Shown in pieces: positions 1 to 64,000 of a DNA stretch of 64,000 nucleotides. The DNA lies in NCBI RefSeq assembly GCF_001422665.1, contig NZ_LMLU01000001.1, forward strand, positions 153,282 to 217,281. The letters are read 5' to 3'. The position numbers were made by a program, and so were the translations under genes. The stretch comes from Arthrobacter sp. Leaf234 (lineage in GTDB: Bacteria; Actinomycetota; Actinomycetes; Actinomycetales; Micrococcaceae). The stretch's first letter is position 1, and the number at the start of each line of letters is the position of its first letter. The notes below the pieces were generated by a model. It did not search any database. It was not told the DNA's origin and saw only the letters and a list, made by a program, of their open reading frames with translations.

Positions 1-1
1 C

Positions 2-1084
2 TGGTGCACCGCCGATCTCGCCTGGGTGACGGCACACACCTACGAGATCTACGGTCCGCTCTCCAACGGCGCCACGCAGGTGATCTTCGAAGGCACACCC
101 GACACGCCCCACCCCGGCCGCCACTTCGAGATCATCGAACGCTACGGCGTGACGAGCTACTACACGGCGCCCACCCTGGTCCGTTCCCTCATGGGCTGGT
201 TCCCGGACGGTGTCCCGTCCACCTGGGACCTCTCGAGCCTCCGCGTCCTCGGGACGGTCGGCGAGGCCGTGAACCCCGAAGCCTGGCGCTGGTTCCGCCG
301 GAACCTCGGCCGCGACGAGCTCCCCGTCGTCGACACGTGGTGGCAGTCCGAGACCGGCGCCACGATCCTCTCCCCCAGCCCCACGGACTCCTCGTTCAAG
401 CCGGGCTGCGCGGCGCGGGCCCTGCCGGGGGTCTCCACGCGGATCGTCGACCGGCACGGCGCGGCGGTGCCGGCGGGCGAGCAGGGCCTGATCGTCGTCG
501 ACCGTCACGGCCCCGCGATGGCCCGGACCGTCTGGGGCGATCCCCAGCGCTACCTCGACTCCTACTGGCGGATGTTCGCTGCCGAGGGCTGGTTCCTCGC
601 CGGCGACGGCGCGCGGTACGACGACGACGGCGACACCTGGATCCTCGGGCGCGTGGACGACGTGATCAACGTGTCCGGTCACCGGCTGTCGACGATCGAG
701 ATCGAGTCGGCCCTCGTCGCCCACCCGCTCGTCGTCGAGGCGGGCGTGTGCCCGATCGCCCATCCGGTGACGGGCCATGCCATCGCGGCCTTCGTGGTGC
801 TGGCCACCGGTACCGATCCGTCGATCGACGTCTCCGGGACGCTGCGGGCCCAGGTCGCCGAGGCGATCGGCCCGATCGCACGCCCCTCGGCCGTCGTGGT
901 CGTCGAGGACGTGCCGAAGACGCGCTCCGGCAAGATCATGCGGCGCCTGCTCACGCAGCTCTTCGAGGGCACGGAGCTGGGGGACACGACATCCCTGCAG
1001 AACGAGGGGTGCATCCCCGGGATCCAGGACGTCCTCCGCCTCAGCGTCCGAGGCGCTACTCCGGCAGGTCTGCCCCGCGGTTAA
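2..1084 (+). CDS. acsA: Acetyl-CoA synthetase, C-terminal part (5' end outside window)
   Basis: AMP-forming acyl-CoA ligase that activates acetate to acetyl-CoA through acetyl-AMP in the cytoplasm. The open frame runs in from the left edge, beginning with WCTADLAWVTAHTYEIYGPL, the acetyl-CoA-synthetase region after the P-loop. TWWQSETGA (adenylation core), GRVDDVINVSGHRLST (hinge) and the acyl-adenylate lysine motif KTRSGKIMRRLL follow in the expected order, so the C-terminal two-thirds is intact. The tail after the last motif (about 45 residues) is ordinary for the family. It converges with the LysM/NlpC gene across a shared terminator. The adenylation signature fits acetate; propionate cannot be excluded without the missing N-terminus. 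Confidence 0.9.
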   Translation, partial: WCTADLAWVTAHTYEIYGPLSNGATQVIFEGTPDTPHPGRHFEIIERYGVTSYYTAPTLVRSLMGWFPDGVPSTWDLSSLRVLGTVGEAVNPEAWRWFRRNLGRDELPVVDTWWQSETGATILSPSPTDSSFKPGCAARALPGVSTRIVDRHGAAVPAGEQGLIVVDRHGPAMARTVWGDPQRYLDSYWRMFAAEGWFLAGDGARYDDDGDTWILGRVDDVINVSGHRLSTIEIESALVAHPLVVEAGVCPIAHPVTGHAIAAFVVLATGTDPSIDVSGTLRAQVAEAIGPIARPSAVVVVEDVPKTRSGKIMRRLLTQLFEGTELGDTTSLQNEGCIPGIQDVLRLSVRGATPAGLPRG

Positions 1085-1089
1085 ACGAA

Positions 1090-1128
1090 GGAGACGGCAG
1101 GCGCCCCGTCCAAGCGCCTGCCGTCTCC
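1090..1128. terminator. Bidirectional hairpin terminator
   Basis: A perfect 14-bp inverted repeat (ggagacggcaggcg at 1090-1103 and its complement at 1115-1128, 11-nt loop) sits six bases after the acsA stop and 20 bases after the stop of the convergent LysM gene. There is no U-tract, so termination strength is inferred from the stem alone. Confidence 0.7.
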
Positions 1129-1148
1129 CGTGCGTGGTCCGTCCGGTA

Positions 1149-2039
1149 TTAGCCCACCCGGACGAAGGATGCTCCCGGAAGATCCGAGAGAGGGTGCTGC
1201 ATGGTGGCGTTGATGCCGTTCATGCCGCTGCTGATGACCTGGCCACCGCCGACGTAGACGGCCACGTGGCCGCCCGTGATGACGAGGTCACCGGGAGCGG
1301 GGGTGGACACCTGGGCGCCGAACTGGAAGAACTGCGAGGGGCCGAGGTCTCCGACGGAAATACCTGCCGCGCGCAGGGCCTTCTCGACCAGCACTGTGCA
1401 GTCCTGCACGGCACCGGCAGCGAGCTGCGCCCGGGCGGAGCCGAGGATGGCGCCCGCGGCGTTGCCCGAGGGAGCGGTCTCGGCGGCGACCGGGGTGATC
1501 GCTGCCGAGGCCAGGTAGACACCCGATCCGGCTTCCGTGGACACGGCCGGAGCCGGAGCGATTGCGGCGGCCTGCTGGACGGCAGGAGCAGCTGGTGCTG
1601 CGGCGACCGGGGCGGACACCGTCTGGGCCGGCGCCGCGACAGCAGCACCGGCGGCGGGGATGACGATCGTCTGTCCGGGGAAGATGACCGATGCGAGCGA
1701 GAGGCCGTTGGCGGTCAGGACCGTGGTGAGCTCGACGCCGTAGCGGGCCGAGATGGCACCCAGGGTGTCGCCGGCGGCGACGGTGTAAGCGGTGCCCGCG
1801 GCGCTTGCTGCGGCAGCGGGGGCGACCGCGGCGGTCGGAGCCGTCGTGCCCTCGGCGGTGTAGGTGCCGGCGTGTGCGGTGCCGACGGCGCTGAGGGCGA
1901 GGCCCGACGTCACGGCGACGATGGCGACCGGGCGGCCCACGGCGGTGGCTCCGCTCTTCGCGGCGCGGGACAGGCCCTGCAGCGCGAGGTTTCCGTCGAC
2001 GTCCGCGCGGTGGCGTGCCGGTGAAGTGATTCGTGACAT
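1149..2039 (-). CDS. Secreted LysM + NlpC/P60 peptidoglycan hydrolase
   Basis: A 296-residue exported cell-wall endopeptidase. The N-terminus has a basic stretch and a hydrophobic signal segment (about residues 36-57, ending SAVGTAHAG). One LysM peptidoglycan-binding domain (about 84-128: YTVAAGDTLGAISARYGV ... PGQTIVIP) is followed by an Ala/Pro-rich linker and a C-terminal NlpC/P60 domain with Cys214 (VQDCTVLVEKAL) and His258 (GGHVAVYVGGG). The usual DCSG box is DCTV here, a divergence I also associate with LysM/NlpC proteins of related actinobacteria. The start at 2039 is preferred over an in-frame upstream one because GGGAGAGG lies 9 nt before this ATG and the upstream frame runs through the riboswitch. 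Control is probably by c-di-AMP and an MtrA-like site (separate entries). Confidence 0.88.
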   Translation of the reverse strand: MSRITSPARHRADVDGNLALQGLSRAAKSGATAVGRPVAIVAVTSGLALSAVGTAHAGTYTAEGTTAPTAAVAPAAAASAAGTAYTVAAGDTLGAISARYGVELTTVLTANGLSLASVIFPGQTIVIPAAGAAVAAPAQTVSAPVAAAPAAPAVQQAAAIAPAPAVSTEAGSGVYLASAAITPVAAETAPSGNAAGAILGSARAQLAAGAVQDCTVLVEKALRAAGISVGDLGPSQFFQFGAQVSTPAPGDLVITGGHVAVYVGGGQVISSGMNGINATMQHPLSDLPGASFVRVG

Positions 2040-2051
2040 GGTTCTATACCT

Positions 2052-2258
2052 CTCCCATGCCTGCGGGGTGAGCTGTCGGGTTCGGATGGGAGTCACCCGG
2101 CCGCGGGCACCGCCGGTGGGCGGTGCGGTGCGACTTAACCCCGAGGACGCGTGCAGGGATCCTGCGCGTCCGGTGGAACTGATGGTTCCCCCGTCCCTGC
2201 CTTCGGTGTATGCGGACGTATCCCGATCGGCGGCAGGGCTCGGCAATCCGTGCGGGAG
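2052..2258 (-). promoter_or_regulatory. ydaO/yuaA-type c-di-AMP riboswitch
   Basis: On the minus strand the leader holds conserved blocks I recognise from actinobacterial ydaO elements upstream of cell-wall hydrolases: GCCGAGCCCTGCC, GCAGGGACGGGGGAACC, GGGTTAAGTCGC, CCGGGTGACTC and ATCCGAACCCGACAGCTCACC, in the usual order over about 200 nt. A TCCCAT/ATGGGA pairing (2086-2091 with 2053-2058) places the 3' strand of a helix on the first half of the Shine-Dalgarno GGGAGAGG (2049-2056). The family binds cyclic di-AMP and switches off cell-wall genes. The boundaries are approximate. Confidence 0.85.
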
Positions 2259-2286
2259 CGCCCCACGTGGACGGGAGCACCGACCG

Positions 2287-2327
2287 AGAGTACCCAGCGC
2301 TCCGGGCGTTTGTCACATTTCTGTAAC
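2287..2327 (-). promoter_or_regulatory. Candidate promoter with MtrA/GlnR-like direct repeat
   Basis: Minus-strand TGACAA (2310-2315), 17-bp spacer, TACTCT (2287-2292) gives a plausible promoter about 25 nt upstream of the riboswitch. The direct repeat GTTAC-N6-GTGAC (2323-2327 and 2312-2316) overlaps the -35. MtrA and GlnR response regulators are known to bind GTNAC-type repeats with this spacing, and MtrA controls cell-wall hydrolases in actinobacteria. Assignment here is inference. Confidence 0.5.
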
Positions 2328-2353
2328 GGGGCGTATCCTGCCCTTCCCGCCGG

Positions 2354-2629
2354 TCACCGATCGCCCTGCAGCGCGCACTCCCGGCGCGATCCCGCGGAAC
2401 GCCACCGGCGGAAGGCGAGCACGGTCCCCGTCGCGCTGAGGATCAGCAGGCCGCACTGCTGCACGAAGAACCACACTCCGACGGATGTCCCGCCGATACT
2501 CGATGCCGCCACGATGCTGCCGGCCAGGACGAGCGTGAGGACGGCACCGACCCAGCACAGGGTGTTCCACAGGAGGCGCTCCTGCTCGCGCGTAGCAGCC
2601 CTCCACTCCTCGGTTCCGCCGTGATCCAT
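2354..2629 (-). CDS. Small two-helix membrane protein, unknown function
   Basis: A 91-residue protein with an acidic/basic N-terminus (MDHGGTEEWRAATREQERLL), two hydrophobic segments (about residues 23-45 and 52-70) and a basic C-terminal tail, so probably an integral membrane protein with both ends inside. No family recognised. The start is supported by a -10-like TAGGGT exactly 6 nt before the ATG, predicting a leaderless transcript. A longer overlapping frame on the same strand lacks membrane segments and was rejected. The gene stands alone between the c-di-AMP leader and the SAM riboswitch. Confidence 0.6.
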   Translation of the reverse strand: MDHGGTEEWRAATREQERLLWNTLCWVGAVLTLVLAGSIVAASSIGGTSVGVWFFVQQCGLLILSATGTVLAFRRWRSAGSRRECALQGDR

Positions 2630-2734
2630 GCACCAACCCTAGGCGTACGGACCAGGACTCCGCCCTGACATCCGGCACCACGCAGAGCGACACATTGTTT
2701 GGATTGTCGCGACCCCGATGTCACACTCGTGCTT

Positions 2735-2837
2735 GACCATCCCGAGCGGCCGAGAGATCTGGCTCATTGACGCCGCGGCAACCCTGGCCCCCGTGCACCA
2801 CGGGGACAGTAGGGTGCTACTGCCAGAACGATGGAGG
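2735..2837 (+). promoter_or_regulatory. SAM-I (S-box) riboswitch overlapping the ribosome binding site
   Basis: S-box features appear in order: GAGCGGCCGAGAGATCTGGC, TGACGCCGCGGCAACC, a variable hairpin (CCCCGTG/CACGGGG, 2788-2805), then AGGGTGCTACTGCCAGA. The closing helix pairs CCATC (2737-2741) with GATGG (2830-2834). The 3' strand of that helix runs into the Shine-Dalgarno GGAGG (2833-2837) of the sfnG-like gene. SAM binding, which stabilises this helix, would therefore hide the ribosome binding site and shut the operon when methionine/SAM is plentiful. The class is known to control methionine and cysteine genes; the translational mechanism is inferred from the overlap. Confidence 0.85.
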
Positions 2838-2842
2838 AAGTC

Positions 2843-4009
2843 ATGAGCGTCGCCGACCTGTCCACTCCCCTGAAGTTCGCCTACTGGGTCCCCAACGTCA
2901 GTGGTGGTCTCGTGGTCTCGACCATCGAGCAGCGCACCAGCTGGGACTTCGACTACAACCGCAAGCTCGCCCGGATCGCGGAGGACGCCGGTTTCGAGTA
3001 CGCCCTGTCACAGACGCGGTACGCCGCCTCCTACGGCGCGGACAAGCAGCACGAGGCCACGAGCTTCTCGCTCGCCCTCCTCGCCGCGACCGAGAGACTC
3101 AAGGTGATCGCCGCCGTCCACCCCGGGATGTGGCACCCGGGCGTGCTGGCCAAGTTCATCATCACGGCCGACCACATCTCGAACGGCCGCGCGGCCGTGA
3201 ACATCGTCTCCGGCTGGCTGAAGGCCGAGTTCGTGAACTTCGGCCTCGAGTGGCTCGAGCACGACGAGCGCTATGTCCGCACGGAGGAGTTCATCCGCGT
3301 GCTCAGGGGCCTGTGGACCGAACAGGGCTACAGCCAGTCGGGGAAGTACTACGACATCACGGACTTCACACTGAGCCCCCCGCCCGTCGACGTCCCCGGC
3401 CGCCCGCACCCGGAAGTCTTCTTCGGCGGCAATTCGACGGCGGCGCAGGCCACTGCCGGCCGGGTCGCCGACTGGTACTTCTCGAACGGGAAGGACCTCG
3501 ACGGGTTCAGGGAGAACATCGCCGGGGTGCAGGCCTCGGCCACCGCCGCCGGGCGCCGTCCCCGGTACGGGCTGAACGGCTTCGTCATCGCCCGCGACTC
3601 CGAGAAGGAGGCGCGTGACACGCTCCGTGAGATCGTGGCCAAGGCCCACCGTCCCGCGGTCGAGGGCTTCCGCGACGCCGTGCAGGAAGCGGGCGCCTCC
3701 ACGAAGGACGGCAAGGGCATGTGGGCCGATTCCTCCTTCGAGGACCTCATCCAGTACAACGACGGCTTCCGGACGCAGCTGATCGGCACTCCGGAGCAGA
3801 TCGCCGAGCGGATCGTCGAGTACAAGAAGATCGGCGTCAACCTCTTCCTGACCTGCTACCTGCACTTCCAGGAGGAGGTCGCCGCCTTCGGGACGGACAT
3901 CCTCCCGATCGTGCGCGAGCTCGAGGCGGATGCGGCCCGCAGGGCCGGCGTCGACTTCGATCCGGACGAGACCCTCACCGGAACCCATCCCAGTAAGGCA
4001 GGTGTCTGA
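2843..4009 (+). CDS. sfnG: FMN-dependent dimethylsulfone monooxygenase (SfnG-like LLM oxidoreductase)
   Basis: A luciferase-like flavin-dependent monooxygenase of 388 residues, about the family length. The N-terminus (LKFAYWVPNVSGGLVVSTIE) and HPGMWHPGVLAKF are typical of SfnG, which oxidises dimethylsulfone to methanesulfinate with reduced FMN from a partner reductase; no reductase is encoded nearby. SGRAAVNIVSGW-type and FFGGNSTAAQ segments belong to the TIM barrel/flavin region. The ATG at 2843 is chosen over the ATG at 2831 because GGAGG ends 5 nt before it. The stop overlaps the metY start (TGATG). The SAM riboswitch and metY support a role in scavenging organic sulfur; the exact sulfone or sulfonate substrate is inferred. 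Confidence 0.85.
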   Translation: MSVADLSTPLKFAYWVPNVSGGLVVSTIEQRTSWDFDYNRKLARIAEDAGFEYALSQTRYAASYGADKQHEATSFSLALLAATERLKVIAAVHPGMWHPGVLAKFIITADHISNGRAAVNIVSGWLKAEFVNFGLEWLEHDERYVRTEEFIRVLRGLWTEQGYSQSGKYYDITDFTLSPPPVDVPGRPHPEVFFGGNSTAAQATAGRVADWYFSNGKDLDGFRENIAGVQASATAAGRRPRYGLNGFVIARDSEKEARDTLREIVAKAHRPAVEGFRDAVQEAGASTKDGKGMWADSSFEDLIQYNDGFRTQLIGTPEQIAERIVEYKKIGVNLFLTCYLHFQEEVAAFGTDILPIVRELEADAARRAGVDFDPDETLTGTHPSKAGV

Positions 4010-5388
4010 TGGCAGAACGTTCCTTCGGTTTCCGCACGCGTGCGCTCCACGCCGGCGGAACCCCCGACGCGACGCACGGCGCGCGGGCCGTCCCGATCTA
4101 CCAGACCACGTCCTTCGTGTTCAAGGACACGAACGACGCCGCGAACCTCTTCGCGCTGCAGAAGTACGGCAACATCTACTCGCGCATCGGCAACCCCACC
4201 GTCGCGGCCTTCGAGGAGCGCATCGCCTCCCTCGAGGGCGGGATCGGCGCAGTGGCGACGGCGTCGGGCATGAGTGCCGAGTTCATCACCTTCGCGGCCC
4301 TGTGCCAGGCGGGCGATCACATCGTCGCCGCCTCCCAGTTGTACGGCGGGACCGTGACCCAGCTCGACGTCACGCTGCGCCGCTTCGGCATCGAGACCAC
4401 CTTCGTGCCGGGGACCGACCCGGCGGACTACGCAGCGGCCATCCGCGAGAACACGAAGGCCGTCTACGCCGAGGTGATCGCGAACCCGTCCGGTGAGATC
4501 TCCGACCTCGCGGGACTCGCGAAGGTGGCGCACGACGCCGGCATCCCCTTCATCGTCGACTCCACACTGAGCACCCCCTACCTCGTGCGGCCCATCGAGC
4601 ACGGCGCCGACATCGTCATCCACTCGGCCACCAAGTTCATCGGCGGCCACGGCACCACCCTCGGCGGCGTGATCGTCGAGAGCGGCCGGTTCGACTGGGG
4701 CAACGGCAAGTTCCCCATGATGACCGAGCCGGTGCCCTCCTACGGCAACATCCAGTGGTGGGCGAACTTCGGTGAGTACGGGTTCCTCACCAAGCTCCGC
4801 ACCGAGCAGCTCCGCGACATCGGCCCGTCCCTCTCGCCGACGTCGGCCTTCCAGCTCCTGCAGGGCGTCGAGACGCTCGCCCAGCGCCTCGACGAGCACC
4901 TCGAGAACGCCCTCGCCGTGGCGCAGTGGCTCCAGGCCGATCCCCGCGTGGAGTACGTCAACTACGCAGGCCTGCCCACCCACCCGCACCATGACCGCGC
5001 GAGGACCTACCTCCCGCAGGGGCCGGGGTCCGTGTTCAGCTTCGGCATCCGGGGCGGGCGGAAAGCGGGCCAGAAGTTCATCGAGTCGCTGCAGCTCGCC
5101 TCGCACCTCGCGAACGTCGGCGACTCCCGGACGCTCGTGATCCACCCGGGCTCGACGACGCACCAGCAGCTCTCCACCGAACAGCTGGTCGCGGCGGGCG
5201 TTCCCGAGGACCTCGTCCGCATCTCCGTGGGTCTGGAGGACCTGGCCGACATCCTGTGGGACATCGACCAGGCACTCGCCCTCGCGGTCGATGCGACGGA
5301 CGAGGCCTTCGACGACCTCCCGCAGGAAGCGGCGGGCGGGAACGACGACGACGCGTCGGCGACGCGCGCAGTGGGAGTGGGAGCATGA
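4009..5388 (+). CDS. metY: O-acetylhomoserine sulfhydrylase (MetY type)
   Basis: PLP enzyme of the Cys/Met metabolism family, 459 residues. It makes homocysteine from O-acetylhomoserine and sulfide in direct-sulfhydrylation methionine synthesis. The N-terminus [14 protein letters not shown], the substrate/PLP segment [20 protein letters not shown] and the PLP lysine K209 in [11 protein letters not shown] are all present. The long insertion typical of MetY ([18 protein letters not shown]) separates it from the shorter MetB/MetZ enzymes. Translation is coupled at both ends: TGATG with sfnG and ATGA with the CoA-binding gene. It lies under the SAM riboswitch. Confidence 0.93.
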
Positions 5389-5888
5389 GCGGCACGGAAG
5401 CAGCACCTCGCACGTGGGAGGGGCCCTCGGCGCCCGAGCGGCTCGCCCTGCTCCGGAGCGCCCGGTCCGTCGCGATCGTCGGCGCCTCCGACAAGCCGTC
5501 GCGGGCGTCCTACTTCGTGGCGACCTACCTGCAGTCGTCCTCGCCCTACCGCCTGTACTTCGTCAATCCGGTGGCCGGCCGGATCCTCGGGCAGCCCGCC
5601 TATGCGTCGCTCAAGGATCTCCCCGAGGTCCCCGACGTGGTCGACGTGTTTCGGAAGCACGACGACCTGCCGTCCGTGCTGGAGGAGACCCTCGACGTCG
5701 GAGCGAAGACGCTGTGGCTGCAGCTCGGCTCCTGGCACGAGGACGTGGCGCGTTCCGCGGAGGCGGCGGGCCTGGACGTCGTGATGGACCGCTGCATCAA
5801 GATCGAGCACGCGCGCTTCCACGGCGGACTCAACCTTGCGGGCTTCAACACCGGAGTAATCTCCTCGAAGCGGCAGATCACGTCCTAG
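5385..5888 (+). CDS. CoA-binding domain protein (YccU-like)
   Basis: A 167-residue cytosolic protein formed almost wholly by one Rossmann-type CoA-binding domain: SVAIVGASDKPSRASY (nucleotide loop), VNPVAGRILGQPAY, DVVDVFRKHDDLP, TLWLQLGSWHED and VVMDRCIKIEHARF, the order found in YccU/succinyl-CoA-synthetase alpha-like proteins. The ligand is probably CoA or a CoA thioester. Its start overlaps the metY stop (ATGA), so it is translated with the sulfur genes under SAM control, but its job in sulfur metabolism is unknown. Its TAG stop overlaps the stop of the convergent gene within the palindrome CTAG. Confidence 0.85.
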   Translation: MSGTEAAPRTWEGPSAPERLALLRSARSVAIVGASDKPSRASYFVATYLQSSSPYRLYFVNPVAGRILGQPAYASLKDLPEVPDVVDVFRKHDDLPSVLEETLDVGAKTLWLQLGSWHEDVARSAEAAGLDVVMDRCIKIEHARFHGGLNLAGFNTGVISSKRQITS

Positions 5889-7564
5889 CCGGCCGGCGCT
5901 GCAGCGCTGTCCTCCGTCGGGGTGTCGCCTGCGTGGGCCGGGGCGCCATCGTCCGCGTCGTCGTCGCCCGCGTCGGCATCGTCCGCGTCGGCATCGTCCG
6001 CGGCGGAAACGACGCCCGGGACACCAGGGGTCGTCACTCCGGTGCCGGCCGGTACCGGCACGGGGCCGTCACTGCTGGGCGCCATGGCAGGTCCCGTCAG
6101 CGTGCCGCCGTCGGAGGTCGACACGGAACCCGACCCGGAGGTCTCGGCCTCCGGCGCCGTGATCGCTGCGTCTGCTGATCCGTCGTCCGGCGCGGCAGGG
6201 TCGACCGGACCGGGAGCCGCGCCGTCGACGGATACCGCTCCGCCCGTGTTCCCGGCCGGGGCGACGCCCGCTGAAGCATCGACCTGAGCGTCGGGCACAG
6301 CAGTCACCCCAGGCACCGGGGCGTCGACGGGACCGTGGTGGAGTGTCCCGTCGCGCACCGGGGCTTCCTCCGGCGCAGCTGCAGGATCGACCGGCACCGG
6401 AGCGTCCGCGGGGAGGCTCCACCAGGTCCCGTCATCGATTCCCGGGTCGGCGACGAACGTGTACAGCCACGGATCCTCCTCCCACAGCGGGGCGGACAGG
6501 ACCGGCGCGTCCCATGGCTCGACGGGCGCCATCAGCAGGAAGCGGTGCTGCGGACCGGGCGTCGGCGCGGCGTGCGGCGACGTCGGAGCACCATCGGGAT
6601 GGACCGCGTGGGTGGACCCCCGGAGCCCGGGATCGCCGATGCGCCGAGCCTGCTCGCGGACAGCCTTCGTGCCGGCGTTCGTGTCCCGGGGACCGGCCGG
6701 GACGCCGGGCGTGGCCTTGCCCGGACCCGGCGCCGGGCGCTCCTGACGGGGACCGTGGGCACCCGGTGGCCGGCCCGGCGCGGTGGTCGTCCCGGGCGCG
6801 GGCGCGGGCACGGGCGCCCGGGTTGCGGGTACGCGGTTCGCTCCCGCCGTCGTCGGACTGCCCGGCGAGGTGGCGGTCGGCGCAGCCGCGGTCGGCATCG
6901 GGGACGAGGGGGCGACGACGGACCGCACGGCGGGAACCGACGCCGCGGCGGGAGCAGCACCCGACACCGAGGCGGGCACGCTCGTCGGAGCTCCTGCACC
7001 ACCGGGGGATGCACCGGGAGCCCTGTCGCGTGGGGCGGGCGCTCCGCCGGGCAGGGCGTCACCCGCTCCCGGCCCGGCTGCAGGACCACCGGGGGCCGGG
7101 GCCGCGGCAGGTGCCGGCGGTGGTGCGGCCGGAAGCGTCAGGGGCGCGCCGCCGGCCGGACCGGACGGCGCCCTGCCGGCACCGGCCTGGACCAGCGGGG
7201 CAGGGCCGAGCTCGGCGCGATCAGCGCTGTCGCGGATGGAGAAGCGGGTGATCGACTCGACGGCGTCACCGATCCCCTGAGGGAAGTGGACCGTGCCCGC
7301 GGCGACGCCGGACATCCCGACTCCCATTGAGACGGCGAGTGCACCGCCGATGAAGGTGATGCGGCGCTTGTGGCGCCGCCCCTGCCCTGCCTTGCCGCCG
7401 TCGGCCATGAGCTGTGCCAGGGCTGCGGACGCATCGGGCGCGGGGCCCGCGGCGAGGTCCCGGACGATCCCGACGGCGCGGACGAGGGCCGGGTCCTCGG
7501 GGATGCCGGACTCCTGGAGGAGAGGCAGCACGGGGTCCGGCGACGGGGTGTCATGACCAGTCAT
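5885..7564 (-). CDS. Putative membrane anti-sigma factor with long Pro/Ala-rich extracellular region
   Basis: 559 residues: a short cytoplasmic N-terminal helical region (about 1-70), a basic stop-transfer (RRHKRR), one transmembrane segment (about 70-92), then some 460 residues rich in Ala, Pro, Gly, Ser and Asp with little predicted fold. Its start overlaps the end of the ECF sigma gene (ATGA), the classical arrangement for sigma/anti-sigma pairs, and the topology (inside N-terminus, one helix, large outside part) fits. There is no zinc-binding HxxxCxxC motif, so it is not a ZAS-type anti-sigma factor. The function is inferred from position and topology; the low-complexity domain might span or sense the wall. 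Confidence 0.65.
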   Translation of the reverse strand: MTGHDTPSPDPVLPLLQESGIPEDPALVRAVGIVRDLAAGPAPDASAALAQLMADGGKAGQGRRHKRRITFIGGALAVSMGVGMSGVAAGTVHFPQGIGDAVESITRFSIRDSADRAELGPAPLVQAGAGRAPSGPAGGAPLTLPAAPPPAPAAAPAPGGPAAGPGAGDALPGGAPAPRDRAPGASPGGAGAPTSVPASVSGAAPAAASVPAVRSVVAPSSPMPTAAAPTATSPGSPTTAGANRVPATRAPVPAPAPGTTTAPGRPPGAHGPRQERPAPGPGKATPGVPAGPRDTNAGTKAVREQARRIGDPGLRGSTHAVHPDGAPTSPHAAPTPGPQHRFLLMAPVEPWDAPVLSAPLWEEDPWLYTFVADPGIDDGTWWSLPADAPVPVDPAAAPEEAPVRDGTLHHGPVDAPVPGVTAVPDAQVDASAGVAPAGNTGGAVSVDGAAPGPVDPAAPDDGSADAAITAPEAETSGSGSVSTSDGGTLTGPAMAPSSDGPVPVPAGTGVTTPGVPGVVSAADDADADDADAGDDDADDGAPAHAGDTPTEDSAAAPAG

Positions 7565-8115
7565 AGCGCGTCCGATTCGTTGGGGTGTACGAGTTCCTTC
7601 AGCTTGAGCAGTCCCCGCCGCTGCAACTGCTTGACCGATCCCGCCGATCTCCCCAGGATCCCGGCCACCTGGTCGATCGGCAGTTCGGCGACGATGCGGA
7701 GCAGGAGCACATCACGCTGCTCGTCGTTGAGCTGGGCGAGCATGCTTCCCGCACCTCCGAGGTCGAGCTGCCCGAGGGCCACGGTCTCGGCGGAGTCCGT
7801 CAGCCGCGTGTCACCGTCCGCCTCGTAGCCGACGACCACGGGTGTCCGGGTCCTCCTCCGCACCTCGTCCACGTACCGGGCGTGCGCGACGGAGAACGTG
7901 AAGGTCCGGAGTCCGGCGAGCCCCCCTGCCACGGTGTCGAGTTTCGAGAAGACGGTGAGGAACACCTCCTGGGTCAGGGCTTCCGGATCCTCGGAGCCGC
8001 GCCCCGCGAAGTAGCCCAGCACGGCCGGACCGAGCGCCTGGTAGAGGAGGGAGAAGGCCGCGGGTTCGCCTGCTTGAGCGCGGGTGAGCGCATCCTCAGG
8101 CAGCGGTGTGACCAC
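7561..8115 (-). CDS. ECF-family RNA polymerase sigma factor
   Basis: 184 residues with a sigma region 2 (ALTQEVFLTVFSKLD ... LRTFTFSVAHARYVDEVRR) and a region 4 helix-turn-helix (LNDEQRDVLLLRIVAELPID, QVAGILGRSAGSVKQLQRRG). This domain layout is that of extracytoplasmic-function sigma factors. GTG start at 8115, with AAGGA 7 nt upstream. It is co-translated with the downstream putative anti-sigma gene. Region 2.1 (AGEPAAFSLLYQALGPAVLGYF) is intact. Its regulon and signal are unknown; no copy of its own promoter could be recognised in the 90 bp upstream. Confidence 0.88.
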   Translation of the reverse strand: MVTPLPEDALTRAQAGEPAAFSLLYQALGPAVLGYFAGRGSEDPEALTQEVFLTVFSKLDTVAGGLAGLRTFTFSVAHARYVDEVRRRTRTPVVVGYEADGDTRLTDSAETVALGQLDLGGAGSMLAQLNDEQRDVLLLRIVAELPIDQVAGILGRSAGSVKQLQRRGLLKLKELVHPNESDAL

Positions 8116-8209
8116 GGTCTATTCCTTGTTCGGGCGGGGCGGCGACACCATCGTAACCGCTCTGTCCCACCCGCAGGCTCCGGCCTCGAAGGCCTGCGGC
8201 AAAGAAAAG

Positions 8210-8249
8210 GCCGCACCGAGGCCCGTTGGGGGATAAGCCTCGGTGCGGC
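8210..8249 (-). terminator. Rho-independent terminator of the arabinose/sugar ABC operon
   Basis: A perfect 13-bp stem (gccgcaccgaggc at 8210-8222 with 8237-8249) is followed on the minus strand by CTTTTCTTT. It lies 55 nt after the mmsB stop. A second smaller inverted repeat (ccgcaggc/gcctgcgg, 8171-8199) follows just downstream, before the sigma-factor promoter region. Confidence 0.85.
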
Positions 8250-8304
8250 GCTTACATACTGGTAATCGACGGGCGGGACGCCCTCTCCGGTTTTTTCTTC
8301 CCGC

Positions 8305-9540
8305 CTACTTCAGGGCGCTGGATGCGCGGCGCTTGTTGAAGACGTCGAAGCCGACGGCGAGCAGCAGCACCATGCCCTTGATGAACTGCTGGTAGTCGAT
8401 GCCGACGCCCAGCAGGGACATGCCGTTGTTGAGCACGCCCATGATGAGGCCGCCGGTGATGGCACCGATGACCGTTCCCACCCCGCCCGTCACGGCCGCC
8501 CCGCCGATGAACGCCGCCGCGATGGCGTCGAGCTCGAAGAGGTTGCCCGCACCCGGGCCGGCGGAGTTGAGCCGGCCGGTGAAGATCAGTCCCGCCAGTG
8601 CCGCGAGCACGCCCATGTTCACGAAGAGCATGAAGTCGATGCGCTTGGTGTTGACGCCGGAGAGCTGGGCCGCCTGGAGATTGCCACCACGGGCGTAGAC
8701 GTGGCGACCGAACACGCTGTTGCTCATGACGAGGCTGTAGGCGACGATCAGGATCCCGAGCACCACCAGCACGATCGGCGTCCCGCTGCGGGAACCGGCC
8801 AGCAGGTAGGTCAGTCCCAGGATGAGGACGGCGATGAACGCCAGCTTGGTGAAGAACCACGCCGCGGGCTCATCCTCGAGGGCGAGGCGGGCGCGCGTGG
8901 CCCGCCCCCGGAGCTGGCTGACCACGAGCAGGACGACGGCGATCACGCCGAGGCCCACCGTGGTCCAGTCGAGGATGTTGGTCTCCGCCGGGAAGAGTCC
9001 GGGGAACAGGAAGCCTCCACCGAGCTGGCGGTACTCCTCGGGGAACCCGGTGATGCGCTGGTTCTCGAGGACGATCTGCGTGAGCCCGCGGAAGACGAGC
9101 ATGCCCGCGAGGGTCACGATGAAGGCCGGGATACCGACGTAGGCCACCCAGAAACCCTGCCAGGCGCCCACGAGTCCGCCGATGACGAGGGAGACGATGA
9201 AGGCCAGCCACCAGGGGAAGGACCAGTCCTGCACCATGATCCCGGACATGGCACCGACGAAGGCCGCCACCGATCCGACGGACAGGTCGATGTGCCCGGC
9301 GACGATGATCATGACCATGCCGATGGCCAGGAGCAGGATGTAGCTGTTCTGGACGATGATGTTCGAGACGTTGTCCGGCATCAGCAGCGCGCCGCCGGTC
9401 AGCACCTGGAACAGGGCGACGATGACGATGAGGGCGACGAAGATGCCGATCTGCCGCAGCCGGCTCGTGAGGAAGGCCAGCCCGTGCTTCACGGGAGGCG
9501 GCGGCGCGGTCACCGCGGGGTCCTTGACGGTGGTAGCCAT
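8305..9540 (-). CDS. mmsB: Multiple-monosaccharide ABC transporter permease (MmsB/GguB)
   Basis: Membrane subunit of a CUT2 sugar importer, 411 residues with about 10-11 hydrophobic segments. The BPD_transp_2 signatures GHIDLSVGSVAAFVGA (near residue 85), GIPAFIVTLAGMLVFRG and GGAAVTGGVGTVIGAITGG are present. It is longer than RbsC-type permeases because of an extra central region (VLLVVSQLRGRATRARLALEDEP), which is characteristic of MmsB/GguB. The gene starts 4 nt after the mmsA stop, with AAAGGA before the ATG. Adjacent araBDA genes point to L-arabinose, though this family also takes xylose, galactose and glucose. Confidence 0.93.
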   Translation of the reverse strand: MATTVKDPAVTAPPPPVKHGLAFLTSRLRQIGIFVALIVIVALFQVLTGGALLMPDNVSNIIVQNSYILLLAIGMVMIIVAGHIDLSVGSVAAFVGAMSGIMVQDWSFPWWLAFIVSLVIGGLVGAWQGFWVAYVGIPAFIVTLAGMLVFRGLTQIVLENQRITGFPEEYRQLGGGFLFPGLFPAETNILDWTTVGLGVIAVVLLVVSQLRGRATRARLALEDEPAAWFFTKLAFIAVLILGLTYLLAGSRSGTPIVLVVLGILIVAYSLVMSNSVFGRHVYARGGNLQAAQLSGVNTKRIDFMLFVNMGVLAALAGLIFTGRLNSAGPGAGNLFELDAIAAAFIGGAAVTGGVGTVIGAITGGLIMGVLNNGMSLLGVGIDYQQFIKGMVLLLAVGFDVFNKRRASSALK

Positions 9541-9544
9541 GGAG

Positions 9545-11074
9545 TCAGTCCTTTTCCTTGGTCATGTACTGCATGAGGAGTTCGGGGGTCGCCTGCCCGA
9601 TGGGCACTTCCGCGGTGATGCGGCCTTCGGCGAGGGTGTAGATGCGGTCGCAGATGCCGAGCAGCTCGGGCAGCTCGGAGGAGATCACGATGACGGCCTT
9701 CCCCTCGGCGGCGAGGCGGTTGATGATCGTGTAGATCTCGTACTTGGCGCCGACGTCGATCCCGCGGGTGGGCTCGTCGAGGATCAGGACGTCGGGGTCC
9801 GAGAACATCCACTTGGAGAGCACCACCTTCTGCTGGTTCCCGCCCGAGAGCTTGCCGGTGATGGCCGTGACCGTCGGGGCCTTGATGTTCATGGACCGCC
9901 GGTAGTCGCCGGCGACGACGGCTTCACGGCCGCTGTCGACCCAGCCGCGCTTCGCGAGCTTGCCGAGGGCGGCACCGGACACGTTGCGCTTGATGTCGTC
10001 GATCAGGTTGAGGCCGTACTTCTTGCGGTCCTCCGTGGCGTACGCGATGCCGTGCCGGATCGCCTCGCCGACGGTGCGCGCCGTGATCGGAGCACCGTTC
10101 TTGTAGAGCGTCCCGGTGATGTTCGAGCCGTAGCTGCGGCCGAAGATGCTCATGGCGAGTTCGGTGCGGCCTGCACCCATGAGGCCGGCGATGCCGACCA
10201 CCTCGCCGGCACGCACGGAGAGGTTGGCCGCATCGACGACCACGCGGGCGGACTCCTGCGGGTGGTGCACCGTCCAGTCCTCGACGCGGAGCACCTCCTC
10301 GCCGATCACCGGTGTGCGGTCGGGGTAGCGGCTTGCCATGTCACGCCCGACCATCCCCTTGATGATGCGTTCCTCCGTGACGGAGCCGTCGTGCAGGCTC
10401 AGCGTCTCGATGGTGCGGCCGTCACGGAGGATCGTCACGGAGTCCGCGATCGCCCTGATCTCGTTGAGCTTGTGGCTGATGATGATGCTCGTGATGCCCT
10501 CCTTGCGGAGTCCTTTCACGAGCCCGAGGAGGTGCGCGGAATCCTCGTCGTTCAGGGCTGCGGTGGGCTCGTCGAGGATCAGCAGCTTGACGTTCTTGGA
10601 CAGCGCCTTCGCGATCTCCACGAGCTGCTGCTTCCCCACGCCGATGTCACCGGCACGGACCACGGGATTGAGGTCGAGCCCCACGCGGCGGAGGAGCTTG
10701 GCCGCCTCCAGGTTGGTCTCGTTCCAGTCGATGAACCCGCGCTTCTCGCGCTCGTTGCCGAGGAAGATGTTCTCGGCGACGGAGAGGAACGGGGACAGGG
10801 CCAGTTCCTGGTGGATGATGACGATCCCGTCGCGTTCGCTGTCGCGGATGTCCTTGAATTCGACGACCCCGCCCTCGAACTCGATGTCGCCGTCGTACGT
10901 GCCGTGGGGGTAGACCCCGGACAGCACCTTCATGAGGGTCGACTTGCCGGCCCCGTTCTCCCCGCAGATCGCGTGGACTTCTCCGCGCGCGACGTCGAGG
11001 TTGACGTCCTGCAGTGCCTTCACGCCAGGGAAGGTCTTGGTGATGCGGCGCATCCTGAGGATGTTCTCCGCCAT
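9545..11074 (-). CDS. mmsA: Sugar ABC transporter ATP-binding protein (MmsA/GguA)
   Basis: A 509-residue protein with two ABC domains in tandem, standard for CUT2 importers. Domain 1 has Walker [10 protein letters not shown] and Walker [12 protein letters not shown]. Its signature is [14 protein letters not shown]. Domain 2 has a degenerate Walker A ([11 protein letters not shown]), as usual in this family, plus signature [14 protein letters not shown] and Walker [15 protein letters not shown]. It powers uptake through MmsB. It is separated from chvE by a strong intercistronic hairpin, which would lower its expression relative to the binding protein. Confidence 0.95.
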
Positions 11075-11130
11075 GGTCGAGCCTCGCTTACTTGAGTGGA
11101 AGTCCCGGCAGGGGCCGGGCGAGGTACAGC

Positions 11131-11170
11131 GCCTGTGGCTCCGGACCAGGGTCGGTCCGGAGCCACAGGC
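11131..11170 (-). other. Intercistronic hairpin between chvE and mmsA
   Basis: Perfect 17-bp inverted repeat with a 6-nt loop (11131-11147 with 11154-11170), beginning 21 nt after the chvE stop. No U-tract follows on the minus strand. It is therefore more likely a 3'-end stabiliser or partial terminator giving excess binding protein than a full stop. Confidence 0.75.
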
Positions 11171-11191
11171 ATCATGGGTGCTGCGGGACGG

Positions 11192-12310
11192 CTACTTGAG
11201 CTCGTCCTCGGTGTAGTAGCCGGTCTCGACGAGCGCGGCCTCGTAGTTGTCGACCGTGACGATCTGCGACTCGAGCAGGTAGGACGGGACGATCTTCTCG
11301 CCGTTGTCGTACGTCTCGGTGTCGTTGACCTCGGGCTCCTCGCCCTTCATGAGGGCGTCCACCATGGTGACGGCCTGCTTGCCGAGCTCGCGGACGTCCT
11401 TGAAGATCGTCGAGTACTGCTCGTCGGCGATGATCGACTTCACGGAGCCGACCTCGGCGTCCTGGCCGGTGACGACCGGGAGGTCGTCCGCGGAGTAGCC
11501 GCCGGAGGTCAGGGCCGAGATGATGCCGATGGACAGGCCGTCGTAGGGCGACAGGACGCCCTCGAGCTGCTCACCGCCACCGACCGTGAGGAGATCCTCC
11601 ATGCGGTCCTGCGCGGTGTCGGGGAGCCAGCGGAGGATCGCGGCCTGCTCGAACTCGGTCTGGCCGCTGGGCACGCGCAGCACGCCGCTGTCGAGGTAGG
11701 GCTGGAGGGTCTTCATGGCGCCGTCCCAGAAGAAGGTCGCGTTGTTGTCGTCCGGGCTGCCGGCGAAGAGCTCGACGTCGAACGGCCCTTCCTCGCCGGT
11801 CTCGGCGCCCTCGGCGTCGAGGATCCCGAGGCCCGTCAGGAGGGAGGTGGCCTGCTGGACGCCGACCTCCTCGTTGTCGAAGGTGGTGTAGTAGTCCACG
11901 GTGTCGGAGCCGTTGATGAGGCGGTCGTAGGCGATGACGGGGATGTCCTGCTCCTCCGCCTGGTCCAGCACGCTCGTCAGCGTGGTGCCGTCGATCGAGG
12001 CGACGACCAGGGCCTTCACGCCGCCGTTGATCATGTTTTCGATCTGGCTGACCTGGGTGGGGATGTCGTCGTTGGCGTACTGGAGGTCGACCTCGTAGCC
12101 GAGGTCCTCCAGCTGGCTCTTGACGTTCTCGCCGTCGGCGATCCATCGCTCCGACTGCTGCGTGGGCATGGCCACACCGATCTTGGCGCCCTCGTTGGAG
12201 CCGCCCTCCGCAGCGGCGTCGTCGCCGCCGCCCCTGCTTCCACCGCAGGCGGTGAGGCTGAGGGTCAGGATGCTGGCGGCCGCGATGCCGGCCAGGTATT
12301 TCCGATTCAT
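11192..12310 (-). CDS. chvE: Sugar-binding lipoprotein (ChvE-like)
   Basis: 372 residues. A lipoprotein signal peptide ends with the lipobox LSLTACGG (Cys about residue 22). A two-lobe periplasmic-binding fold of the galactose/ribose type follows: [79 protein letters not shown]. The ASPDDNNA-type segment and length match ChvE, the multiple-monosaccharide binding protein. It captures sugar outside the membrane for MmsA/MmsB. It is the first transporter gene after araA (58-nt gap) and probably shares the arabinose mRNA. Confidence 0.93.
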
Positions 12311-12368
12311 GGTGGAACTTTCTTGTGAGTGGTTTCCGGCGGCAGTGCCGGCTTTCGGGGAGTGGCTT

Positions 12369-13883
12369 CTACAGTTTCTGCGCGAGCCGATAGTACGCGG
12401 CGTTCCAGCGCAGCTCGCGCTGGAAGTCCCGCAGCTTCGTGTCGGCGTCGATCCGCAGCAGTTCGACCTCGGCGATGTCCGCGAAGTCCTCGAAGACCTC
12501 GAGGCCCACCGCGGTGGTGAGGACGGTGTGGTGCGCGGCGCCGGCGCTCAGCCAGGCCGCCGCGGACGTCTCGAGGCTCGGCTCCGGCTTCCAGACTGCG
12601 CGCGCGACCGGCAGGTTGGGCAGCGGGGCGTCCGGCGGGACGACCTCGACGGCGTTGGCCGTGAGGCGGAAGCGGTCCCGCATGTCGGACATCGCGACGA
12701 CGACGCCGGCTCCGGCGTCCGTGTCGAACACGAGCCGCACCGGATCCTCCTTGCCGCCGATCCCGAGCGGGTGCACCTCGAGGGAGGGCTTCGACGTGGT
12801 GAGGGTGGGGCAGATCTCGAGCATGTGCGCGCCGAGGATCTTCTCCTCCCCCGGCGTCAGGTGATACGTGTAGTCCTCCATGAGGGAGGCGCCGCCGGGG
12901 AGTCCGGAGCCCATGACCTTCGCGGCACGGACGAGGACGGCGGTCTTCCAGTCGCCTTCGGCCCCGAAGCCGTAGCCACGGGCCATGAGCCGCTGCACGG
13001 CGAGGCCGGGCAGCTGCCGGAGCGCGCCGAGGTCCTCGAAGTTGGTGGTGAACGCACCGAAACCGCCCTCCTCGAGGAAGGACAGCAGACCGAGTTCCTG
13101 GCGGGCACCATAGCGCAGCGACTCGTGGCGGTCACCTCCCCGGCGCAGTTCCGGGACCACGTCGTAGGTCTCCTCGTACTCGGCCACGAGGGCGTCGACG
13201 TCGTCGTCCGACTGTGCCTCGACCGCCGCGACGAGGTCGTTGACGCCCCACGTGTTGATGGAGACGCCGAAGCGGAGCTCTGCCTCGGTCTTGTCCCCCT
13301 CGGTGACAGCGACGTTGCGCATGTTGTCGCCGAAGCGGGCCACCTTGAGCTCGTGGACGGCGGCCCAGCCGGCGGCGGCGCGCTGCCACGAGGCGACCTT
13401 CGCGCAGACGTCGGGACTGCTGACGTGCCCGACGACGGTCTTCCGCGGCACCCCGAGGCGCGACTGGATGTACCCGAACTCGCGGTCGCCGTGCGCGGCC
13501 TGGTTGAGGTTCATGAAGTCGAAGTCGATCTCGGCCCACGGCAGCGCCACGTTGATCTGCGTGTGCAGGTGCAGCAGCGGCTTGCGGAGGGCGTCGAGGC
13601 CCGCGATCCACATCTTGGCGGGGCTGAAGGTGTGCATCCAGGCGATCACGCCGATCGCGTGGTCCGCCGCGTTGGCCTCGAGCGCCATGCGGCGGATCGA
13701 GGCGGAGTCCTTGAGGGTCGGCTTCCACACGACCTTCACGGGGAGCCCCGAGTCCGCGAGCATCCGCACGATCTCCTGGGACTGCTCCGCGACCTGCTGC
13801 AGGGTCTCCTCGCCGTAGAGGTCCTGGCTGCCGGTGAGGAACCAGACTTCGTAGGTGTCGAGGGTGGTGCTGAGCGGGCTCAT
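12369..13883 (-). CDS. araA: L-arabinose isomerase
   Basis: Converts L-arabinose to L-ribulose in the cytoplasm. 504 residues, the usual length. The N-terminus [38 protein letters not shown]-like segment ([16 protein letters not shown]), LLHLHTQ and the conserved [15 protein letters not shown] and DYTYHL blocks are all present; metal-ligand Glu/His residues lie in [17 protein letters not shown] and the later HMLEICPT region. The start overlaps the araD stop (ATGA). Gene order araB-araD-araA matches other Micrococcaceae/actinobacterial arabinose operons. Confidence 0.97.
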
Positions 13884-14608
13884 GCTGGGGCTCCTGGGGT
13901 CGAGGGCTGACCGTACACGTTCTGGTACCGGTCGAAGAGTGAGTCGATGTGCTCGGACTGGATCCCGGCGGGCGCACCGAGCTGGCGGGAGATGTGGACG
14001 GTCCGTGCCACGTCCTCGAGCATGACGGCCGCCTTGACGGCATCCTTCGCGTCCCTGCCGATGGTGAAGGGCCCGTGGCTCTTCATGAGCACGCCGCGTG
14101 AGCGGTGGCCGGTGAGGGTGTCCACGATGCCGCGGCCGATCGAATCGTCACCGATGATCGCGAACGGACCCACCGGGATCTCCCCGCCGAACTCGTCCGC
14201 CATGGCCGTGATCACGCAGGGGATCGGCTCGCCGCGGGCGGCCCAGGCGACGGCGTAGGTGGAGTGCGTGTGCACCACGCCGCCGACGTCGGGCATGTGG
14301 CGGTAGACGTACGCGTGGGCGGCGGTGTCGCTCGAGGGCGACCGCTCGGATCCGGGAGTGCCGTCGACGACGTTGCCGTCGAGGTCGCAGAGGATCTGGT
14401 TCTCCGGCGCCAGCTCGTCGTAGCTGACGCCGGAGGGCTTGATGACGAACAGGTCGGCGCCCGGCACGCGGCCGGAGACGTTCCCGCCCGTCCAGACGAC
14501 GAGTCCGTAGCGCACGAGTTCGGCGTGGAGGGCGGCGACGTCCTCCCGGACGGCGAGGATCGCCGCCTCGACCTCGGGGCTGAAGGTCGCGGGGGTCGAG
14601 GTGCTCAT
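13880..14608 (-). CDS. araD: L-ribulose-5-phosphate 4-epimerase
   Basis: Class II aldolase fold enzyme, 242 residues, converting L-ribulose 5-phosphate to D-xylulose 5-phosphate. Visible motifs are [15 protein letters not shown] and [13 protein letters not shown]. The zinc-binding [14 protein letters not shown] and a third His in [13 protein letters not shown] complete the metal site. It overlaps araB (ATGA at its start) and araA (ATGA at its end), so all three are translationally coupled. Confidence 0.95.
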
Positions 14609-16332
14609 GCCGACACCGCCTGCGGGGCAGCGGCGGTGCGGGCCGCACGGCGCAGGGCTTTGAGCCGGTGCATGACGTCGTTGGTGCCGCGGCCGAAGTA
14701 GTCGTGCAGGTCGGTGTATTCGCGGTACAAGGCGTCGTACGCGTCGGCCCTCTCCGGGTCAGGGGTGTAGGCGGCGCGGTCCAGGTGGCCCATCGCCGCG
14801 GCTGCCGCGTGGATGTCCTCGTACGCACCGGCGGCGACGGCGGCATGGATGGCGGAGCCGAGGGCGGGGCCCTGCGCGCTGCCGATCACGGAGATGGGCA
14901 TGTTCAGGACGTCCGCGTAGACCTGCATGAGGAACGGGTTCCGGATGAGCCCGCCGGCGGCGACGAACTCCGTCACCGGGACGCCGGACGCGTTGAAGGT
15001 CTCGACGATCTTCCGGGTGCCGAACGCCGTGGACTCCAGCAGCGCACGGTAGACCTCGTGCGGCTTGGTCGCGAGGGTGAGGCCCACGATCGTCCCGGAC
15101 AGCTCGTGGTCCACCAGGACGGACCGGTTGCCGGAGTGCCAGTCGAGGGCCACCAGGCCGTGGGCGCCGACGGGTTCCCCCTGCGCCTGCCCGGTGAGGT
15201 GCTCGTGCACGCTGAGTCCCTCTGCCGCAGCGGCATCCCGGATCTCCCCCGGCACCTGGTTCGCGACGAACCACGCGAAGATGTCGCCGACGCCGGACTG
15301 GCCGGCCTCGTAGCCGTAGAAGCCCGCCACGATCCCGCCGTCGACGACGCCGCACATGCCCGGTACCTCGCTCAGGCGGTCGGAGTTCATGACGTGGCAG
15401 GTGGAGGTACCCATGATGGCCACCATCTGGCCCGGGTCCGTGGCCTGCGCCGCGGGAGCGGTGACGTGGGCGTCCACGTTCCCGACGGCGACGGCGATGC
15501 CCGCGGGCAGGCCCGTCCAGGCGGCGGCCTCCTCGGAGAGGGATCCCGCCCTCGACGCCAGGGCGCCGATGGTGTGCTCCACCTTGTCGCGGGCGAAGCC
15601 GGCGAAGTCGGGGTTGAGTGCGGCGAGGAACTCCTCGGACGGATAGGCGCCGTCCTGGTAGATGCCCTTGTAGCCCGCGGTGCACGCGTTCCGCACGTAC
15701 TCCCCCGTGAGCTGCCAGACGATCCAGTCGGCAGCCTCGACCCAGTGCTCCATGACGTCGTACAGCTCGCGGTCCTCCTCGAGCAGCTGGAGGCCCTTGG
15801 CGAACTCCCACTCGCTGGAGATGAGCCCGCCGTAGCGGGGCAGCCACGCCTCGCCGCGTGCGGCCGCGAGCTCGTTGATGCGGTTGGCCTGCGCCTGGGC
15901 CGCGTGGTGCTTCCACAGCTTCACGTAGGCGTGGGGGCGGCCCTCGTAGCCCGGCACCTCGTTGAGGGGGGTGCCGTCCGCGAGGGTGGGCACCATGGTG
16001 CACGCGGTGAAGTCGGTGGCGATGCCGACGACGTCCTGCGGGTCGATGCCCGCCTCGCGGACGGCGGCGGGGACCGCGGAGCGGAGGACGTCGACGTAGT
16101 CGGAGGGCACCTGCAGGGCCCACTCGGGCGGCAGCTGCGCACCCGTGGCCGCGAGCGTGGTGTCCATGACGGCGTGGGGGTACTCGAGCGTCGCGGCACC
16201 GAGTTCGGCACCGTCGGAGACGCGGACGACGACGGCACGGCCGGACAGGGTGCCGTAGTCGACGCCGATCACGTAGGTATCGCCGCCGGCACCGGCCGAA
16301 GTCGTCGCGGAGCCCGGGGTGGAGTCACTCAA
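14605..16332 (-). CDS. araB: Ribulokinase
   Basis: FGGY-family kinase, 575 residues, that phosphorylates L-ribulose. N-terminal YVIGVDYGTLSGRAVVVR, PSDYVDVL, GIATDFTACTMVP and the ATP-domain segments MGTSTCHVMNSD and FVAAGGLIRNPFLMQ are typical of AraB. The start is a TTG, the first codon with a spaced AGAGG upstream (8 nt). The gene leads the arabinose operon and lies directly behind a promoter with two LacI-type operators, so it should be induced by arabinose through the adjacent repressor. Confidence 0.96.
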   Translation of the reverse strand: MSDSTPGSATTSAGAGGDTYVIGVDYGTLSGRAVVVRVSDGAELGAATLEYPHAVMDTTLAATGAQLPPEWALQVPSDYVDVLRSAVPAAVREAGIDPQDVVGIATDFTACTMVPTLADGTPLNEVPGYEGRPHAYVKLWKHHAAQAQANRINELAAARGEAWLPRYGGLISSEWEFAKGLQLLEEDRELYDVMEHWVEAADWIVWQLTGEYVRNACTAGYKGIYQDGAYPSEEFLAALNPDFAGFARDKVEHTIGALASRAGSLSEEAAAWTGLPAGIAVAVGNVDAHVTAPAAQATDPGQMVAIMGTSTCHVMNSDRLSEVPGMCGVVDGGIVAGFYGYEAGQSGVGDIFAWFVANQVPGEIRDAAAAEGLSVHEHLTGQAQGEPVGAHGLVALDWHSGNRSVLVDHELSGTIVGLTLATKPHEVYRALLESTAFGTRKIVETFNASGVPVTEFVAAGGLIRNPFLMQVYADVLNMPISVIGSAQGPALGSAIHAAVAAGAYEDIHAAAAAMGHLDRAAYTPDPERADAYDALYREYTDLHDYFGRGTNDVMHRLKALRRAARTAAAPQAVSA

Positions 16333-16408
16333 GGGAAGGACCTCTTTGTTCTTCTCGAGACCGCGAAGCGATGCTCTGGTGGATCGGAGAGCTGTACGTG
16401 ATCGGCCA

Positions 16409-16473
16409 TGTGACCGTTCACATCAACGGCTAACAGTGTAGGTCCTTCCGGGTGGGCTGTGTCAACGGTCACG
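16409..16473 (-). promoter_or_regulatory. araB promoter with two LacI-type operators
   Basis: Minus strand: -35 TTGACA (16460-16465), 19-bp spacer, -10 TACACT (16435-16440). One operator, TGTGAACGGTCACA (16409-16422), lies just downstream of the expected transcription start. A second, weaker copy (CGTGACCGTTGACA, 16460-16473) covers the -35. Both match TGTGA-CG-TCACA dyads used by LacI-family repressors, and their centres are 51 bp apart, close to five helical turns, which would allow looping or cooperative binding by the regulator encoded upstream. Confidence 0.75.
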
Positions 16474-16553
16474 CCCGGGGGACGACCGGCCGAGCTGTCG
16501 TCCCGCCCCGGAACCGGCCCGCGCGAGGGCAGCCGGAGCATGGTTCCACGAGC

Positions 16554-16590
16554 GAGGCGCCCGCACGCCCTGCGGGTGGGACGGCGCCTC
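16554..16590 (-). terminator. Probable terminator after the LacI regulator
   Basis: Nested inverted repeat: outer arms gaggcgc/gcgcctc (16554-16560, 16584-16590) and inner arms cccgca/tgcggg. It lies 23 nt after the regulator stop on the minus strand. No U-tract is present. Confidence 0.5.
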
Positions 16591-16612
16591 GGGCGTCCCG
16601 GTGCCGCAGGGG

Positions 16613-17680
16613 TCAGGAGGGCGGACGCGCCGTCGAACCCCTCGGCACGAGTTCCGTGCGGACCTCGGGGGCGGCGTCCCCGCCCCGATGGGGCTCCGCC
16701 TCACCGATGAGCCCGAGCAGCCGCGCGACACACCGCCGGCCCAGCTCGGGGAAGTCCTGCCGCACCGTCGTGAGCGGTGGCTGGTAGTGGGCGGCCTCGG
16801 GGACGTCGTCGAACCCGACCACGCTCATGTCCTCCGGCACGCTCCGTCCCCCCTCACGCAGGGCATGGAGCAGGCCGAGGGCCATCTGGTCGTTCGATGA
16901 GAAGACCGCCGTCACGCCCCGGGAGGAGGCCCCGGCGAGCAGGGTGCGGCCGGCGCGGTAGCCGGAGTCGGCCGTCCAGGTACCCGCGAGGAGCGGCTCC
17001 GGGTCGAGGCCCGCGTCCCGCATCGCGCGGCGGTATCCGCGGATGCGCGCCTCCGTCTCGAGCCACCCGTCTGGCCCGGCGACGTGCGCTATCCGCCGGT
17101 GGCCGAGGTCGATGAGGTGCCGCGTGGCGAGCGCCGCCCCGCCCGACTGGTCGACCGAGAGCCGGTGGTCGTCGTGGCCCTGCGCGGAGTGCACCGTCAC
17201 GAAGGGCAGGGTGATGGACAGGTGCTCGATCTCCGCCAGCGTCCGGGTCTGCGGCGCGAGGATGATGAGGCCGTCCACCCCGTGCGCGAGCAGGCGGTCG
17301 AGGGCGGACCGGATGGAACCGTCGTCGACGTCGTCGAGGTGTGCCACGTCCACCCCGTACCCCGCCTCCCGGGCCGCGCTGTCGATCGCCTGGAGGCTGG
17401 CTGCGGGCCCGTACTCGAAGCCCTTGCTCACGAGCACACCGATGGTGGTGGAGCGGCTCGTCACCAGCGCGCGGGCAGCACGGTTGGGCCGGAAGCTCAG
17501 CTCCTCCATGGCCGCGAGCACGCGGTCACGCGTCTCGGCGCGGAGGCTCGGGTGACCGTTGAGGACCCGCGACACCGTCTGGTGCGAGACCCCGGCGAGT
17601 CGGGCGACGTCGCGGATGTTCGGGGCTCGCGGCGGCGCCGGGCCGTCCGAAGCCGTCACCGCGTCAGTGGGAGTCGACAA
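16613..17680 (-). CDS. LacI-family repressor of the arabinose operon (AraR-like)
   Basis: 355 residues: N-terminal helix-turn-helix with hinge (NIRDVARLAGVSHQTVSRVL, about residues 21-40) and a C-terminal sugar-sensing periplasmic-binding domain (TIGVLVSKGFEYGP ... AVFSSNDQMALGLLHALREG ... VVGFDDVPEAAHY). It is encoded immediately upstream of araB in the same direction, and two LacI-type operators lie between them, so it probably represses araBDA-chvE-mmsAB until arabinose binds. The first start is TTG at 17680, which overlaps the nitrilase gene by 17 nt; GTG at 17659 just after the nitrilase stop is an equally good candidate. Neither has a clear ribosome binding site. Confidence 0.88.
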   Translation of the reverse strand: MSTPTDAVTASDGPAPPRAPNIRDVARLAGVSHQTVSRVLNGHPSLRAETRDRVLAAMEELSFRPNRAARALVTSRSTTIGVLVSKGFEYGPAASLQAIDSAAREAGYGVDVAHLDDVDDGSIRSALDRLLAHGVDGLIILAPQTRTLAEIEHLSITLPFVTVHSAQGHDDHRLSVDQSGGAALATRHLIDLGHRRIAHVAGPDGWLETEARIRGYRRAMRDAGLDPEPLLAGTWTADSGYRAGRTLLAGASSRGVTAVFSSNDQMALGLLHALREGGRSVPEDMSVVGFDDVPEAAHYQPPLTTVRQDFPELGRRCVARLLGLIGEAEPHRGGDAAPEVRTELVPRGSTARPPS

Positions 17681-18470
17681 TGGTGTCGTTCCGGGCGAAG
17701 CGCCTGTTGCGGAGTACCGGCAGGAACTCGCGGACGTCGTCGACCCGGCGGCGCGTGACCTCGGTGGTGACGACGCCGCGCTCCTCGTCCTCGAGGTACA
17801 CCTGCGGGATGCCCATGGGATCGATGATGGCCGAGTGCCCGATGGTGTGGCCGCCGGAGGTACCCGCCGCCGCGACCCACAGCGTGTTCTCGATGGCCCG
17901 CGCCTTCAGCAGCGTCTCCCAGTGGTCGATCTTGTGCTCGCCCTTGAACCAGGCCGCCGGCACGCAGATGAGGTCCGCGCCGGCGTCGGCCAGGGCTCTC
18001 GCCTGCTCCGGGAAGCGGACGTCGTAGCAGGTCATCAGTCCCACCCGCACGCCCCCGAGCTCCGCGACCTTGATGCCGCCGTCGCCCGGCTTGATGCGCG
18101 TGGACTCCTGGTAGCTGAAGGCGTCGTAGAGGTGCAGCTTGCGGTAGGTGTCCACGATCCGCCCCGTGGCGTCGATGAGGACGAGCGTGTTGAACGGCCG
18201 CTCCTCGCCGCTGGACTCGTACCCGCCCGCGACCACCGCGATGGACTGCTCCGCCGCGAGGAAGGACAGCTGCTGGACGAAGGACGTCCAGTTCTCCTCC
18301 ACCGCCTGCTGGAGCGAACCCTCGACCCTGCCGATCGAGAACATCGACTCCTCGGGGAAGACGATCAGTTCCGCGCCCTCGGATGTGGCCTCGGCGGCCA
18401 GCTCCCGCATGACCGCGAGGTTCGCCGTCGCCTCCCCGCCGGGTCTGAACTGGCCAACGCTGACTTTCAT
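17664..18470 (-). CDS. Carbon-nitrogen hydrolase (nitrilase superfamily)
   Basis: 268 residues, one CN_hydrolase domain. The Glu-Lys-Cys catalytic triad is visible: E40 in IVFPEES, K111 in YRKLHLYD and C148 in MTCYDVRFPE. The family hydrolyses amide or nitrile C-N bonds, for example omega-amides or N-carbamoyl compounds. The ATG at 18470 has GAGG 6 nt upstream and begins MKVSVGQF, a normal family start; an in-frame GTG lies 12 nt earlier. The gene runs into the arabinose repressor, but there is no obvious biochemical link. The substrate cannot be told from sequence. Confidence 0.85.
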   Translation of the reverse strand: MKVSVGQFRPGGEATANLAVMRELAAEATSEGAELIVFPEESMFSIGRVEGSLQQAVEENWTSFVQQLSFLAAEQSIAVVAGGYESSGEERPFNTLVLIDATGRIVDTYRKLHLYDAFSYQESTRIKPGDGGIKVAELGGVRVGLMTCYDVRFPEQARALADAGADLICVPAAWFKGEHKIDHWETLLKARAIENTLWVAAAGTSGGHTIGHSAIIDPMGIPQVYLEDEERGVVTTEVTRRRVDDVREFLPVLRNRRFARNDTIVDSH

Positions 18471-18547
18471 GCTGAACCTCACGTGTAGGCGGTATGGTGC
18501 GTCCAGCGTACAGACTCACGCCCAGCCTCCCGGAGTAGCCTCGTGGC

Positions 18548-19054
18548 ATGAGGAACCCGATGAAGAACAAGCGCGTCACGCCCGGACCCGGCCAGGAGTC
18601 CGTCTGGGACTACCCGCGGCCCCCGCGCGTCGAGGCCTCGCCCGCCACCATCGAGGTCCGCTTCGGCGGGCAGGTGATCGTCCGGACCACCCGGGCGGTT
18701 CGGGTCCTCGAGACCAGCCACCCGCCCGTGTATTACCTGCCCCTGGACGACTTCGCACCCGGTGTGCTGGTCCCGGTCGAGGGCACCACGCACTGCGAGT
18801 TCAAGGGCGCGGCGAGCTACTTCGACGTGGTCGCCGGCAGTGCCCGGAACACCCGCGGCGCGTGGACCTACCCCGCCCCCGTTCCCGGGTACGGGGAGCT
18901 GTCCACCCGCGCCGCCATCTATCCGTCGCAGATGGACTCCTGCACGGTCGACGGAGAGACGGTGCAGGCGCAGGAGGGCGACTTCTACGGTGGCTGGATC
19001 ACGGGGTCGATCGTCGGGCCGTTCAAGGGTGGCGCCGGCACCTGGGGCTGGTGA
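18548..19054 (+). CDS. DUF427 domain protein
   Basis: 168 residues containing a DUF427 domain: WDYPRPPRVE, GGQVIVRTTRAVRVLETSHPPVYYLPLDD, EFKGAASYFDV and a C-terminal FYGGWIT(G)SIVGPFKGGAGTWGW, which is typical. Function of the family is unknown; the fold is a small beta-barrel and proteins are usually cytosolic. A -10-like TAGCCT lies exactly 6 nt before the ATG with no good Shine-Dalgarno, predicting a leaderless mRNA. It is divergent from the nitrilase gene. Confidence 0.85.
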   Translation: MRNPMKNKRVTPGPGQESVWDYPRPPRVEASPATIEVRFGGQVIVRTTRAVRVLETSHPPVYYLPLDDFAPGVLVPVEGTTHCEFKGAASYFDVVAGSARNTRGAWTYPAPVPGYGELSTRAAIYPSQMDSCTVDGETVQAQEGDFYGGWITGSIVGPFKGGAGTWGW

Positions 19055-19193
19055 TGCGGGAGCAGCGGCCCCAGGGACCCCCGCTCCGCCGCAGCCCTGC
19101 AACCAGCGGACCGCCGGCGCTCACGCCGCCGCCTGTCACCCGCGGTTGCTACAGTGGCACGCTGACCCGGACCACGAGGTGAGGACAAGGACC

Positions 19194-19979
19194 ATGGCCT
19201 TCGGAGCCACAGCACGGAAGAGGCAGCTGCTCGCTGCCGTGTTCATCGGGGCGGCGGCAGTACTGACCGCCTGCAGCGGCGATGGCGGGACCGCGGACAG
19301 CGCCCCCGCGTCGAGCGCCGCGAGCGACCCGGCGACGGGCACCGCGGAATCGGCCCCTGCCCTGCCGGAGCCGGACCTCGAGGGCCTGCCCGACGTCGTC
19401 GCCGTGGTCAACGGGACCGAGATCAGCCGCGACACCTTCACCACCACGTACACGAGCCAGTTCCAGCAGGCCGCCGCCTCGGCCCAGGCCGGCGGGCAGG
19501 AACTCGATCAGGACCTGCTGAAGACCACCGTTGCGGACAACCTCGTGAGCACCGAGCTGCTCCGGCAGGAGGCGGACGCCCGGGGCATCGAGGCCACCGA
19601 CGAGGCCCGCGCCGCGGCGATCAGCGACCTCCTGGAGACCAGCGGTCTGGGGTCCGAGGAGGAACTGCGCGCAGCCTTCGCGGAGCAGGGCCTCGACGAG
19701 GGCGCCTTCGACCAGCAGCTCTCGGACCAGGTGAAGCTGGACGCGCTGCTCGCCGAGGAGGCCGGCGACACCGCCCCCAGCGACCAGGAGATCCAGGACA
19801 CCTACGATTCCGCCGTTGCGCAGCAGGAGGCCAGCGGCGAGACGAGCACGCCGATCCCCCCGCTGGAGGACGTGCGTGAGCAGATCGAGGAGCAGCTCTC
19901 CGGCGAGAAGCTGTCCACGGCGACGCAGACCCTGATCGCGCAGCTGCGCGAGGATGCGGACATCACCGTCAACCTGTGA
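19194..19979 (+). CDS. SurA N-terminal-like lipoprotein
   Basis: 261 residues. Lipoprotein signal peptide with lipobox VLTACSG (Cys about 24), a Ser/Ala/Thr-rich linker, then a SurA_N/PrsA-type chaperone region (DVVAVVNGTEISRDTFTTTY ... LVSTELLRQEADARGIEATD ... SDQVKLDALLAEEAGDTAPS). There is no parvulin (rotamase) domain between the two helical halves, so it may act as a membrane-anchored chaperone rather than an isomerase. The start is set by the lipoprotein signal and GAGGACA 7 nt upstream. It ends in a strong terminator and is a single-gene unit. Confidence 0.82.
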   Translation: MAFGATARKRQLLAAVFIGAAAVLTACSGDGGTADSAPASSAASDPATGTAESAPALPEPDLEGLPDVVAVVNGTEISRDTFTTTYTSQFQQAAASAQAGGQELDQDLLKTTVADNLVSTELLRQEADARGIEATDEARAAAISDLLETSGLGSEEELRAAFAEQGLDEGAFDQQLSDQVKLDALLAEEAGDTAPSDQEIQDTYDSAVAQQEASGETSTPIPPLEDVREQIEEQLSGEKLSTATQTLIAQLREDADITVNL

Positions 19980-20000
19980 TCCATGCGCGATCGGAACGGC

Positions 20001-20029
20001 GACGGCACCCCGCAGCGCGGGGTGCCGTC
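20001..20029. terminator. Bidirectional hairpin terminator
   Basis: Perfect 13-bp stem with a 3-nt loop (gacggcaccccgc, 20001-20013, and complement 20017-20029), between the convergent stops of the SurA-like gene and purA. No clear U-tract. Confidence 0.75.
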
Positions 20030-20061
20030 CGTGTCTGCGGCCGGGTTCGGGCCGGCCGGGC

Positions 20062-21351
20062 TCAGTCGCCGATGAGGTCGTTGATCACGATGGTCTGGTC
20101 CCGGTCCGGCCCCACGCCGATCGCGGAGAACCGCGTGCCGGACAGCTTCTCGAGGGCCCGCACGTAGGTCTGCGCGTTGTCCGGCAGGTCCTCGATGGTC
20201 CGCGCTCCCGTGATGTCCTCGGTCCAGCCGTCGAAGTACTCGAAGATCGGCTTCGCGTGGTGGAAGTCGGTCTGCGTCATGGGCATCTCGTCGTGGCGCA
20301 CACCGTCGACGTCGTACGCCACGCACACGGGGATGGTCTCGATGCCCGTGAGGACGTCGAGCTTCGTGACGAAGTAGTCGGTGAAGCCGTTGACCCGCGA
20401 GGCGTGGCGCGCCAGCACGGCGTCGTACCAGCCGCAACGGCGTGGACGCCCGGTGTTGACGCCGAACTCACCGCCGGTCTTCTGCAGGTACAGGCCCATC
20501 TCGTCGAAGAGTTCGGTCGGGAAGGGACCGGCGCCCACGCGCGTGGTGTACGCCTTGATGATGCCGATCGAGCGGGAGATGCGCGTGGGACCGATCCCGG
20601 ATCCGACGGACGCGCCGCCCGCGGTGGGGTTCGACGACGTCACGAACGGGTAGGTGCCGTGGTCGACGTCGAGGAAGGTGGCCTGGCCGCCCTCCATGAG
20701 GACCACCTTGCCGGCGTCGAGCGCCTCGTTGAGCACGAAGGTGGAGTCGATGACGAGGGGCTTGAGCCGCTCGGCGAAGGACAGGAAGTACTCGACGACC
20801 TCCTCGACCTCGACGTCGCGGCGGTTGTAGACCTTCACCAGCAGCTCGTTCTTCTGCTTGAGGGAGCCCTCGACCTTCTGGCGGAGGATCGACTCGTCGA
20901 AGACGTCCTGCACCCGCAGGCCGAGCCGGGCCACCTTGTCCATGTAGGCCGGACCGATCCCGCGGCCCGTGGTGCCGATGGCGCGCTTGCCGAGGAAACG
21001 CTCGGTGACCTTGTCGAGCACCTGGTGGTACGGCGCCACGAGGTGGGCGTTGGCGGAGATGCGCAGCTTCGACGTGTCCGCCCCGCGGGCCTGGAGTCCG
21101 TCGATCTCGTCGAAGAGTGCCTCGAGGTTGATGACGCAGCCGTTGCCGATGATCGGGACGGCATTGGGGCTGAGGATGCCCGCGGGAAGGAGCTTCAGCT
21201 CGTACTTCTCGCCATTGACGACGACGGTGTGCCCGGCGTTGTTGCCGCCGTTCGGCTTCACGACGTAGTCGACCCGGCCGCCCAGCAGGTCAGTGGCCTT
21301 GCCCTTACCCTCGTCGCCCCACTGGGCGCCGACGATGACGATTGCTGGCAT
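20062..21351 (-). CDS. purA: Adenylosuccinate synthetase
   Basis: GTP-dependent ligase of AMP synthesis (IMP + aspartate to adenylosuccinate), 429 residues, family length. N-terminal [18 protein letters not shown] (phosphate loop, catalytic Asp), [11 protein letters not shown], the IMP-binding [14 protein letters not shown] and C-terminal [11 protein letters not shown] are intact. The ATG at 21351 with GGGGGAGG 5 nt upstream is chosen over an in-frame upstream ATG. The 5' leader of over 100 nt holds a hairpin (separate entry). Confidence 0.97.
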
Positions 21352-21420
21352 GGGATCCTCCCCCATTCGGTACGGGTCCTCCCCGCGCGACCGCGGTGGA
21401 GTTCGCCGTGCATCAGAACG

Positions 21421-21473
21421 CCCCAACCGGCCGCACGGAGCGCGGCCACTGGGGCTCTTACCGTCCGAGTTTA
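21421..21473 (-). promoter_or_regulatory. purA leader: -10 box and hairpin
   Basis: A TAAACT hexamer (21468-21473, minus) is the best -10 candidate, with only a weak -35. The leader then forms a two-part hairpin at 21421-21454: outer CCCCA/TGGGG and inner GGCCGC/GCGGCC. No known riboswitch consensus was recognised. Confidence 0.4.
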
Positions 21474-21527
21474 GCCGAGGCGCTCACGGGCCGTCGAAAG
21501 GCGTCGGGGATGACGGGGGCGGGACCG

Positions 21528-21544
21528 GCCGGTGTGACACCGGC
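21528..21544. promoter_or_regulatory. 17-bp palindrome, candidate operator
   Basis: GCCGGTGT-g-ACACCGGC, a perfect palindrome with 8-bp arms, 33 nt before the start of the next gene. The compact, odd-centred dyad resembles a repressor site; the cognate regulator is not in the window. Confidence 0.4.
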
Positions 21545-21577
21545 GTCCACCCGCGCCGGGGCGTGGAGAATGGGCCC

Positions 21578-22180
21578 ATGGACCGCTTCGAAGGACACAT
21601 CGCCGGGATCGGCACCGCCTCGGGTACGCGACTGGTGATCGGGAGGTGGGACGCGTCTCCGTTCGGCGCCTTCACCGACGTCATGATGGAGGACTCGGCC
21701 GGCGTGCGCACCCTGCTCGCGCCGAGCCGGGAGATCGCTGACTACGTGGGGGCGACCTACACCTTCGACGACGTCGTCCTCCTCGAGATCGTCTCGTCGC
21801 TGGATTCGTCCCGCCTCCTCGTCGATGCCGGGGACCTGCAGGTCCAGGCCGAGGTCGGTCCGGTGACGCTGCTCGGGCGGCTGCTCGGCGTCCTCCCCTC
21901 GCGCCTGGCCACCCATCCCCGCTGGCTGGCACTGATCAACCCCGTGGCATCGCTCCTGGTCAAGGGGGTCGCGACGGCGGGCTCCGCGGGCAACGGCCGG
22001 ACCGAGTACTACGGCGTGACATCCGCCCGCTCCCTCACGGGGGCGACGGCGTCCTGGCGCGGTTCGGACCTCGGCACGCTGGCCCCCGTCAGCCCGCCCG
22101 TCCGCTTCGGGTTCAGTTCGGCGCCACCGCGCCCCCAGCTGGTCACCGTGACGACGACGATCAGGCGCCCCGGGGCGTGA
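21578..22180 (+). CDS. Conserved protein of unknown function
   Basis: 200 residues, no signal peptide or membrane segment. It begins MDRFEGHIAGIGTASGTRLVIGRW and contains a beta-rich N-terminal half (FGAFTDVMMEDSAGVRTLLAP, YTFDDVVLLE) and a C-terminal segment with VGPVTLLGRLLGVLP, LALINPVASLLVKGVAT and TEYYGVTSARSLTGATASWRG. I do not recognise a named family, but the sequence looks like a globular enzyme-like protein seen in related actinobacteria. It is a single gene behind a palindrome and convergent with the MpaB operon. Confidence 0.72.
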   Translation: MDRFEGHIAGIGTASGTRLVIGRWDASPFGAFTDVMMEDSAGVRTLLAPSREIADYVGATYTFDDVVLLEIVSSLDSSRLLVDAGDLQVQAEVGPVTLLGRLLGVLPSRLATHPRWLALINPVASLLVKGVATAGSAGNGRTEYYGVTSARSLTGATASWRGSDLGTLAPVSPPVRFGFSSAPPRPQLVTVTTTIRRPGA

Positions 22181-22247
22181 CCTGCCAGGCCCGGCCCATC
22201 CGTCCGCGCCGCGCCGGGTCGCGGGGCGCCGCCACGGCCTCCCCCTG

Positions 22248-23111
22248 CTACCGGCCCATCCGATCGCGCGCCACCCGGTAGTGCGGCCAGTGGCGGAGCC
22301 GGTCCGGGAGCAGGGGCACGACGACGCGCGCGGCGCGCCGGATGACGGCGAACGCCAGCCGTTCCCGGCGTCGCCAGGGCAACCCGTAGGCCTGCCGCAG
22401 GGTCTCGGGGAGGACTCCCGCAGCCAGGACGGACGGGACGGGGCGCAGCGGCCGGGCGACGATCGGCGGTTCCGGCGCGAGGATCTGCCCGGCGATCAGC
22501 CGGGCGGTGGGGCCGACGTCGAGCACGTCGCGTACCTGCTCGTCGACGTAACGCTCGAGGCCCGGGTAGTCCTCGGGCAGGAGCGCCTCGGGAACCCCGA
22601 AGACCCGGCCCAGTTGCTTCATGTCGCGGTAGTAGTCCGTCCGCTCCCCGGGCCCGAGCGGGCGCAGGAACCCGTCCGTCACCTCGATCGCCGTCCAGAC
22701 GAGAGTCGAGAAGACCCAGAGGGCCAGACCCGGATCGAAGGCACTGTAGGCGGTACCGGCGGGCATGGACGCGGCGTCGTCGGGCAGTGTGCCATGGACG
22801 GGACGGTGCTTCCCCGCGACCTCCCGTGCCGCGTCCCTGACCTGGCCGTGGTCCCCGAACGTGACGGTCAGGACGGCGTCGAGCGTCCCGCGCAGTCGTT
22901 GCAGCGGATCGGAGGCGAAGCCGCTGTGGGCGCGCACGCCCTCGGCGACGAGCGGGTGGGCCACCTGCAGCAGGAGGGCTGCCGGGCCGCCCGCCACGAT
23001 CAGCCGCTCGCGGGCCACCCGCCAGGCCGTGGAGTCGGGACCGAAGAGGCCCGCATCGCCGGGCAGGCCGGGCGCCGGGGCCCCGGGGAAGAACCGGGCC
23101 AGGCCCTTCAT
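22248..23111 (-). CDS. Oxygenase MpaB-type protein (DUF2236)
   Basis: 287 residues of the ER-bound oxygenase mpaB/mpaB'/rubber-oxygenase catalytic-domain family: DAGLFGPDSTAWRVARERL, GGPAALLLQVAHPLVAEGV, HSGFASDPLQRLRGTLDAVL and FDPGLALWVFSTLVW. The conserved HP and histidines suit a heme- or metal-dependent oxygenase; the substrate is unknown. The ATG at 23111 overlaps the upstream XRE gene stop (ATGA) and is preferred over a longer frame that would overlap that gene. Confidence 0.8.
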   Translation of the reverse strand: MKGLARFFPGAPAPGLPGDAGLFGPDSTAWRVARERLIVAGGPAALLLQVAHPLVAEGVRAHSGFASDPLQRLRGTLDAVLTVTFGDHGQVRDAAREVAGKHRPVHGTLPDDAASMPAGTAYSAFDPGLALWVFSTLVWTAIEVTDGFLRPLGPGERTDYYRDMKQLGRVFGVPEALLPEDYPGLERYVDEQVRDVLDVGPTARLIAGQILAPEPPIVARPLRPVPSVLAAGVLPETLRQAYGLPWRRRERLAFAVIRRAARVVVPLLPDRLRHWPHYRVARDRMGR

Positions 23112-23359
23112 GCAGGATCCTCGTCCGAGGGGACGCCGCCGGACGGGGAGTCGTCCTCGTCGGTCCACTCCAGCAGGTCGCCGGGCTGGCAGTCGAGCAC
23201 CCTGCACATCGCTTCGAGCGTGCTGAAGCGGACGGCCTTCGCGCGGCCGTTCTTCAGCACGGCGACATTGGCGGGCGTGAGGCCGATGCGCTCGGCGAAC
23301 TCCCCGACGCTCATCTTCCGGCGCGCGAGTTCGACGTCGATCCGCACGATGATCGCCAT
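23108..23359 (-). CDS. XRE-family transcriptional regulator (YozG-like)
   Basis: 83 residues, mostly one helix-turn-helix domain (MAIIVRIDVELARRKMSVGE, FAERIGLTPANVAVLKNGRA, VRFSTLEAMCRVLDCQPGDLLEW) with an acidic tail. Such small XRE proteins are typically encoded next to DUF2975 membrane proteins, as here: the DUF2975 stop and this start share one base (TGATG). It probably autoregulates; a 10-bp palindrome ATCGATCGAT (23898-23907) upstream of the operon is a candidate site. Confidence 0.88.
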   Translation of the reverse strand: MAIIVRIDVELARRKMSVGEFAERIGLTPANVAVLKNGRAKAVRFSTLEAMCRVLDCQPGDLLEWTDEDDSPSGGVPSDEDPA

Positions 23360-23856
23360 CAGATGACCTCGTCGAGTTCGGTGCGCAGCTGGCGTGCCTC
23401 GAGGTCGGTGCGGACGGCCTGCACGAGCAGCGCCCGCAGCACGAGGACGATCAGCGCCACCGCACCGATCATCACCGCCACGCCGCCGATGAGCAGGACG
23501 ACGCCGGGGGCCACCGCCTCCCCGGGGGCGAGGGCCACGCCGAGTCCGAAGGCCAGCAGGCTCGCGGCGGTGAAGGCCCCGATCACGATGTCCACCAGGC
23601 GGAAGGCATCCGTCGAGAAGACCGTGCCGCGCCGCACCATGGTCAGCAGCCCCCACACGCAGACGACGGCGACCTGCAGGGCGAGGATGCCGAGCACCGT
23701 GAGGACGACCAGCGGTGTCCTGATGAGGGCCACGTCGGGGTCGGCGGTCGAGACGTCGAGGGTCAGCAACGAGAGCATCACGACCTGGATGACGACCGAA
23801 CCGGCGAAGATGAGGCCCAGCACGATGCGCAGGGCCATGACGGTGATGTGGTGCAT
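23359..23856 (-). CDS. DUF2975 membrane protein
   Basis: 165 residues with four hydrophobic segments (about 5-30, 48-72, 88-110, 117-142) and the DUF2975 pattern of a polar cytoplasmic TDAFRLVDIVIGAF stretch after the second helix. Function of the family is unknown. First gene of a DUF2975-XRE-MpaB operon; AGAAGGAG lies 5 nt before the ATG. Confidence 0.85.
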   Translation of the reverse strand: MHHITVMALRIVLGLIFAGSVVIQVVMLSLLTLDVSTADPDVALIRTPLVVLTVLGILALQVAVVCVWGLLTMVRRGTVFSTDAFRLVDIVIGAFTAASLLAFGLGVALAPGEAVAPGVVLLIGGVAVMIGAVALIVLVLRALLVQAVRTDLEARQLRTELDEVI

Positions 23857-24006
23857 GACAGCTCCTTCTGCTGATGGTCAGCACAAAGCTATCGTTCATC
23901 GATCGATATCACAAGCCTAACGACAGACGGATCGTGCCCGGCACCCTTCGTGCCACCGCAGTCCATCAGGTCCTCTCCGGGGACGGGCCGGAGTGGGCCT
24001 CCACCC

Positions 24007-24210
24007 TCAGATCGAGTAGTCGGACCCGCGGTTCGTGGAGTCGATGTAGTCGCGCACCGCGCTCTGCGGCACCCGGTAGGACCTGCCGAACCTGATGCTC
24101 TGGATGGTCCCCGATTGCACCAGCCGGTAGACGGTCATCTTCGAGACCCGCATCATCGCCGCTACTTCCGCGACCGTGTACAACTGTCCCGTGGTCACAC
24201 CTGTCGACAT
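24007..24210 (-). CDS. Small helix-turn-helix DNA-binding protein (excisionase/BldC-like)
   Basis: 67 residues made of one MerR-like helix-turn-helix (LYTVAEVAAMMRVSKMTVYR LVQ region) with the wing IRFGRSYRVPQSAVRDYI. This is the compact 'excisionase family' fold that actinobacteria use for developmental regulators such as BldC and in plasmid/phage excisionases. There are no phage or integrase genes nearby, so a chromosomal regulator is more likely. ATG at 24210 is preferred; an in-frame GTG three codons upstream is too close to GGAG. Confidence 0.82.
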   Translation of the reverse strand: MSTGVTTGQLYTVAEVAAMMRVSKMTVYRLVQSGTIQSIRFGRSYRVPQSAVRDYIDSTNRGSDYSI

Positions 24211-24354
24211 ATCCAGCACCGCTCCCGATTCGCCTCACCACGCTCTGTGGAGCCTTTAACTCTGGCCGCACGCGTAACAGCTGCACAAGGAAATGCACTA
24301 CTCGTTAATGGTTCCGGGCATCACGATTCGGAGTGTGTTAGGACCTGCTTGGCC

Positions 24355-24390
24355 CAGGACGCCGAGGACGCCGAGGACGCCCAGGGCGCC
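24355..24390. repeat. Four 9-bp tandem repeats (gaggacgcc)
   Basis: Units caggacgcc, gaggacgcc, gaggacgcc, cagggcgcc in a non-coding gap between the small HTH gene and the DUF3151 terminator. Two central copies are identical. Confidence 0.7.
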
Positions 24391-24398
24391 CGGACAGC

Positions 24399-24434
24399 AG
24401 GACGGGCGGGGGCTCGCGCCGCTCCGCCCGTCCT
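24399..24434 (-). terminator. Hairpin terminator after the fba-DUF3151 operon
   Basis: Perfect 11-bp stem (aggacgggcgg, 24399-24409, with 24424-24434) and 14-nt loop, 17 nt after the DUF3151 stop; no U-tract. Confidence 0.55.
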
Positions 24435-24451
24435 GAGATCCGTGGTCGCCG

Positions 24452-24871
24452 TCAGTTCGCGAGCTGGGCGCTCGCTTCCGGATCCGATTCCCTGAGGAAC
24501 ACCGCGATCCGCTCGGCCTCCTCGATCTCGCCGATCGACGCCGCGGCACGTCCCAGCGCGTACAGGGCCCGCAGGAAGCCACGGTTCGGTTCGTGCGAGT
24601 ACGGGACGGGACCAGTACCCCGCCAGCCGTTGCGCCGCAGCGCGTCCAGCCCGCGGTGGTAGCCGGTGCGGGCGTAGGCGTAGGACTCGATGGTGCGCCC
24701 CTCGCCGTAGGCCTCGTCGGCGAGGATCGCCCAGACCAGCGACGACGTCGGGTGCCTGGCCGCGAGATCCACGGCCTCGTCACCTGCGGCGAGGCGCTCG
24801 ACGACGTCGGTCTCCTCGGGCAGCAGCGTCGGCTCCGGACCCAGCAGGTTCCTGCGGAACTCGTCCGACAC
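24452..24871 (-). CDS. DUF3151 family protein
   Basis: 139 residues, soluble, with TPR-like helical character: NLLGPEPTLLPEE, HPTSSLVWAILADEAY, IESYAYARTGYHRGLDALRRNGWRG and EPNRGFLRALYALGRAAASIGE. The sequence matches DUF3151, a family restricted to actinobacteria and without an assigned role. It starts with GTG 3 nt after the fba stop, so the two are co-translated. This constant pairing suggests a role tied to glycolysis or aldolase, but that is inference. Confidence 0.85.
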   Translation of the reverse strand: MSDEFRRNLLGPEPTLLPEETDVVERLAAGDEAVDLAARHPTSSLVWAILADEAYGEGRTIESYAYARTGYHRGLDALRRNGWRGTGPVPYSHEPNRGFLRALYALGRAAASIGEIEEAERIAVFLRESDPEASAQLAN

Positions 24872-24874
24872 GGG

Positions 24875-25894
24875 TCAGAGCTTCTTTCCGGCGGACCCGA
24901 GCGACGTCGCGGCGGCCACGACGCGGGCCGCGAGGCCGGCCTCGGCCGAGGCGCCCCAGACGCGGGGGTCGTACGTCTTCTTGTTGCCGACCTCGCCGTC
25001 GACCTTGAGGACGCCGTCGTAGTTGCGCAGCATGTGGTCCGCGACAGGACGCGTGAAGGCGTACTGGGTGTCCGTGTCGATGTTCATCTTGATGACACCG
25101 TAGGAGACGGCGTCCGCGATCTCCTGGTCGGAGGAACCGGATCCGCCGTGGAAGACGAGGTCGAACGGCTTGTCCTTGCCGAGCTTCTGCCCCACCTGGT
25201 CCTGGATCTCCTTGAGGATCTCCGGCCGCAGCTTCACGCCGCCCGGCTTGTACACGCCGTGCACGTTGCCGAAGGTCAGCGCCGTGATGTAGCGGCCGTG
25301 CTCGCCTGCGCCGAGGGCATCGATGGTCGCGAGGGCGTCCTCGACCGTGGTGTAAAGCTTGTCGTTGATGGCGTGCTCGACGCCGTCCTCCTCGCCTCCC
25401 ACGGTGCCGATCTCGACCTCGAGGATGATCTTCGCGGCGGCGGCACGGGGCAGGATCTCCCGGGCGATGCGCAGGTTCTCCTCGAGCGTCTCCGCGGAGC
25501 CGTCCCACATGTGCGAGTTGAAGATGGGGTCACGGCCGTTCTTCACGGCCTCCTCGGACGCGGCGAGCAGCGGCAGCACGAAGTCGTCCAGCTTGTCCTT
25601 GGGGCAGTGGTCGGTGTGCAGGGCGATGTTGACGTCGTACTTCCTGGCCACCTCCTTCGCGAAGGCGGCGAAGCCCAGCGAACCGGCGACCATGTCCTTG
25701 ACGCTCGCGCCGGACCAGTAGGCGGCGCCGCCCGTCGAGACCTGCACGATGCCGTCCGAGCCGGCCTCGGCGAACCCGCGCATCGCGGCGTTCAGGGTCT
25801 GCGAGGAGGTCACGTTCACTGCCGGGAATGCGAACCCGCCCGCCTTCGCGCGGTCGATCATCTCGGCGTAAACATCAGGGGTTGCTATAGGCAT
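24875..25894 (-). CDS. fba: Class II fructose-bisphosphate aldolase
   Basis: Zinc-dependent glycolytic/gluconeogenic enzyme, 339 residues. N-terminal FAFPAVNVTSSQTLNAA, metal/substrate motif ALHTDHCPKDK (D95, H96), EVEIGTVGGEEDGVEHA, TFGNVHGVYKPGGVKL and FHGGSGSSDQE are all present. GAAGGAGTCC precedes the ATG. It heads a two-gene operon with the DUF3151 gene. Confidence 0.97.
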   Translation of the reverse strand: MPIATPDVYAEMIDRAKAGGFAFPAVNVTSSQTLNAAMRGFAEAGSDGIVQVSTGGAAYWSGASVKDMVAGSLGFAAFAKEVARKYDVNIALHTDHCPKDKLDDFVLPLLAASEEAVKNGRDPIFNSHMWDGSAETLEENLRIAREILPRAAAAKIILEVEIGTVGGEEDGVEHAINDKLYTTVEDALATIDALGAGEHGRYITALTFGNVHGVYKPGGVKLRPEILKEIQDQVGQKLGKDKPFDLVFHGGSGSSDQEIADAVSYGVIKMNIDTDTQYAFTRPVADHMLRNYDGVLKVDGEVGNKKTYDPRVWGASAEAGLAARVVAAATSLGSAGKKL

Positions 25895-25983
25895 GCTGAG
25901 GACTCCTTCGTGGTGGTGAGTGCTTGCCTCATCCTAGCGAGCGGGTCTTCCGGGCGCAGAAGAAGTCGGCCCGGACGGCCCGT

Positions 25984-26667
25984 TCAGGCGTGCTGGCCGA
26001 AGACATGGCGCCGCACCCAGCCGTGCATCGCGATGGCGGCCGCGGCGGAGGCGTTGATGGAGCGGGTCGAGCCGAACTGGGCGATCGACAGCGTCGCCTC
26101 CGCCGCCTCGTGCACCTCGGGCGTCAGGCCCGGGCCCTCCTGGCCGAAGACGAGGACGCAGCGCTCGGGCAGGTCGTACGTCTCGAGCGGCACCGAGTCG
26201 GGGAAGTTGTCGATCCCGATCACCGCGAGGCCCTCCCCTGCCGCCCAGGCGGTGAAGTCCGCGACCGTCGGGTGGTGCCGTACGTGCTGGTAGCGGTCCG
26301 TCACCATCGCCCCACGCCGGTTCCACCGTCGTCGTCCGATGATGTGCACCTCCTGCGCGAGGAAGGCATTGGCCGTGCGCACCACCGAGCCGATGTTGAG
26401 ATCGTGCTGCCAGTTCTCGATGGCGACGTGGAAGCCGTGCCTGCGTCCGTCGAGGTCCGCGACGATGGCCTCGTGGGTCCAGTAGCGGTACCTGTCCACG
26501 ACGTTCCGGGTGTCCCCCGCCGCCAGCAGCTCGCGGTCCCAGTGGTCGCCGTCGGGCCACGCGCCCGCCCAGGGACCGACCCCGACCGGAGGCGCACCGG
26601 GCGCGCCGTCCCGAGCCGCCGCCGGGTCGTCGTCGGTGCATCCGGGCTCAGGCAGGGTTTCTTCCAC
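25984..26667 (-). CDS. SpoU/TrmH-family RNA 2'-O-methyltransferase
   Basis: 227 residues. The C-terminal half is a SPOUT knot methyltransferase domain: motif 1 NIGSVVRTANAFLAQEV, motif 2 LVFGQEGPGLTPEV and motif 3 LSIAQFGSTRSINASAAAAIAM. The N-terminal part is acidic and Pro-rich. It should transfer a methyl group from SAM to a ribose of tRNA or rRNA; the target is not evident. GTG 26667 is chosen because a -10-like TACGCT sits exactly 6 nt before it (leaderless), and a longer frame would run into the divergent HAD gene. Confidence 0.87.
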   Translation of the reverse strand: MEETLPEPGCTDDDPAAARDGAPGAPPVGVGPWAGAWPDGDHWDRELLAAGDTRNVVDRYRYWTHEAIVADLDGRRHGFHVAIENWQHDLNIGSVVRTANAFLAQEVHIIGRRRWNRRGAMVTDRYQHVRHHPTVADFTAWAAGEGLAVIGIDNFPDSVPLETYDLPERCVLVFGQEGPGLTPEVHEAAEATLSIAQFGSTRSINASAAAAIAMHGWVRRHVFGQHA

Positions 26668-26734
26668 CGTCCCAGCGTAGACGGCGGCAAAGGTGGAAGA
26701 CTGGCAGCGGACGGCCCACCCCGGAAGGACGAAC

Positions 26735-27514
26735 ATGCGCGAGAACGAACACATCGAGTGCTGGCTCACCGACATGGACGGGGTCCTGGTGCACGAGAAC
26801 CACGCCATTCCCGGCGCGGCCGAACTGATCGACCGATGGGTCGCCACGTCCAAGCGGTTCCTGGTGCTGACGAACAACTCGATCTACACGCCTCGCGACC
26901 TCGCGGCCCGCCTGAAGGCATCGGGCCTCGAGATCCCCGAGGAGAACCTCTGGACGTCCGCGCTCGCCACCGCGCAGTTCCTGCGGGACCAGCTGCCGGG
27001 CGGCCGCGCCTACGTGATCGGTGAGGCCGGACTGACGACGGCGCTGCACGAGGCAGGCTTCGTCCTCACAGACACGAACCCGGACTACGTGGTGCTCGGC
27101 GAGACGCGCACGTACTCGTTCGAGGCGATCACCAAGGCCGTGCGCCTCATCCTCGACGGTGCACGGTTCATCGCGACCAATCCGGACGTCACCGGTCCGT
27201 CCAAGGAGGGCCCGCTCCCCGCGACGGGCGCGATCGCCGCGATGATCACGGCGGCGACGAGCCGCGACCCCTACATCGTCGGCAAGCCGAACCCCATGAT
27301 GTTCCGCTCGGCGATGAACCAGATCGACGCGCACTCCGAGACCACGGCGATGATCGGCGACCGGATGGACACCGACATCATCGCGGGCATGGAGGCCGGG
27401 CTGCACACCGTCCTCGTCCTGAGCGGGATCACGCAACCGGCCGACATCGAGGCCTACCCCTTCCGCCCGGCGCAGATCGTCGACTCCGTCGCGGACCTCA
27501 TCGACCAGGTCTGA
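26735..27514 (+). CDS. HAD-superfamily phosphatase (NagD/HAD-IIA type)
   Basis: 259 residues with the HAD motifs: I DMDGVLVHEN, II VLTNNSIY, III-region GKPNPMMF and IV MIGDRMDTDIIAGMEAG. The C2-type cap between motifs II and III places it with NagD-like phosphatases acting on nucleotides or sugar phosphates. ATG 26735 has GGAAGGAC 5 nt upstream. It is divergent from the TrmH gene and a single transcription unit. Confidence 0.9.
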   Translation: MRENEHIECWLTDMDGVLVHENHAIPGAAELIDRWVATSKRFLVLTNNSIYTPRDLAARLKASGLEIPEENLWTSALATAQFLRDQLPGGRAYVIGEAGLTTALHEAGFVLTDTNPDYVVLGETRTYSFEAITKAVRLILDGARFIATNPDVTGPSKEGPLPATGAIAAMITAATSRDPYIVGKPNPMMFRSAMNQIDAHSETTAMIGDRMDTDIIAGMEAGLHTVLVLSGITQPADIEAYPFRPAQIVDSVADLIDQV

Positions 27515-27540
27515 CCCGAGCGGACACGGTCGGACACGCC

Positions 27541-28536
27541 TCAGAAGTAGCGCTTCCACCCGCCGCCGCCGGGAGCCGGGACGTACGCGTCCTGCACCGC
27601 GGTGACGATCGACTGGTAGATACCGGGGTTCCACTGGGGGCTGGCGTGGGCCGGAAGCGCACCCCCGGTGACATAGTCCGTCGCCACCACGTTGTCGGGC
27701 AGTGCCCGCGCCCAGCCCGCCCGTGCCGTCGCGTAGTCGACGACGCCGTCGTCCGGGTTGCCGGCGAACACCACCTTCGTGTCCCCGAGGGACAGGCTGA
27801 AGCGCGAGACGTCGAAGTGGTAGATGTACGAGGACTCGGACTGGATGAGTTCGCTGCTGGGAGCCAGGGGCGAGACCTGCTCGAGGGTCTGGTCGACGAT
27901 CTGGCTCCAGGTCCGCTCGTTCTTGTGGACGATCCGCTCGCCGAGCTCGTACGTGCCGCGCAGGCTGATCGGCACGCGGACACCGGCTTCGTACAGCAGC
28001 ACCACGCCGTCGAACATGCGCTGGTCCCGCACGTCGAACCGGCTGGACGGGGAGGAATCGAGGAGGACCAGTTCCACGGGGATGCCGCGGTCCCGCAGGC
28101 GGGCGGCCACCTCGACCGCCACCATCCCGCCGAAGCTGTGGCCGTAGAAGTACAGCTTCTCGAGCCGGAAGTTGTCGACGTAGCGGTTCATGGTGGCGAC
28201 CACGTTGTTGATGTCCAGGCCCCTGTTCGAGTACCCCATGACGGCCATCTGTGCACGCCGTGCCAGGGCCGGCCGGAGGGAGTTGAGGATCCAGAGCCCC
28301 TCCTCCCAGCTGGTCTTGTACCCGGGGAACAGCACCCAGCGGTCGTTCGGGAAGCGGGCGCGCGCCGCGTCGTCGTCGAGCGGCAGGATCCGCGTCTGCT
28401 CACGCTGGGACTGGATGACCCGCGTGAACGCGAGGTCGGTGCCGACCACAGCGGCGAGCGCCGAGCCGATGAGGAAGGACCGGCGGGAGGACTGGCGGAA
28501 GTCGCGGGCACGCTGCAGCGAGAGCGCGTCGTCCAC
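27541..28536 (-). CDS. Alpha/beta hydrolase with Tat-type N-terminus
   Basis: 331 residues. A twin-arginine motif SSRRSFLIG (residues 16-24) precedes a hydrophobic stretch, so export or membrane anchoring by Tat is likely. The body is an alpha/beta hydrolase: WVLFPGYKTSWEEG, nucleophile elbow YGHSFGGMVAVEV (S134), VVFAGNPDDGVVDY (candidate acid) and a His near the C-terminus. Family beyond this is not recognised; esterase or thioesterase-like activity on an extracytoplasmic lipid is possible. GTG start 38 nt after pyrE, so probably co-transcribed with it; no strong ribosome binding site. Confidence 0.75.
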   Translation of the reverse strand: MDDALSLQRARDFRQSSRRSFLIGSALAAVVGTDLAFTRVIQSQREQTRILPLDDDAARARFPNDRWVLFPGYKTSWEEGLWILNSLRPALARRAQMAVMGYSNRGLDINNVVATMNRYVDNFRLEKLYFYGHSFGGMVAVEVAARLRDRGIPVELVLLDSSPSSRFDVRDQRMFDGVVLLYEAGVRVPISLRGTYELGERIVHKNERTWSQIVDQTLEQVSPLAPSSELIQSESSYIYHFDVSRFSLSLGDTKVVFAGNPDDGVVDYATARAGWARALPDNVVATDYVTGGALPAHASPQWNPGIYQSIVTAVQDAYVPAPGGGGWKRYF

Positions 28537-28574
28537 CCGCCGCTCGACTCCGTCCGCGCTGCCGGAGGTGCCCG

Positions 28575-29150
28575 TCAGGCGAGGCCCAGCTCTTCCTTGC
28601 CGAAGGCGAAGAGGTAGGGCACCCCGGCCTCGGACTCGATCCGCTCCTTGGACCCCGTGGTCCTGTCCACGATCACGGCGACCGCCCGGACGTCACCGCC
28701 GGCACGGCGCACGCCCTCGACCGCGGTCAGGGCGGAACCGCCCGTGGTGGAGGTGTCCTCGAGGACGACGACGGGACGGCCGGACACGTCCGGCCCCTCG
28801 ACCTGGCGGCCCATCCCGTGCGTCTTCTGGGTCTTGCGGACCACGAAGGCGTCGATGGGCCGGCCGGCCTGCGCGGCGGCGTGCATGACGGCGTTACCCA
28901 CCGGATCGGCGCCCATGGTCAGACCGCCGGCAGCCTCGAACGCGATGCCGGCGTCGTCGAGCAGCGCGAGCATGACCCGGCCCACGAGCACCGACGCCTC
29001 GTGGTGGAGGGTGATCCGCCGGAGGTCGATGTAGTAGTCCGCCTCGACGCCGCTGGAGAGCGTCACGCGCTCGTGCACCACGGCGAGGTCCTTGATCAGC
29101 TCCAGGAGCCGGGAGCGGTCGGAGGTCTGCACGGAGGTCTCGGCGGTCAT
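28575..29150 (-). CDS. pyrE: Orotate phosphoribosyltransferase
   Basis: UMP-synthesis enzyme joining orotate and PRPP, 191 residues. PRPP-binding loop VVVLEDTSTTGGSALTAVE, FVVRKTQKTHGMGRQVEG flexible loop and SSGVEADYYIDLRRITL are diagnostic. The ATG has a TAGACT hexamer exactly 6 nt upstream and no Shine-Dalgarno, predicting a leaderless transcript. Confidence 0.95.
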   Translation of the reverse strand: MTAETSVQTSDRSRLLELIKDLAVVHERVTLSSGVEADYYIDLRRITLHHEASVLVGRVMLALLDDAGIAFEAAGGLTMGADPVGNAVMHAAAQAGRPIDAFVVRKTQKTHGMGRQVEGPDVSGRPVVVLEDTSTTGGSALTAVEGVRRAGGDVRAVAVIVDRTTGSKERIESEAGVPYLFAFGKEELGLA

Positions 29151-29210
29151 GCGGCCAGTCTATCGAGAGCGCGTGTCACGCTGCGCACGGGCCAGCGGCG
29201 ATCGCTGGTC

Positions 29211-30419
29211 TCAGCCCGGGATCGTCTCCCCGAGGCCGAGGACCATGTCGTCGATCCGCTGGGGGGACATCGCGTCATGGATGGCCAGCATGCTCGCGCC
29301 CAGGACGCCCGCATCGATCCCGGAGGACGACTGCACGATCTGCAGGTGCTGCGTGGCGAGGGGGACCGTGCGCGAGTAGACGACCTCACGGATACCGGCG
29401 ATGAAATGCTCGCCCGTGAGCGCCATCGACCCGCCGATGACGATGACCGACGGATTCATCAGGCTCACGCACGCCGAGAGGACCTCTCCCACATCACGAC
29501 CGGCCTGGCGCACTGCATGGACCGCGTCCTTGTTCCCGCTTCCCACGAGACGGACGACATCCTCGGCAGTACGGGCGTCCAGCCCGAGCGCACGGAGCTT
29601 CGCGGCGACGGCCGGGCCGGAGGCGACGGCCTCGAGGCAGTCCAGGTTTCCGCAGTGGCAGGGGACGCCCGTGCCGTCGTGCACGCGGATGTGCCCGATA
29701 TCGCCGGCGACACCGTCCGCCCCACGCTGCAGCATGCCGTTGGAGACGATGCCCGAGCCGATGCCCGTGGCGACCTTCACGTAGATCAGCTCACCGGTGT
29801 CCGGCCACGCCGCGTTCCGCTCCCCGACGGCCATGACGTTGACATCGTTGTCCACGAGGACCGGGACGTGGAAGTGGTCCTGCAGGTAGCCCGGGACGTC
29901 GAAGCGGTTCCAGCCGGGCATGATCGGCGGGTTGATGGGCATGCCCGTCCTGTGCTCCACGGGCCCCGGCACACCGACCCCGATCGCCAGCAGATCCGCG
30001 AGGTCGCGGTCCGAGTCCGCCAGCAGTTCGGAGGCCATCTCCACCACCGCATCGAGGACCGCGGTCGGGCCGATGGCCACCTCAATCGAACGAGCGGCTT
30101 CACGCAGCTGGTGACCCGTGAGGTCGGTCAGTGCCACGCGCAGGTGCGACGCCCCGATGTCCACACCCAGGACCACCTTGCTCCCCGCCTTGAGGGCGAT
30201 CCGCGAGGACGGCCGCCCGCCCGTGGAGACGGCATCGTCGACGAAACCGACCAGGCCCAGCTCCATCAGGGATTCGATGCGCAGCGTCACCGTGGAGCGC
30301 GCGAGTCCCATCTGGGCGGCGAGCTCGGATCGGGTGCGGGGCCGTCCGTCGCGCAGGATCTGGAAGAGCTCGCTGGCTCCGGAGGAGCCGAGGCCGTTGA
30401 AGCTACTTACGTCACGCAT
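29211..30419 (-). CDS. ROK-family transcriptional regulator (NagC/XylR type)
   Basis: 402 residues: an N-terminal winged helix-turn-helix (ELFQILRDGRPRTRSELAAQ, MGLARSTVTLRIESLMELGL) and a ROK sugar-kinase-like domain with VVLGVDIGASHLRVALTD and the zinc motif around VHDGTGVPCHCGNLDCLEAVAS. It should sense a sugar or sugar phosphate and regulate the adjacent ABC/dehydrogenase/isomerase locus. The ATG at 30419 has TGTAAT 6 nt upstream (leaderless). It lies 85 bp after the permease in the same direction. A palindrome ATAAC-AC-GTTAT in the divergent intergenic region is a candidate target. Confidence 0.9.
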   Translation of the reverse strand: MRDVSSFNGLGSSGASELFQILRDGRPRTRSELAAQMGLARSTVTLRIESLMELGLVGFVDDAVSTGGRPSSRIALKAGSKVVLGVDIGASHLRVALTDLTGHQLREAARSIEVAIGPTAVLDAVVEMASELLADSDRDLADLLAIGVGVPGPVEHRTGMPINPPIMPGWNRFDVPGYLQDHFHVPVLVDNDVNVMAVGERNAAWPDTGELIYVKVATGIGSGIVSNGMLQRGADGVAGDIGHIRVHDGTGVPCHCGNLDCLEAVASGPAVAAKLRALGLDARTAEDVVRLVGSGNKDAVHAVRQAGRDVGEVLSACVSLMNPSVIVIGGSMALTGEHFIAGIREVVYSRTVPLATQHLQIVQSSSGIDAGVLGASMLAIHDAMSPQRIDDMVLGLGETIPG

Positions 30420-30504
30420 CGACTCATTACAGCATGGAAACCGACGGAACAAGGGTCGCCTGGGACGGTGCGTGATCCACCCCTGGTACGCCGCTCCACG
30501 GTGA

Positions 30505-31590
30505 TCAGTTCGCCGCCGCCGCGTCCGTGCGGACCGCGTTCTTCAGGCGTCTGCGCGGCCCCTGCGCGGCGAATCGCTGCTGCAGGAGGACGGCCCCCAC
30601 GAGGATGAGGGCCCGGGCCAGCGCCTGGATGGAGGTGTCGAGGTTGTTCTGGGTGAAGACGTTGATGAGGGTACTGAAGATCAGCACCCCGAGCACGGTG
30701 CCCATGATCGTGCCCCGGCCCCCGACGAGCAGGGTCCCGCCGACGACGACGGCGGCGATGACGTCGAGTTCGACGAGCAGCCCGTGCGTGGAGGTACCGG
30801 CCGTGGTGCGGCCGAGGTACATGATGCCGCCGATACCCGCCGTGAACCCCGCGAGGACGTAGAGGTACACCAGGTGGCGCCTCACCTTGATGCCGGCCAG
30901 CCGAGATGCCTCGAGGTTCCCGCCGATGGCGATGGTGCGCCGACCGAAGGTGGTGCGGTTCAGGAGGAACCAGCCGCCCGCGGCGACCACGGCGAAGATC
31001 CAGACCAGGATGGGGACGCCGAGCAGGTCGGCGCGCAGGACCTCGAGGAAGTCACGGTTGCTGACCACCTGCGTCCTTCGGCCCGAGATGAGCTCCGCGA
31101 GGCCACGTGCACCGATGAGCATCGCCAGGGTGGCGATGAAGGCCACCACTTTGCCGTACGCGATCAGGACGCCGTTGACGAGCCCGGCAGCGGCACCGAC
31201 GGCGAGGGCGACGATCACCATGAGGAGCCATGAGGACTGCGCGGCCGCCATCTGCACGCTGGTGAGGCTCGCCACGACCGTCGTCAGGCCGATCACCGAC
31301 CCGACGGACAGGTCGATCCCGCCGGCGGTGATGACGAAGGTCACGCCGATGCTCACCACACCGATGATCGATGCGTACCGGAGGATCGTGAGCATGTTCT
31401 CGAGGTTCAGGAAGCGGTCCCCACTGGTGATCGCTCCCACGACGAGGAGCAGGGCGAGCGCGATGACCAGTCCGAGGTTGCGCCCTGCCGAACCCCGCAG
31501 GAAGGCGTGCAGCGGATTGGCCCGGCCGGGCCGTCCGTGCTCCGTCGCATCGGGGTTCGGCTCGGCCACCTTCGTGTTCTGCTCGCTCAC
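30505..31590 (-). CDS. CUT2 sugar ABC transporter permease (RbsC-like)
   Basis: 361 residues with about 8-10 hydrophobic segments and the BPD_transp_2 signatures ITAGGIDLSVGSVIGLTTVV, FIATLAMLIGARGLAEL, ELDVIAAVVVGGTLLVGGRG. Membrane channel of a ribose-type importer. Its start overlaps the ATPase stop (ATGA). The substrate is not known; the neighbouring dehydrogenase and isomerase suggest a polyol, inositol or unusual sugar. Confidence 0.93.
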   Translation of the reverse strand: MSEQNTKVAEPNPDATEHGRPGRANPLHAFLRGSAGRNLGLVIALALLLVVGAITSGDRFLNLENMLTILRYASIIGVVSIGVTFVITAGGIDLSVGSVIGLTTVVASLTSVQMAAAQSSWLLMVIVALAVGAAAGLVNGVLIAYGKVVAFIATLAMLIGARGLAELISGRRTQVVSNRDFLEVLRADLLGVPILVWIFAVVAAGGWFLLNRTTFGRRTIAIGGNLEASRLAGIKVRRHLVYLYVLAGFTAGIGGIMYLGRTTAGTSTHGLLVELDVIAAVVVGGTLLVGGRGTIMGTVLGVLIFSTLINVFTQNNLDTSIQALARALILVGAVLLQQRFAAQGPRRRLKNAVRTDAAAAN

Positions 31591-33107
31591 GCGGCACTTC
31601 CCTTCATGATGAGGTCGAGCACGCCGTGCTCGTCCAGGTCGCTGGCATTCGTCTGGGTGAGGACCCTGCCGTCGTCGATGACGAGCACCGTGTCCGCGAG
31701 CCCCAGGACTTCTTCGATCTCACTCGAGATGACGATGATGGCGGTGCCGGCGACGGCGAGCGCACGGATGAGCTCGTAGATCTCGGCCCTCGCTCCGACG
31801 TCGACGCCGCGCGTCGGTTCGTCGAGCAGGAGCACCGAGGTGCCGTGCACGAGCCACCGGCCCAGCAGGATCTTCTGCTGATTGCCGCCGGAGAGAGTCC
31901 GGGCCGGGCGGTCGGGATCGGCGGGTCGCAGTTCCAGCGCCGCGATCTGCTCGCGTGCCGCCTGCCGCTCGGCCGCCTCGTCCAGATACCCGGCTCGGGC
32001 GAACCGCCCGAAGGTGGACAGCGTGACGTTCTTGAAGACGGGTTCGTCCAGGATGAGTCCCTGGCTCTTGCGCTCCTCCGGGGACAGACCGATACCGGCA
32101 TCGACGGCCGCGGTGACGGAGCCCGGGCGAAGGACCTTCCCGTGGACGGTGACCGTCCCCGAGGACGCCTTGCGCGCTCCGTAGATGGTCTCGATGATCT
32201 CCGAGCGCTTCGAGCCCACCAGTCCGGCGAGCCCCAGGACCTCACCGGCGCTCAGGGTGAAGCTCAGCCTGTCGAAGTGGCCGTCGAGCTCGAGGTCCTC
32301 CACCGTCAGCACGACCGGCGCGTCAGCAGCCGGGGGCCGCCGCTCGGGGAACACGTTCTCGATGTCCCGGCCGGTCATGAGGCGGATCAGCTCGGCTCGC
32401 GGGGTGTCCCGGACGTCGAGGCCCGTCGCGGTGCTCCGACCGTCCTTGATGACGGAGATGCGATCACCGATCTGCCTGATCTCCTCCAGCCTGTGGGAGA
32501 TGTAGACCACGGCGATCCCCTGCGTGGTGAGCTCACGCACCACCCGGAACAGATTGGCGACCTCGCCCGAGTCGAGGATGGCGCTCGGCTCGTCCATGAT
32601 GATGAGCTTCGTGTCCCGCGACAGCGCGCGAGCCAGGCTGACGATCTGCTTGTTGGCCGCCGACAGCGCCCCGACTTCCGTCGACGGCGACAGCCGACCA
32701 TGACCGAGACGGTCGAGCAGTGCCCGCGTCAGCGCGTGGGCCTTCCGGACGCGGAGCACTCCCCCGCTGGACACCTCGTGCCCGAGGAAGATGTTCTCGG
32801 CGATCGACAGTCCGTCGACCACATCGAGCTCCTGGTACATCGTGGCGATCCCGAGGGCGAGCGCCGCGGTCGGACCGGGCAGGGAGATCGCCTCGCCCTC
32901 CCAGTAGATCTGCCCGCCGTCGGGCTGATGGACACCGGACAGCGTCTTGATGAGCGTCGACTTGCCGGCACCGTTCTGGCCCATGACGCAGTGCACCTCC
33001 CCCCGGCGCACCTGCAGGTCCACCCCCTTGAGGGCCTGGACCCCGGCGAAGTGCTTGGTGATCCCGCGGACTTCCAGCAGGGGCAGGGACTGATCGTCAT
33101 CGAACAT
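31587..33107 (-). CDS. CUT2 sugar ABC transporter ATP-binding protein (RbsA-like)
   Basis: 506 residues, two ABC domains. Domain 1: Walker A GQNGAGKST, signature LSAANKQIVSLARAL (degenerate), Walker B LIIMDEPSAIL. Domain 2: degenerate Walker A GLVGSKRSE, signature [14 protein letters not shown], Walker B VLLLDEPTRGVDVG. ATG 33107 is chosen because the ABC domain starts within 10 residues; the ribosome binding site is poor. It is transcribed divergently from its probable partner binding protein, an uncommon split for CUT2 systems. Confidence 0.93.
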   Translation of the reverse strand: MFDDDQSLPLLEVRGITKHFAGVQALKGVDLQVRRGEVHCVMGQNGAGKSTLIKTLSGVHQPDGGQIYWEGEAISLPGPTAALALGIATMYQELDVVDGLSIAENIFLGHEVSSGGVLRVRKAHALTRALLDRLGHGRLSPSTEVGALSAANKQIVSLARALSRDTKLIIMDEPSAILDSGEVANLFRVVRELTTQGIAVVYISHRLEEIRQIGDRISVIKDGRSTATGLDVRDTPRAELIRLMTGRDIENVFPERRPPAADAPVVLTVEDLELDGHFDRLSFTLSAGEVLGLAGLVGSKRSEIIETIYGARKASSGTVTVHGKVLRPGSVTAAVDAGIGLSPEERKSQGLILDEPVFKNVTLSTFGRFARAGYLDEAAERQAAREQIAALELRPADPDRPARTLSGGNQQKILLGRWLVHGTSVLLLDEPTRGVDVGARAEIYELIRALAVAGTAIIVISSEIEEVLGLADTVLVIDDGRVLTQTNASDLDEHGVLDLIMKGSAA

Positions 33108-33116
33108 GTGACGAAG

Positions 33117-33128
33117 ATAACACGTTAT
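33117..33128. promoter_or_regulatory. Palindrome between divergent transporter genes, candidate operator
   Basis: ATAAC-AC-GTTAT, a 12-bp dyad 10 nt upstream of the ATPase start, in the 149-bp region between divergent ABC genes. The A/T-rich arms stand out in this GC-rich sequence. Binding by the ROK regulator encoded in the same locus is a guess. Confidence 0.45.
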
Positions 33129-33256
33129 GTCGATTATCGGTGGAAAGCCGTCGATTCCTTCCATGCTTCTGTTACTGTGAGGCAAGTCACGCTGAGTTGC
33201 CCCACTCGGGCGAGGATCGCGGCTCTGCCAAGTTCATTACTCAAAGAGGAGAAACC

Positions 33257-34300
33257 ATGCTTGCAGTTCCTGTGAACCGGAGAGTGCTCGTCACGACCGG
33301 GGCCTTCATCTCCATCGGCGCCCTCCTGACCGGATGCACACCGGGTGACGACGCGACGAACACCCAGCCGACCAACGCCTCCGCCGAAGGGAACCAGGCC
33401 GAGGGGGACACCGTGGTGATCGGCTTCTCGGGGCCGGCGGCGGACCACGGATGGCTCGGTGCCATCAACGCGGCGGCGCTCGCCACGGCCGAGGAGTTCC
33501 CCGACATCGACCTGCGCGTGGCGGAGGGGACCAACGACGCCAATCTGCAGATCAGCCAGGTGGAACAGTTCATCAACGACGGCGTCGACGCCATCGTGCT
33601 GCTTCCGACCGACGGCGCGGCGCTGACACCCGTCGCCACCCAGGCCATGGAGGCGGGCATCCCCGTCATCAACGTCGACCGCGAGTTCTCCAGCTCCTTC
33701 GCAGCACGTGCCACGGTCCTGGGCGACAACTACGGGATGGGCGTCAGCGCCGGGACCTACATCTGCGAGAAGCTCGGCGGGAACGAGGACGCGGTCGTCG
33801 CGGAGATCGCGGGCATCGACTCCCTGCCGCTGACGCAGGACCGTAGTCAGGGTTTCGCCGATGCGCTCGAGTCCTGCGGACTCGACGTGGACAACCGGGT
33901 CGCCGCCGACTTCACGGTCCAGGGCGGCGAGGCAACGACGTCGCAGCTCCTCTCCGCGGCACCGAAGATCGACGCCATCTGGAACCACGACGACGATCAG
34001 GGGATCGGCGTCCTCGCCGCCATCGACAACGCCGGGCGGGACGACTTCTTCATGGTCGGCGGAGCCGGCTCAGCCAACGCCATGCGCGAGATCCAGTCCG
34101 GCGAGAGCGTGCTCGAAGCAACGGTGATCTACCCGTCCACCCAGGCAGCCGACGGCATCCGCATGGCACGCCTGATCGCCCAGGACAAGGCCATGAGCGA
34201 CCTCGTGGAAGTCGAGGTGCCCAAGCGCGTCGTCCTGAACGCCCCGGTGGTGACGAGCGACAACGTCGACCGCTACCTGCCCACCGCCTTCGAATCCTAG
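33257..34300 (+). CDS. Sugar-binding lipoprotein of CUT2 ABC transporter
   Basis: 347 residues: lipoprotein signal (ALLTGCTPG lipobox), then a ribose-type binding fold (VVIGFSGPAADHGWLGAINA, DANLQISQVEQFINDGVDAI, VLLPTDGAALTPVATQAMEA, GIPVINVDREFS, AIWNHDDDQGIGVLAAIDNA). ATG 33257 is fixed by AAAGAGGAG 5 nt upstream. It starts a plus-strand unit with the dehydrogenase and isomerase and faces its presumed ATPase/permease. A 14-bp hairpin follows the stop. Confidence 0.92.
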   Translation: MLAVPVNRRVLVTTGAFISIGALLTGCTPGDDATNTQPTNASAEGNQAEGDTVVIGFSGPAADHGWLGAINAAALATAEEFPDIDLRVAEGTNDANLQISQVEQFINDGVDAIVLLPTDGAALTPVATQAMEAGIPVINVDREFSSSFAARATVLGDNYGMGVSAGTYICEKLGGNEDAVVAEIAGIDSLPLTQDRSQGFADALESCGLDVDNRVAADFTVQGGEATTSQLLSAAPKIDAIWNHDDDQGIGVLAAIDNAGRDDFFMVGGAGSANAMREIQSGESVLEATVIYPSTQAADGIRMARLIAQDKAMSDLVEVEVPKRVVLNAPVVTSDNVDRYLPTAFES

Positions 34301-34315
34301 GCCCCGGGGATCGAG

Positions 34316-34349
34316 GGGGCATCCCGGTCTTCACGGACCGGGGTGCCCC
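34316..34349 (+). other. Intercistronic hairpin after the binding-protein gene
   Basis: 14-bp stem (34316-34329 with 34336-34349; one U-G wobble) and 6-nt loop, starting 15 nt after the binding-protein stop and 44 nt before the dehydrogenase start. No U-tract, so partial termination or mRNA protection is likelier than a full stop. Confidence 0.7.
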
Positions 34350-34393
34350 GACCCCGCGCCGACCCACTGCGTCCGCCATGAGATAGAGGAACT

Positions 34394-35566
34394 ATGCCCC
34401 ACGACGTCGCGCCCCTGAAGATCGCCCTGATCGGGCACGGTTTCATGGGAGCCGCACACTCCCAGGGATGGCGGGTCGCACCGCGGTTCCACGACCTGCC
34501 CGTCCGGCCCGAGATGACGCTGCTCGTGGGGCGGAACGCCGGGGCGGTGGATGCAGCAGCCGGGAAATGGGGCTGGCAGGAGACCGCCACGGATTGGCGG
34601 GAGGCCGTCGACCGTGACGACATCGACGTCATCGACATCGTCACGCCGGGTGGCTCCCACGCCGAGATCGCCATCGCGGCGCTCGCGGCAGGGAAACATG
34701 TCCTGTGCGAGAAGCCCCTGGCCAACACCCTGGCGGAAGCCGAGGCGATGGCGGATGCGGCCGACCGCGCCGGCACCGACGTCTTCGCGATGGTCGGCTT
34801 CACCTACCGGCGGGTCCCCGCAGCGGCCTTCGCACGGGATCTCGTCCTCTCCGGCGCCATCGGCGACGTGCGTCAGGTCCGGGCCAGTTACCTGCAGGAC
34901 TGGCTGGTCGATCCGGAGGCACCGCTCACCTGGCGCCTCACGAAGGATCAGGCAGGATCAGGCGCACTCGGAGACCTGGGAGCGCACGCGGTCGACCTGG
35001 CACAGTTCATCACCGGCCAGAAGGTGACCGGGGTGAGCGGCCTGCTCACCACGTTCGTGCACGAGCGTCCGATCCCCCTCGACGCAGTCGGGCTCGGAGG
35101 CACGCCCGGCCTGGACCGCGGGCAGGTCACCGTCGACGACCTCGCGCTGTTCACCGGCCGGTTCGACGGCGGAGCGGTCGGTTCGTTCGAGGCGACGCGG
35201 ATGTCCACCGGGCGGAAGAACGCGCTGCGCCTGGAGGTGGCAGGCACCACGGGAGCGATCTCCTTCGACCTGGAGAGCATGAATTCGCTGGGATTCTACG
35301 ACGCGACGGCGCCGCAGACGCGGCAGGGATTCACCGAGATCATGGTGACGGAACCGGATCATCCCTACCTCTCCGCGTGGTGGCCTGCGGGCCACGCCCT
35401 CGGATACGAGCACGGCTTCGTCCACCAGGCGAAGGACTTCATCGAGGCCGTCGCGGAGAAGCGCCAGCCGGCCCCCTCCTTCGCCGACGGACTCCAGGTC
35501 CAGAGGGTCCTCGCCGGCGTGGAGCGCAGCGCGGTCAGCGACAGCATCTGGACCAGCATCATCTAG
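34394..35566 (+). CDS. Gfo/Idh/MocA family oxidoreductase
   Basis: 390 residues. Rossmann NAD(P)-binding N-terminus (KIALIGHGFMGAAHSQGWR), the family's substrate-site lysine in HVLCEKPLANTLAEAEAM (EKP), and the C-terminal GALGDLGAHAVDLAQFITG barrel-forming segment. Such enzymes oxidise a hydroxyl of inositols, glycosides or related sugars. AGATAGAGGA precedes the ATG. Together with the next gene it forms a dehydrogenase-isomerase pair often seen in inositol or keto-glycoside breakdown. Confidence 0.92.
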   Translation: MPHDVAPLKIALIGHGFMGAAHSQGWRVAPRFHDLPVRPEMTLLVGRNAGAVDAAAGKWGWQETATDWREAVDRDDIDVIDIVTPGGSHAEIAIAALAAGKHVLCEKPLANTLAEAEAMADAADRAGTDVFAMVGFTYRRVPAAAFARDLVLSGAIGDVRQVRASYLQDWLVDPEAPLTWRLTKDQAGSGALGDLGAHAVDLAQFITGQKVTGVSGLLTTFVHERPIPLDAVGLGGTPGLDRGQVTVDDLALFTGRFDGGAVGSFEATRMSTGRKNALRLEVAGTTGAISFDLESMNSLGFYDATAPQTRQGFTEIMVTEPDHPYLSAWWPAGHALGYEHGFVHQAKDFIEAVAEKRQPAPSFADGLQVQRVLAGVERSAVSDSIWTSII

Positions 35567-35604
35567 CGGCACCGCCCCCGACCACACTCTTCCAAGGAGC
35601 CCGA

Positions 35605-36603
35605 ATGTCCCGCAAATTCACCCTGTTCACCGGCCAGTGGGCCGATCTCCCCTTCGAGAAGGTCGCCCAACTGGCCGGCCAGTGGGGCTACGACGGACTC
35701 GAGATCGCCGTCTCGGGCGACCACCTCGACGCCTGGCGCTGGGACGACGACGCCTACATCCAGGACCGCCTCGACATCCTCGAGCGCAACGGCCTCAAGG
35801 TGTGGACCATCTCGAACCACCTGAAGGGCCAGTCCGTCTGCGACGACCCGATCGACTTCCGCCACCAGGCGATCGTCGGCCCGAGGGTGTGGGGCGACGG
35901 CGACCCGGAGGGCGTCCGGCAGCGCGCCGCCGAGGAGATGAAGCTGACCGCGAGGCTCGCGAAGAAGCTCGGCGTGGACACCGTGGTGGGCTTCACCGGC
36001 TCCTCCATCTGGCAGTACGTCGCGATGTTCCCACCGGTTCCGGCGTCCACGATCGAGGCCGGATACCAGGACTTCGCCGACCGCTGGAACCCCATCCTCG
36101 ACGTCTTCGACGAGTGCGGTGTCCGCTTCGCCCACGAGGTCCACCCCTCGGAGATCGCCTACGACTACTGGTCCACCCAGCGCACCCTCGAGGCCATCGG
36201 CCACCGCCCCGCGTTCGGCCTCAACTGGGACCCGAGCCACTTCATGTGGCAGCAGATCGACCCGGTGGCGTTCATCTCCGACTTCAAGGACCGGATCTAC
36301 CACGTGGACTGTAAGGACACGAAGATGCGCATGGGCGGTGGGCGCAACGGCATCATGTCCTCGCACCTGCCCTGGGGGGACCCGCGTCGCGGGTGGGACT
36401 TCGTCTCGACGGGCCGCGGCGACGTGCCCTGGGAGGACAGCTTCAGGGCGCTCACCGCGATCGGCTACACCGGCCCCATCTCGGTGGAGTGGGAGGACGC
36501 CGGCATGGACCGGCTGCAGGGCGCTCCCGAGGCGCTCGCCTTCCTGAAGCGCTTCGACTTCTCGCCGTCGGACACCTCCTTCGACGCGGCGTTCAGCCAG
36601 TAG
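35605..36603 (+). CDS. Sugar phosphate isomerase/epimerase (AP endonuclease 2-like TIM barrel)
   Basis: 332 residues of the xylose-isomerase-like TIM-barrel family: FTLFTGQWADLPFEKVAQ, GYDGLEIAVSGDH, FAHEVHPSEIAYDYW (metal Glu), FGLNWDPSHFMWQ, RIYHVDCKDTK (metal ligands) and ISVEWEDAGMD. AAGGAG lies 6 nt before the ATG. It probably isomerises or dehydrates the keto-product of the preceding dehydrogenase. The exact reaction cannot be assigned from sequence. Confidence 0.9.
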   Translation: MSRKFTLFTGQWADLPFEKVAQLAGQWGYDGLEIAVSGDHLDAWRWDDDAYIQDRLDILERNGLKVWTISNHLKGQSVCDDPIDFRHQAIVGPRVWGDGDPEGVRQRAAEEMKLTARLAKKLGVDTVVGFTGSSIWQYVAMFPPVPASTIEAGYQDFADRWNPILDVFDECGVRFAHEVHPSEIAYDYWSTQRTLEAIGHRPAFGLNWDPSHFMWQQIDPVAFISDFKDRIYHVDCKDTKMRMGGGRNGIMSSHLPWGDPRRGWDFVSTGRGDVPWEDSFRALTAIGYTGPISVEWEDAGMDRLQGAPEALAFLKRFDFSPSDTSFDAAFSQ

Positions 36604-36613
36604 CCCGGGGCGG

Positions 36614-36671
36614 AGCACGCCGGGTGCACACCCGACCGGCGTGCTGGACCCGCAGGAGTGCCCGCGGGTCC
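36614..36671 (+). terminator. Two tandem terminator hairpins
   Basis: Hairpin 1: agcacgccgg/ccggcgtgct (36614-36623, 36636-36645). Hairpin 2, directly adjoining: ggacccgc/gcgggtcc (36646-36653, 36664-36671). They follow the isomerase stop by 10 nt. No U-tract. Confidence 0.65.
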
Positions 36672-36758
36672 GGCAGCCCGGCGCGGTCCGCCGACCCCGC
36701 TCCGACATTCCCCCGATTTCGTAACCTTGTAGAAATGGAACGGGAGTAGCCTTGGGGC

Positions 36759-37583
36759 ATGCGTGAAATCCAGGCTCAGATCATCGCGGAGATGGGCGTC
36801 GAGCCCACCATCGACCCGGCGGCGGAGGTGCGCCGCCGGGTCGGATTCCTGAAGGAGTACGTCCGGTCCACGGGCACCCGGGGCTTCGTCCTCGGTATCA
36901 GCGGTGGGCTCGACTCGACGCTCGCCGGCAGGCTCGCCCAGCTCGCCGTGGACGAACTGCGCTCCGAGGGAGCGGACGCCGACTTCATCGCCCTGCGCCT
37001 GCCCTACAACGTGCAGAAGGACGAGGAGGACGCGCAGGCCGCGCTCGCCTTCATCGAACCCCGCACCGCGAAGGTCTTCAACGTGGCCCCCGCCGTGGAC
37101 GGCATCCAGCAGGAGTACGCGGACGCCCTCGGCGAGCGGGTCACCGACTTCACCAAGGGCAACACCAAGGCCCGTGCCCGGATGGTGGCCCAGTACGCGA
37201 TCGCGGGCCAGCACAACCTGCTGGTGATCGGCACGGACCACGGTGCGGAATCCGTGACGGGCTTCTTCACCAAGTTCGGTGACGGCGGGGCGGACATCCT
37301 GCCGCTGTTCGGCCTGAACAAGCGCCAGAACCGGGCACTGCTGCAGGAGCTCGGCGCACCCGCCGCCCTGTACAACAAGATCCCGACGGCGGACCTGCTC
37401 GACGACCTGCCGGGCCAGGCCGACGAGCACGAGCTCGGCCTGACGTACGAGCAGATCGACGACTACCTCGAGGGTCGCGACGTGGACCCCGACGCAGCGA
37501 AGGCCATCGAGCACCGCTACTCCATCACGCGGCACAAGCGCACCGTACCCGTGACCATCTTCGACTCCTGGTGGCGGGAGTAA
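36759..37583 (+). CDS. nadE: Ammonia-dependent NAD synthetase
   Basis: 274 residues, the length of the NH3-dependent form without a glutaminase domain. It amidates nicotinate adenine dinucleotide to NAD. P-loop of the ATP pyrophosphatase fold [15 protein letters not shown] (residues 46-58), [17 protein letters not shown] and [26 protein letters not shown] are intact. TAGCCT lies exactly 6 nt before the ATG and there is no clear Shine-Dalgarno, so the mRNA is probably leaderless. Confidence 0.96.
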
Positions 37584-37609
37584 ACAGCGCCGTTGGTAAC
37601 GTAGGGACC

Positions 37610-38419
37610 GTGAAGATCGCCACCTGGAACGTCAACTCCCTCCGTGCCCGCGCCGACCGCGTCGAAGCCTGGCTCAACCGGTCCGACGTCGACGTCGTCG
37701 CGCTGCAGGAGACGAAGTGCAAGGACGACAACTTCCCCTGGGACCTGTTCGAGAACAGCGGATTCGAGGTGGCGCACTTCGGCCTGAGCCAGTGGAACGG
37801 CGTCGCGATCGCCTCCCGCGTGGGCCTCGACGACGTCGAGCGCACCTTCCCCGACCAGCCCACCTTCGGCAAGCCGGGCACCGAAGCCGTGCAGGAGGCC
37901 CGCGCCATCGCGGCGACCTGTGGCGGGGTCCGCGTGTGGAGCCTGTACGTCCCGAACGGGCGTGCCCTCGATGATCCGCACATGCCCTACAAGATCGACT
38001 GGCTGGATACCCTCCGCGGCCACGCCGCCCAGTGGATCACCGAGGACCCGGAGGCGCAGATCGCGCTCATGGGTGACTGGAACATCGCCCCGCAGGACGA
38101 GGACGTATGGGACATCGATCTCTTCGTCGACGGCGGCTACACCCACGTGAGCCCTGCCGAGCGCGCCGCCTTCCAGGCCTTCCTGGACACGGGCTTCGCC
38201 GATCTCGCCCGGCCGTTCACCCCCGGCCCGGGCCTCTACACCTACTGGGACTACAAGCAGCTGCGGTTCCCCAAGAAGGAGGGCATGCGCATCGACTTCG
38301 TGCTCGGCTCCCCCGCCCTGGCGGAACGCGCCACCCATGCCTTCGTGGACCGTGAGGAACGCAAGGGCAAGGGCGCCTCGGACCACGCCCCCGTCATCGT
38401 GGAACTCAGCGGCCCGTGA
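37610..38419 (+). CDS. xth: Exodeoxyribonuclease III
   Basis: AP endonuclease/3' exonuclease of base-excision repair, 269 residues. Endonuclease/exonuclease/phosphatase motifs: KIATWNVNSLRAR, VVALQETKCKDDNFP (metal Glu), LMGDWNIAPQDEDVWD, MRIDFVLGS and the catalytic SDHAPVIVEL. GTG 37610 begins the conserved MKIATWN; TAACGT is 7 nt upstream, suggesting leaderless transcription. The stop overlaps the next gene (GTGA). Confidence 0.95.
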   Translation: MKIATWNVNSLRARADRVEAWLNRSDVDVVALQETKCKDDNFPWDLFENSGFEVAHFGLSQWNGVAIASRVGLDDVERTFPDQPTFGKPGTEAVQEARAIAATCGGVRVWSLYVPNGRALDDPHMPYKIDWLDTLRGHAAQWITEDPEAQIALMGDWNIAPQDEDVWDIDLFVDGGYTHVSPAERAAFQAFLDTGFADLARPFTPGPGLYTYWDYKQLRFPKKEGMRIDFVLGSPALAERATHAFVDREERKGKGASDHAPVIVELSGP

Positions 38420-39264
38420 GCCGCGGGGGCGCTCACGCCCGGCCCTTCCCGTACGTCTCCTACCTCCGCGTCTACGAGCCCCTCGACGCCTTCTCCGACG
38501 CGCAGCAGCTCGTGATCCTGGAGCAGCGCTCCCGTGGGCGCGGACTGACGGAGTCGATGGAGCAGGAGCAGTCGCTGCGCCGGGTGATGCGCCCGGTCTC
38601 CGATCCGTTCCCCCACCACGAGCCCGAGCTCGTCAGGGTGACGCACTTCCCCGGCCTGAACGGCGCGACGGCGCCCTACTACTGCCCCAACCAGCTGGCC
38701 GTCCGCACCACCCTGGCCGCCGAATCGCTCGACCAGAGCCTGCGCGGTCCCTTGATCGACGTCCTCGTCCCCGAGGTGGCACGCGAGGCCCATCAGGCCC
38801 GGCTCGATCCCGACACGTTCGCGGACTCCGTGGCCAAGCTGCACACGCGGTCGGCGACGTGGGGAGTGCCGTTCGCCTGGTTCGCCCTGATCCACGAGGA
38901 CGACCTCACGGAGGTCGTCGAGGACGACGGCCGCGTCACCACCGTCCGCGTCACGGCGAGGATCGGCGACTGCATCGACCGCGGACGCCGTTCGGTCGCC
39001 CAGCTCGCCATCGGCGCCCCGGAGATGGACCTCCTCGACGAACTCACGGAGATCGTCGAGTGGCTCGAGGTGTTCCGCCGTGATGCGGTGGTCGAGGTGG
39101 ACTACGGTCCCGTCGCCGATCGCGTCTTCCCCGACGACTCGCCGATGGACGTGCGCCTCGGCATCGAGAGCCTCGCCGAGGCGGACATGATGGGCGCCGC
39201 GGCGTCCTACCGACGGCTCGCCTCACGCTGGATCCCCATCCGGCAGCTCGCCCGCTCCTCCTGA
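38416..39264 (+). CDS. Conserved actinobacterial protein of unknown function
   Basis: 282 residues, soluble, acidic. It begins MSRGGAHARPFPYVSYLRVYEPLDAF and has blocks PYYCPNQLAVRTTLAAESL, ATWGVPFAWFALIHEDDL, VRVTARIGDCIDRGRRSV and RLASRWIPIRQLARS. I do not recognise a named domain, though the style (uniform, no signal peptide, well-conserved-looking aromatic blocks) suggests a family widespread in actinobacteria. Its GTG overlaps the xth stop by 4 nt, implying coupled translation. Confidence 0.8.
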   Translation: MSRGGAHARPFPYVSYLRVYEPLDAFSDAQQLVILEQRSRGRGLTESMEQEQSLRRVMRPVSDPFPHHEPELVRVTHFPGLNGATAPYYCPNQLAVRTTLAAESLDQSLRGPLIDVLVPEVAREAHQARLDPDTFADSVAKLHTRSATWGVPFAWFALIHEDDLTEVVEDDGRVTTVRVTARIGDCIDRGRRSVAQLAIGAPEMDLLDELTEIVEWLEVFRRDAVVEVDYGPVADRVFPDDSPMDVRLGIESLAEADMMGAAASYRRLASRWIPIRQLARSS

Positions 39265-39318
39265 GCACGCGGCCGCCGGCCCGCACCGCCGGAAGCCGCC
39301 GGAAGCCGCCCGAGGTCC

Positions 39319-39344
39319 GCACCGCGGGAACGGGCGCGCGGTGC
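39319..39344. terminator. Hairpin between convergent genes
   Basis: gcaccgcg/cgcggtgc (39319-39326, 39337-39344) lies midway between the convergent stops at 39264 and 39374. Modest 8-bp stem, no U-tract. Confidence 0.4.
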
Positions 39345-39373
39345 CGCTCCCCGCCCGGCACGACGACGGCGGA

Positions 39374-40384
39374 TCAGGGCCTGACCGGCCCCGTCGTCCA
39401 GCGCTCGACGAGGGTGTGCGGTCGCGACGGCGGGTAGTCTGCCGGCTGGTTGCGCAGCAGCTCGCCGAGCAGGAGGTCCGCGGCGAAGGCGCCCTGGTCC
39501 TCGGGGTCCTGGCGGATGGTGGTCAGGCCCATCGGCTCCGCGAACTCGTGGTCGTCGATGCCGATGACGGACAGCTCCCCCGGTACGTCGATGCCCAGTT
39601 CCGCCGCGGCCTTCAGCACACCGAACGCCATCTCGTCGGACGAGCAGAACACCGCCGTCGGCCGGTCCTCCGGGTCCTCGAGGAGCGTGAGGGCCGAAGC
39701 CCGCGACGTCGCGAACCGGAAGTCGCCGAAGGCGGACCAGTCCTCCCGCACACCCAGACCGTGCGCGGCCATCGTGTCCTGGAACGCCTGCTCGCGGATG
39801 CGCGGCACCTCGAAGTCGATGTCGAAGGACCCCCCGCCGCGCATGTGGGCGATCCTCGTGTGGCCGAGGCCGATGAGGTGCTCGACGGCGTCGCGTGCCG
39901 CCGCGGCGTCGTCGATGCCCACGTGCCGCACCCCCTCCACGGCCCCGCCGACCACGATGCTGGGGTACTCCAGCTGCTGCACGGCCTTCCGCTCCTCCTC
40001 CGTCAGGTGCATGCACATGACCAGTAGGGCATCGATGCGCTTGCGGAGGATGGAGCGGTGGAACACCCGGTCACGGTTCACGCCGGCCCCGCCGAGGCTG
40101 AAGACGATCAGGTCGTAGCCGGCGGCGCGCAGCTGCCGGTCCACGCCCTCGAGGACGGCGGAGAAGTACCAGCGATCGATCACCGGGACCAGGACGCCCA
40201 GGGCCATGGTGCGCCCGGAGGCGAGCCCGGAGGCGGCCGACGACGGCACGTACCCGAGCTCCTTCGCCGTCGCGGTGACCCGCGCGCGGGTCTCCTCCGC
40301 CACCCCGGGGAGACCCCGCAGTGCCCGGGAGACGGTGGCCGTGGACACCCCGAGGGACGCCGCGACGTCGTCGATGCTCGTCAC
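39374..40384 (-). CDS. LacI-family regulator of the CUT1 sugar operon
   Basis: 336 residues: helix-turn-helix and hinge (TSIDDVAASLGVSTATVSRA, LRGLPGVAEETRARVTATAK) and an effector domain (MALGVLVPVIDRWYFSAVLEG, TAVFCSSDEMAFGVLKAAAE, LSVIGIDDHEFAEPMGL). GTG 40384 lies 2 nt after the permease stop, so the regulator is the last gene of the operon it probably represses. Its likely site is the palindrome GTAAGCGCTTAC on the operon promoter. Confidence 0.9.
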   Translation of the reverse strand: MTSIDDVAASLGVSTATVSRALRGLPGVAEETRARVTATAKELGYVPSSAASGLASGRTMALGVLVPVIDRWYFSAVLEGVDRQLRAAGYDLIVFSLGGAGVNRDRVFHRSILRKRIDALLVMCMHLTEEERKAVQQLEYPSIVVGGAVEGVRHVGIDDAAAARDAVEHLIGLGHTRIAHMRGGGSFDIDFEVPRIREQAFQDTMAAHGLGVREDWSAFGDFRFATSRASALTLLEDPEDRPTAVFCSSDEMAFGVLKAAAELGIDVPGELSVIGIDDHEFAEPMGLTTIRQDPEDQGAFAADLLLGELLRNQPADYPPSRPHTLVERWTTGPVRP

Positions 40385-40386
40385 GA

Positions 40387-41352
40387 TCAGCCCTTCAGGC
40401 CGCCTGCCAGCAGCCCTCGGACGAAGTACCGCTGCAGTCCGAAGAAGACGGCGAGGGGCACGATGATCGAGACGAAGGCACCGGCGGTGAGGCGCTGCCA
40501 CTCGCCGCCGCGCGAGCCCTGGAGTTCCGCGAGCCGCTGGGTGATCGGGGCGACGTCGGCCCCGCCGCCCGAGAAGACGAGGGCCACCAGGAGGTCGTTC
40601 CACAGCCACAGGAACTGGAAGATGCCGAACGAGGCGAGCGCCGGCGTCGCCAGCGGGACGATGATGCGCCAGAAGATGGTGCTGTGTCCGGCGCCGTCCA
40701 CCCGCGCCGCCTCGATGACCTCACCGGGGATCTCGGCGATGAAGTTGTGCAGCAGGAAGATCGCCAAGGGCAGCCCGAAGATGGTGTGGGCCACCCAGAG
40801 CTGGGCGTAGGTGCCGCTCGGCAGAAGCTGGAAGTCACCGAACTTGAGAACCTGCGTGAACAGCTGCAGCAGCGGGATCAGGGCCATCTGGAGGGGGACG
40901 ATCTGCAGGGCGAAGACGAAGATGAACAGGCTGTCCTTTCCCTTGAAGCGCCCCCACGCGAACATGTAGGCCGCCATGGCCCCGAGGACCAGCGTGAAGA
41001 TGGTCCCGGGGACCACGATCGCGAGCGAGTTCACGAAGTAGGACAGCAGGTTCGGGGACTGGCTGCCGCCGGGGCTGAGGACGTCCGCGTAGTTCTCGAG
41101 GGTGAACTGGCGGTCGGTAATGACGTTCCACCAGCCGTTGCCCTTGATGTTGTCCTCCGGGCGGAAGGACGAGATCAGCAGGCCGAAGGTCGGGATGGTC
41201 CAGATGACGGCGATGATCACCGCAGCAGCCGTGGCGGTCCGCGAGGTGAGTCGCTGCTTCACCCGGCGCTGCATGGTGGGGCGGCCCTGCGTGGCGTCGT
41301 CGGCGACGTCCGGCAGGAGGTTCTTCTTGTTCTCCAGGGGAACGGTGCTCAT
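40387..41352 (-). CDS. CUT1 sugar ABC permease (MalG-like)
   Basis: 321 residues, six predicted transmembrane helices after a polar N-terminal tail, and the EAA loop IPGEVIEAARVDGAGHSTIF with the downstream I-P-L pattern (WRIIVPLATPAL). It pairs with the MalF-like subunit, whose stop it overlaps (ATGA). No ATPase gene lies in the operon, so a shared MsiK-type ATPase elsewhere is presumed. Confidence 0.93.
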   Translation of the reverse strand: MSTVPLENKKNLLPDVADDATQGRPTMQRRVKQRLTSRTATAAAVIIAVIWTIPTFGLLISSFRPEDNIKGNGWWNVITDRQFTLENYADVLSPGGSQSPNLLSYFVNSLAIVVPGTIFTLVLGAMAAYMFAWGRFKGKDSLFIFVFALQIVPLQMALIPLLQLFTQVLKFGDFQLLPSGTYAQLWVAHTIFGLPLAIFLLHNFIAEIPGEVIEAARVDGAGHSTIFWRIIVPLATPALASFGIFQFLWLWNDLLVALVFSGGGADVAPITQRLAELQGSRGGEWQRLTAGAFVSIIVPLAVFFGLQRYFVRGLLAGGLKG

Positions 41353-42314
41353 CGGATTTCCTTCTGCTTGCGGAGCAGCCGGGCGTTGTAGACGACCACG
41401 GGCAGCACCATCAGGAACAGGACCAGGGCGAGTGCGGCACCCCGTCCGGGTTCACCCGCCCTGAACGCCTGGGTGTACATCTCATTGGCCACGACGGAGG
41501 TCTCGTACTGGCCGGCGGTCATCGTCCTGACGATGTCGAAGACCTTCAGCGTGCCGATCGTGATGGTGGTGACCACGACGATGAGCGAGCCGCGGATCGT
41601 CGGGATGGTGACGTTCCGGAACTGCTGCCATGCACTGGCGCCGTCGAGTCTCGCCGCCTCGACGATCTCGGTCGGGATGCCCTTGATGGCCGCGGAGAGC
41701 ACCACCATGGCGAATCCCGTCTGGATCCAGATCATGACGGCGATGAGGAAGAGGGTGTTCTCGGGGGCGTCGAGCAGGAACTGTTTCGGTTCCTGGCCGA
41801 ACCACACGAGGATCTGGTTGAACAGCCCGATCTGGTCCTGCTCCGGGCCCTTGTAGGCGTAGACGAAGCGCCAGATGACGCCGGCGCCGACGAAGGAGAT
41901 GGCCATCGGCATGAACACCAGTGCCTTCAGGGCCTTCTCTCCGCGGGCCCGGTCGATGAACACCGCGTAGGCCAGACCGATCGACGATGCCAGCAGCGGC
42001 ACGAGGACCACCCAGATGACGGTGTTCCTGAGGGTGACGAGCGCCTCCGGCTGGGTGAACATCCAGACGAAGTTGTCCAGTCCCACGAACTCACCGTTGC
42101 GGTCCGTCAGGGAGAGGTACGAGGTCTGGAGGGCCGGGTACACGAGGCCCACCGCCAGCAGGACGAGTGCCGGCGCCAGGAATCCGGCGATCTGCACCTT
42201 CTCGCGGCCCGACTTGGGGGCGCGATCCACGAGCAGCATGATCAATCCGATGATGGCTGCGAAGACGGCGAGCCCCACCACCACCTGTAGCCCTTTTTCT
42301 GCAATATCTTCCAC
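41349..42314 (-). CDS. CUT1 sugar ABC permease (MalF-like)
   Basis: 321 residues. An N-terminal hydrophobic pair of helices (LQVVVGLAVFAAIIGLIMLL) precedes the usual permease core. The EAA loop is IPTEIVEAARLDGASAWQQF with TIPTIRGSLIVV after it. GTG 42314 is fixed by AAGGAGG 7 nt upstream. The extra first helix and the VDRAPKSGREK loop resemble alpha-glucoside (AglF/ThuF-type) permeases, so an alpha-glucoside is a reasonable guess for the substrate. Confidence 0.92.
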   Translation of the reverse strand: MEDIAEKGLQVVVGLAVFAAIIGLIMLLVDRAPKSGREKVQIAGFLAPALVLLAVGLVYPALQTSYLSLTDRNGEFVGLDNFVWMFTQPEALVTLRNTVIWVVLVPLLASSIGLAYAVFIDRARGEKALKALVFMPMAISFVGAGVIWRFVYAYKGPEQDQIGLFNQILVWFGQEPKQFLLDAPENTLFLIAVMIWIQTGFAMVVLSAAIKGIPTEIVEAARLDGASAWQQFRNVTIPTIRGSLIVVVTTITIGTLKVFDIVRTMTAGQYETSVVANEMYTQAFRAGEPGRGAALALVLFLMVLPVVVYNARLLRKQKEIR

Positions 42315-42361
42315 AGCACAGCCTCCTTGGTGCGCATGACGTGATGGGGGGAGGGTCGGCA

Positions 42362-42442
42362 GCACCGGGTACACCGCGGCGAGCGTGGTGTACCCGGTGC
42401 CGTCGACGACGCCCGGTGCCGACCTGCGGGCCGGCACCGGGC
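42362..42442 (-). other. Two intercistronic hairpins after the CUT1 binding-protein gene
   Basis: On the minus strand, first gcccggtgcc/ggcaccgggc (42411-42420, 42433-42442), then gcaccgggtacacc with its complement (42362-42375, 42387-42400). The first begins 9 nt after the binding-protein stop. The arms share the core gcaccggg, so the two repeats can also pair with each other, giving alternative folds. Confidence 0.75.
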
Positions 42443-42451
42443 GTCAGCGCA

Positions 42452-43798
42452 TCAGGAGCTGGGCCAGCTGTCCTCGACGGACTGCGTGACTTCCTCGGTG
42501 GAGGAGCCGTTGATCCAGTTGACGATGCCGCTCCAGAAGGAGTTGGCGCCCACGGCGCCGGGCATCAGGTCGGAACCGTCGAAGCGGAAGACCGTCTCGG
42601 GGTCCTGCAGCAGCTCGATCGACTGGCGGTCGAGGTCCGACTGCGCGACCTCCGGGTCGAGTCCCTTGTTCGCGCTGATCGCACCGCCCTGGGAGACGCG
42701 GGCGTTGGCGAACTCGGCGCTCGCGAGGTACGTCTGCAGCGCCTGCACCTCGGGCCGGTCGGCGTAGGCGCCGATGAGCTCGCCTCCACCGGTGATCGCA
42801 GTGCCCTGGGAGGCGTCGATCGGCGGCGTCATGAAGGCCCAGACGTCGCCGTCCTCCGCCACGGTGGTGCCCTCCGGCCAGTTGGCGGCCTGGAAGGACG
42901 CCTGGTGGTGCATGGCGCACTGGCCGTCGAGCACCGGCTGCCCGGCTTCGGCGAACGGCGTGGAGAGGATGGACCGGACGTCGCCGAAGCCACCGTTGAC
43001 GTTGCTGTCGTCCTTCAGGATCTCGCCGACCCGGTCGAAGGACGCGACGATCTGGGGATCGTTGAAGGGGATCTCGTGCGTGACCCACTGGTCGTAGACC
43101 TCAGGGCCGTGCTCGCGGAGTACCGCGTCCTCGACCCAGTCCGTGCCCGGCCAGCCGGTGGCCTCACCGGACTCGAAACCTGCGCACCAGGGCTTGACGT
43201 CGCCGCCCTCGTCCGCGATCTGCTCCGTCAGCTCGGTCATCTCGTCCCATGTGGTGGGGACCTCCCAGCCGTTCTCCTCGAAAGTGGCCGGGACGTACCA
43301 GACGTAGCCCTTGACGTTCGCGAGCATGGGAGCGGCGTAGAACGTGCCGTCCACCGTGCCGTACTTCTTCCAGTCCTCGGACCAGTTCTCATCCACGAGG
43401 TCCGAGACGGCCTGGGGGGCGGCCACGAGGTTCGAGGCCTGGTCGGCCAGCAGGCCGGGCTGCGGGAAGATCGCCAGGTCCGGAGCGGTACCGCCCTGGG
43501 CGCGGACGCCGATCTGCGTCTCGAACTCCTTGGACCCCTCGTAGGCCACCTCGATGCCGGTGCACTCGGCGAAATCCGCCCAGGAGTTCTCGAGCAGCTC
43601 GGCCTCGAGGTCGACGATGGTCGAGTAGACGCTGACCTCGGCGCCGTCGAAGGTGCCGTAGGTCTCGTAGTCGGCGCAGTCCGCGTCACCGGAACCGGCG
43701 CTGTCGTTGCCTCCTGATCCGCATCCTGCGAGCGCGAGGAGGGAAACACTGAGTGCCGCGACGGGCACCATCAACCTGCGTGAGCGAAGTATCGCCAT
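42452..43798 (-). CDS. Extracellular solute-binding lipoprotein (CUT1)
   Basis: 448 residues. Lipoprotein signal with lipobox LLALAGCGSG, then a SBP_bac_1-type fold: VSVYSTIVDLEAELLENSWA, LAIFPQPGLLADQASNLVA, GYVWYVPATFEENGWEVPTT, QCAMHHQASFQAANWPEG and GGGELIGAYADRPE. AAAGGAG lies 7 nt before the ATG. First gene of the operon binding protein-permease-permease-LacI; the sugar is unknown but an oligosaccharide or alpha-glucoside is likely from the family. Confidence 0.92.
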   Translation of the reverse strand: MAILRSRRLMVPVAALSVSLLALAGCGSGGNDSAGSGDADCADYETYGTFDGAEVSVYSTIVDLEAELLENSWADFAECTGIEVAYEGSKEFETQIGVRAQGGTAPDLAIFPQPGLLADQASNLVAAPQAVSDLVDENWSEDWKKYGTVDGTFYAAPMLANVKGYVWYVPATFEENGWEVPTTWDEMTELTEQIADEGGDVKPWCAGFESGEATGWPGTDWVEDAVLREHGPEVYDQWVTHEIPFNDPQIVASFDRVGEILKDDSNVNGGFGDVRSILSTPFAEAGQPVLDGQCAMHHQASFQAANWPEGTTVAEDGDVWAFMTPPIDASQGTAITGGGELIGAYADRPEVQALQTYLASAEFANARVSQGGAISANKGLDPEVAQSDLDRQSIELLQDPETVFRFDGSDLMPGAVGANSFWSGIVNWINGSSTEEVTQSVEDSWPSS

Positions 43799-43889
43799 GG
43801 AAAAGACTCCTTTGTCCTGCGGACCGCGAGGGTGCCTCGGCAACCTGGTTGCCCGCCTCGACTGCGCCGCCTCACTGATGTGTACCTGA

Positions 43890-43918
43890 ACAGTAAGCGC
43901 TTACATGACCACTCACAA
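43890..43918 (-). promoter_or_regulatory. CUT1 operon promoter with LacI operator
   Basis: Minus strand: -35 TTGTGA (43913-43918), 17-bp spacer, -10 TACTGT (43890-43895). The perfect 12-bp palindrome GTAAGCGCTTAC (43893-43904), with the central CG typical of LacI-family sites, overlaps the -10 and spacer, the right place for repression. Confidence 0.75.
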
Positions 43919-43992
43919 GTGGGTCGGCCGGGTCCGGGATTTCGATACCGAAACGTGACGCGCGTCGCACCCCTGCGCATCGGCGGCGGTTC

Positions 43993-44028
43993 CAGGACAT
44001 CACCAGGACATCGCCAGGACATCGCCGG
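43993..44028. repeat. Three 12-bp tandem repeats (caggacatcRcc)
   Basis: caggacatcacc, caggacatcgcc, caggacatcgcc in direct succession, just downstream of the AmaP-like gene stop in a non-coding gap. Exact except for one base in the first unit. Confidence 0.8.
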
Positions 44029-44044
44029 GATGAGCGGAGAAGAA

Positions 44045-44695
44045 CTAGTCGACGCGCTCGGTGCGCATGAAGCGTGCGCGGGCACCCGAGGTGATGCTGA
44101 TGAGCACCGGCGTGCGGTACCCCGTGACGGCGTCCAGCGCCTCGACCAGGCGGGAGACCTCCTCGGCGACCGCATAGGGAGGGACGCCCTTCCGCGGGAA
44201 CACCCTGACCTTCAGGCCCGGGACGCCGCGGATCTCCCAGGTGCTCACGGACGCACCGGCGAGGTCCGACCGCTCCAGCAGCGCGGCCTTCAGCGCCTGC
44301 TCCGCGGCGGCGGCGGTGATGGTCACCGTCCCGCGGACGCTCCCGTCGTCGTCGCCCGACGAGGCGGTCGCCCTCCGCCCGCGACGTCCGTCCACGGAGG
44401 CGAACAGGCCCGTGCGCCCCCGCCCCTGCGCGGCGATCCACAGGAGGAGCAGGACGATCACGACCACGAGCACGGCGGCCAGGGCGATCCACAGCCAGGT
44501 GTCGGCCTGGCCTTCGAGCGTCGTCCCGGTCCGGACGTCGGCGATACGGTCCCCGATCCGCGGTGCCGTCCGGTTCCACCACGGCGCGACGCCTGGCAGC
44601 ACCAGGAGCGCGAGCCCGAAGGCGCTGGCCGCGAGGGCGATGAGCCCGACGACGGCGAGGAGGAGTCGGTTGAGCAGGCGCGGCGTGGTGTTCAC
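44045..44695 (-). CDS. Asp23-associated membrane anchor (AmaP-like)
   Basis: 216 residues: two transmembrane segments (about 10-33 and 66-90) then a cytoplasmic domain with an alkaline-shock-like fold (VRGTVTITAAAAEQALKAAL, WEIRGVPGLKVRVFPRKGVP). It lies last in a five-gene cluster with two Asp23-like genes and DUF2273. In Firmicutes AmaP anchors Asp23 to the membrane; a similar scaffold for envelope stress is likely here. Its start overlaps the previous gene stop (ATGA). Confidence 0.8.
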   Translation of the reverse strand: MNTTPRLLNRLLLAVVGLIALAASAFGLALLVLPGVAPWWNRTAPRIGDRIADVRTGTTLEGQADTWLWIALAAVLVVVIVLLLLWIAAQGRGRTGLFASVDGRRGRRATASSGDDDGSVRGTVTITAAAAEQALKAALLERSDLAGASVSTWEIRGVPGLKVRVFPRKGVPPYAVAEEVSRLVEALDAVTGYRTPVLISITSGARARFMRTERVD

Positions 44696-45294
44696 TGGCC
44701 GATCACCCCCGTCTCGGCCACGACGACGGAGATCCGCGGTGCGGGTTCCACGCTGGAGCGGCGCAGGTCGTCGGCCACCGCGGCGCGGACCGCGTCGGCG
44801 TCGACGGGCATCCCGGACGTGGGACGGATCTGCACGGTCACGGATGACCGCCCCACCGTCACGAGGACCTGCTCGGGAGCCACGCCGGCTGCCGTCCTAG
44901 CTCGGCGGGCGAGTGAGGACGCCACGACCTCGGCGTCGACCACGACGGCGGCGCGACCGTTCGGGATGGTGTAGCGGGCGCGGCGGCCCGGCACCAGGGC
45001 GAGCAGGAGGAGCAGGAGCCCGAGCACGAGCAGCAGGAAGGAGCCCGCACCGAGGAGCGACGCCGGGACCCCGGCCGGGACAGCGCCGATCCACGCGGCC
45101 GCGGCGTCGAGGTCCACGAGGAACGGGCGGTCCCCCACCGCCTGCAGCACCGCCTCGAACAGCAGCACGAGACACACCAGCACCAGGACCACCGCGGTCA
45201 CCACGGAGGACACGGCACGGGAGGAGTGCATCTCGCGCCGGACGAGGCGCGCCGTCCCGGCGGCCGTGGAGCGGTCGAGCGGATCGTCGGTCAC
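44692..45294 (-). CDS. DUF6286-like membrane protein of the Asp23 cluster
   Basis: 200 residues: N-terminal cytoplasmic tail, two transmembrane segments (about 27-52 and 75-98) and a C-terminal Asp23/AmaP-like soluble domain (VVVDAEVVASSLARRARTAA, VLVTVGRSSVTVQIRP). GTG start overlapping the upstream stop (GTGA) and a stop overlapping the AmaP start, so translation is continuous. The assignment to DUF6286 rests on layout and context. Confidence 0.75.
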   Translation of the reverse strand: MTDDPLDRSTAAGTARLVRREMHSSRAVSSVVTAVVLVLVCLVLLFEAVLQAVGDRPFLVDLDAAAAWIGAVPAGVPASLLGAGSFLLLVLGLLLLLLALVPGRRARYTIPNGRAAVVVDAEVVASSLARRARTAAGVAPEQVLVTVGRSSVTVQIRPTSGMPVDADAVRAAVADDLRRSSVEPAPRISVVVAETGVIGQ

Positions 45295-45746
45295 AGGACC
45301 CTCGCCCCACGGGTGACGGTGCTGCCGATGATGCGGATGTCGACCCGGCTGAGCCGCGCACCGGTCAGGTGCTGGACGCGGTCGAGGATCTGCCCGCGCG
45401 CGGCATCGGCCCGGGACCACAGGGGTCCGCCGAAGGAGTCGACGACGGACGGATCCTCGGCCACCCGCGTGAGCGCCGGTACCGGCAGGGGCAGGGCGAG
45501 CTGGAGGGCCAGGAGACCGGCGTCATCCGTGAAGGACGCCTTCACCTGGGCGGGTGCGACGCCGAGCACCTCGGCGGTCGCGGCGCGCGCGGTGCTGGTG
45601 AGGGCCTGCGTGGTGATGCGGTTGTGGCCCTCGCGGGGGCGGGCATCGGGACGTGCACCCTCGGCGTCCCGCGGACCTGCGATGGGTACCGGGCCGATGC
45701 GCGGGGGCCGGACGGGCGCATCGGCTGGAGGTACCTCTCCGGTCAC
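45291..45746 (-). CDS. Asp23-like soluble protein
   Basis: 151 residues without membrane segments. After a Pro-rich N-terminus it has an Asp23/Gls24-type half: TTQALTSTARAATAEVLGV, VKASFTDDAGLLALQLALPL and GARLSRVDIRIIGSTVTRG. It is coupled to the DUF2273 gene upstream (ATGA) and to the membrane protein downstream (GTGA). It probably binds to the membrane partners of the cluster. Confidence 0.75.
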   Translation of the reverse strand: MTGEVPPADAPVRPPRIGPVPIAGPRDAEGARPDARPREGHNRITTQALTSTARAATAEVLGVAPAQVKASFTDDAGLLALQLALPLPVPALTRVAEDPSVVDSFGGPLWSRADAARGQILDRVQHLTGARLSRVDIRIIGSTVTRGARVL

Positions 45747-45937
45747 GAGGACGAGCGACGGCCGGCCAGGGCGTCCAGGACGCCGCGGAGATCGAGCTTC
45801 CCCTCGGCGATCCGCCCCAGGACGGCGCCGCCCAGCATGAGGACGAGGGTGAGGAGGAAGCCCCAGAACCCGAAGATGAGCGCCGCGAAGGCGAGGACGG
45901 CGCCGGCGGCCATGCCGATGGTGGTGGGTGTCAGCAT
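45743..45937 (-). CDS. DUF2273-like small membrane protein
   Basis: 64 residues with a glycine-rich pair of helices (TIGMAAGAVLAFAALIFGFW, GFLLTLVLMLGGAVLGRIAE) and a short polar tail (GKLDLRGVLDALAGRRSSS). The size, the two helices and the GRxxEGKLD(L) motif match DUF2273 proteins that accompany Asp23. It starts 4 nt after the Asp23 gene. Confidence 0.85.
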   Translation of the reverse strand: MLTPTTIGMAAGAVLAFAALIFGFWGFLLTLVLMLGGAVLGRIAEGKLDLRGVLDALAGRRSSS

Positions 45938-45941
45938 CGCG

Positions 45942-46493
45942 TCACTCGCCCGCCTGCTCGAGCTGGGTGGCGCCGGTCGGGCGGAGGCGTCCGGCCGACC
46001 CGGACCCGACCCGCCTGGTCTCGGTGGTCGCCGACACCGTGGCCCTCGGTTCGGCCCTCGGTTCGGCCCTCGGTTCGGCCCTCGACTCGGTCCTCGACTC
46101 CGCGGGCGGGGGCAGGTGCACGTCGAGGACCTCGATGTTGACCTCGATGACCTCGAGCCCCACCAGGTCCGTGAGGGCGTCGTACACCGCGGCGCGCACC
46201 GCGTCGGCGAGCGCGTTGAGGGCGAACCCGTAGTCGGCGACGAGGCTGATGTCCACGGCGAGCTGCGTCTGCCCGATCTCCACCTTCACGCCGTGCGAGA
46301 GGTCGTTCGCGCCGACGGCGTCGCGGAGGGCACCGAGCGCCCGTCCCGTCCCCGGGCCCAGGGCGTGCACGCCGGGAACCGCCCGGGCGGCGATCGCCGC
46401 GATCTTCATGGCGGCCGGATCCCCGATCACGGTCCTGCCGGCTGGTGCGTCCTGCAGGACGGGCAGAGGCCGCCCCATGGATTGCTCGGTCAT
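45942..46493 (-). CDS. Asp23/Gls24 family envelope stress protein
   Basis: 183 residues. Asp23 core: AAIAARAVPGVHALGPGTGR, VKVEIGQTQLAVDISLVADY, ALNALADAVRAAVYDALTDL, VGLEVIEVNIEVLDVHLPP. The C-terminal tail carries an R-[AT]-E-[SP] tandem repeat encoded by a 12-bp DNA repeat. It heads the cluster; AAAGGGAC precedes the ATG and a TAGGCT -10-like hexamer lies about 30 nt upstream. Confidence 0.9.
   Translation of the reverse strand: MTEQSMGRPLPVLQDAPAGRTVIGDPAAMKIAAIAARAVPGVHALGPGTGRALGALRDAVGANDLSHGVKVEIGQTQLAVDISLVADYGFALNALADAVRAAVYDALTDLVGLEVIEVNIEVLDVHLPPPAESRTESRAEPRAEPRAEPRATVSATTETRRVGSGSAGRLRPTGATQLEQAGE
46043..46096. repeat. In-frame 12-bp tandem repeat (ccctcggttcgg) in the Asp23 gene
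   Basis: About four exact or near-exact copies, continuing as diverged copies (ccctcgactcgg, tcctcgactcc). Encodes repeated Arg-Ala-Glu-Pro units, diverging to Arg-Thr-Glu-Ser, so length changes would keep the frame. Confidence 0.75.
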
Positions 46494-46620
46494 CGACGTC
46501 CCTTTCGCTCGTGCCCCAGCCTAAGCCACGGGGCGCGCAGCCCGCGGGACGCGAGCGCGTCGTCGTCGCACGTCAGCGGCTTGCGCTGCCGCGCTCCGTC
46601 GGGACGGACCCGGGTCGGTG

Positions 46621-47103
46621 TCAGGAACGGTCGCAGTGCCGGCCGAGCCAGTCCTGCACGGGCGTCATCGCCCGGCGGAACGCCTCTTCGTCGAAGGTGC
46701 CGGAGCCCTCGGGCGGCGCCTCGACCGAGGTGGCGAGCCGCGTGAAGTCGTCGTGGAGTTCGGCGGGCACCTTGTCGCGGAGCACGAGGAGCTGGTCCTC
46801 GAGGGTCGCGAGGTCCTCCGCATCGGCCGAGGACCGCAGGCTCAGGGGTGCGAGCATCGCCGTCGTCATCCCGCCGGCCACGATCACGCAGTGGGGCGAC
46901 GGATCGGTGGCCGCGGAACCGGTGGCCCCGCCGTCCTCGGGAGGGAGGGCATCCGACGCCGGCGTCCCGCCCGGAACCGGCTCGGCATACGGGCTGGCGG
47001 GCATGGTGAGCAGGGTGCCGGTCGGCGACGGATCACCCTGACTGCACCCGGCCAGGCCCAGCGCGAGGGCACAGAGTCCGACGACGGACGGCGGGATTCT
47101 CAC
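46621..47103 (-). CDS. Putative lipoprotein of unknown function
   Basis: 160 residues. GTG start, short signal peptide with lipobox LGLAGCSQG, a Pro/Gly/Ala-rich stretch, then a helical C-terminal region (EDLATLEDQLLVLRDKVPAE, LHDDFTRLATSVEAPPE, RRAMTPVQDWLGRHCDRS). AAAGGGCA lies 4 nt before the start. Two Cys residues in the mature part could form a disulfide. No family recognised. It is just upstream of the Asp23 cluster in the same direction but has a 127-bp gap. Confidence 0.72.
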   Translation of the reverse strand: MRIPPSVVGLCALALGLAGCSQGDPSPTGTLLTMPASPYAEPVPGGTPASDALPPEDGGATGSAATDPSPHCVIVAGGMTTAMLAPLSLRSSADAEDLATLEDQLLVLRDKVPAELHDDFTRLATSVEAPPEGSGTFDEEAFRRAMTPVQDWLGRHCDRS

Positions 47104-47288
47104 AGGTGCCCTTTCGTCTCGGTACGGTGCCGGAGGTTCAACGCGTGAAGCCTCGACAATGATCCCAGGTGGTTCCCCCGGGCAATCGATGGGCCGCGCC
47201 GTTCGGACGGAGACCCAACGGAGACCCACCGGACGGGCAGCCGTCCCGGTGATGGTACGGTGCCAAACCCCGGTTTGGCTGGGAGGAC

Positions 47289-47321
47289 GGAGGGCTCCGC
47301 CGCGTCGCGACGGAGCCCTCC
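47289..47321 (-). terminator. Terminator after the secreted esterase
   Basis: Perfect 11-bp stem ggagggctccg/cggagccctcc (47289-47299, 47311-47321), 32 nt after the esterase stop. A second dyad gccaaacc/ggtttggc (47262-47279) follows on the minus strand. Confidence 0.7.
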
Positions 47322-47352
47322 TGCGGTGGCCGAGCCTGCGGTCGGCCTCCGG

Positions 47353-49362
47353 TCAGCGCTTCCCGCCCTGCGCGCGGGAGGGCAGCACCTTCACCTTCAC
47401 GACGGCGCTGACGTTGCCCGCGGCGTCGACGGCCCGGACGTACACGGTGGCCGCCCGGTCACCGACCGCGATCGGGCCACCGTACTCCGTGAAGGAGCCG
47501 TTGTTGCGGTTGACCGAGTACTCGATCCGGGAGATACCGATCCCGTCCTCGGCCTCGACCACCACGGTGCGGGTCGCGGCATCGAGGGCTGCGGACACGG
47601 TCGGTGCCGTGGTGTCGGCGCCGAACGCGTCGCGGACCTGGTCGGAGTGGAGGCCGAAGGAGTCCGCGATCCGGGGCACCCAGCAGTCGTCGTTGTGCCG
47701 GCCCTCGGGGTAGACGGCGGAGGTGTGGTCGATCGCCTTCGCGTCCAGCAGCGTGTCGAGTGACCGCACCGCGTTGTCGAACCGGTAGTCGTCCTCCTCG
47801 CATGCGTCGTAGAAGAAGGCGTAGCGCGAGAGCTGCTCGGTGCTGCGGGCGGCGACGTCGGCCAGCGGCGAGGCGGACTGCCCCGCCGGCCCGCTGGGCG
47901 AGGTGACGCCGACGAGGGCGGGCGCCAGGCTCAGCGCGCCCATGTGGGAGGCGAGGGACGAGAACAGCTCGGGGTGCGCCAGCCCGATCGAGTAGGCGCC
48001 GAAGCCACCCATCGAGACGCCGGACAGACCGCGGAACTCACGGTCCGCGAGCGTGCGGTACTCGGCGTCCACCTGCGGGATCAACTCGTCGACGAACATG
48101 CTGCGCCAGGGCGTTCCGCCCTCGTTGTCCACGTACCACAGCGATTCGCCGTCGGGCATGATGACGATCGACTCCTCGAGGCCGCCGGTGGTGTACAGCT
48201 CGTCGAGCCGCGCCCCGAAGTCGCGGGGCTCCCACTCGCGGCTGCCGCCGTTGACGCCGTGCAGGAGGTACACCACCGGGTACTCGCGGTTCGGGTTCTC
48301 CAGGTACGACGGCGGCAGGTAGGTCACGTACTCGCGGCGCGCGTCCTCGAGCCCCGACTCGACGAAGTCACGGAAGAAGCGGGACTGGTTGCCGCTCTCG
48401 GTCCGCGTCGTGGCGTCGAGGGTGAGGAACTCCTGGGTCCGCGGCTGGAACGCGAAGGGCGCCCCGTCCCGCGTGCCGGAGATGGTGCGGTTCGTGTCGA
48501 CGAGCAGGCGGCCGTCGTCGGACCGGATGATCTCCACGCCGCCGTCGTCGACCGTCAGGGTGCCGGACTCCGCGAGCCAGCCGCGGATCTCTCGCTCGCG
48601 CCGCTCACGGTCGCGCCCGTCGTGGAAGTAGCCGTCGGAGAGGGTGGCGAGGTAGGCGTCGGCATCGCCCGCCGCGAGGGCCGCGGCCTGGCGTCCGAGG
48701 AGGTCCGTGACCCATGCCGTGGTGGCCGCATCGGCCGGCGAGCCGCTGATCCCGTAGACCTGCTCACGGAGCGCGTCCTTCGAGAAGAGGCCCACGGGAC
48801 CCTGGTACCAGCCGCCGCCACCTGACATGTCGTAGAGCCGGACGGCCAGCGTGTTGGTCCCACCGAAGACGGGCGCCTCGGCCGGGACCGGATACAGGCG
48901 CTGCTCGAACCACTGGCTCTGGGCGTTCGGCGGCATGGAGCCGGAGCCGCCGATCTTCACCCCGTTGAGGAACGCCTCGTCGACGTCGTCGAGGAACCCG
49001 AGGGACGCCACGAGGTTCTGGCCCTCGGCGCCGGCCGGGAGCTCGAAGGTGAGGCGGTACCAGCCGTAGCCGTCGTAGTCCGCGAACTGCGGCGCCCCGT
49101 CCGCCTGGGGGACCTGCAGATCGGTCCACGCGGCATCGTCGAAACCGGGCGCGGCGTACGCCGGATCGTCGCCCGTGGCGAACTTCCAGGTACCCGAGAG
49201 GTCGAGGTCCACAGCGGCGGCGGCTGGCGGAGCCTCGGCGGAGGTGCCGGCGGCCGGGCCGGGTGCGGCGGAACCCGGCAGGGCCGGCGAGAGGGCGACG
49301 GCGGCGATCGCGAGGGAGGCGACCAGCCGTCGGGTGAACGTGGGGAGGTACTGCTGCGCCAT
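47353..49362 (-). CDS. Large secreted multidomain esterase
   Basis: 669 residues. Signal peptide (about 1-32), a galactose-binding-like beta-sandwich as in glycosidases (about 52-195: LDLSGTWKFATGDDPAYAAP, GWYRLTFELP), a SnoaL/DUF4440-like region (about 210-310: RQAAALAAGDADAYLATLSD), an esterase-D/feruloyl-esterase type hydrolase (about 340-590; YPVVYLLHGVNGG, nucleophile S450 in GLSGVSMGGFGAYS, His in YPEGRHNDDCW) and an Ig-like C-terminal domain (VEAEDGIGISRIEYSVN). Probably cleaves acyl or feruloyl esters on polysaccharides outside the cell. The NTF2-like domain inside such an enzyme is unusual. GGAG lies 7 nt before the ATG. Confidence 0.82.
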   Translation of the reverse strand: MAQQYLPTFTRRLVASLAIAAVALSPALPGSAAPGPAAGTSAEAPPAAAAVDLDLSGTWKFATGDDPAYAAPGFDDAAWTDLQVPQADGAPQFADYDGYGWYRLTFELPAGAEGQNLVASLGFLDDVDEAFLNGVKIGGSGSMPPNAQSQWFEQRLYPVPAEAPVFGGTNTLAVRLYDMSGGGGWYQGPVGLFSKDALREQVYGISGSPADAATTAWVTDLLGRQAAALAAGDADAYLATLSDGYFHDGRDRERREREIRGWLAESGTLTVDDGGVEIIRSDDGRLLVDTNRTISGTRDGAPFAFQPRTQEFLTLDATTRTESGNQSRFFRDFVESGLEDARREYVTYLPPSYLENPNREYPVVYLLHGVNGGSREWEPRDFGARLDELYTTGGLEESIVIMPDGESLWYVDNEGGTPWRSMFVDELIPQVDAEYRTLADREFRGLSGVSMGGFGAYSIGLAHPELFSSLASHMGALSLAPALVGVTSPSGPAGQSASPLADVAARSTEQLSRYAFFYDACEEDDYRFDNAVRSLDTLLDAKAIDHTSAVYPEGRHNDDCWVPRIADSFGLHSDQVRDAFGADTTAPTVSAALDAATRTVVVEAEDGIGISRIEYSVNRNNGSFTEYGGPIAVGDRAATVYVRAVDAAGNVSAVVKVKVLPSRAQGGKR

Positions 49363-49553
49363 GCGCGTGCTCCAACTTCGTCGTTGAACAGGGACATCCC
49401 GAACTTACTGGGAACGTTCACAGAATGCGAGCAGTCAATCTCCCGCCGCCGTCGGGGCGCAGCCCGGCGACGTCGATGCCGGGTGGGGGACGCCGTGGTG
49501 TCGGATGCGCGACGAGGTGGGGTCGGGCCTGCTCCGGTCATCCGGACAAAAGA

Positions 49554-49579
49554 AAAACCCCCGGGTATCCGGGGGTTTT
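49554..49579 (-). terminator. Rho-independent terminator of the tRNA operon
   Basis: Perfect 11-bp stem (aaaacccccgg/ccgggggtttt, 49554-49564, 49569-49579) with GUAU-type 4-nt loop followed on the minus strand by TTCTTTTG. It starts 7 nt after tRNA-Phe. Confidence 0.9.
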
Positions 49580-49585
49580 CAGCGG

Positions 49586-49658
49586 TGGCTCCAACCGGCG
49601 TCGATCCGGTGACCTTTCGATTTTCAGTCGAACGCTCTACCAACTGAGCTACAGAGCC
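49586..49658 (-). tRNA. tRNA-Phe (GAA)
   Basis: 73-nt cloverleaf on the minus strand: acceptor GGCTCTG with TGGAGCC, D-loop AGCTCAGTTGGTAGAGC, anticodon loop CTGAAAA (GAA), T-loop GGTTGG-side GATCGAC/CCGG. CCA is not encoded. Last of three tRNAs. Confidence 0.95.
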
Positions 49659-49729
49659 TTGCGACCATCTTCGCGATGATCACCGTATCCAGCCGGGCGG
49701 GACTCCCCGAGGGGATCCAGCCGCCTGAG

Positions 49730-49803
49730 CGACCCTGACGGGACTTGAACCCGCGACCTCCGCCGTGACAGGGCGGCGCGCTAACCAACTGCGCTACAGG
49801 GCC
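49730..49803 (-). tRNA. tRNA-Asp (GTC)
   Basis: 74-nt cloverleaf: acceptor GGCCCTG with CAGGGTC, anticodon loop CTGTCAC (GTC), T-arm CGGGTTCAAGTCCCG. CCA is not encoded. Confidence 0.95.
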
Positions 49804-49890
49804 TTGCTAACTTCACTTGCCGATTTGCAAGAGTTCCAGCCTACCAGCACTTTTCGCTCCGGTTGACCGCCCGCGAGGGCTGCTCATGCG

Positions 49891-49963
<73 letters not shown>

Positions 49964-50044
49964 CAGAACCACAGTTCGGGTTCCTGCGACCTTCCGGAAC
50001 GCGGTGCATTTCCGGCGGATCATTCCCTGTCGTGGACCTATAAA

Positions 50045-50073
50045 ACTATAGGGGCACCGTCCCGAATCCACAA
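50045..50073 (-). promoter_or_regulatory. Promoter of the tRNA Glu-Asp-Phe operon
   Basis: Minus strand: TTGTGG (50068-50073), 17-bp spacer, TATAGT (50045-50050). The -10 is embedded in the dyad CCTATA-AAAC-TATAGG. Start of transcription would be about 70 nt before tRNA-Glu. Confidence 0.75.
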
Positions 50074-50140
50074 AATCACCACCCGGCACGCAGGACCGGG
50101 CCGGTCACCGACGCAGGCCCCGTGTCGGTACGATCGGGGC

Positions 50141-50512
50141 GTGCCGTTCGAGATCACCCGCCAGGAGTTCGAGGAAGCCGTCGACGACGCGATCGATCGT
50201 ATCCCCGACGACCTCGCCCAAGCCATGGACAACGTGGCGATCTTCGTCGTGGAGGAGTACGAGCCCGGCCCCGGTGAAGCGCCGGACACCGAACTGCTCG
50301 GCTTGTACGAGGGCACGCCGCTCACCGAGCGCGACGGCTGGTGGGAGGCCGGCTCCCTGCCGGACCGGATCAGCATCTTCCGTCAGCCACTCATGCGCCT
50401 GTGCGCGTCGCGCGAGGAACTGGTCGAGGAGATCCTCGTGACCGTCGTGCACGAGGTAGCGCACCACTTCGGCATCGATGACGCCCGATTGCACGAACTC
50501 GGATGGGGCTGA
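50141..50512 (+). CDS. Zincin-like metallopeptidase family protein
   Basis: 123 residues with a C-terminal HEVAHHFGIDDARLHELGW, the HExxHxxGxxD signature of minimal metallopeptidases; two His and one Asp should bind zinc and Glu is catalytic. The N-terminal half (FEEAVDDAIDRIPDDLAQAM, VEEYEPGPGEAPDTELLGLY) matches the metallopeptidase family (DUF-like) of actinobacteria. GTG 50141 has TACGAT exactly 6 nt upstream, predicting a leaderless mRNA. Its substrate is unknown. Confidence 0.88.
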   Translation: MPFEITRQEFEEAVDDAIDRIPDDLAQAMDNVAIFVVEEYEPGPGEAPDTELLGLYEGTPLTERDGWWEAGSLPDRISIFRQPLMRLCASREELVEEILVTVVHEVAHHFGIDDARLHELGWG

Positions 50513-50578
50513 CGCGACACGCGGCCGAGTTCCACCCAAATGACACGGATGTTGTTTACGATTTGCAAGGGACGCCTG

Positions 50579-50625
50579 TTGTCAAAGTGACTCAGGGCGC
50601 CCTATCGTCGTGACTGTTGTGTGAC
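50579..50625 (+). promoter_or_regulatory. Promoter of the NlpC/P60 gene with GTGAC direct repeat
   Basis: TTGTCA (50579-50584), 18-bp spacer, TATCGT (50603-50608). The direct repeat GTGAC-N6-GTGAC (50610-50614, 50621-50625) covers the expected start site. A GTNAC-N6-GTGAC repeat with the same spacing is seen upstream of the other NlpC/P60 gene in the window (MtrA-like, inferred). Confidence 0.55.
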
Positions 50626-50661
50626 CTATCACCACCAGGCGTGACGAGAGAGCGGCAGAAC

Positions 50662-52266
50662 GTGCAGTCATCGAGCAGTACGAGCCACTCTTTCCGCCGC
50701 AGCATCGCAGCCCTCACGGCCGCCGTCCTGCTCGGCGGAGCGGTCATCTCCCCCGCACTCGCCGCTCCCCCGGTCGCGACATTGCGGTCCACGGACATCC
50801 CCTCGCTCGAGGAGATCGACCGCGCCCAGGACGACGCCGCAGCGACCGCGGGCCTGGTGGAGGACATCGAGGACGTCATCGCGGCGGCCGGCACCCAGCT
50901 CCAGGAGGCGCAGCTCTCGGCGTTCCAGATGCAGAACGCCTACACCACGGCCCTCGCCGTCCTCGAGGAACGGCGCACAGCAGCGGATCTGGCGGAACAG
51001 CGCGCGGAAGAGGCCGCCCGTCGGCATGCTGCCGCCACCGACCAGGTGGGCAGGCTGGCCGGTGACCTGTACCGCTCGGGCGGGATGAACCCGGGGATCG
51101 AGAGTGTGCTCGACGGCAGCGATCCGGACGAGGTCATGTACCGGGCGTCCACCCTCTACGGGCTCTCGAGCAACAGCACGCGGACCCTCGACGATGCGGC
51201 GGCGGCCTCCGAGGCATGGACCTCCCTGACCGAGGACGCGGCGGCAGCGCGCCAGGCCGCACAGGACGCCGCCGACGACGCGGAGGCCGCAGGGAAGGAA
51301 GCCCGGACCGCGGCCGACGACGCCCAGCGCCTCGTCGTCGAGAAGGCGACGGAGCGGGCGACCCTCGTCGGACAGCTCGCCACCCTGCGCAACACGACGG
51401 CGGAGCTGGAGGACAGACGGATCACGGGTCTCGAGCAGGCCCGGCGCGAGCGGGATCTCGCCCGCACGATCGCCGCATCGGCGGCAGCAGCGGCAGCAGC
51501 TGTCGCCGGACCTGCGCCCGCACCGGTCCCGTCGCCACCCCTGCGCGACCCGGCACCGATCGATTCCGCTGGACCGCCGCTCACCACCGCCTCCGCTGCA
51601 CCCGCTCCCGCCCTCTCCGAGACTCCTGCACCGGCGCCCGTGCGCCCCGCGCCTGCCACCCCTGCTCCAGCGTCTCCCGTCCGCCCTGCACCGGCTCCCG
51701 TCCGCCCTGCACCGGCTCCCCCTGCCACTCCTGTCCCCGTACCTCCGACTCCCGTGCAGCCCGCACCCGCACCGCCTGCTCCGGTGCAGCCCGCACCCCC
51801 GGCTCCTGTGCCGCCCGTGCCCGCACCGCCGGCTCCGGTGCCGGCTCCGGCACCGCCGTCGCCGCCGTCGCCGCCGTCGCCACCCTCGAGCAGCGGTGCC
51901 GGCGCCGTCGCCATGAGCTACGCCCTGTCGAAGACAGGCGCGCCGTACTTCTACTCCTGGGGAGGCAACGGGCCGCTGGGGTACGACTGCTCGGGACTCA
52001 CGCAGCAGGCCTTCGCCTCCGCCGGCGTATCGCTGCCGAGGACCGCCGCCCAGCAGTACTTCGCCGTGCAGCACGTCCCGCTGTCGCAGCTGCGGCCGGG
52101 TGACCTCGTGTTCTGGGGTGAGGGTGCCGCCATCTGGCACGTCGCGATCTACATCGGTGACGGCACGGTGGTCAACGCACTGAACCCGGACCAGGGCATC
52201 CTCACCACGCGACTGGCGGACATGGCCGGCATGGGTGCCCTAAACCCCTCGGCCGGGCGCGTCTGA
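50662..52266 (+). CDS. Secreted NlpC/P60 endopeptidase with coiled coil and Pro-rich linker
   Basis: 534 residues. Signal peptide (about 1-34, ALAAPPVA), a long alpha-helical coiled-coil region (about 45-285, rich in Ala, Glu, Arg, Asp), a Pro/Ala-rich linker (about 290-420, repeats of PAPAPVRP type), then NlpC/P60 with C443 in GYDCSGLTQQAF and H493 in IWHVAIYIGDG. Layout is that of RipA/CwlO-like division hydrolases, in which the coiled coil holds the catalytic domain inactive, probably under an FtsEX-type activator. GTG 50662 gives an intact signal peptide; the ribosome binding site GAGAG is weak. Confidence 0.9.
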   Translation: MQSSSSTSHSFRRSIAALTAAVLLGGAVISPALAAPPVATLRSTDIPSLEEIDRAQDDAAATAGLVEDIEDVIAAAGTQLQEAQLSAFQMQNAYTTALAVLEERRTAADLAEQRAEEAARRHAAATDQVGRLAGDLYRSGGMNPGIESVLDGSDPDEVMYRASTLYGLSSNSTRTLDDAAAASEAWTSLTEDAAAARQAAQDAADDAEAAGKEARTAADDAQRLVVEKATERATLVGQLATLRNTTAELEDRRITGLEQARRERDLARTIAASAAAAAAAVAGPAPAPVPSPPLRDPAPIDSAGPPLTTASAAPAPALSETPAPAPVRPAPATPAPASPVRPAPAPVRPAPAPPATPVPVPPTPVQPAPAPPAPVQPAPPAPVPPVPAPPAPVPAPAPPSPPSPPSPPSSSGAGAVAMSYALSKTGAPYFYSWGGNGPLGYDCSGLTQQAFASAGVSLPRTAAQQYFAVQHVPLSQLRPGDLVFWGEGAAIWHVAIYIGDGTVVNALNPDQGILTTRLADMAGMGALNPSAGRV

Positions 52267-52459
52267 TCACCGGCCTCCACGCGACAGCGGTCGGACGCCC
52301 AGCCGGAGCGGTCCCCCGGAGCATCCAGCCGTAGCGGTCCGTCGAGGCGCTCGGCACCCGCGGTCCACCGGCGTACCAGGCCGCCGGGTCCCGGCCGGAA
52401 CGCCCAGCGACAGCCCCTGCTGCAGCGTTCCGGCGACAGGGCGCGCAGCGCCGTCCGCG

Positions 52460-53479
52460 CTAGCGCGCGGGCGCGACCATCGGGCCGAAGGAGCTGCGGT
52501 TCTCGAGCCGCGGATCGGCCTTGTCGGGCACCACGAGGACGGGACCGCGGGCATGGTGCAGGACTCCCTGGCTGGTCGAACCCATGAGCATGCCGGCGAA
52601 GCCACCGCGGCCCCGCGTGCCCACCACGAGGAGCTCCGCCGTCGCCGATGCCGCGATCAGGACCTCTGCGGGCGGTCCGTCCACCAGGTCCACCGTGATG
52701 TCGACGTCCGGGTAGTGGCTCTGCAGCCAGTCACGACCGGCGGCGAGCTGGAGGGCGAGGTCCGCGTGCAGGGCCTCGCGGTCCACAGGTGCCGGCACCC
52801 AGGCCAGGGACCCGTTGAACGGCGCGACGGAACAGATCACGCGCAGGGCGAGTCCCCGTGAGCGGGCCTCCTCCCCTGCGGCGAGGGATGCCATCCGGGC
52901 CTGCTCCGACCCGTCGACGCCGACCACCACGACCGGTTCGACGGCGAAGGCGGGCTTGTCCCGGTCGCGCCCCTGTTTCCGTCCGAGCTCCGGGTGCCCC
53001 AGGCGCGCACCGGTGCAGACGGGGATGACCGCCGTCGGGCACTTGGCATGAGCGGGGAGGGCGCTGCTGACGGAGCCGAGCAGGCGGCCGACGAACCCGC
53101 CGCGACCCCGCGAGCCCACCACCATGAGTTCGGCCTGCTCCGAGAGGTCCAGGAGCACCCCGGCGGCGTCACCCGTCTCGATGCGGGGATGGACATCGAC
53201 CTGCAGACCGGCCAGGTGCGTCAGCGACTCCTGCAGGACGGACTGTGCGCTCTCCCGGATGACCTCGTCGTCCACGGTGGCGTAGCCGGCGTCCATGCTG
53301 GACGCCGCGAAGACCGGCACCGTGTAGGCGGTCACCACGTAGAGCGGCGCCTTCCGTCGCTCGGCCTCCTGGGCGGCCCAGAGCAGGGCGCACGTGCTCT
53401 GGTCCGAGCCGTCGACACCGACGACGATCCCGTGCTGCGCCAGCTCTTCCGATGAACCCTCTGTGTGCTCGCTGCCCAC
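52460..53479 (-). CDS. Tandem universal stress protein
   Basis: 339 residues with two UspA domains: VVGVDGSDQSTCALLWAAQE with ATP-loop VGSRGRGGFVGRLLGSVSS, and VVGVDGSEQARMASLAAGEE with VGTRGRGGFAGMLMGSTSQ. The G-2x-G-9x-G(S/T) ATP motif is intact in both. Tandem Usp proteins of actinobacteria are linked to dormancy and redox stress. GTG 53479 has GGGAGG 6 nt upstream, better than the longer frame. Confidence 0.92.
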   Translation of the reverse strand: MGSEHTEGSSEELAQHGIVVGVDGSDQSTCALLWAAQEAERRKAPLYVVTAYTVPVFAASSMDAGYATVDDEVIRESAQSVLQESLTHLAGLQVDVHPRIETGDAAGVLLDLSEQAELMVVGSRGRGGFVGRLLGSVSSALPAHAKCPTAVIPVCTGARLGHPELGRKQGRDRDKPAFAVEPVVVVGVDGSEQARMASLAAGEEARSRGLALRVICSVAPFNGSLAWVPAPVDREALHADLALQLAAGRDWLQSHYPDVDITVDLVDGPPAEVLIAASATAELLVVGTRGRGGFAGMLMGSTSQGVLHHARGPVLVVPDKADPRLENRSSFGPMVAPAR

Positions 53480-53672
53480 GGCAGGCCTCCCTCGGTCGCG
53501 TGTCCCGGCCACCGTCGGCGGCCGGTCAACCATTTGTAGCGCACCTCCCGGGGGACGGTCTATCCACGGTCTGAAAAGTTATATAGGCTTCGAGCACCCG
53601 TTGCGGGGCTGCCCCCTGGGCAACTCATCCCTGCACGCAGTGCTCTTGGATGACCCGTTCGCAGCCAAGAGT

Positions 53673-53706
53673 CCGTACGGCCCGGAAGAGGCGCCGGGCC
53701 GTACGG
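53673..53706 (+). promoter_or_regulatory. Leader hairpin upstream of the short Rossmann protein
   Basis: 13-bp perfect stem ccgtacggcccgg with ccgggccgtacgg (53673-53685, 53694-53706), 8-nt loop, ending 28 nt before the start codon. It may be a transcript stabiliser or attenuator; no U-tract and no recognised aptamer. Confidence 0.55.
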
Positions 53707-53734
53707 GACCAATGCTTCGTGTGGAGGTAACCCG

Positions 53735-54388
53735 GTGAATTCCTTGCCGCTCGACCCGGTCCGCTCAGCGTCCGCGACGCCCGCATCCGCGGAGCATACG
53801 AGCACCGTGGTGATCGGCTCAGGACTGTCCGGCCTCGCCGTCGCGAGCGAACTGAGCCGCCGCGGCATCGATTCGATCGTCGTCGAGAGCATCGAGTGCT
53901 TCGACTCCGGTGCCATGCGCACCGTGATGACCGACTCCGTCTCGCTGTCCGAGCGGACCGAACTGATGCGCCTCCTGCGCGGGTACGCAGCCGCCCACCA
54001 GCTGGACGTGAGGCAGAGCACCGTGGCGGAACAACTGAGCATCATCGGCCACCCCACACTCCTCAAGGCATCCGTGGGGCGGAAGAAGTGGGCCGTACAG
54101 ACAGCCGACGGCGTCCTCCTCGCCGACCACGTGGTCCTCACCAAGTACCCGCAGAACGAACTCCGGAGATTCCTCCGCTCGATGGGCATCGCGATCGGAC
54201 GGGACTTCAAGGCGGCGCTGCGGGCGATCGGCCTGCACCTCGTGGGCGTCGGCGAACTGCTCACGCCCACGACGAGGGAGATCGTCCGCCAGGCCAAGCT
54301 CGTGAGCGACGCCATCCAGGCCCAGGGTCCCGCCGCGCTGAACCGCATCTCGCCGCCGCGCGCCGCCATCTCCCCACTGGGCGCGTAG
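53735..54388 (+). CDS. Short Rossmann (FAD/NAD-binding) protein of unknown function
   Basis: 217 residues. An N-terminal dinucleotide-binding loop STVVIGSGLSGLAVASELSR with a following acidic strand end (IVVES) is clear. The rest (TELMRLLRGYAAAHQLDVRQ, VQTADGVLLADHVVLTKYPQ, NELRRFLRSMGIAIGRDF) continues like the start of a flavoprotein oxidoreductase but ends well before the usual 400+ residues, and the C-terminal half is a helical tail. It is either a truncated or minimal member. GGAGG lies 8 nt before the GTG start. Convergent with the CopC-like gene. Confidence 0.72.
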   Translation: MNSLPLDPVRSASATPASAEHTSTVVIGSGLSGLAVASELSRRGIDSIVVESIECFDSGAMRTVMTDSVSLSERTELMRLLRGYAAAHQLDVRQSTVAEQLSIIGHPTLLKASVGRKKWAVQTADGVLLADHVVLTKYPQNELRRFLRSMGIAIGRDFKAALRAIGLHLVGVGELLTPTTREIVRQAKLVSDAIQAQGPAALNRISPPRAAISPLGA

Positions 54389-54404
54389 CCGGCGGGACGC
54401 CGGC
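54388..54404. terminator. Short hairpin between convergent genes
   Basis: gccggc-5 nt-gccggc palindromic stem right at the stop of the Rossmann-protein gene, 15 nt from the stop of the convergent CopC gene. Weak. Confidence 0.35.
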
Positions 54405-54418
54405 GGCGGTTCCGCGTC

Positions 54419-55045
54419 CTACCTGTTCGCGCCGAGCCTCCTGCGGGCCGTGAGGGCCAGGGCCACGGCGATGGCCACGAGGGCGGCGATCATCAGGATG
54501 ATGCTCCACGGGAAGTCACTGACGCCTGCCGCCTGCGTCTCGTTGGTGACGTCATCCTGCGTGTCCATCGGCCCTGCCGTCGTCGCCGCGTCCGGCACCG
54601 TCGTCCCGCCCTGCTGCGTGGTGAAGGCGAACGTCCCCTCGATGGGGTGTGAATCCGAGCTGACGACGCGCCAGTTGACGGTGTACTCGCCGGCCGGCGC
54701 CCCGGCGCGCAGCGCCTGCGTCGCCGTGCGGTCCACGATCTCCACGGGGCCCTCGGCCCAGTCCTCGCCTGCCTCGTCGAGCACCTGCACCTGCGATCCG
54801 ATCCCCGACGGAACGCTCGAGAAGGCGAGTTCGAGCGTGGGGGGAAGGACGTCGATGGTGGTGCCCTCGGCCGGGGTGGTGCCGACCAGCTCGTCATGGG
54901 CGCTGGCCGCACCGCCGGCGCCGACGAGCGCGGCAAGAGCCAGGAGGACCGCGAGAAGCCCGGCGGCGGCGGCCCGGAACGGGTGCTTCCGCCGTCCGGA
55001 TGAGGTCACCGGGCGAAGGGAGGGAGTCTGGAGGAGGGCAGCCAT
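54419..55045 (-). CDS. CopC domain copper-resistance protein, membrane-anchored
   Basis: 208 residues: signal peptide ending ASAHDELVG, so the mature N-terminal His (the first copper ligand of CopC) is retained; the CopC beta-barrel (TTPAEGTTIDVLPPTLELAF, YTVNWRVVSSDSHPIEGTFA with the Asp/His pair) and a C-terminal transmembrane helix (about 183-200). CopD is not fused or adjacent. TAGGGT lies exactly 6 nt before the ATG (leaderless). Confidence 0.9.
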   Translation of the reverse strand: MAALLQTPSLRPVTSSGRRKHPFRAAAAGLLAVLLALAALVGAGGAASAHDELVGTTPAEGTTIDVLPPTLELAFSSVPSGIGSQVQVLDEAGEDWAEGPVEIVDRTATQALRAGAPAGEYTVNWRVVSSDSHPIEGTFAFTTQQGGTTVPDAATTAGPMDTQDDVTNETQAAGVSDFPWSIILMIAALVAIAVALALTARRRLGANR

Positions 55046-55186
55046 GCTGCAACCCTACGCGGAGACCCTGACCGGGTGCTGGGACGCGTGCCGCCCGCCG
55101 GCCGGCGTCATGAACCACCGGGACCGACGGGGCGCCGGGATAGAATCTTCGCGACCGCTCCCGCCCCTTCCGCCCTAGGATCCCCC

Positions 55187-56638
55187 ATGCTCAAAACTGG
55201 TTCCGTGCTGGACCGCTATTTCGACATCACGCAGCGGGGGTCGACGTTCTCCCGGGAGATCCGTGGAGGCCTCGCCACCTTCTTCGCCATGAGCTACATC
55301 GTGGTGCTCAACCCGCTCATCCTGGCCGGCGCGGATTCCGCCGGCACCGAGCTGGGGTTCGAGCGCGTCGCGGCCGTCACCGCGCTCGTCGCGGGCATCC
55401 TGACCATCGCCATGGGTGCGTGGGCCAAGTATCCGTTCGCCCTGGCCACCGGCCTCGGCGTCAACGCGTTCGTGGCGATCACCGTCGCCACCAACCCCGG
55501 CCTCACCTGGCCGGACATCATGGGGCTCGTGATGCTGGCGGGCCTCACCATGCTCGTCCTGGTCCTGACGGGATTCAGGACGGCGGTGTTCAACGCGGTG
55601 CCGGAGAGCCTGAAGACGGCCATCGTCGTCGGCATCGGCCTGTTCATCGCCCTGATCGGGCTCGTCAACGCGGGCTTCGTGCGCCGAGTGCCCGACGTCG
55701 CCGGCACCACCGTGCCCGTGGGCCTCGGCTTCGGCGGCGTCCTGATCGGCTGGCCCACGCTGGTCTTCGTCTTCGGCCTCATCCTGACCATCGCCCTCGT
55801 GGTCCGCCGGGTGCGCGGCGCCATCCTCATCGGCGTCCTCGCCGCGACGGTGCTCGCCGTGGTCCTCGAAGCCGTGTTCGACGTCGGCCCGAGCTTCATC
55901 CCCGGGCAGGACGCCAATCCGGCCGGATGGTCGCTCGTGGTGCCGGAACTGCCGGCGGGCTCATGGGTGGGACTGCCCGACCTCGGACTGATCGGCAACG
56001 TGAGCCTGTTCGGTGCGTTCGGACACCTCGGCGGCACCGCTGCGCTCCTGCTGACCTTCACCATCCTGCTGAGCATCTTCTTCGATGCCATGGGCACCAT
56101 GGTGGGCCTCGCGAACGAGGCGAAGCTCGTGGACTCCAAGGGGAACATCCCGGGCGTCAACCGCGTGCTGGTCGTCGACGCGCTCGGCGCTGTGGCGGGC
56201 GGCGCCGGTTCGGTCTCCTCCAACCAGATCTACGTCGAGTCCGGCGCCGGCATCGGCGAGGGCGCCCGGACCGGCCTCGCCAACGTGGTGACCGGACTGC
56301 TGTTCCTGCTCGCGATGTTCTTCACCCCGCTCATCAGCCTCGTACCGTTCGAGGCCGTGGCGCCCGCGCTCGTGGTGGTCGGCTTCATGATGGTGGCGCA
56401 GGTGGGCCGCATCGACTTCGACGACTGGGGTATCGCCATCCCGGCGTTCCTGACCTTCATCCTCATGCCGTTCACCTACTCGATCGCGAACGGCCTGGGC
56501 GCCGGGTTCATCGCCTTCGTGCTGATCCGCGCCATCCAGGGCCGCGGCCGTGAAGTGCATCCCCTCATGTGGGCCGTCGCCGCCGCCTTCGTGGTGTTCT
56601 TCGGCATCGGCCCGATCGAGGAGATCCTGGGCATCTGA
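55187..56638 (+). CDS. NCS2 purine permease (AzgA type)
   Basis: 483 residues, about 12-14 hydrophobic segments. AzgA-like blocks GSTFSREIRGGLATFFAMSY, LATGLGVNAFVAITVA, LLSIFFDAMGTMVGLANEAK and SSNQIYVESGAGIGEGARTG match hypoxanthine/guanine/adenine:proton symporters. ATG 55187 has TAGGAT 5 nt upstream; TAGAAT further upstream (55141) could give a short leader. Single gene ending in a strong terminator. Confidence 0.93.
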   Translation: MLKTGSVLDRYFDITQRGSTFSREIRGGLATFFAMSYIVVLNPLILAGADSAGTELGFERVAAVTALVAGILTIAMGAWAKYPFALATGLGVNAFVAITVATNPGLTWPDIMGLVMLAGLTMLVLVLTGFRTAVFNAVPESLKTAIVVGIGLFIALIGLVNAGFVRRVPDVAGTTVPVGLGFGGVLIGWPTLVFVFGLILTIALVVRRVRGAILIGVLAATVLAVVLEAVFDVGPSFIPGQDANPAGWSLVVPELPAGSWVGLPDLGLIGNVSLFGAFGHLGGTAALLLTFTILLSIFFDAMGTMVGLANEAKLVDSKGNIPGVNRVLVVDALGAVAGGAGSVSSNQIYVESGAGIGEGARTGLANVVTGLLFLLAMFFTPLISLVPFEAVAPALVVVGFMMVAQVGRIDFDDWGIAIPAFLTFILMPFTYSIANGLGAGFIAFVLIRAIQGRGREVHPLMWAVAAAFVVFFGIGPIEEILGI

Positions 56639-56653
56639 CCACCGGGAGAAGGA

Positions 56654-56687
56654 GCGACGACGGCGGATGGGGGACCGCCGTCGTCGC
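56654..56687. terminator. Bidirectional hairpin terminator
   Basis: Perfect 13-bp stem gcgacgacggcgg/ccgccgtcgtcgc (56654-56666, 56675-56687), 8-nt loop, between the convergent stops of the purine permease and the dehydrogenase. Confidence 0.75.
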
Positions 56688-56710
56688 CGGTTCGTGGACC
56701 GGACGCCGCG

Positions 56711-57502
56711 TCAGCGGGCGGACCAGCCGCCGTCCATGACGTAGGACGAGCCCGTCACCATCCCTGCGTCGTCGCCCGCGAGCCAGGCGACGAGCGAGGC
56801 GACCTCCGCGGGCTCCACGAGGCGCTTGATGGCGGATTCCGTGAGCATGATCTGCGAGAGCACCTGCTCCTCCGTGATGCCGTGGACGCGGGCCTGGTCC
56901 GCGAGCTGGTTCTCGACCAGCGGCGTGCGCACGTAGCCGGGGTTGACGCAGTTGCTCGTCACGCCGTGCGCGCCGCCCTCGAGCGCCGTGACCTTGGAGA
57001 GGCCCTCGAGCCCGTGCTTCGCGGTCACGTACGCGGACTTGTAGGGCGAGGCCCGCAGTCCGTGGACCGAGGAGATGTTGATGATCCTGCCGAAGCCGCG
57101 CTCGTACATGCCCGGCAGCGCGGCCCTGATGAGGAGGAACGGCGCCTCGACCATCAGCTTCTGGATGCGGCGGAAGTCCGCCGGCCCGAAGTCCTCGATC
57201 GGGCTGACCACCTGGATGCCGGCGTTGTTGACGAGGATGTCCGCCTCCAGGGCGGGCTCCTCCAGCGCGGTGGTATCGAGGAGGTCCACGGCCCACGCCT
57301 CACCGCCCAGTTCGTCGGCGAGCGCCGCCGCACCGTCCCCGTCCCGATCGGCGACCACGACGTACGCGCCGAGGCCGGCGAGCGCCCGCGCACACGCCGC
57401 TCCGATGCCGCTCGCACCGCCGGTGATCACCGCGCGTCGTCCCTCGAGCGGACCCGCGGAACCACCCGTACCTGGTCGAGCTGCCACTCCGTCGGGGCCC
57501 AT
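56711..57502 (-). CDS. 3-hydroxybutyrate dehydrogenase (SDR)
   Basis: 263 residues, short-chain dehydrogenase fold. NAD site AVITGGASGIGAACARALAG, NNAG motif ILVNNAGIQVVSPIEDF, catalytic INISSVHGLRASPYKSAYVT AKHG (Ser, Tyr, Lys) and the HBDH-typical IQVVSPIE and LEGLSKVTALEGGAHGVT. It oxidises 3-hydroxybutyrate to acetoacetate. GAAGGAA lies 6 nt before the ATG; it is divergent from a LysR regulator that probably controls it. Confidence 0.9.
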   Translation of the reverse strand: MGPDGVAARPGTGGSAGPLEGRRAVITGGASGIGAACARALAGLGAYVVVADRDGDGAAALADELGGEAWAVDLLDTTALEEPALEADILVNNAGIQVVSPIEDFGPADFRRIQKLMVEAPFLLIRAALPGMYERGFGRIINISSVHGLRASPYKSAYVTAKHGLEGLSKVTALEGGAHGVTSNCVNPGYVRTPLVENQLADQARVHGITEEQVLSQIMLTESAIKRLVEPAEVASLVAWLAGDDAGMVTGSSYVMDGGWSAR

Positions 57503-57551
57503 CGTGTTCCTTCCGCGCCGGGCGGGATGACCCCGCATTGCCCCTGAGTAT

Positions 57552-57568
57552 TCCTGCAGGGTGCAGGA
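57552..57568. promoter_or_regulatory. Palindrome between divergent dehydrogenase and LysR genes
   Basis: tcctgca-ggg-tgcagga, perfect 7-3-7 dyad in the 111-bp intergenic region, 46 nt from the LysR start. Candidate LysR binding site. Confidence 0.5.
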
Positions 57569-57613
57569 GGACCAATGACCAGTTCGGCAGGCTCCCTCTG
57601 CGATACTGCACAC

Positions 57614-58528
57614 ATGGTCGCCCCGAACGCACAGGATCTCCTCGTCCTGAGGGCCGTCGCGCAGACGGGACGCTTCACCACGGCGGCGGAGACGCTCGGC
57701 CTGAACCACACCACGGTCTCCCGGCGCATCGCGGCGCTCGAGAAGGCCCTCGGCGGCCACGTCCTCTCCCGTGGTGCGGGGGGATGGGAACTCACGGATC
57801 TCGGCCGACGTGCCGCCGACGCGGCCGAGACCGTCGCCGCCGCTGTCGACCTGCTGGGCGACGACGACCTCGGGGCACTCTCCGGCGTCGTCCGGATGAG
57901 TGCCACCGACGGCTTCAGCGCGTTCATCGCGGCACCGGCCTTCGCCCGGCTGCGGAACGGCAATCCGCGGCTGAGGATCGAGATCGTCGCGGCGACCCGG
58001 CGGGCCTCCCAGACCCGCACCGGGCTCGACTTCGAAGTGGTGGTCGGTGAGCCGCAGGTCCACCGCGCCGAGGCGACGCGGCTCGGCACCTACGTGCTGG
58101 GGCTGTACGCCTCCCGGCGCTATCTCGCGGAGCACGGCACGCCGTCGGACCTCGCGGGCGTGGTGGCTCACCCCCTCGTCTACTTCATCGACTCGATGCT
58201 GCAGGTGGACAGCCTCGACGCGCCGCGGCGCCTCCTGCCCGCCATGCGGGATGCCCTGAGCTCCACGAACGTCTTCGTGCACGTCGAGGCGACGCGGGCC
58301 GGTGCGGGCCTCGGACTCCTGCCCTGCTTCATGGCGGACCGCCACCCGGATCTCGTCCGGATCCTCCCGGAGCTCGTCGCCGAGCGGCTGGACTACTGGC
58401 TCGTCGTGCGGCCCGACGCCCTGCGGCAGCCCGCCGTCGCCGCCGTCGTCGAGGCCCTCCGCGAGGCGACACGCGCGCTCGAACCGGATCTCCTCGGCCG
58501 GCGCGGGACCGCTCCGCCCGGTAGCTGA
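57614..58528 (+). CDS. LysR-family transcriptional regulator
   Basis: 304 residues. N-terminal helix-turn-helix DLLVLRAVAQTGRFTTAAET-LGLNHTTVSRRIAALEKALG, then an effector-binding domain (VRMSATDGFSAFIAAPAFAR, VVVGEPQVHRAEATRLGTYV, GAGLGLLPCFMADRHPDLV). ATG 57614 has GATACT 6 nt upstream (leaderless). Likely regulates the divergent 3-hydroxybutyrate dehydrogenase gene in response to a ketone-body metabolite. Confidence 0.9.
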   Translation: MVAPNAQDLLVLRAVAQTGRFTTAAETLGLNHTTVSRRIAALEKALGGHVLSRGAGGWELTDLGRRAADAAETVAAAVDLLGDDDLGALSGVVRMSATDGFSAFIAAPAFARLRNGNPRLRIEIVAATRRASQTRTGLDFEVVVGEPQVHRAEATRLGTYVLGLYASRRYLAEHGTPSDLAGVVAHPLVYFIDSMLQVDSLDAPRRLLPAMRDALSSTNVFVHVEATRAGAGLGLLPCFMADRHPDLVRILPELVAERLDYWLVVRPDALRQPAVAAVVEALREATRALEPDLLGRRGTAPPGS

Positions 58529-58544
58529 GGCGGTCGCCGCACCG

Positions 58545-60278
58545 TCAGTGCGCCGCACCGCCGTGGGGCCGCAGCCGCGTCTCCTCGACGTCGAGGATCC
58601 GCTGCGCCCTCGCGAGGGCGCGGGACGAGTAGGTCCCGCTCGCACGGGCGGCCAGCAGTGCCGCCCGCTCAGCCTCGAGGACGGCGAGCCGGAGGTCGCG
58701 GTATTGCCGGTGCGGTGAACGCACGAGCTTCTGCTCCGGCAGGCGTGCCTTCTCCCACTCGAATTCCGACCGCATGCCGGTGTCCGCCCGGACGCGGTCC
58801 AGGACGTCCTGGTCCACCATGACGCCCTCGCCGATGATCGATCCCGGATCGGCGAGGACCCGCAGCCCCTCGGTCCGCAGTTCGTCGAAGAGGGTGGCCG
58901 ACTCCTCGCGGTCCGATCCGACGTCGACCCCCTCGATGCGCAGCACCCGGATGAGCCAGGGCAGCGTGCTGCCCTGCACCAGGAGCGTGGTGACCGCCAC
59001 GGTGAAGGCGATGAGGACCAGCTGCTCGCGGTACGCGAACGACGACGGCAGCGACTGCGCCGCGGCGAGGGTCACGACGCCCCGCATCCCGGACCAGCCG
59101 AGCACCGTGGCGCCCTTCCACCCGAAGCCCTCACGCCGCTCCAGCTCGAGGTCGGCCTGCCTCCGTGCGTACATCCGGGTCAGCGCCCGCTTGCGCCGTT
59201 CCTGCCGGGCGTCGAGCGCGGGCAGGCGCTTCAGCCGGTTCAGCCCGCGGCGCAGCTGCAGCGAGCGGCGGGCGGCCCGGCTCGGCAGCCACCGCATGAG
59301 CAGGACCAGGGGGAACACCCACAGGAAGCGCAGTGCGATCAGTGCGAGGGTCGCGAGGAGGCCGATCGTGACGGTCTGGCCGACGGTCAGTAACGACTCG
59401 TCGATGTTCTGCAGGAGGCTGCGGACCTCGAGGCCGATCAGCAGGAAGACGCCGTTCTCGAGGAGGAACTGCACCGTCCGCCAGTTGACGTTGTCGCTGA
59501 TGCGGGCGCGGGCGTCGAGGTGGCTCGCGCTCCGGTGCCCGGTGTAGATCCCGGCCACGACGACCGCCAGCACGCCCGAGGCGCCCAGCTCCTCGGCCGG
59601 GATGAACGCGATGAACGGCACGGCGAAGGAGATCGCCGTGTCCAGCACCGGGTCGTCGAGCTTCGACCGCACGAACACCGTGACCACGCCCACCGCGTAG
59701 CCGACCACCACCGCGACGACGACGGCGAAGGCGAAGTCCGCAGCCGCCGCGCCGAACCCGGCGAGCGCCCCGGCCGAGGCCGCGATGGCACTGCGGAGCA
59801 GTACGAGGGCCGTCGCGTCGTTCACCAGGCCCTCCCCCTCGAGGACCGTGAGCAGGCGGGGCGGAAGGCCGAGCCGGCGTCCGATCGAGGTGGCGGCGAC
59901 GGCGTCGGGCGGACTGATGACCGCGCCCAGGGCGATCGCCGCGGCGAGTCCGAGACCCGGCAGCAGCAGGTGCAGCACGAATCCCACGGCGAACGCGGAG
60001 ACGACCACGAGTGCCACCGACAGGCTCGCGATGGGCGTGACGTTGCGGCGGAAGTCCATCACCGGGGTCTTGATCGCGGCCGCGTACAGCAGGGGCGGCA
60101 GGATCCCGGTGAGGATCCACTCGTCCGGGATCCTGAAGGACGGCACACCGGGGACGAACGAGAGTCCGATGCCGACGACGACCAGCAGCAGCGGGGCGGC
60201 GACGCGCACGCGCTGCGAGAGCACGGCGACGGCCACGAGGACGGCGATTCCGATGATGCCCAGCAAGCCCAGTTCCAC
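58545..60278 (-). CDS. Na+/H+ antiporter, CPA1 type
   Basis: 577 residues: about 12 transmembrane segments, with ALGAVISPPDAVAATSIGRR (ion-binding Asp region) and VLEGEGLVNDATALVLLRSA typical of NhaP/NhaK/YjcE-like antiporters, and a long cytoplasmic C-terminal tail of about 180 residues (RRLKRLPALDARQERR... helical). GTG start with TAGGCT exactly 6 nt upstream (leaderless). It exports sodium in exchange for protons across the membrane. Confidence 0.92.
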   Translation of the reverse strand: MELGLLGIIGIAVLVAVAVLSQRVRVAAPLLLVVVGIGLSFVPGVPSFRIPDEWILTGILPPLLYAAAIKTPVMDFRRNVTPIASLSVALVVVSAFAVGFVLHLLLPGLGLAAAIALGAVISPPDAVAATSIGRRLGLPPRLLTVLEGEGLVNDATALVLLRSAIAASAGALAGFGAAAADFAFAVVVAVVVGYAVGVVTVFVRSKLDDPVLDTAISFAVPFIAFIPAEELGASGVLAVVVAGIYTGHRSASHLDARARISDNVNWRTVQFLLENGVFLLIGLEVRSLLQNIDESLLTVGQTVTIGLLATLALIALRFLWVFPLVLLMRWLPSRAARRSLQLRRGLNRLKRLPALDARQERRKRALTRMYARRQADLELERREGFGWKGATVLGWSGMRGVVTLAAAQSLPSSFAYREQLVLIAFTVAVTTLLVQGSTLPWLIRVLRIEGVDVGSDREESATLFDELRTEGLRVLADPGSIIGEGVMVDQDVLDRVRADTGMRSEFEWEKARLPEQKLVRSPHRQYRDLRLAVLEAERAALLAARASGTYSSRALARAQRILDVEETRLRPHGGAAH

Positions 60279-60377
60279 CGTGCAAGCCTAGTGGGGCGCG
60301 AGCCCCGCCGTCCGCTCCGGTCACGCCCGGGTGAGCACGCGGCGTCCCACCCGGCGGTGCCGTGGAGCGCGCCGCGG

Positions 60378-61190
60378 TCAGTCCGCGATGACCTGCGCCC
60401 CGGCGGCGAAGGTGCGAACCCGTTCGTCCTGCCAGAGCTGCGCCGGAACACCGCCGCCCAGCAGCTCGCGCGCCAGTCCCGGAGCGGCCCCGAGCGGGGC
60501 GTCGCTGCCCGCGATGATCACGTTGCCGTAGCGCCGCCCCTTGAGCATCGCGGGGTCGGCGATGATTGCGGTGTGGCCGAACTCGCCCCCGATGGTCGCC
60601 GCCTCACGCCGGGCCATGGCGAGGTTCGGGCTGTCGCCGCAGTTGACCACGTAGACGCCGCCCGGCCCGAGCACGCGTTTGACGGCGCGCGTGAACTCCT
60701 GCGTGGTCAGGGGCGCGGGCGTCACGGCGCCGGCGAAGACGTCACGGATCACGAGATCCCGGCTGCCCTCGCTCAGCGACTCCGTCACCGCCCGGGCCTC
60801 GCCGACGCGCAGGCGCATGAGCGGCGCGCGTGGGAGGTCGAACCATGCACGGACCAGTTCCGCCAGGCGGCCGTCGAGTTCGACGACGACCTGCCGCGCC
60901 TGCGGGTGCGACGCGGCGAAGCGCCGCGCGAGCGAGCAGGCCCCGCCGCCGAGGTGCAGTGCACGGAGCCGCTCCGTCGCAGGGAAGCGTGCGTCGACGA
61001 GGGAGGCGATCCAGCGCATGTACTCGAAGTCGAGCCGCAGCGGGTCGTCGAGGTCGATGTGCGAGCTGGGTACGCCGTTGATGCGCAGCACCCATCCGTT
61101 GGTGCTGTAGGGGTCGGGTTCGAGTTCGCAGGTGCCCGTGTCGATCGGGAACTCGCCGATCTGCGGCTGCGGGCCGGAGGGCTTCGCCAT
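60378..61190 (-). CDS. Spermidine-synthase-like methyltransferase-fold protein
   Basis: 270 residues. Class I methyltransferase/polyamine synthase fold: LRALHLGGGACSLARRFAAS (SAM/dcSAM loop), VVVELDGRLAELVRAWFDLP, DLVIRDVFAGAVTPAPLTTQ and VLGPGGVYVVNCGDSPNLA. The DxFxG segment resembles spermidine synthase; many actinobacterial paralogues lack aminopropyltransferase activity, so the substrate is uncertain. Gap of about 85 bp to the GNAT upstream. Confidence 0.85.
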   Translation of the reverse strand: MAKPSGPQPQIGEFPIDTGTCELEPDPYSTNGWVLRINGVPSSHIDLDDPLRLDFEYMRWIASLVDARFPATERLRALHLGGGACSLARRFAASHPQARQVVVELDGRLAELVRAWFDLPRAPLMRLRVGEARAVTESLSEGSRDLVIRDVFAGAVTPAPLTTQEFTRAVKRVLGPGGVYVVNCGDSPNLAMARREAATIGGEFGHTAIIADPAMLKGRRYGNVIIAGSDAPLGAAPGLARELLGGGVPAQLWQDERVRTFAAGAQVIAD

Positions 61191-61274
61191 CAGGCGCGGT
61201 CCGGACGCCCGGCGACGGACGCGAGGGCGCCGTCGGACACGGTCGGACGCTCGGAGGAGGGCATGGTTCCCATG

Positions 61275-61835
61275 CTAGCCGCGGGCCGGACCCGCTTCAG
61301 CGGCCTGGTCGGGGCGGTGCATGCGGAACATCGGCCGATGGTGCCAGGTGGGCCCGCAGAGCATCGACGTGCCGTCCGGCCCGAATCCGTTCCGCACATA
61401 GAAGCGCTCGGCGCGCGGGTTGTCGTTCAGGATCCACAGGTAGGCGGCACGTCCGCCGATGGCCGTGTCCAGCAGGCGCTGCCCGAGGCCGGTGCCGTGC
61501 GTGGAGCGCAGCGTGTAGATGTGGTGCAGCTCGAAGTCGGGTCGGTCGTCGTCGCGCCCCGGACCGGACGTCGCGATGCCGACCGGCTCGCCCTCGTCGT
61601 CGAATGCCAGCCAGCTGCGCGCGCCGCCGGGCGTCCGTCCGGCCTCCGCGAAGGCCGCACTGCGGCGCTCGATGAGGGCGGGCAGCTCGGCGTCGTAGTA
61701 CTCGTGGTATTCGCGCGGCATGATGTGCTCGTACGTCTCGTGCAGGCCGGCGACATGGGTGCGTGCGTAGGCCTCGGCGTCGTCGACCGTCGCGGGCCGG
61801 ATGACGTAGGGCAACGTGAGCGGGGGGTGGGTCAC
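61275..61835 (-). CDS. GNAT family N-acetyltransferase
   Basis: 186 residues; acetyl-CoA loop LRSTHGTGLGQRLLDTAI (R/Q-x-x-G-x-G/A) and ARAERFYVRNGFGPDG at the end of the fold. N-terminal VIRPATVDDAEAYARTHVAG is the usual GNAT first strand. GTG 61835 has TAAACT exactly 6 nt upstream (leaderless). Acceptor not evident. Confidence 0.88.
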   Translation of the reverse strand: MTHPPLTLPYVIRPATVDDAEAYARTHVAGLHETYEHIMPREYHEYYDAELPALIERRSAAFAEAGRTPGGARSWLAFDDEGEPVGIATSGPGRDDDRPDFELHHIYTLRSTHGTGLGQRLLDTAIGGRAAYLWILNDNPRAERFYVRNGFGPDGTSMLCGPTWHHRPMFRMHRPDQAAEAGPARG

Positions 61836-61887
61836 GGGACCAGTTTAGTGGCCCGGGGCTACCGAGTGGCGCCCGGATCCGGCCGGA

Positions 61888-62229
61888 TCAGGAATGGCCC
61901 TCGAACTGCTCCTGCTCGGCGAGCGCGGCCTCGAGGCGGTCGAGCTTGCCGGTGAGCTCACCCGTCCGTCCCGGCCTGATGTCGGCCTTCAGCACGAGCG
62001 ACACGCGGCTGCCGTACCGGCCCACCGCCTCGGTGGCGTGCTTCACGACCGCCATCACCTCGTCCCATTCACCCTCGATGGTGGTGAACATCGAGTCGGT
62101 GTGGTTCGGCAGCCCTGACTCGCGGACCACGGCGACCGCCGCGGCGACGGCGTCGTGCACCGACCCTTCGGGATTCTCGCGGGAGAGGTCGGAGGAACCG
62201 GACGGGGCGACGCTGAAGGCTACGAGCAT
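61888..62229 (-). CDS. MTH1187-family thiamine-binding protein
   Basis: 113 residues of the thiamine-binding/YqgV-like family (ex DUF77): MLVAFSVAPSGSSDLSRENP, HDAVAAAVAVVRESGLPNHT, TDSMFTTIEGEWDEVMAVVK. It folds like one YkoF half. It starts 33 nt after the Nramp-like gene in the same direction and may be in one operon with it; a link between the two is not known. Confidence 0.85.
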   Translation of the reverse strand: MLVAFSVAPSGSSDLSRENPEGSVHDAVAAAVAVVRESGLPNHTDSMFTTIEGEWDEVMAVVKHATEAVGRYGSRVSLVLKADIRPGRTGELTGKLDRLEAALAEQEQFEGHS

Positions 62230-62262
62230 GGACCCCAGTCTGGCACGCGCCGGGCCCGCCGG

Positions 62263-63537
62263 TCAGGCCCCGGTGACCGCCTTGACGAGCTCGTTCACGC
62301 CGAGCACCAGGAAGACGACGGTCGTGATGACCAGGAACACGTTCGAGAGCCAGCGGTTCCGCCACTCCTTCGCCAGCCGCGTGCTGTTCAGCAGGACCAG
62401 GAGGGTGATGGCCAGGAACGGCATGAAGAGCGAGCCGAGAACGCCGTAGAGCAGGATCAGGAAGAACGGTCGGCCGAGCAGGAGGAGCAGCATCGGCGGG
62501 ATGGTCAGCCAGAGCATGTAGGCACGGGCGGGGACGCTGTGCGAGCCGGGGGCGTCGTCGTCCGAGAGGTCGTCCGCCTTCTTGCGGAAGTTCGCCCAGA
62601 AGTCCGCGAACATGAGGCTCACACCGTGCCAGACCCCGAGGAGCGAGGAGAACGACGACGCCCAGAAGCCGACGAGGAAGACCTTCGCCCACACCACGCC
62701 GTACCGGTCCTCGAGGACGACGCCCATGTCCAGGAGCCCGCGATCGCCGCTCTGCAGCGAGATGTTCGCGCTGTAGAGGAGCTCGGCGCCGAGGATGAGC
62801 ATGCAGACCACGAAGATGCCGGTCATGGTGTAGGCCACGGTGTTGTCCACCCGCATGACCTTCATCCACTTGGGCTTGTTCCAGCCCTTCTCCCGCAGCC
62901 AGTAGCCGTACGCCGCCAGGGTGATGGTGCCGCCCACACCGCCGGCGAGGCCGAGCACGTAGAACACCGACCCGCCGGGCAGGGTGGGGACGAGGCCGCC
63001 CAGCATGGCGGGGATGTTCGGCAGTGCGAGGACCGCGGATCCGACGACGGAGATGAACATGATGCCGACCATCACGGTCATGATCTTCTCGAACAGGCCG
63101 TACCGCCCGAACCAGACGAGGGCCAGTCCGATCAGTCCCGAGGCGACCGCGAAGACGTTGAGCGGTATCGCGGGGAACAGGGCCTGCAGCGGGAGCGCCG
63201 TCGAACTCATCGCCGTCGCGCCGTACACGAAGCCCCAGATGATGATGTACGGGCCGAAGTACCAGCTGGTCCACGCACCGAGGGTGCGCCAGCCCTGGAA
63301 GATGGTCTTGCCGGTCGCGAGATACCAGCGACCCACACCTTCCACGAGGACGATCTTCAGGACACAGCCGATCACCGCCGCCCACAGGAGCGCGTAGCCG
63401 TAGCGGCTACCGGCGATCAGGGTGGCCACGAGGTCGCCGGCGCCGACACCGGTGGCAGCCGCCAGCAGGCCCGGCCCGACGAGCCGCCACTTCGGTTTCT
63501 CGAGTCCGTCGACGTCCGTGCGTGCGGTATCGGCCAC
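62263..63537 (-). CDS. Atypical Nramp-family metal transporter
   Basis: 424 residues, about 11-12 transmembrane segments; core PGLLAAATGVGAGDLVATLI, GYALLWAAVIGCVLKIVLVE, GRWYLATGKTIFQGW and IPAMLGGLVPTLP place it in the Nramp superfamily. The first-helix DPGN motif is replaced by GAGD and the sixth-helix MPH motif is absent (GGVGGTITLAAYGYWLREKG), so canonical Mn2+/Fe2+ transport cannot be assumed. GTG 63537 has GGAG 6 nt upstream; a longer frame lacks this. Confidence 0.82.
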   Translation of the reverse strand: MADTARTDVDGLEKPKWRLVGPGLLAAATGVGAGDLVATLIAGSRYGYALLWAAVIGCVLKIVLVEGVGRWYLATGKTIFQGWRTLGAWTSWYFGPYIIIWGFVYGATAMSSTALPLQALFPAIPLNVFAVASGLIGLALVWFGRYGLFEKIMTVMVGIMFISVVGSAVLALPNIPAMLGGLVPTLPGGSVFYVLGLAGGVGGTITLAAYGYWLREKGWNKPKWMKVMRVDNTVAYTMTGIFVVCMLILGAELLYSANISLQSGDRGLLDMGVVLEDRYGVVWAKVFLVGFWASSFSSLLGVWHGVSLMFADFWANFRKKADDLSDDDAPGSHSVPARAYMLWLTIPPMLLLLLGRPFFLILLYGVLGSLFMPFLAITLLVLLNSTRLAKEWRNRWLSNVFLVITTVVFLVLGVNELVKAVTGA

Positions 63538-63720
63538 AGCCTGCTCCTTTGAAGTCGTGATTCCTGCTGCGAGCCTAGCAAGGGGCCTGATCATCCCTGC
63601 CCCGCCGCCCGGACCCGCGTCAGCGTGTCAGACCGATGTGGGCCCCGCGGACCCGACACCCCGGCCCGCGTGTCCACCCGATAGGTTCGGGGGGAGGGAT
63701 TGCCACGGGACGGAGGACGC

Positions 63721-64000
63721 ATGCTGGGACTGCTGGGCGGGTTCGCCGTCGTCGGAGCCGTGATCCTCGTCGGCTACATTGCAGGTCGGCTCGTGATCGG
63801 GGGACCGCAGGCGGGGTTCGCGCTCAACCAGGTGGCGTTCTTCGTGACCAACCCGGCCCTCCTGTTCACCGTCCTCGCCGACGCCGATCTCGCGGCGGTG
63901 TTCTCCGAGTACGTGCCGATCGCCCTCATCTCGTCCGTGGCCATCGCCGGGCTCTACGTCCTTGTCAGCCGGTTCCTGTTCCGCCGCCCGGCCGCGGAGA
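63721..64000 (+). CDS. AEC-family (auxin efflux carrier) transporter, N-terminal part
   Basis: Cut by the right edge after 93 residues. GLLGGFAVVGAVILVGYIAG, RLVIGGPQAGFALNQVAFFV and TNPALLFTVLADADLAAVFS match membrane transporters of the AEC/malonate-type family. GGAGGACGC lies before the ATG and a TAGGTT -10-like hexamer about 33 nt upstream. Confidence 0.85.
   Translation, partial: MLGLLGGFAVVGAVILVGYIAGRLVIGGPQAGFALNQVAFFVTNPALLFTVLADADLAAVFSEYVPIALISSVAIAGLYVLVSRFLFRRPAAE

Follow-up and report, generated by a model that had tools for sequence, protein, structure and literature searches.

The sfnG-metY-CoA-binding operon of Arthrobacter sp. Leaf234 is preceded by a SAM-I type aptamer that we propose to be an OFF switch on translation of the operon, within a two-switch organosulfur/homocysteine cluster that would also supply a partner protein for MetY; we put the probability of this reading at roughly 0.72. 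The window analysed here is a 64,000-nt stretch of the genome, and the features in question lie in its first 6 kb (Table 1). In the proposed mechanism, high SAM would stabilise a short P1 helix (CCAUC/GAUGG) whose 3' strand holds the beginning of the Shine-Dalgarno sequence, and ribosomes would be blocked from starting sfnG; expression of the overlapping metY and CoA-binding genes would fall with it. At low SAM, P1 would open and the operon would be translated, with import and C-S cleavage providing sulfur for MetY and hence for homocysteine, methionine and SAM itself. The acetate released by MetY may be re-activated by Acs, and the CoA-binding protein would most likely serve as a dedicated MetY partner. 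If this is true, SAM sets organosulfur scavenging in soil Actinobacteria.

Table 1. Features at the beginning of the window (position 1 is its first nucleotide)
Feature	Position	Strand	Basis
acs (acetate--CoA ligase), 3' part	1..1084	+	Final gene of upstream half ssuB-ssuA-ssuC-acs
LysM-type wall protein gene	1149..2039	-	LysM-family matches, all under their cutoffs
c-di-AMP leader of LysM-type gene	2043-2218		RF00379, 44.1 bits (gathering 38)
Candidate promoter, conserved block TTGTTTGG ... TGTCACACT	2695..2727	+	Alignment with 11 tree-neighbour loci; role putative
SAM-I type (S-box) aptamer without P4	2734..2837	+	RF00162, structure count over 37 aptamers, custom model R1
P1 (CCATC/GATGG)	2737-2741/2830-2834
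P2a	2746-2750/2772-2776
P2b	2754-2756/2763-2765
PK-1	2759-2762/2823-2826
P3	2777-2783/2813-2818
Shine-Dalgarno GGAGG of sfnG	2833..2837	+	Sequence; first two bases inside P1 3' strand
sfnG, FMNH2-dependent dimethylsulfone-type monooxygenase	2843..4009	+	TIGR04021; identity to PDB 8t0u
metY, O-acetylhomoserine sulfhydrylase	4009..5388	+	TIGR01326; 1-nt overlap with sfnG
metY-linked kind of CoA-binding protein	5385..5888	+	PF13380 plus conserved C-terminal tail

The sulfur gene cluster and its two predicted riboswitches

A larger cluster, ssuB-ssuA-ssuC-acs-sfnG-metY-CoA-binding, has the operon as its distal half, and its gene order recurs in relatives. The full acs gene, in locus L117, scores 787 bits against TIGR02188 (cutoff 725), and SsuA is also above its cutoff. 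Between the two halves sit the LysM-type gene and its c-di-AMP leader, which occupy the same place in loci L032-L035 and L037. A Microbacterium plasmid carries the cluster without sfnG. The TGATG and ATGA couplings described in a first-pass annotation of this DNA are both present: the sfnG stop and metY start have one base in common, and the metY stop overlaps the CoA-binding start by 4 nt (5385-5388). The same annotation had tied organic-sulfone scavenging to methionine demand, a link now strengthened by the cluster's own genes for an ABC transporter of the sulfonate type.

A second aptamer of this genome lies 7 nt before ssuB, 6.6 kb upstream and 3.9 kb before position 1 of the window, where it was missed by Rfam; in the Leaf234 clade each half of the cluster has its own predicted riboswitch. 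At the Rfam gathering score the SAM-I model misses the longer-P3 aptamers of this clade, and the clade's SAM regulons are therefore under-counted. Among 80 named related loci an aptamer precedes sfnG in 26, acs in 22 and ssuB in 14 (62 in all, several of the ssuB cases being weak matches truncated at the locus end). On a single SfnG tree, built by a quick method and with labels that rest partly on matches cut by locus ends, the place of the riboswitch has changed at least 11 times. An R1 search of 21 genomes gave no match in 10; among the 10 are all six Georgenia and Brachybacterium genomes searched and three from Arthrobacter (those of L057, L064 and L071), all of which keep the cluster, so the switch is not required by the cluster, and long-P3 copies may be missed by the search.

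SAM-IV riboswitches occur at five further sites in the Leaf234 genome: before metY2-metX, before an LLM monooxygenase gene, before two ABC transporters and before an ORF upstream of an SfnB-like oxidase gene. Given this placement, SAM control of sulfur genes is common in Leaf234. RF00162 also has a match in a distant genome (G225), on the strand of a metY-CoA-binding pair and some 0.9 kb ahead of it; the interval contains no + strand ORF of 100 codons.

The sfnG product scores 620 bits against the TIGR04021 equivalog (cutoff 383) and is identical to the dimethylsulfone monooxygenase of PDB 8t0u at 201 of 352 aligned residues (57%); the metY product reaches 602 bits with TIGR01326 (cutoff 495). 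By homology alone dimethyl sulfone would be the substrate of SfnG, an assignment of which we are unsure. A rival reading is that SfnG replaces SsuD and cleaves a sulfonate, or some sulfone other than dimethyl sulfone, imported by SsuABC. No ssuD was found in the ssuBAC cluster and no SsuD or MsuD above its curated cutoff in the genome, and the Nonomuraea neighbour of metY and the CoA-binding gene at this position is an SsuD-like enzyme (453 bits, cutoff 518). This replacement is a real possibility that nevertheless falls short of even odds, with the TIGR04021 score far above cutoff, the identity to a solved dimethylsulfone monooxygenase and the mere 158 bits that SsuD models reach on the sfnG product all standing against it.

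The CoA-binding protein and MetY

The product of the last gene matches PF13380 (CoA_binding_2) at 136 bits against a cutoff of 22.8. Its pairing with metY, singled out at first pass, holds in relatives: 75 of 76 loci with metY have it, and the one exception is a contig end. Within a phylum sample a C-terminal tail is common to all seven metY-linked copies and absent from 23 others. The linkage is found across the phylum, in six families, and with either gene leading (the CoA-binding gene comes first in L166 and L170), and in Thermomicrobium the metY and CoA-binding domains are fused.

Linkage, shared tail and this one fusion point to a partner of MetY as the most likely role of the protein. 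The gene could instead be a passenger whose place after metY reflects shared operon ancestry only, a view that draws on the close kinship of most of the compared loci and on the 21 of 30 phylum homologues with no metY in the flanks covered, 1.5 kb or less to each side; we consider it unlikely, given a linkage that crosses six families and both gene orders, a tail confined within the phylum sample to metY-linked copies, and the fusion.

A gene for a CoA ligase adjoins the metY-CoA-binding pair in three settings: the Micrococcales cluster, the Microbacterium plasmid and Thermomicrobium. Five other metY-CoA-binding loci, when widened, have no adjacent CoA ligase (three have ligase-like matches 2-4 kb off, at 51%, 27% and 31%, and two have none), and a general link of the pair to a ligase is therefore one that we only infer. 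A fuller scheme can be drawn, in which the protein would be a CoA- or acetyl-CoA-dependent partner whose tail would dock on MetY, homocysteine formation would be tied to the acetyl-CoA/CoA state, Acs would recapture the acetate as acetyl-CoA and the P4-less SAM-I switch would set the level of the entire module according to SAM; it is tentative and, taken whole, somewhat doubtful.

A P4-less SAM-I aptamer at the sfnG Shine-Dalgarno sequence

The S-box leader proposed from inspection of the letters was recovered by RF00162, which matches 2734-2837 on the + strand at 49.3 bits (gathering score 44.4, E 2.8e-8 over the whole window). The custom model R1 scores this aptamer, itself one of the 37 rows from which R1 was built, at 88.6 bits. 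Alignment A1 comprises the window's aptamer and 36 of 48 non-redundant aptamers (themselves from 63), 12 having been excluded by hand, without a rule. P1, P2a/P2b, PK-1 and P3 of SAM-I are present in the window's aptamer and in all 37, the kink-turn being judged by eye from the sequence. Across A1, standard pairs fill 99.3% of the pair cells, and 42 columns are invariant; 5 of 23 pairs vary on both sides, which none of 500 shuffles reach, and these both-side changes fall in P1, P2a and P2b, while PK-1 and P1 are paired in 37/37. These pairing statistics, together with the retention of switch and gene order in named relatives, argue that the aptamer and its operon are more than chance.

The absence of P4 is a new observation and extends to all 30 family aptamers examined. 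RF00162 has 17 model positions deleted in 2734-2837, and the motif GGTGC is followed by 21 nt in 30/30 family loci, whereas the corresponding stretch measures 32-60 nt in 24 of the 30 loci from the phylum (five of the 30 were unparsable and L206 was misparsed inside P4). Other classes were considered for the leader. RF00634 (SAM-IV) matches five sites in the genome, none of them here, and no P5/PK-2 stands ahead of the start codon, which lies 8 nt past P1; RF01725 (SAM-I/IV) matches nowhere in the genome at E 0.001; and matches to mir-5408 and SNORD23 are far under the Rfam cutoff and were taken as chance.

The noted overlap of GATGG with GGAGG is real: the 3' strand of P1 and the Shine-Dalgarno sequence share just two bases, the remainder of GGAGG lying directly 3' of P1, and five bases separate GGAGG from the ATG of sfnG. 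A second in-frame ATG occurs at 2831, inside P1; the likely start is the ATG at 2843-2845. From the P1 3' strand to the start codon there are 7-9 nt in the Leaf234 locus and 11 relatives, and 7-10 nt among the listed loci with the switch directly before acs, ssuB or, in the Leaf234 clade, sfnG. In most of the loci with the switch before acs or ssuB, the frame stays open from this start into the gene (none was found for L060 and L067). A scan that detects one type of terminator, with about none expected by chance, found no terminator-like site in 2600-2860. This result and the 7-10 nt spacing fit translational control, and the sequence evidence supports the leader as a predicted translational SAM control of the operon. 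Capture of the ribosome-binding site within a SAM-I P1 has a precedent, described as direct translation attenuation in PMC2258182.

The riboswitch might instead be mainly transcriptional, by termination or Rho, with the overlap secondary. Other Micrococcaceae (L083, L086, L087, L090, L091, L092, L096, L100 and L108) have the same aptamer about 125-150 nt before the aligned sfnG start, so other expression platforms exist, and Rho-dependent control is invisible to the terminator scan. At the Leaf234 leader this is nonetheless quite improbable, since the scan was empty and a terminator could not fit ahead of the ATG, which only five bases separate from GGAGG. Still less probable is a degenerate or relic S-box with sfnG expression set by the promoter alone: the margin over the Rfam cutoff is only 5 bits, the basal A-U of P3 is a G-U in Leaf234, no switch was detected in some relatives that retain the cluster, and the Shine-Dalgarno sequence is hidden in any case by the fold predicted for the ligand-free leader, but the invariant columns and kept pairs, and a switch that stayed or moved along with the cluster in 62/80 loci, argue against decay.

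Predicted folds (z -1.2 and -1.9 against shuffles, neither far off, from a program blind to PK-1 and SAM) bear on the ligand-free state. The 102-nt aptamer alone forms P1; counting against the proposed mechanism, the minimum-energy fold of the 123-nt leader lacks it and pairs 2833-2834 and 2836-2837 of GGAGG elsewhere. Most of the Shine-Dalgarno sequence is thus paired in the predicted ligand-free state, which may not be open. A sigma-70 consensus scan around the leader gave no match, including in the candidate promoter block.

Comparison with known systems

In the open-licence literature we found no paper that pairs a SAM riboswitch with a dimethylsulfone monooxygenase, none that brings dimethyl sulfone and methionine together with a riboswitch, and none that has O-acetylhomoserine, an operon and a CoA-binding protein together; sfnG appeared together with a riboswitch only in one general review. 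The controlled gene set and the MetY-tied small CoA-binding protein look new, and the mode of switching is known. The SAM-I (RF00162) system with its ribosome-binding site in the 3' side of P1 (PMC2258182) shares the P1, P2a/P2b, PK-1 and P3 core, the capture of that site by P1 and an occurrence in Actinobacteria; the Leaf234 aptamer differs in lacking P4 and in the sulfone/sulfonate-MetY cluster that it would govern. SAM-IV (RF00634, PMC6890682) likewise lacks P4 and keeps PK-1, whereas the Leaf234 aptamer is without P5/PK-2 and has its start codon 8 nt past P1. In Xanthomonas, the SAM-I riboswitch at the met operon (PMC7270179) controls methionine genes chiefly at the level of translation, the mode predicted here, but its platform additionally senses uncharged initiator tRNA, in which Leaf234 differs.

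The Pseudomonas sfn/msu dimethyl sulfone pathway (PMC8234197, PMC13352529) has an SfnG-type enzyme and organosulfur scavenging, as proposed for Leaf234; there SfnR is reported to be the regulator, whereas Leaf234 has predicted SAM control and no MsuD above cutoff in its genome. Finally, the PF13380 proteins of known structure (PDB 2duw, 1iuk TT1466 and 2d59 PH1109) have the whole CoA-binding domain in common with the Leaf234 protein, and their alignments end at or before the start of the metY-linked tail (GGL..G..TG.I.S). A family without a settled role thereby gains a concrete candidate partner in MetY, with the tail and the natural fusion as guides.

SAM-I core ahead of sfnG

The leader of sfnG matches the SAM-I (S-box) model RF00162 above its gathering score of 44.4 bits, and the 3′ strand of its P1 helix runs directly into the Shine-Dalgarno sequence. 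The first-pass annotation had been right about this overlapping S-box leader, and right that the three genes are coupled through TGATG and ATGA.

Features of the operon, its surroundings and the second aptamer (window positions unless prefixed; G000, the window's own genome)
Feature	Position	Strand	Evidence or remark
LysM-type wall protein gene	1149-2039	-
c-di-AMP riboswitch	2043-2218	-	RF00379, 44.1 bits; precedes LysM-type gene
SAM-I aptamer	2734-2837		RF00162, 49.3 bits
P1 3′ strand	2830-2834		GATGG
Shine-Dalgarno	2833-2837		GGAGG
sfnG	ATG 2843		TIGR04021, 620 bits, cutoff 383
metY	after sfnG		TIGR01326, 602 bits, cutoff 495; TGATG overlap
CoA-binding gene	after metY		PF13380, 136 bits; ATGA overlap
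Proline/alanine-rich protein	5885-7564	-	no NCBIfam match; follows the ORF below
184-residue ORF	7561-8115	-	presumably sigma-factor-like, by reading alone
Second aptamer	G000:C1:149398-149563		R1, 75.9 bits

In an alignment (A1) of 37 aptamers, comprising that of the window and 36 that we picked out of 48, 99.3% of cells are paired over P1, P2a, P2b, PK-1 and P3, and the pseudoknot PK-1 (CUGG/CCAG) is paired in every aptamer. Both-side changes occur in five of 23 pairs, a level reached by none of 500 shuffles; because 15 of the 23 pairs are invariant, covariation backs the aptamer structure modestly. The P4 helix is absent, with 21 nt 3′ of GGTGC in all 30 Micrococcaceae loci compared. The corresponding stretch is 32–60 nt in 24 of 30 phylum loci (five unparsed; L206 misparsed inside P4), which are the best-scoring RF00162 matches, and P4-less forms may exist elsewhere. 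According to PMC6890682, a missing P4 sets SAM-IV apart from SAM-I. SAM-IV, however, has P5 and PK-2, whereas the window's leader has no space for either ahead of the start codon, and the SAM-IV model RF00634 has no match here. The leader is therefore a SAM-I core without P4.

RF00162 returned a single match in the window's genome. The second aptamer was found both by a regular-expression scan and by R1, a custom covariance model made from the A1 aptamers, solely copies with a P3-L3 stretch of 9–40 nt; the tabulated score is for L117, the own-genome locus carrying ssuB-ssuA-ssuC-acs, and an R1 genome search places the aptamer at 149398-149479 with 44.2 bits. Its P3 carries a long insert, and 7 nt separate the end of its P1 3′ strand from the ssuB start. 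Among 12 loci each already given an aptamer by R1 or RF00162, the latter at its gathering score found six and missed six (L119, L137, L129, L130, L042 and L069), and P3 is longer in the missed aptamers where measured. Aptamers preceding acs in L042, L045, L056 and their kin also carry long P3 extensions, 60–100 nt in many, with partly common sequence.

Proposed control of the ribosome-binding site

The best reading is that the predicted SAM switch acts on the sfnG ribosome-binding site through P1, as first proposed. Among the examined loci in which a switch immediately precedes acs or ssuB (or sfnG, within the window's clade), P1 and the start codon are 7–10 nt apart, and an open frame runs from the spaced start into acs or ssuB in all such loci except L060 and L067. 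A terminator scan found no terminator-like site in 2600-2860. The mechanism is a known one, since PMC2258182 gives precedent for capture of the site by SAM-I P1, and a translationally acting SAM-I has been tested experimentally (PMC7270179). Against this, the predicted fold of the 123-nt leader lacks P1. In it the PK-1 strand takes up 2833-2834, and 2741-2742 take up 2836-2837, which would hide the Shine-Dalgarno there also; the fold of the aptamer alone includes P1. The prediction counts against control at the ribosome-binding site, which would need the site to be freed at low SAM, although PK-1 and SAM are both outside the program's model and the two energies lie near those of shuffles.

Other Micrococcaceae (L083, L086, L087, L090, L091, L092, L096, L100 and L108) have the aptamer end about 125–150 nt before the aligned sfnG start, which points to a different expression platform. 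The leaders of L083, L087, L091, L092 and L096 have in common the stretch GAGAGAGCGCAAGCAATCTTTGATCC, 3′ of P1 and well ahead of sfnG, and this is perhaps that platform.

The sulfur cluster and the position of the switch

The genes upstream of the window's operon encode an ABC transporter of the sulfonate type (SsuA family, 212 bits, cutoff 163; the ATPase and permease match the sulfonate type best, yet under cutoff) and an acetate--CoA ligase, acs (787 bits, cutoff 725). A second PF13380 paralog (L117:383-904, minus strand) is divergent from ssuB and adjoins the cluster in many relatives too. We found sfnG in 40 of 148 family genomes searched. Among the best 80 of at least 580 confirmed loci in a scan of genome contigs with SfnG, metY lies within 400 bases after sfnG in 76 (all but L036, L108, L109 and L111). 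Behind metY, 75 of the 76 have the CoA-binding gene, the exception, L099, ending in metY; the pairing named in the first-pass annotation is thus kept in relatives. In 51 of the 80, acs lies within 400 bases before sfnG, and ssuB-ssuA-ssuC-acs-sfnG-metY-CoA-binding forms a single array in Georgenia, in Brachybacterium and in many members of Arthrobacter and Pseudarthrobacter. Arthrobacter ruber (L036) has sfnG with its own riboswitch and no metY, and another of its contigs carries two more aptamers 8 kb apart.

Across the same best 80 loci the aptamer stands ahead of sfnG in 26, acs in 22 and ssuB in 14 (11 by R1 within the locus; L044, L054 and L058 by genome search). The locus end truncates most ssuB-case aptamers, those of L050, L059, L065 and L073 being weak (E 0.04–0.09); scores are also weak in L110 (54 bits) and L060 (41 bits). 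No aptamer was detected in 18 of the 80 (L043, L057, L062, L064, L071, L078, L079, L082, L089, L097, L099, L102-L105, L107, L109 and L111), of which L043, L062 and L099 are short contigs. The R1 genome search matched 11 of 21 genomes and had no match in the remaining 10 (two Georgenia, four Brachybacterium, the Brevibacterium of L109 and the Arthrobacter of L057, L064 and L071); it scores a limited number of candidates, and a long-P3 copy can escape it. By a quick method, switch position changes at least 11 times on the SfnG tree.

In the window's clade both halves of the cluster bear a switch: two aptamers 5.9–6.6 kb apart share a contig in each of the genomes of L032, L033, L039 and L041, the upstream one preceding ssuB. 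The window has its LysM-type gene and c-di-AMP riboswitch between the two halves, and so do L032-L035 and L037. That gene need not have caused the split, because L039 and L041 have both switches, yet no LysM-type gene was detected between their halves.

Proposed protein partners, candidate substrate and known systems

CoA-binding homologues (E 1e-20) occur in 73 of 246 phylum genomes. Among the best 30, taken as loci, metY of at least 50% identity adjoins the gene in seven, the window included, a distant relative (35–37%) in two more, and none was found in 21 (at most 1.5 kb of flank covered). The seven, which are kin and not independent events, span six families, the CoA-binding gene coming first in two; by eye, their copies have in common a C-terminal tail, KIEH.R..GGL...G..TG.I.S with variations, absent from the other 23. 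Plasmid records gave 64 matches, of which five were inspected. A Microbacterium plasmid has ssuB-ssuA-ssuC-acs-metY-CoA-binding and no sfnG; Nonomuraea has metX-metY-CoA-binding, with a similar tail, followed by an SsuD-like enzyme (453 bits, cutoff 518); and in Thermomicrobium roseum a single 624-residue protein without the tail, adjoining an acyl-CoA ligase, joins a MetY domain (TIGR01326, 664 bits, cutoff 495) to a PF13380 domain. Haladaptatus and Nostoc showed no annotated metY near the match in an incomplete gene table. From the fusion, the linkage in both orders and the common tail, MetY appears the likeliest partner of the CoA-binding protein, and we infer a tie to Acs and acetate recycling. 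In a distant phylum genome (G225, L210) a SAM-I match lies upstream of a metY-CoA-binding pair, at a distance of about 0.9 kb.

SfnG is identical at 201 of 352 aligned residues to the FMNH2-dependent dimethylsulfone monooxygenase in PDB 8t0u. In pseudomonads, according to PMC8234197, SfnG yields methanesulfinate, MsuC methanesulfonate and MsuD sulfite. No protein of the window's genome exceeds the cutoff of 518 for TIGR03565 (SsuD/MsuD), and both matches fall short of it, SfnG itself scoring 152 bits and an NtaA-type enzyme 74; either another enzyme would therefore finish the route, or the SfnG substrate would differ.

Other sulfur genes of this genome follow SAM-IV riboswitches: metY2-metX; an LLM monooxygenase of the NtaA/DmoA type; an ORF (at most 233 codons) with an SfnB-like oxidase behind it (259 bits, cutoff 431); and two ABC transporters whose substrate is uncertain. 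In Corynebacterium the same two themes are joined by a protein, McbR. In all, the window's genome has five SAM-IV (L112-L116) and two SAM-I-type riboswitches. The two SAM-sensing classes commonly live together, RF00634 matching 148 and RF00162 122 of 149 family genomes.

In the literature searched we found neither a SAM riboswitch joined with dimethylsulfone monooxygenase or dimethyl sulfone nor the metY-linked CoA-binding protein joined with MetY; the two Gordonia papers naming sfnG mention neither riboswitch nor metY, and the dimethyl sulfide paper mentions no riboswitch. The first-pass annotation saw organic-sulfone scavenging linked to methionine demand. The switch itself is of a known kind minus one feature, P4.
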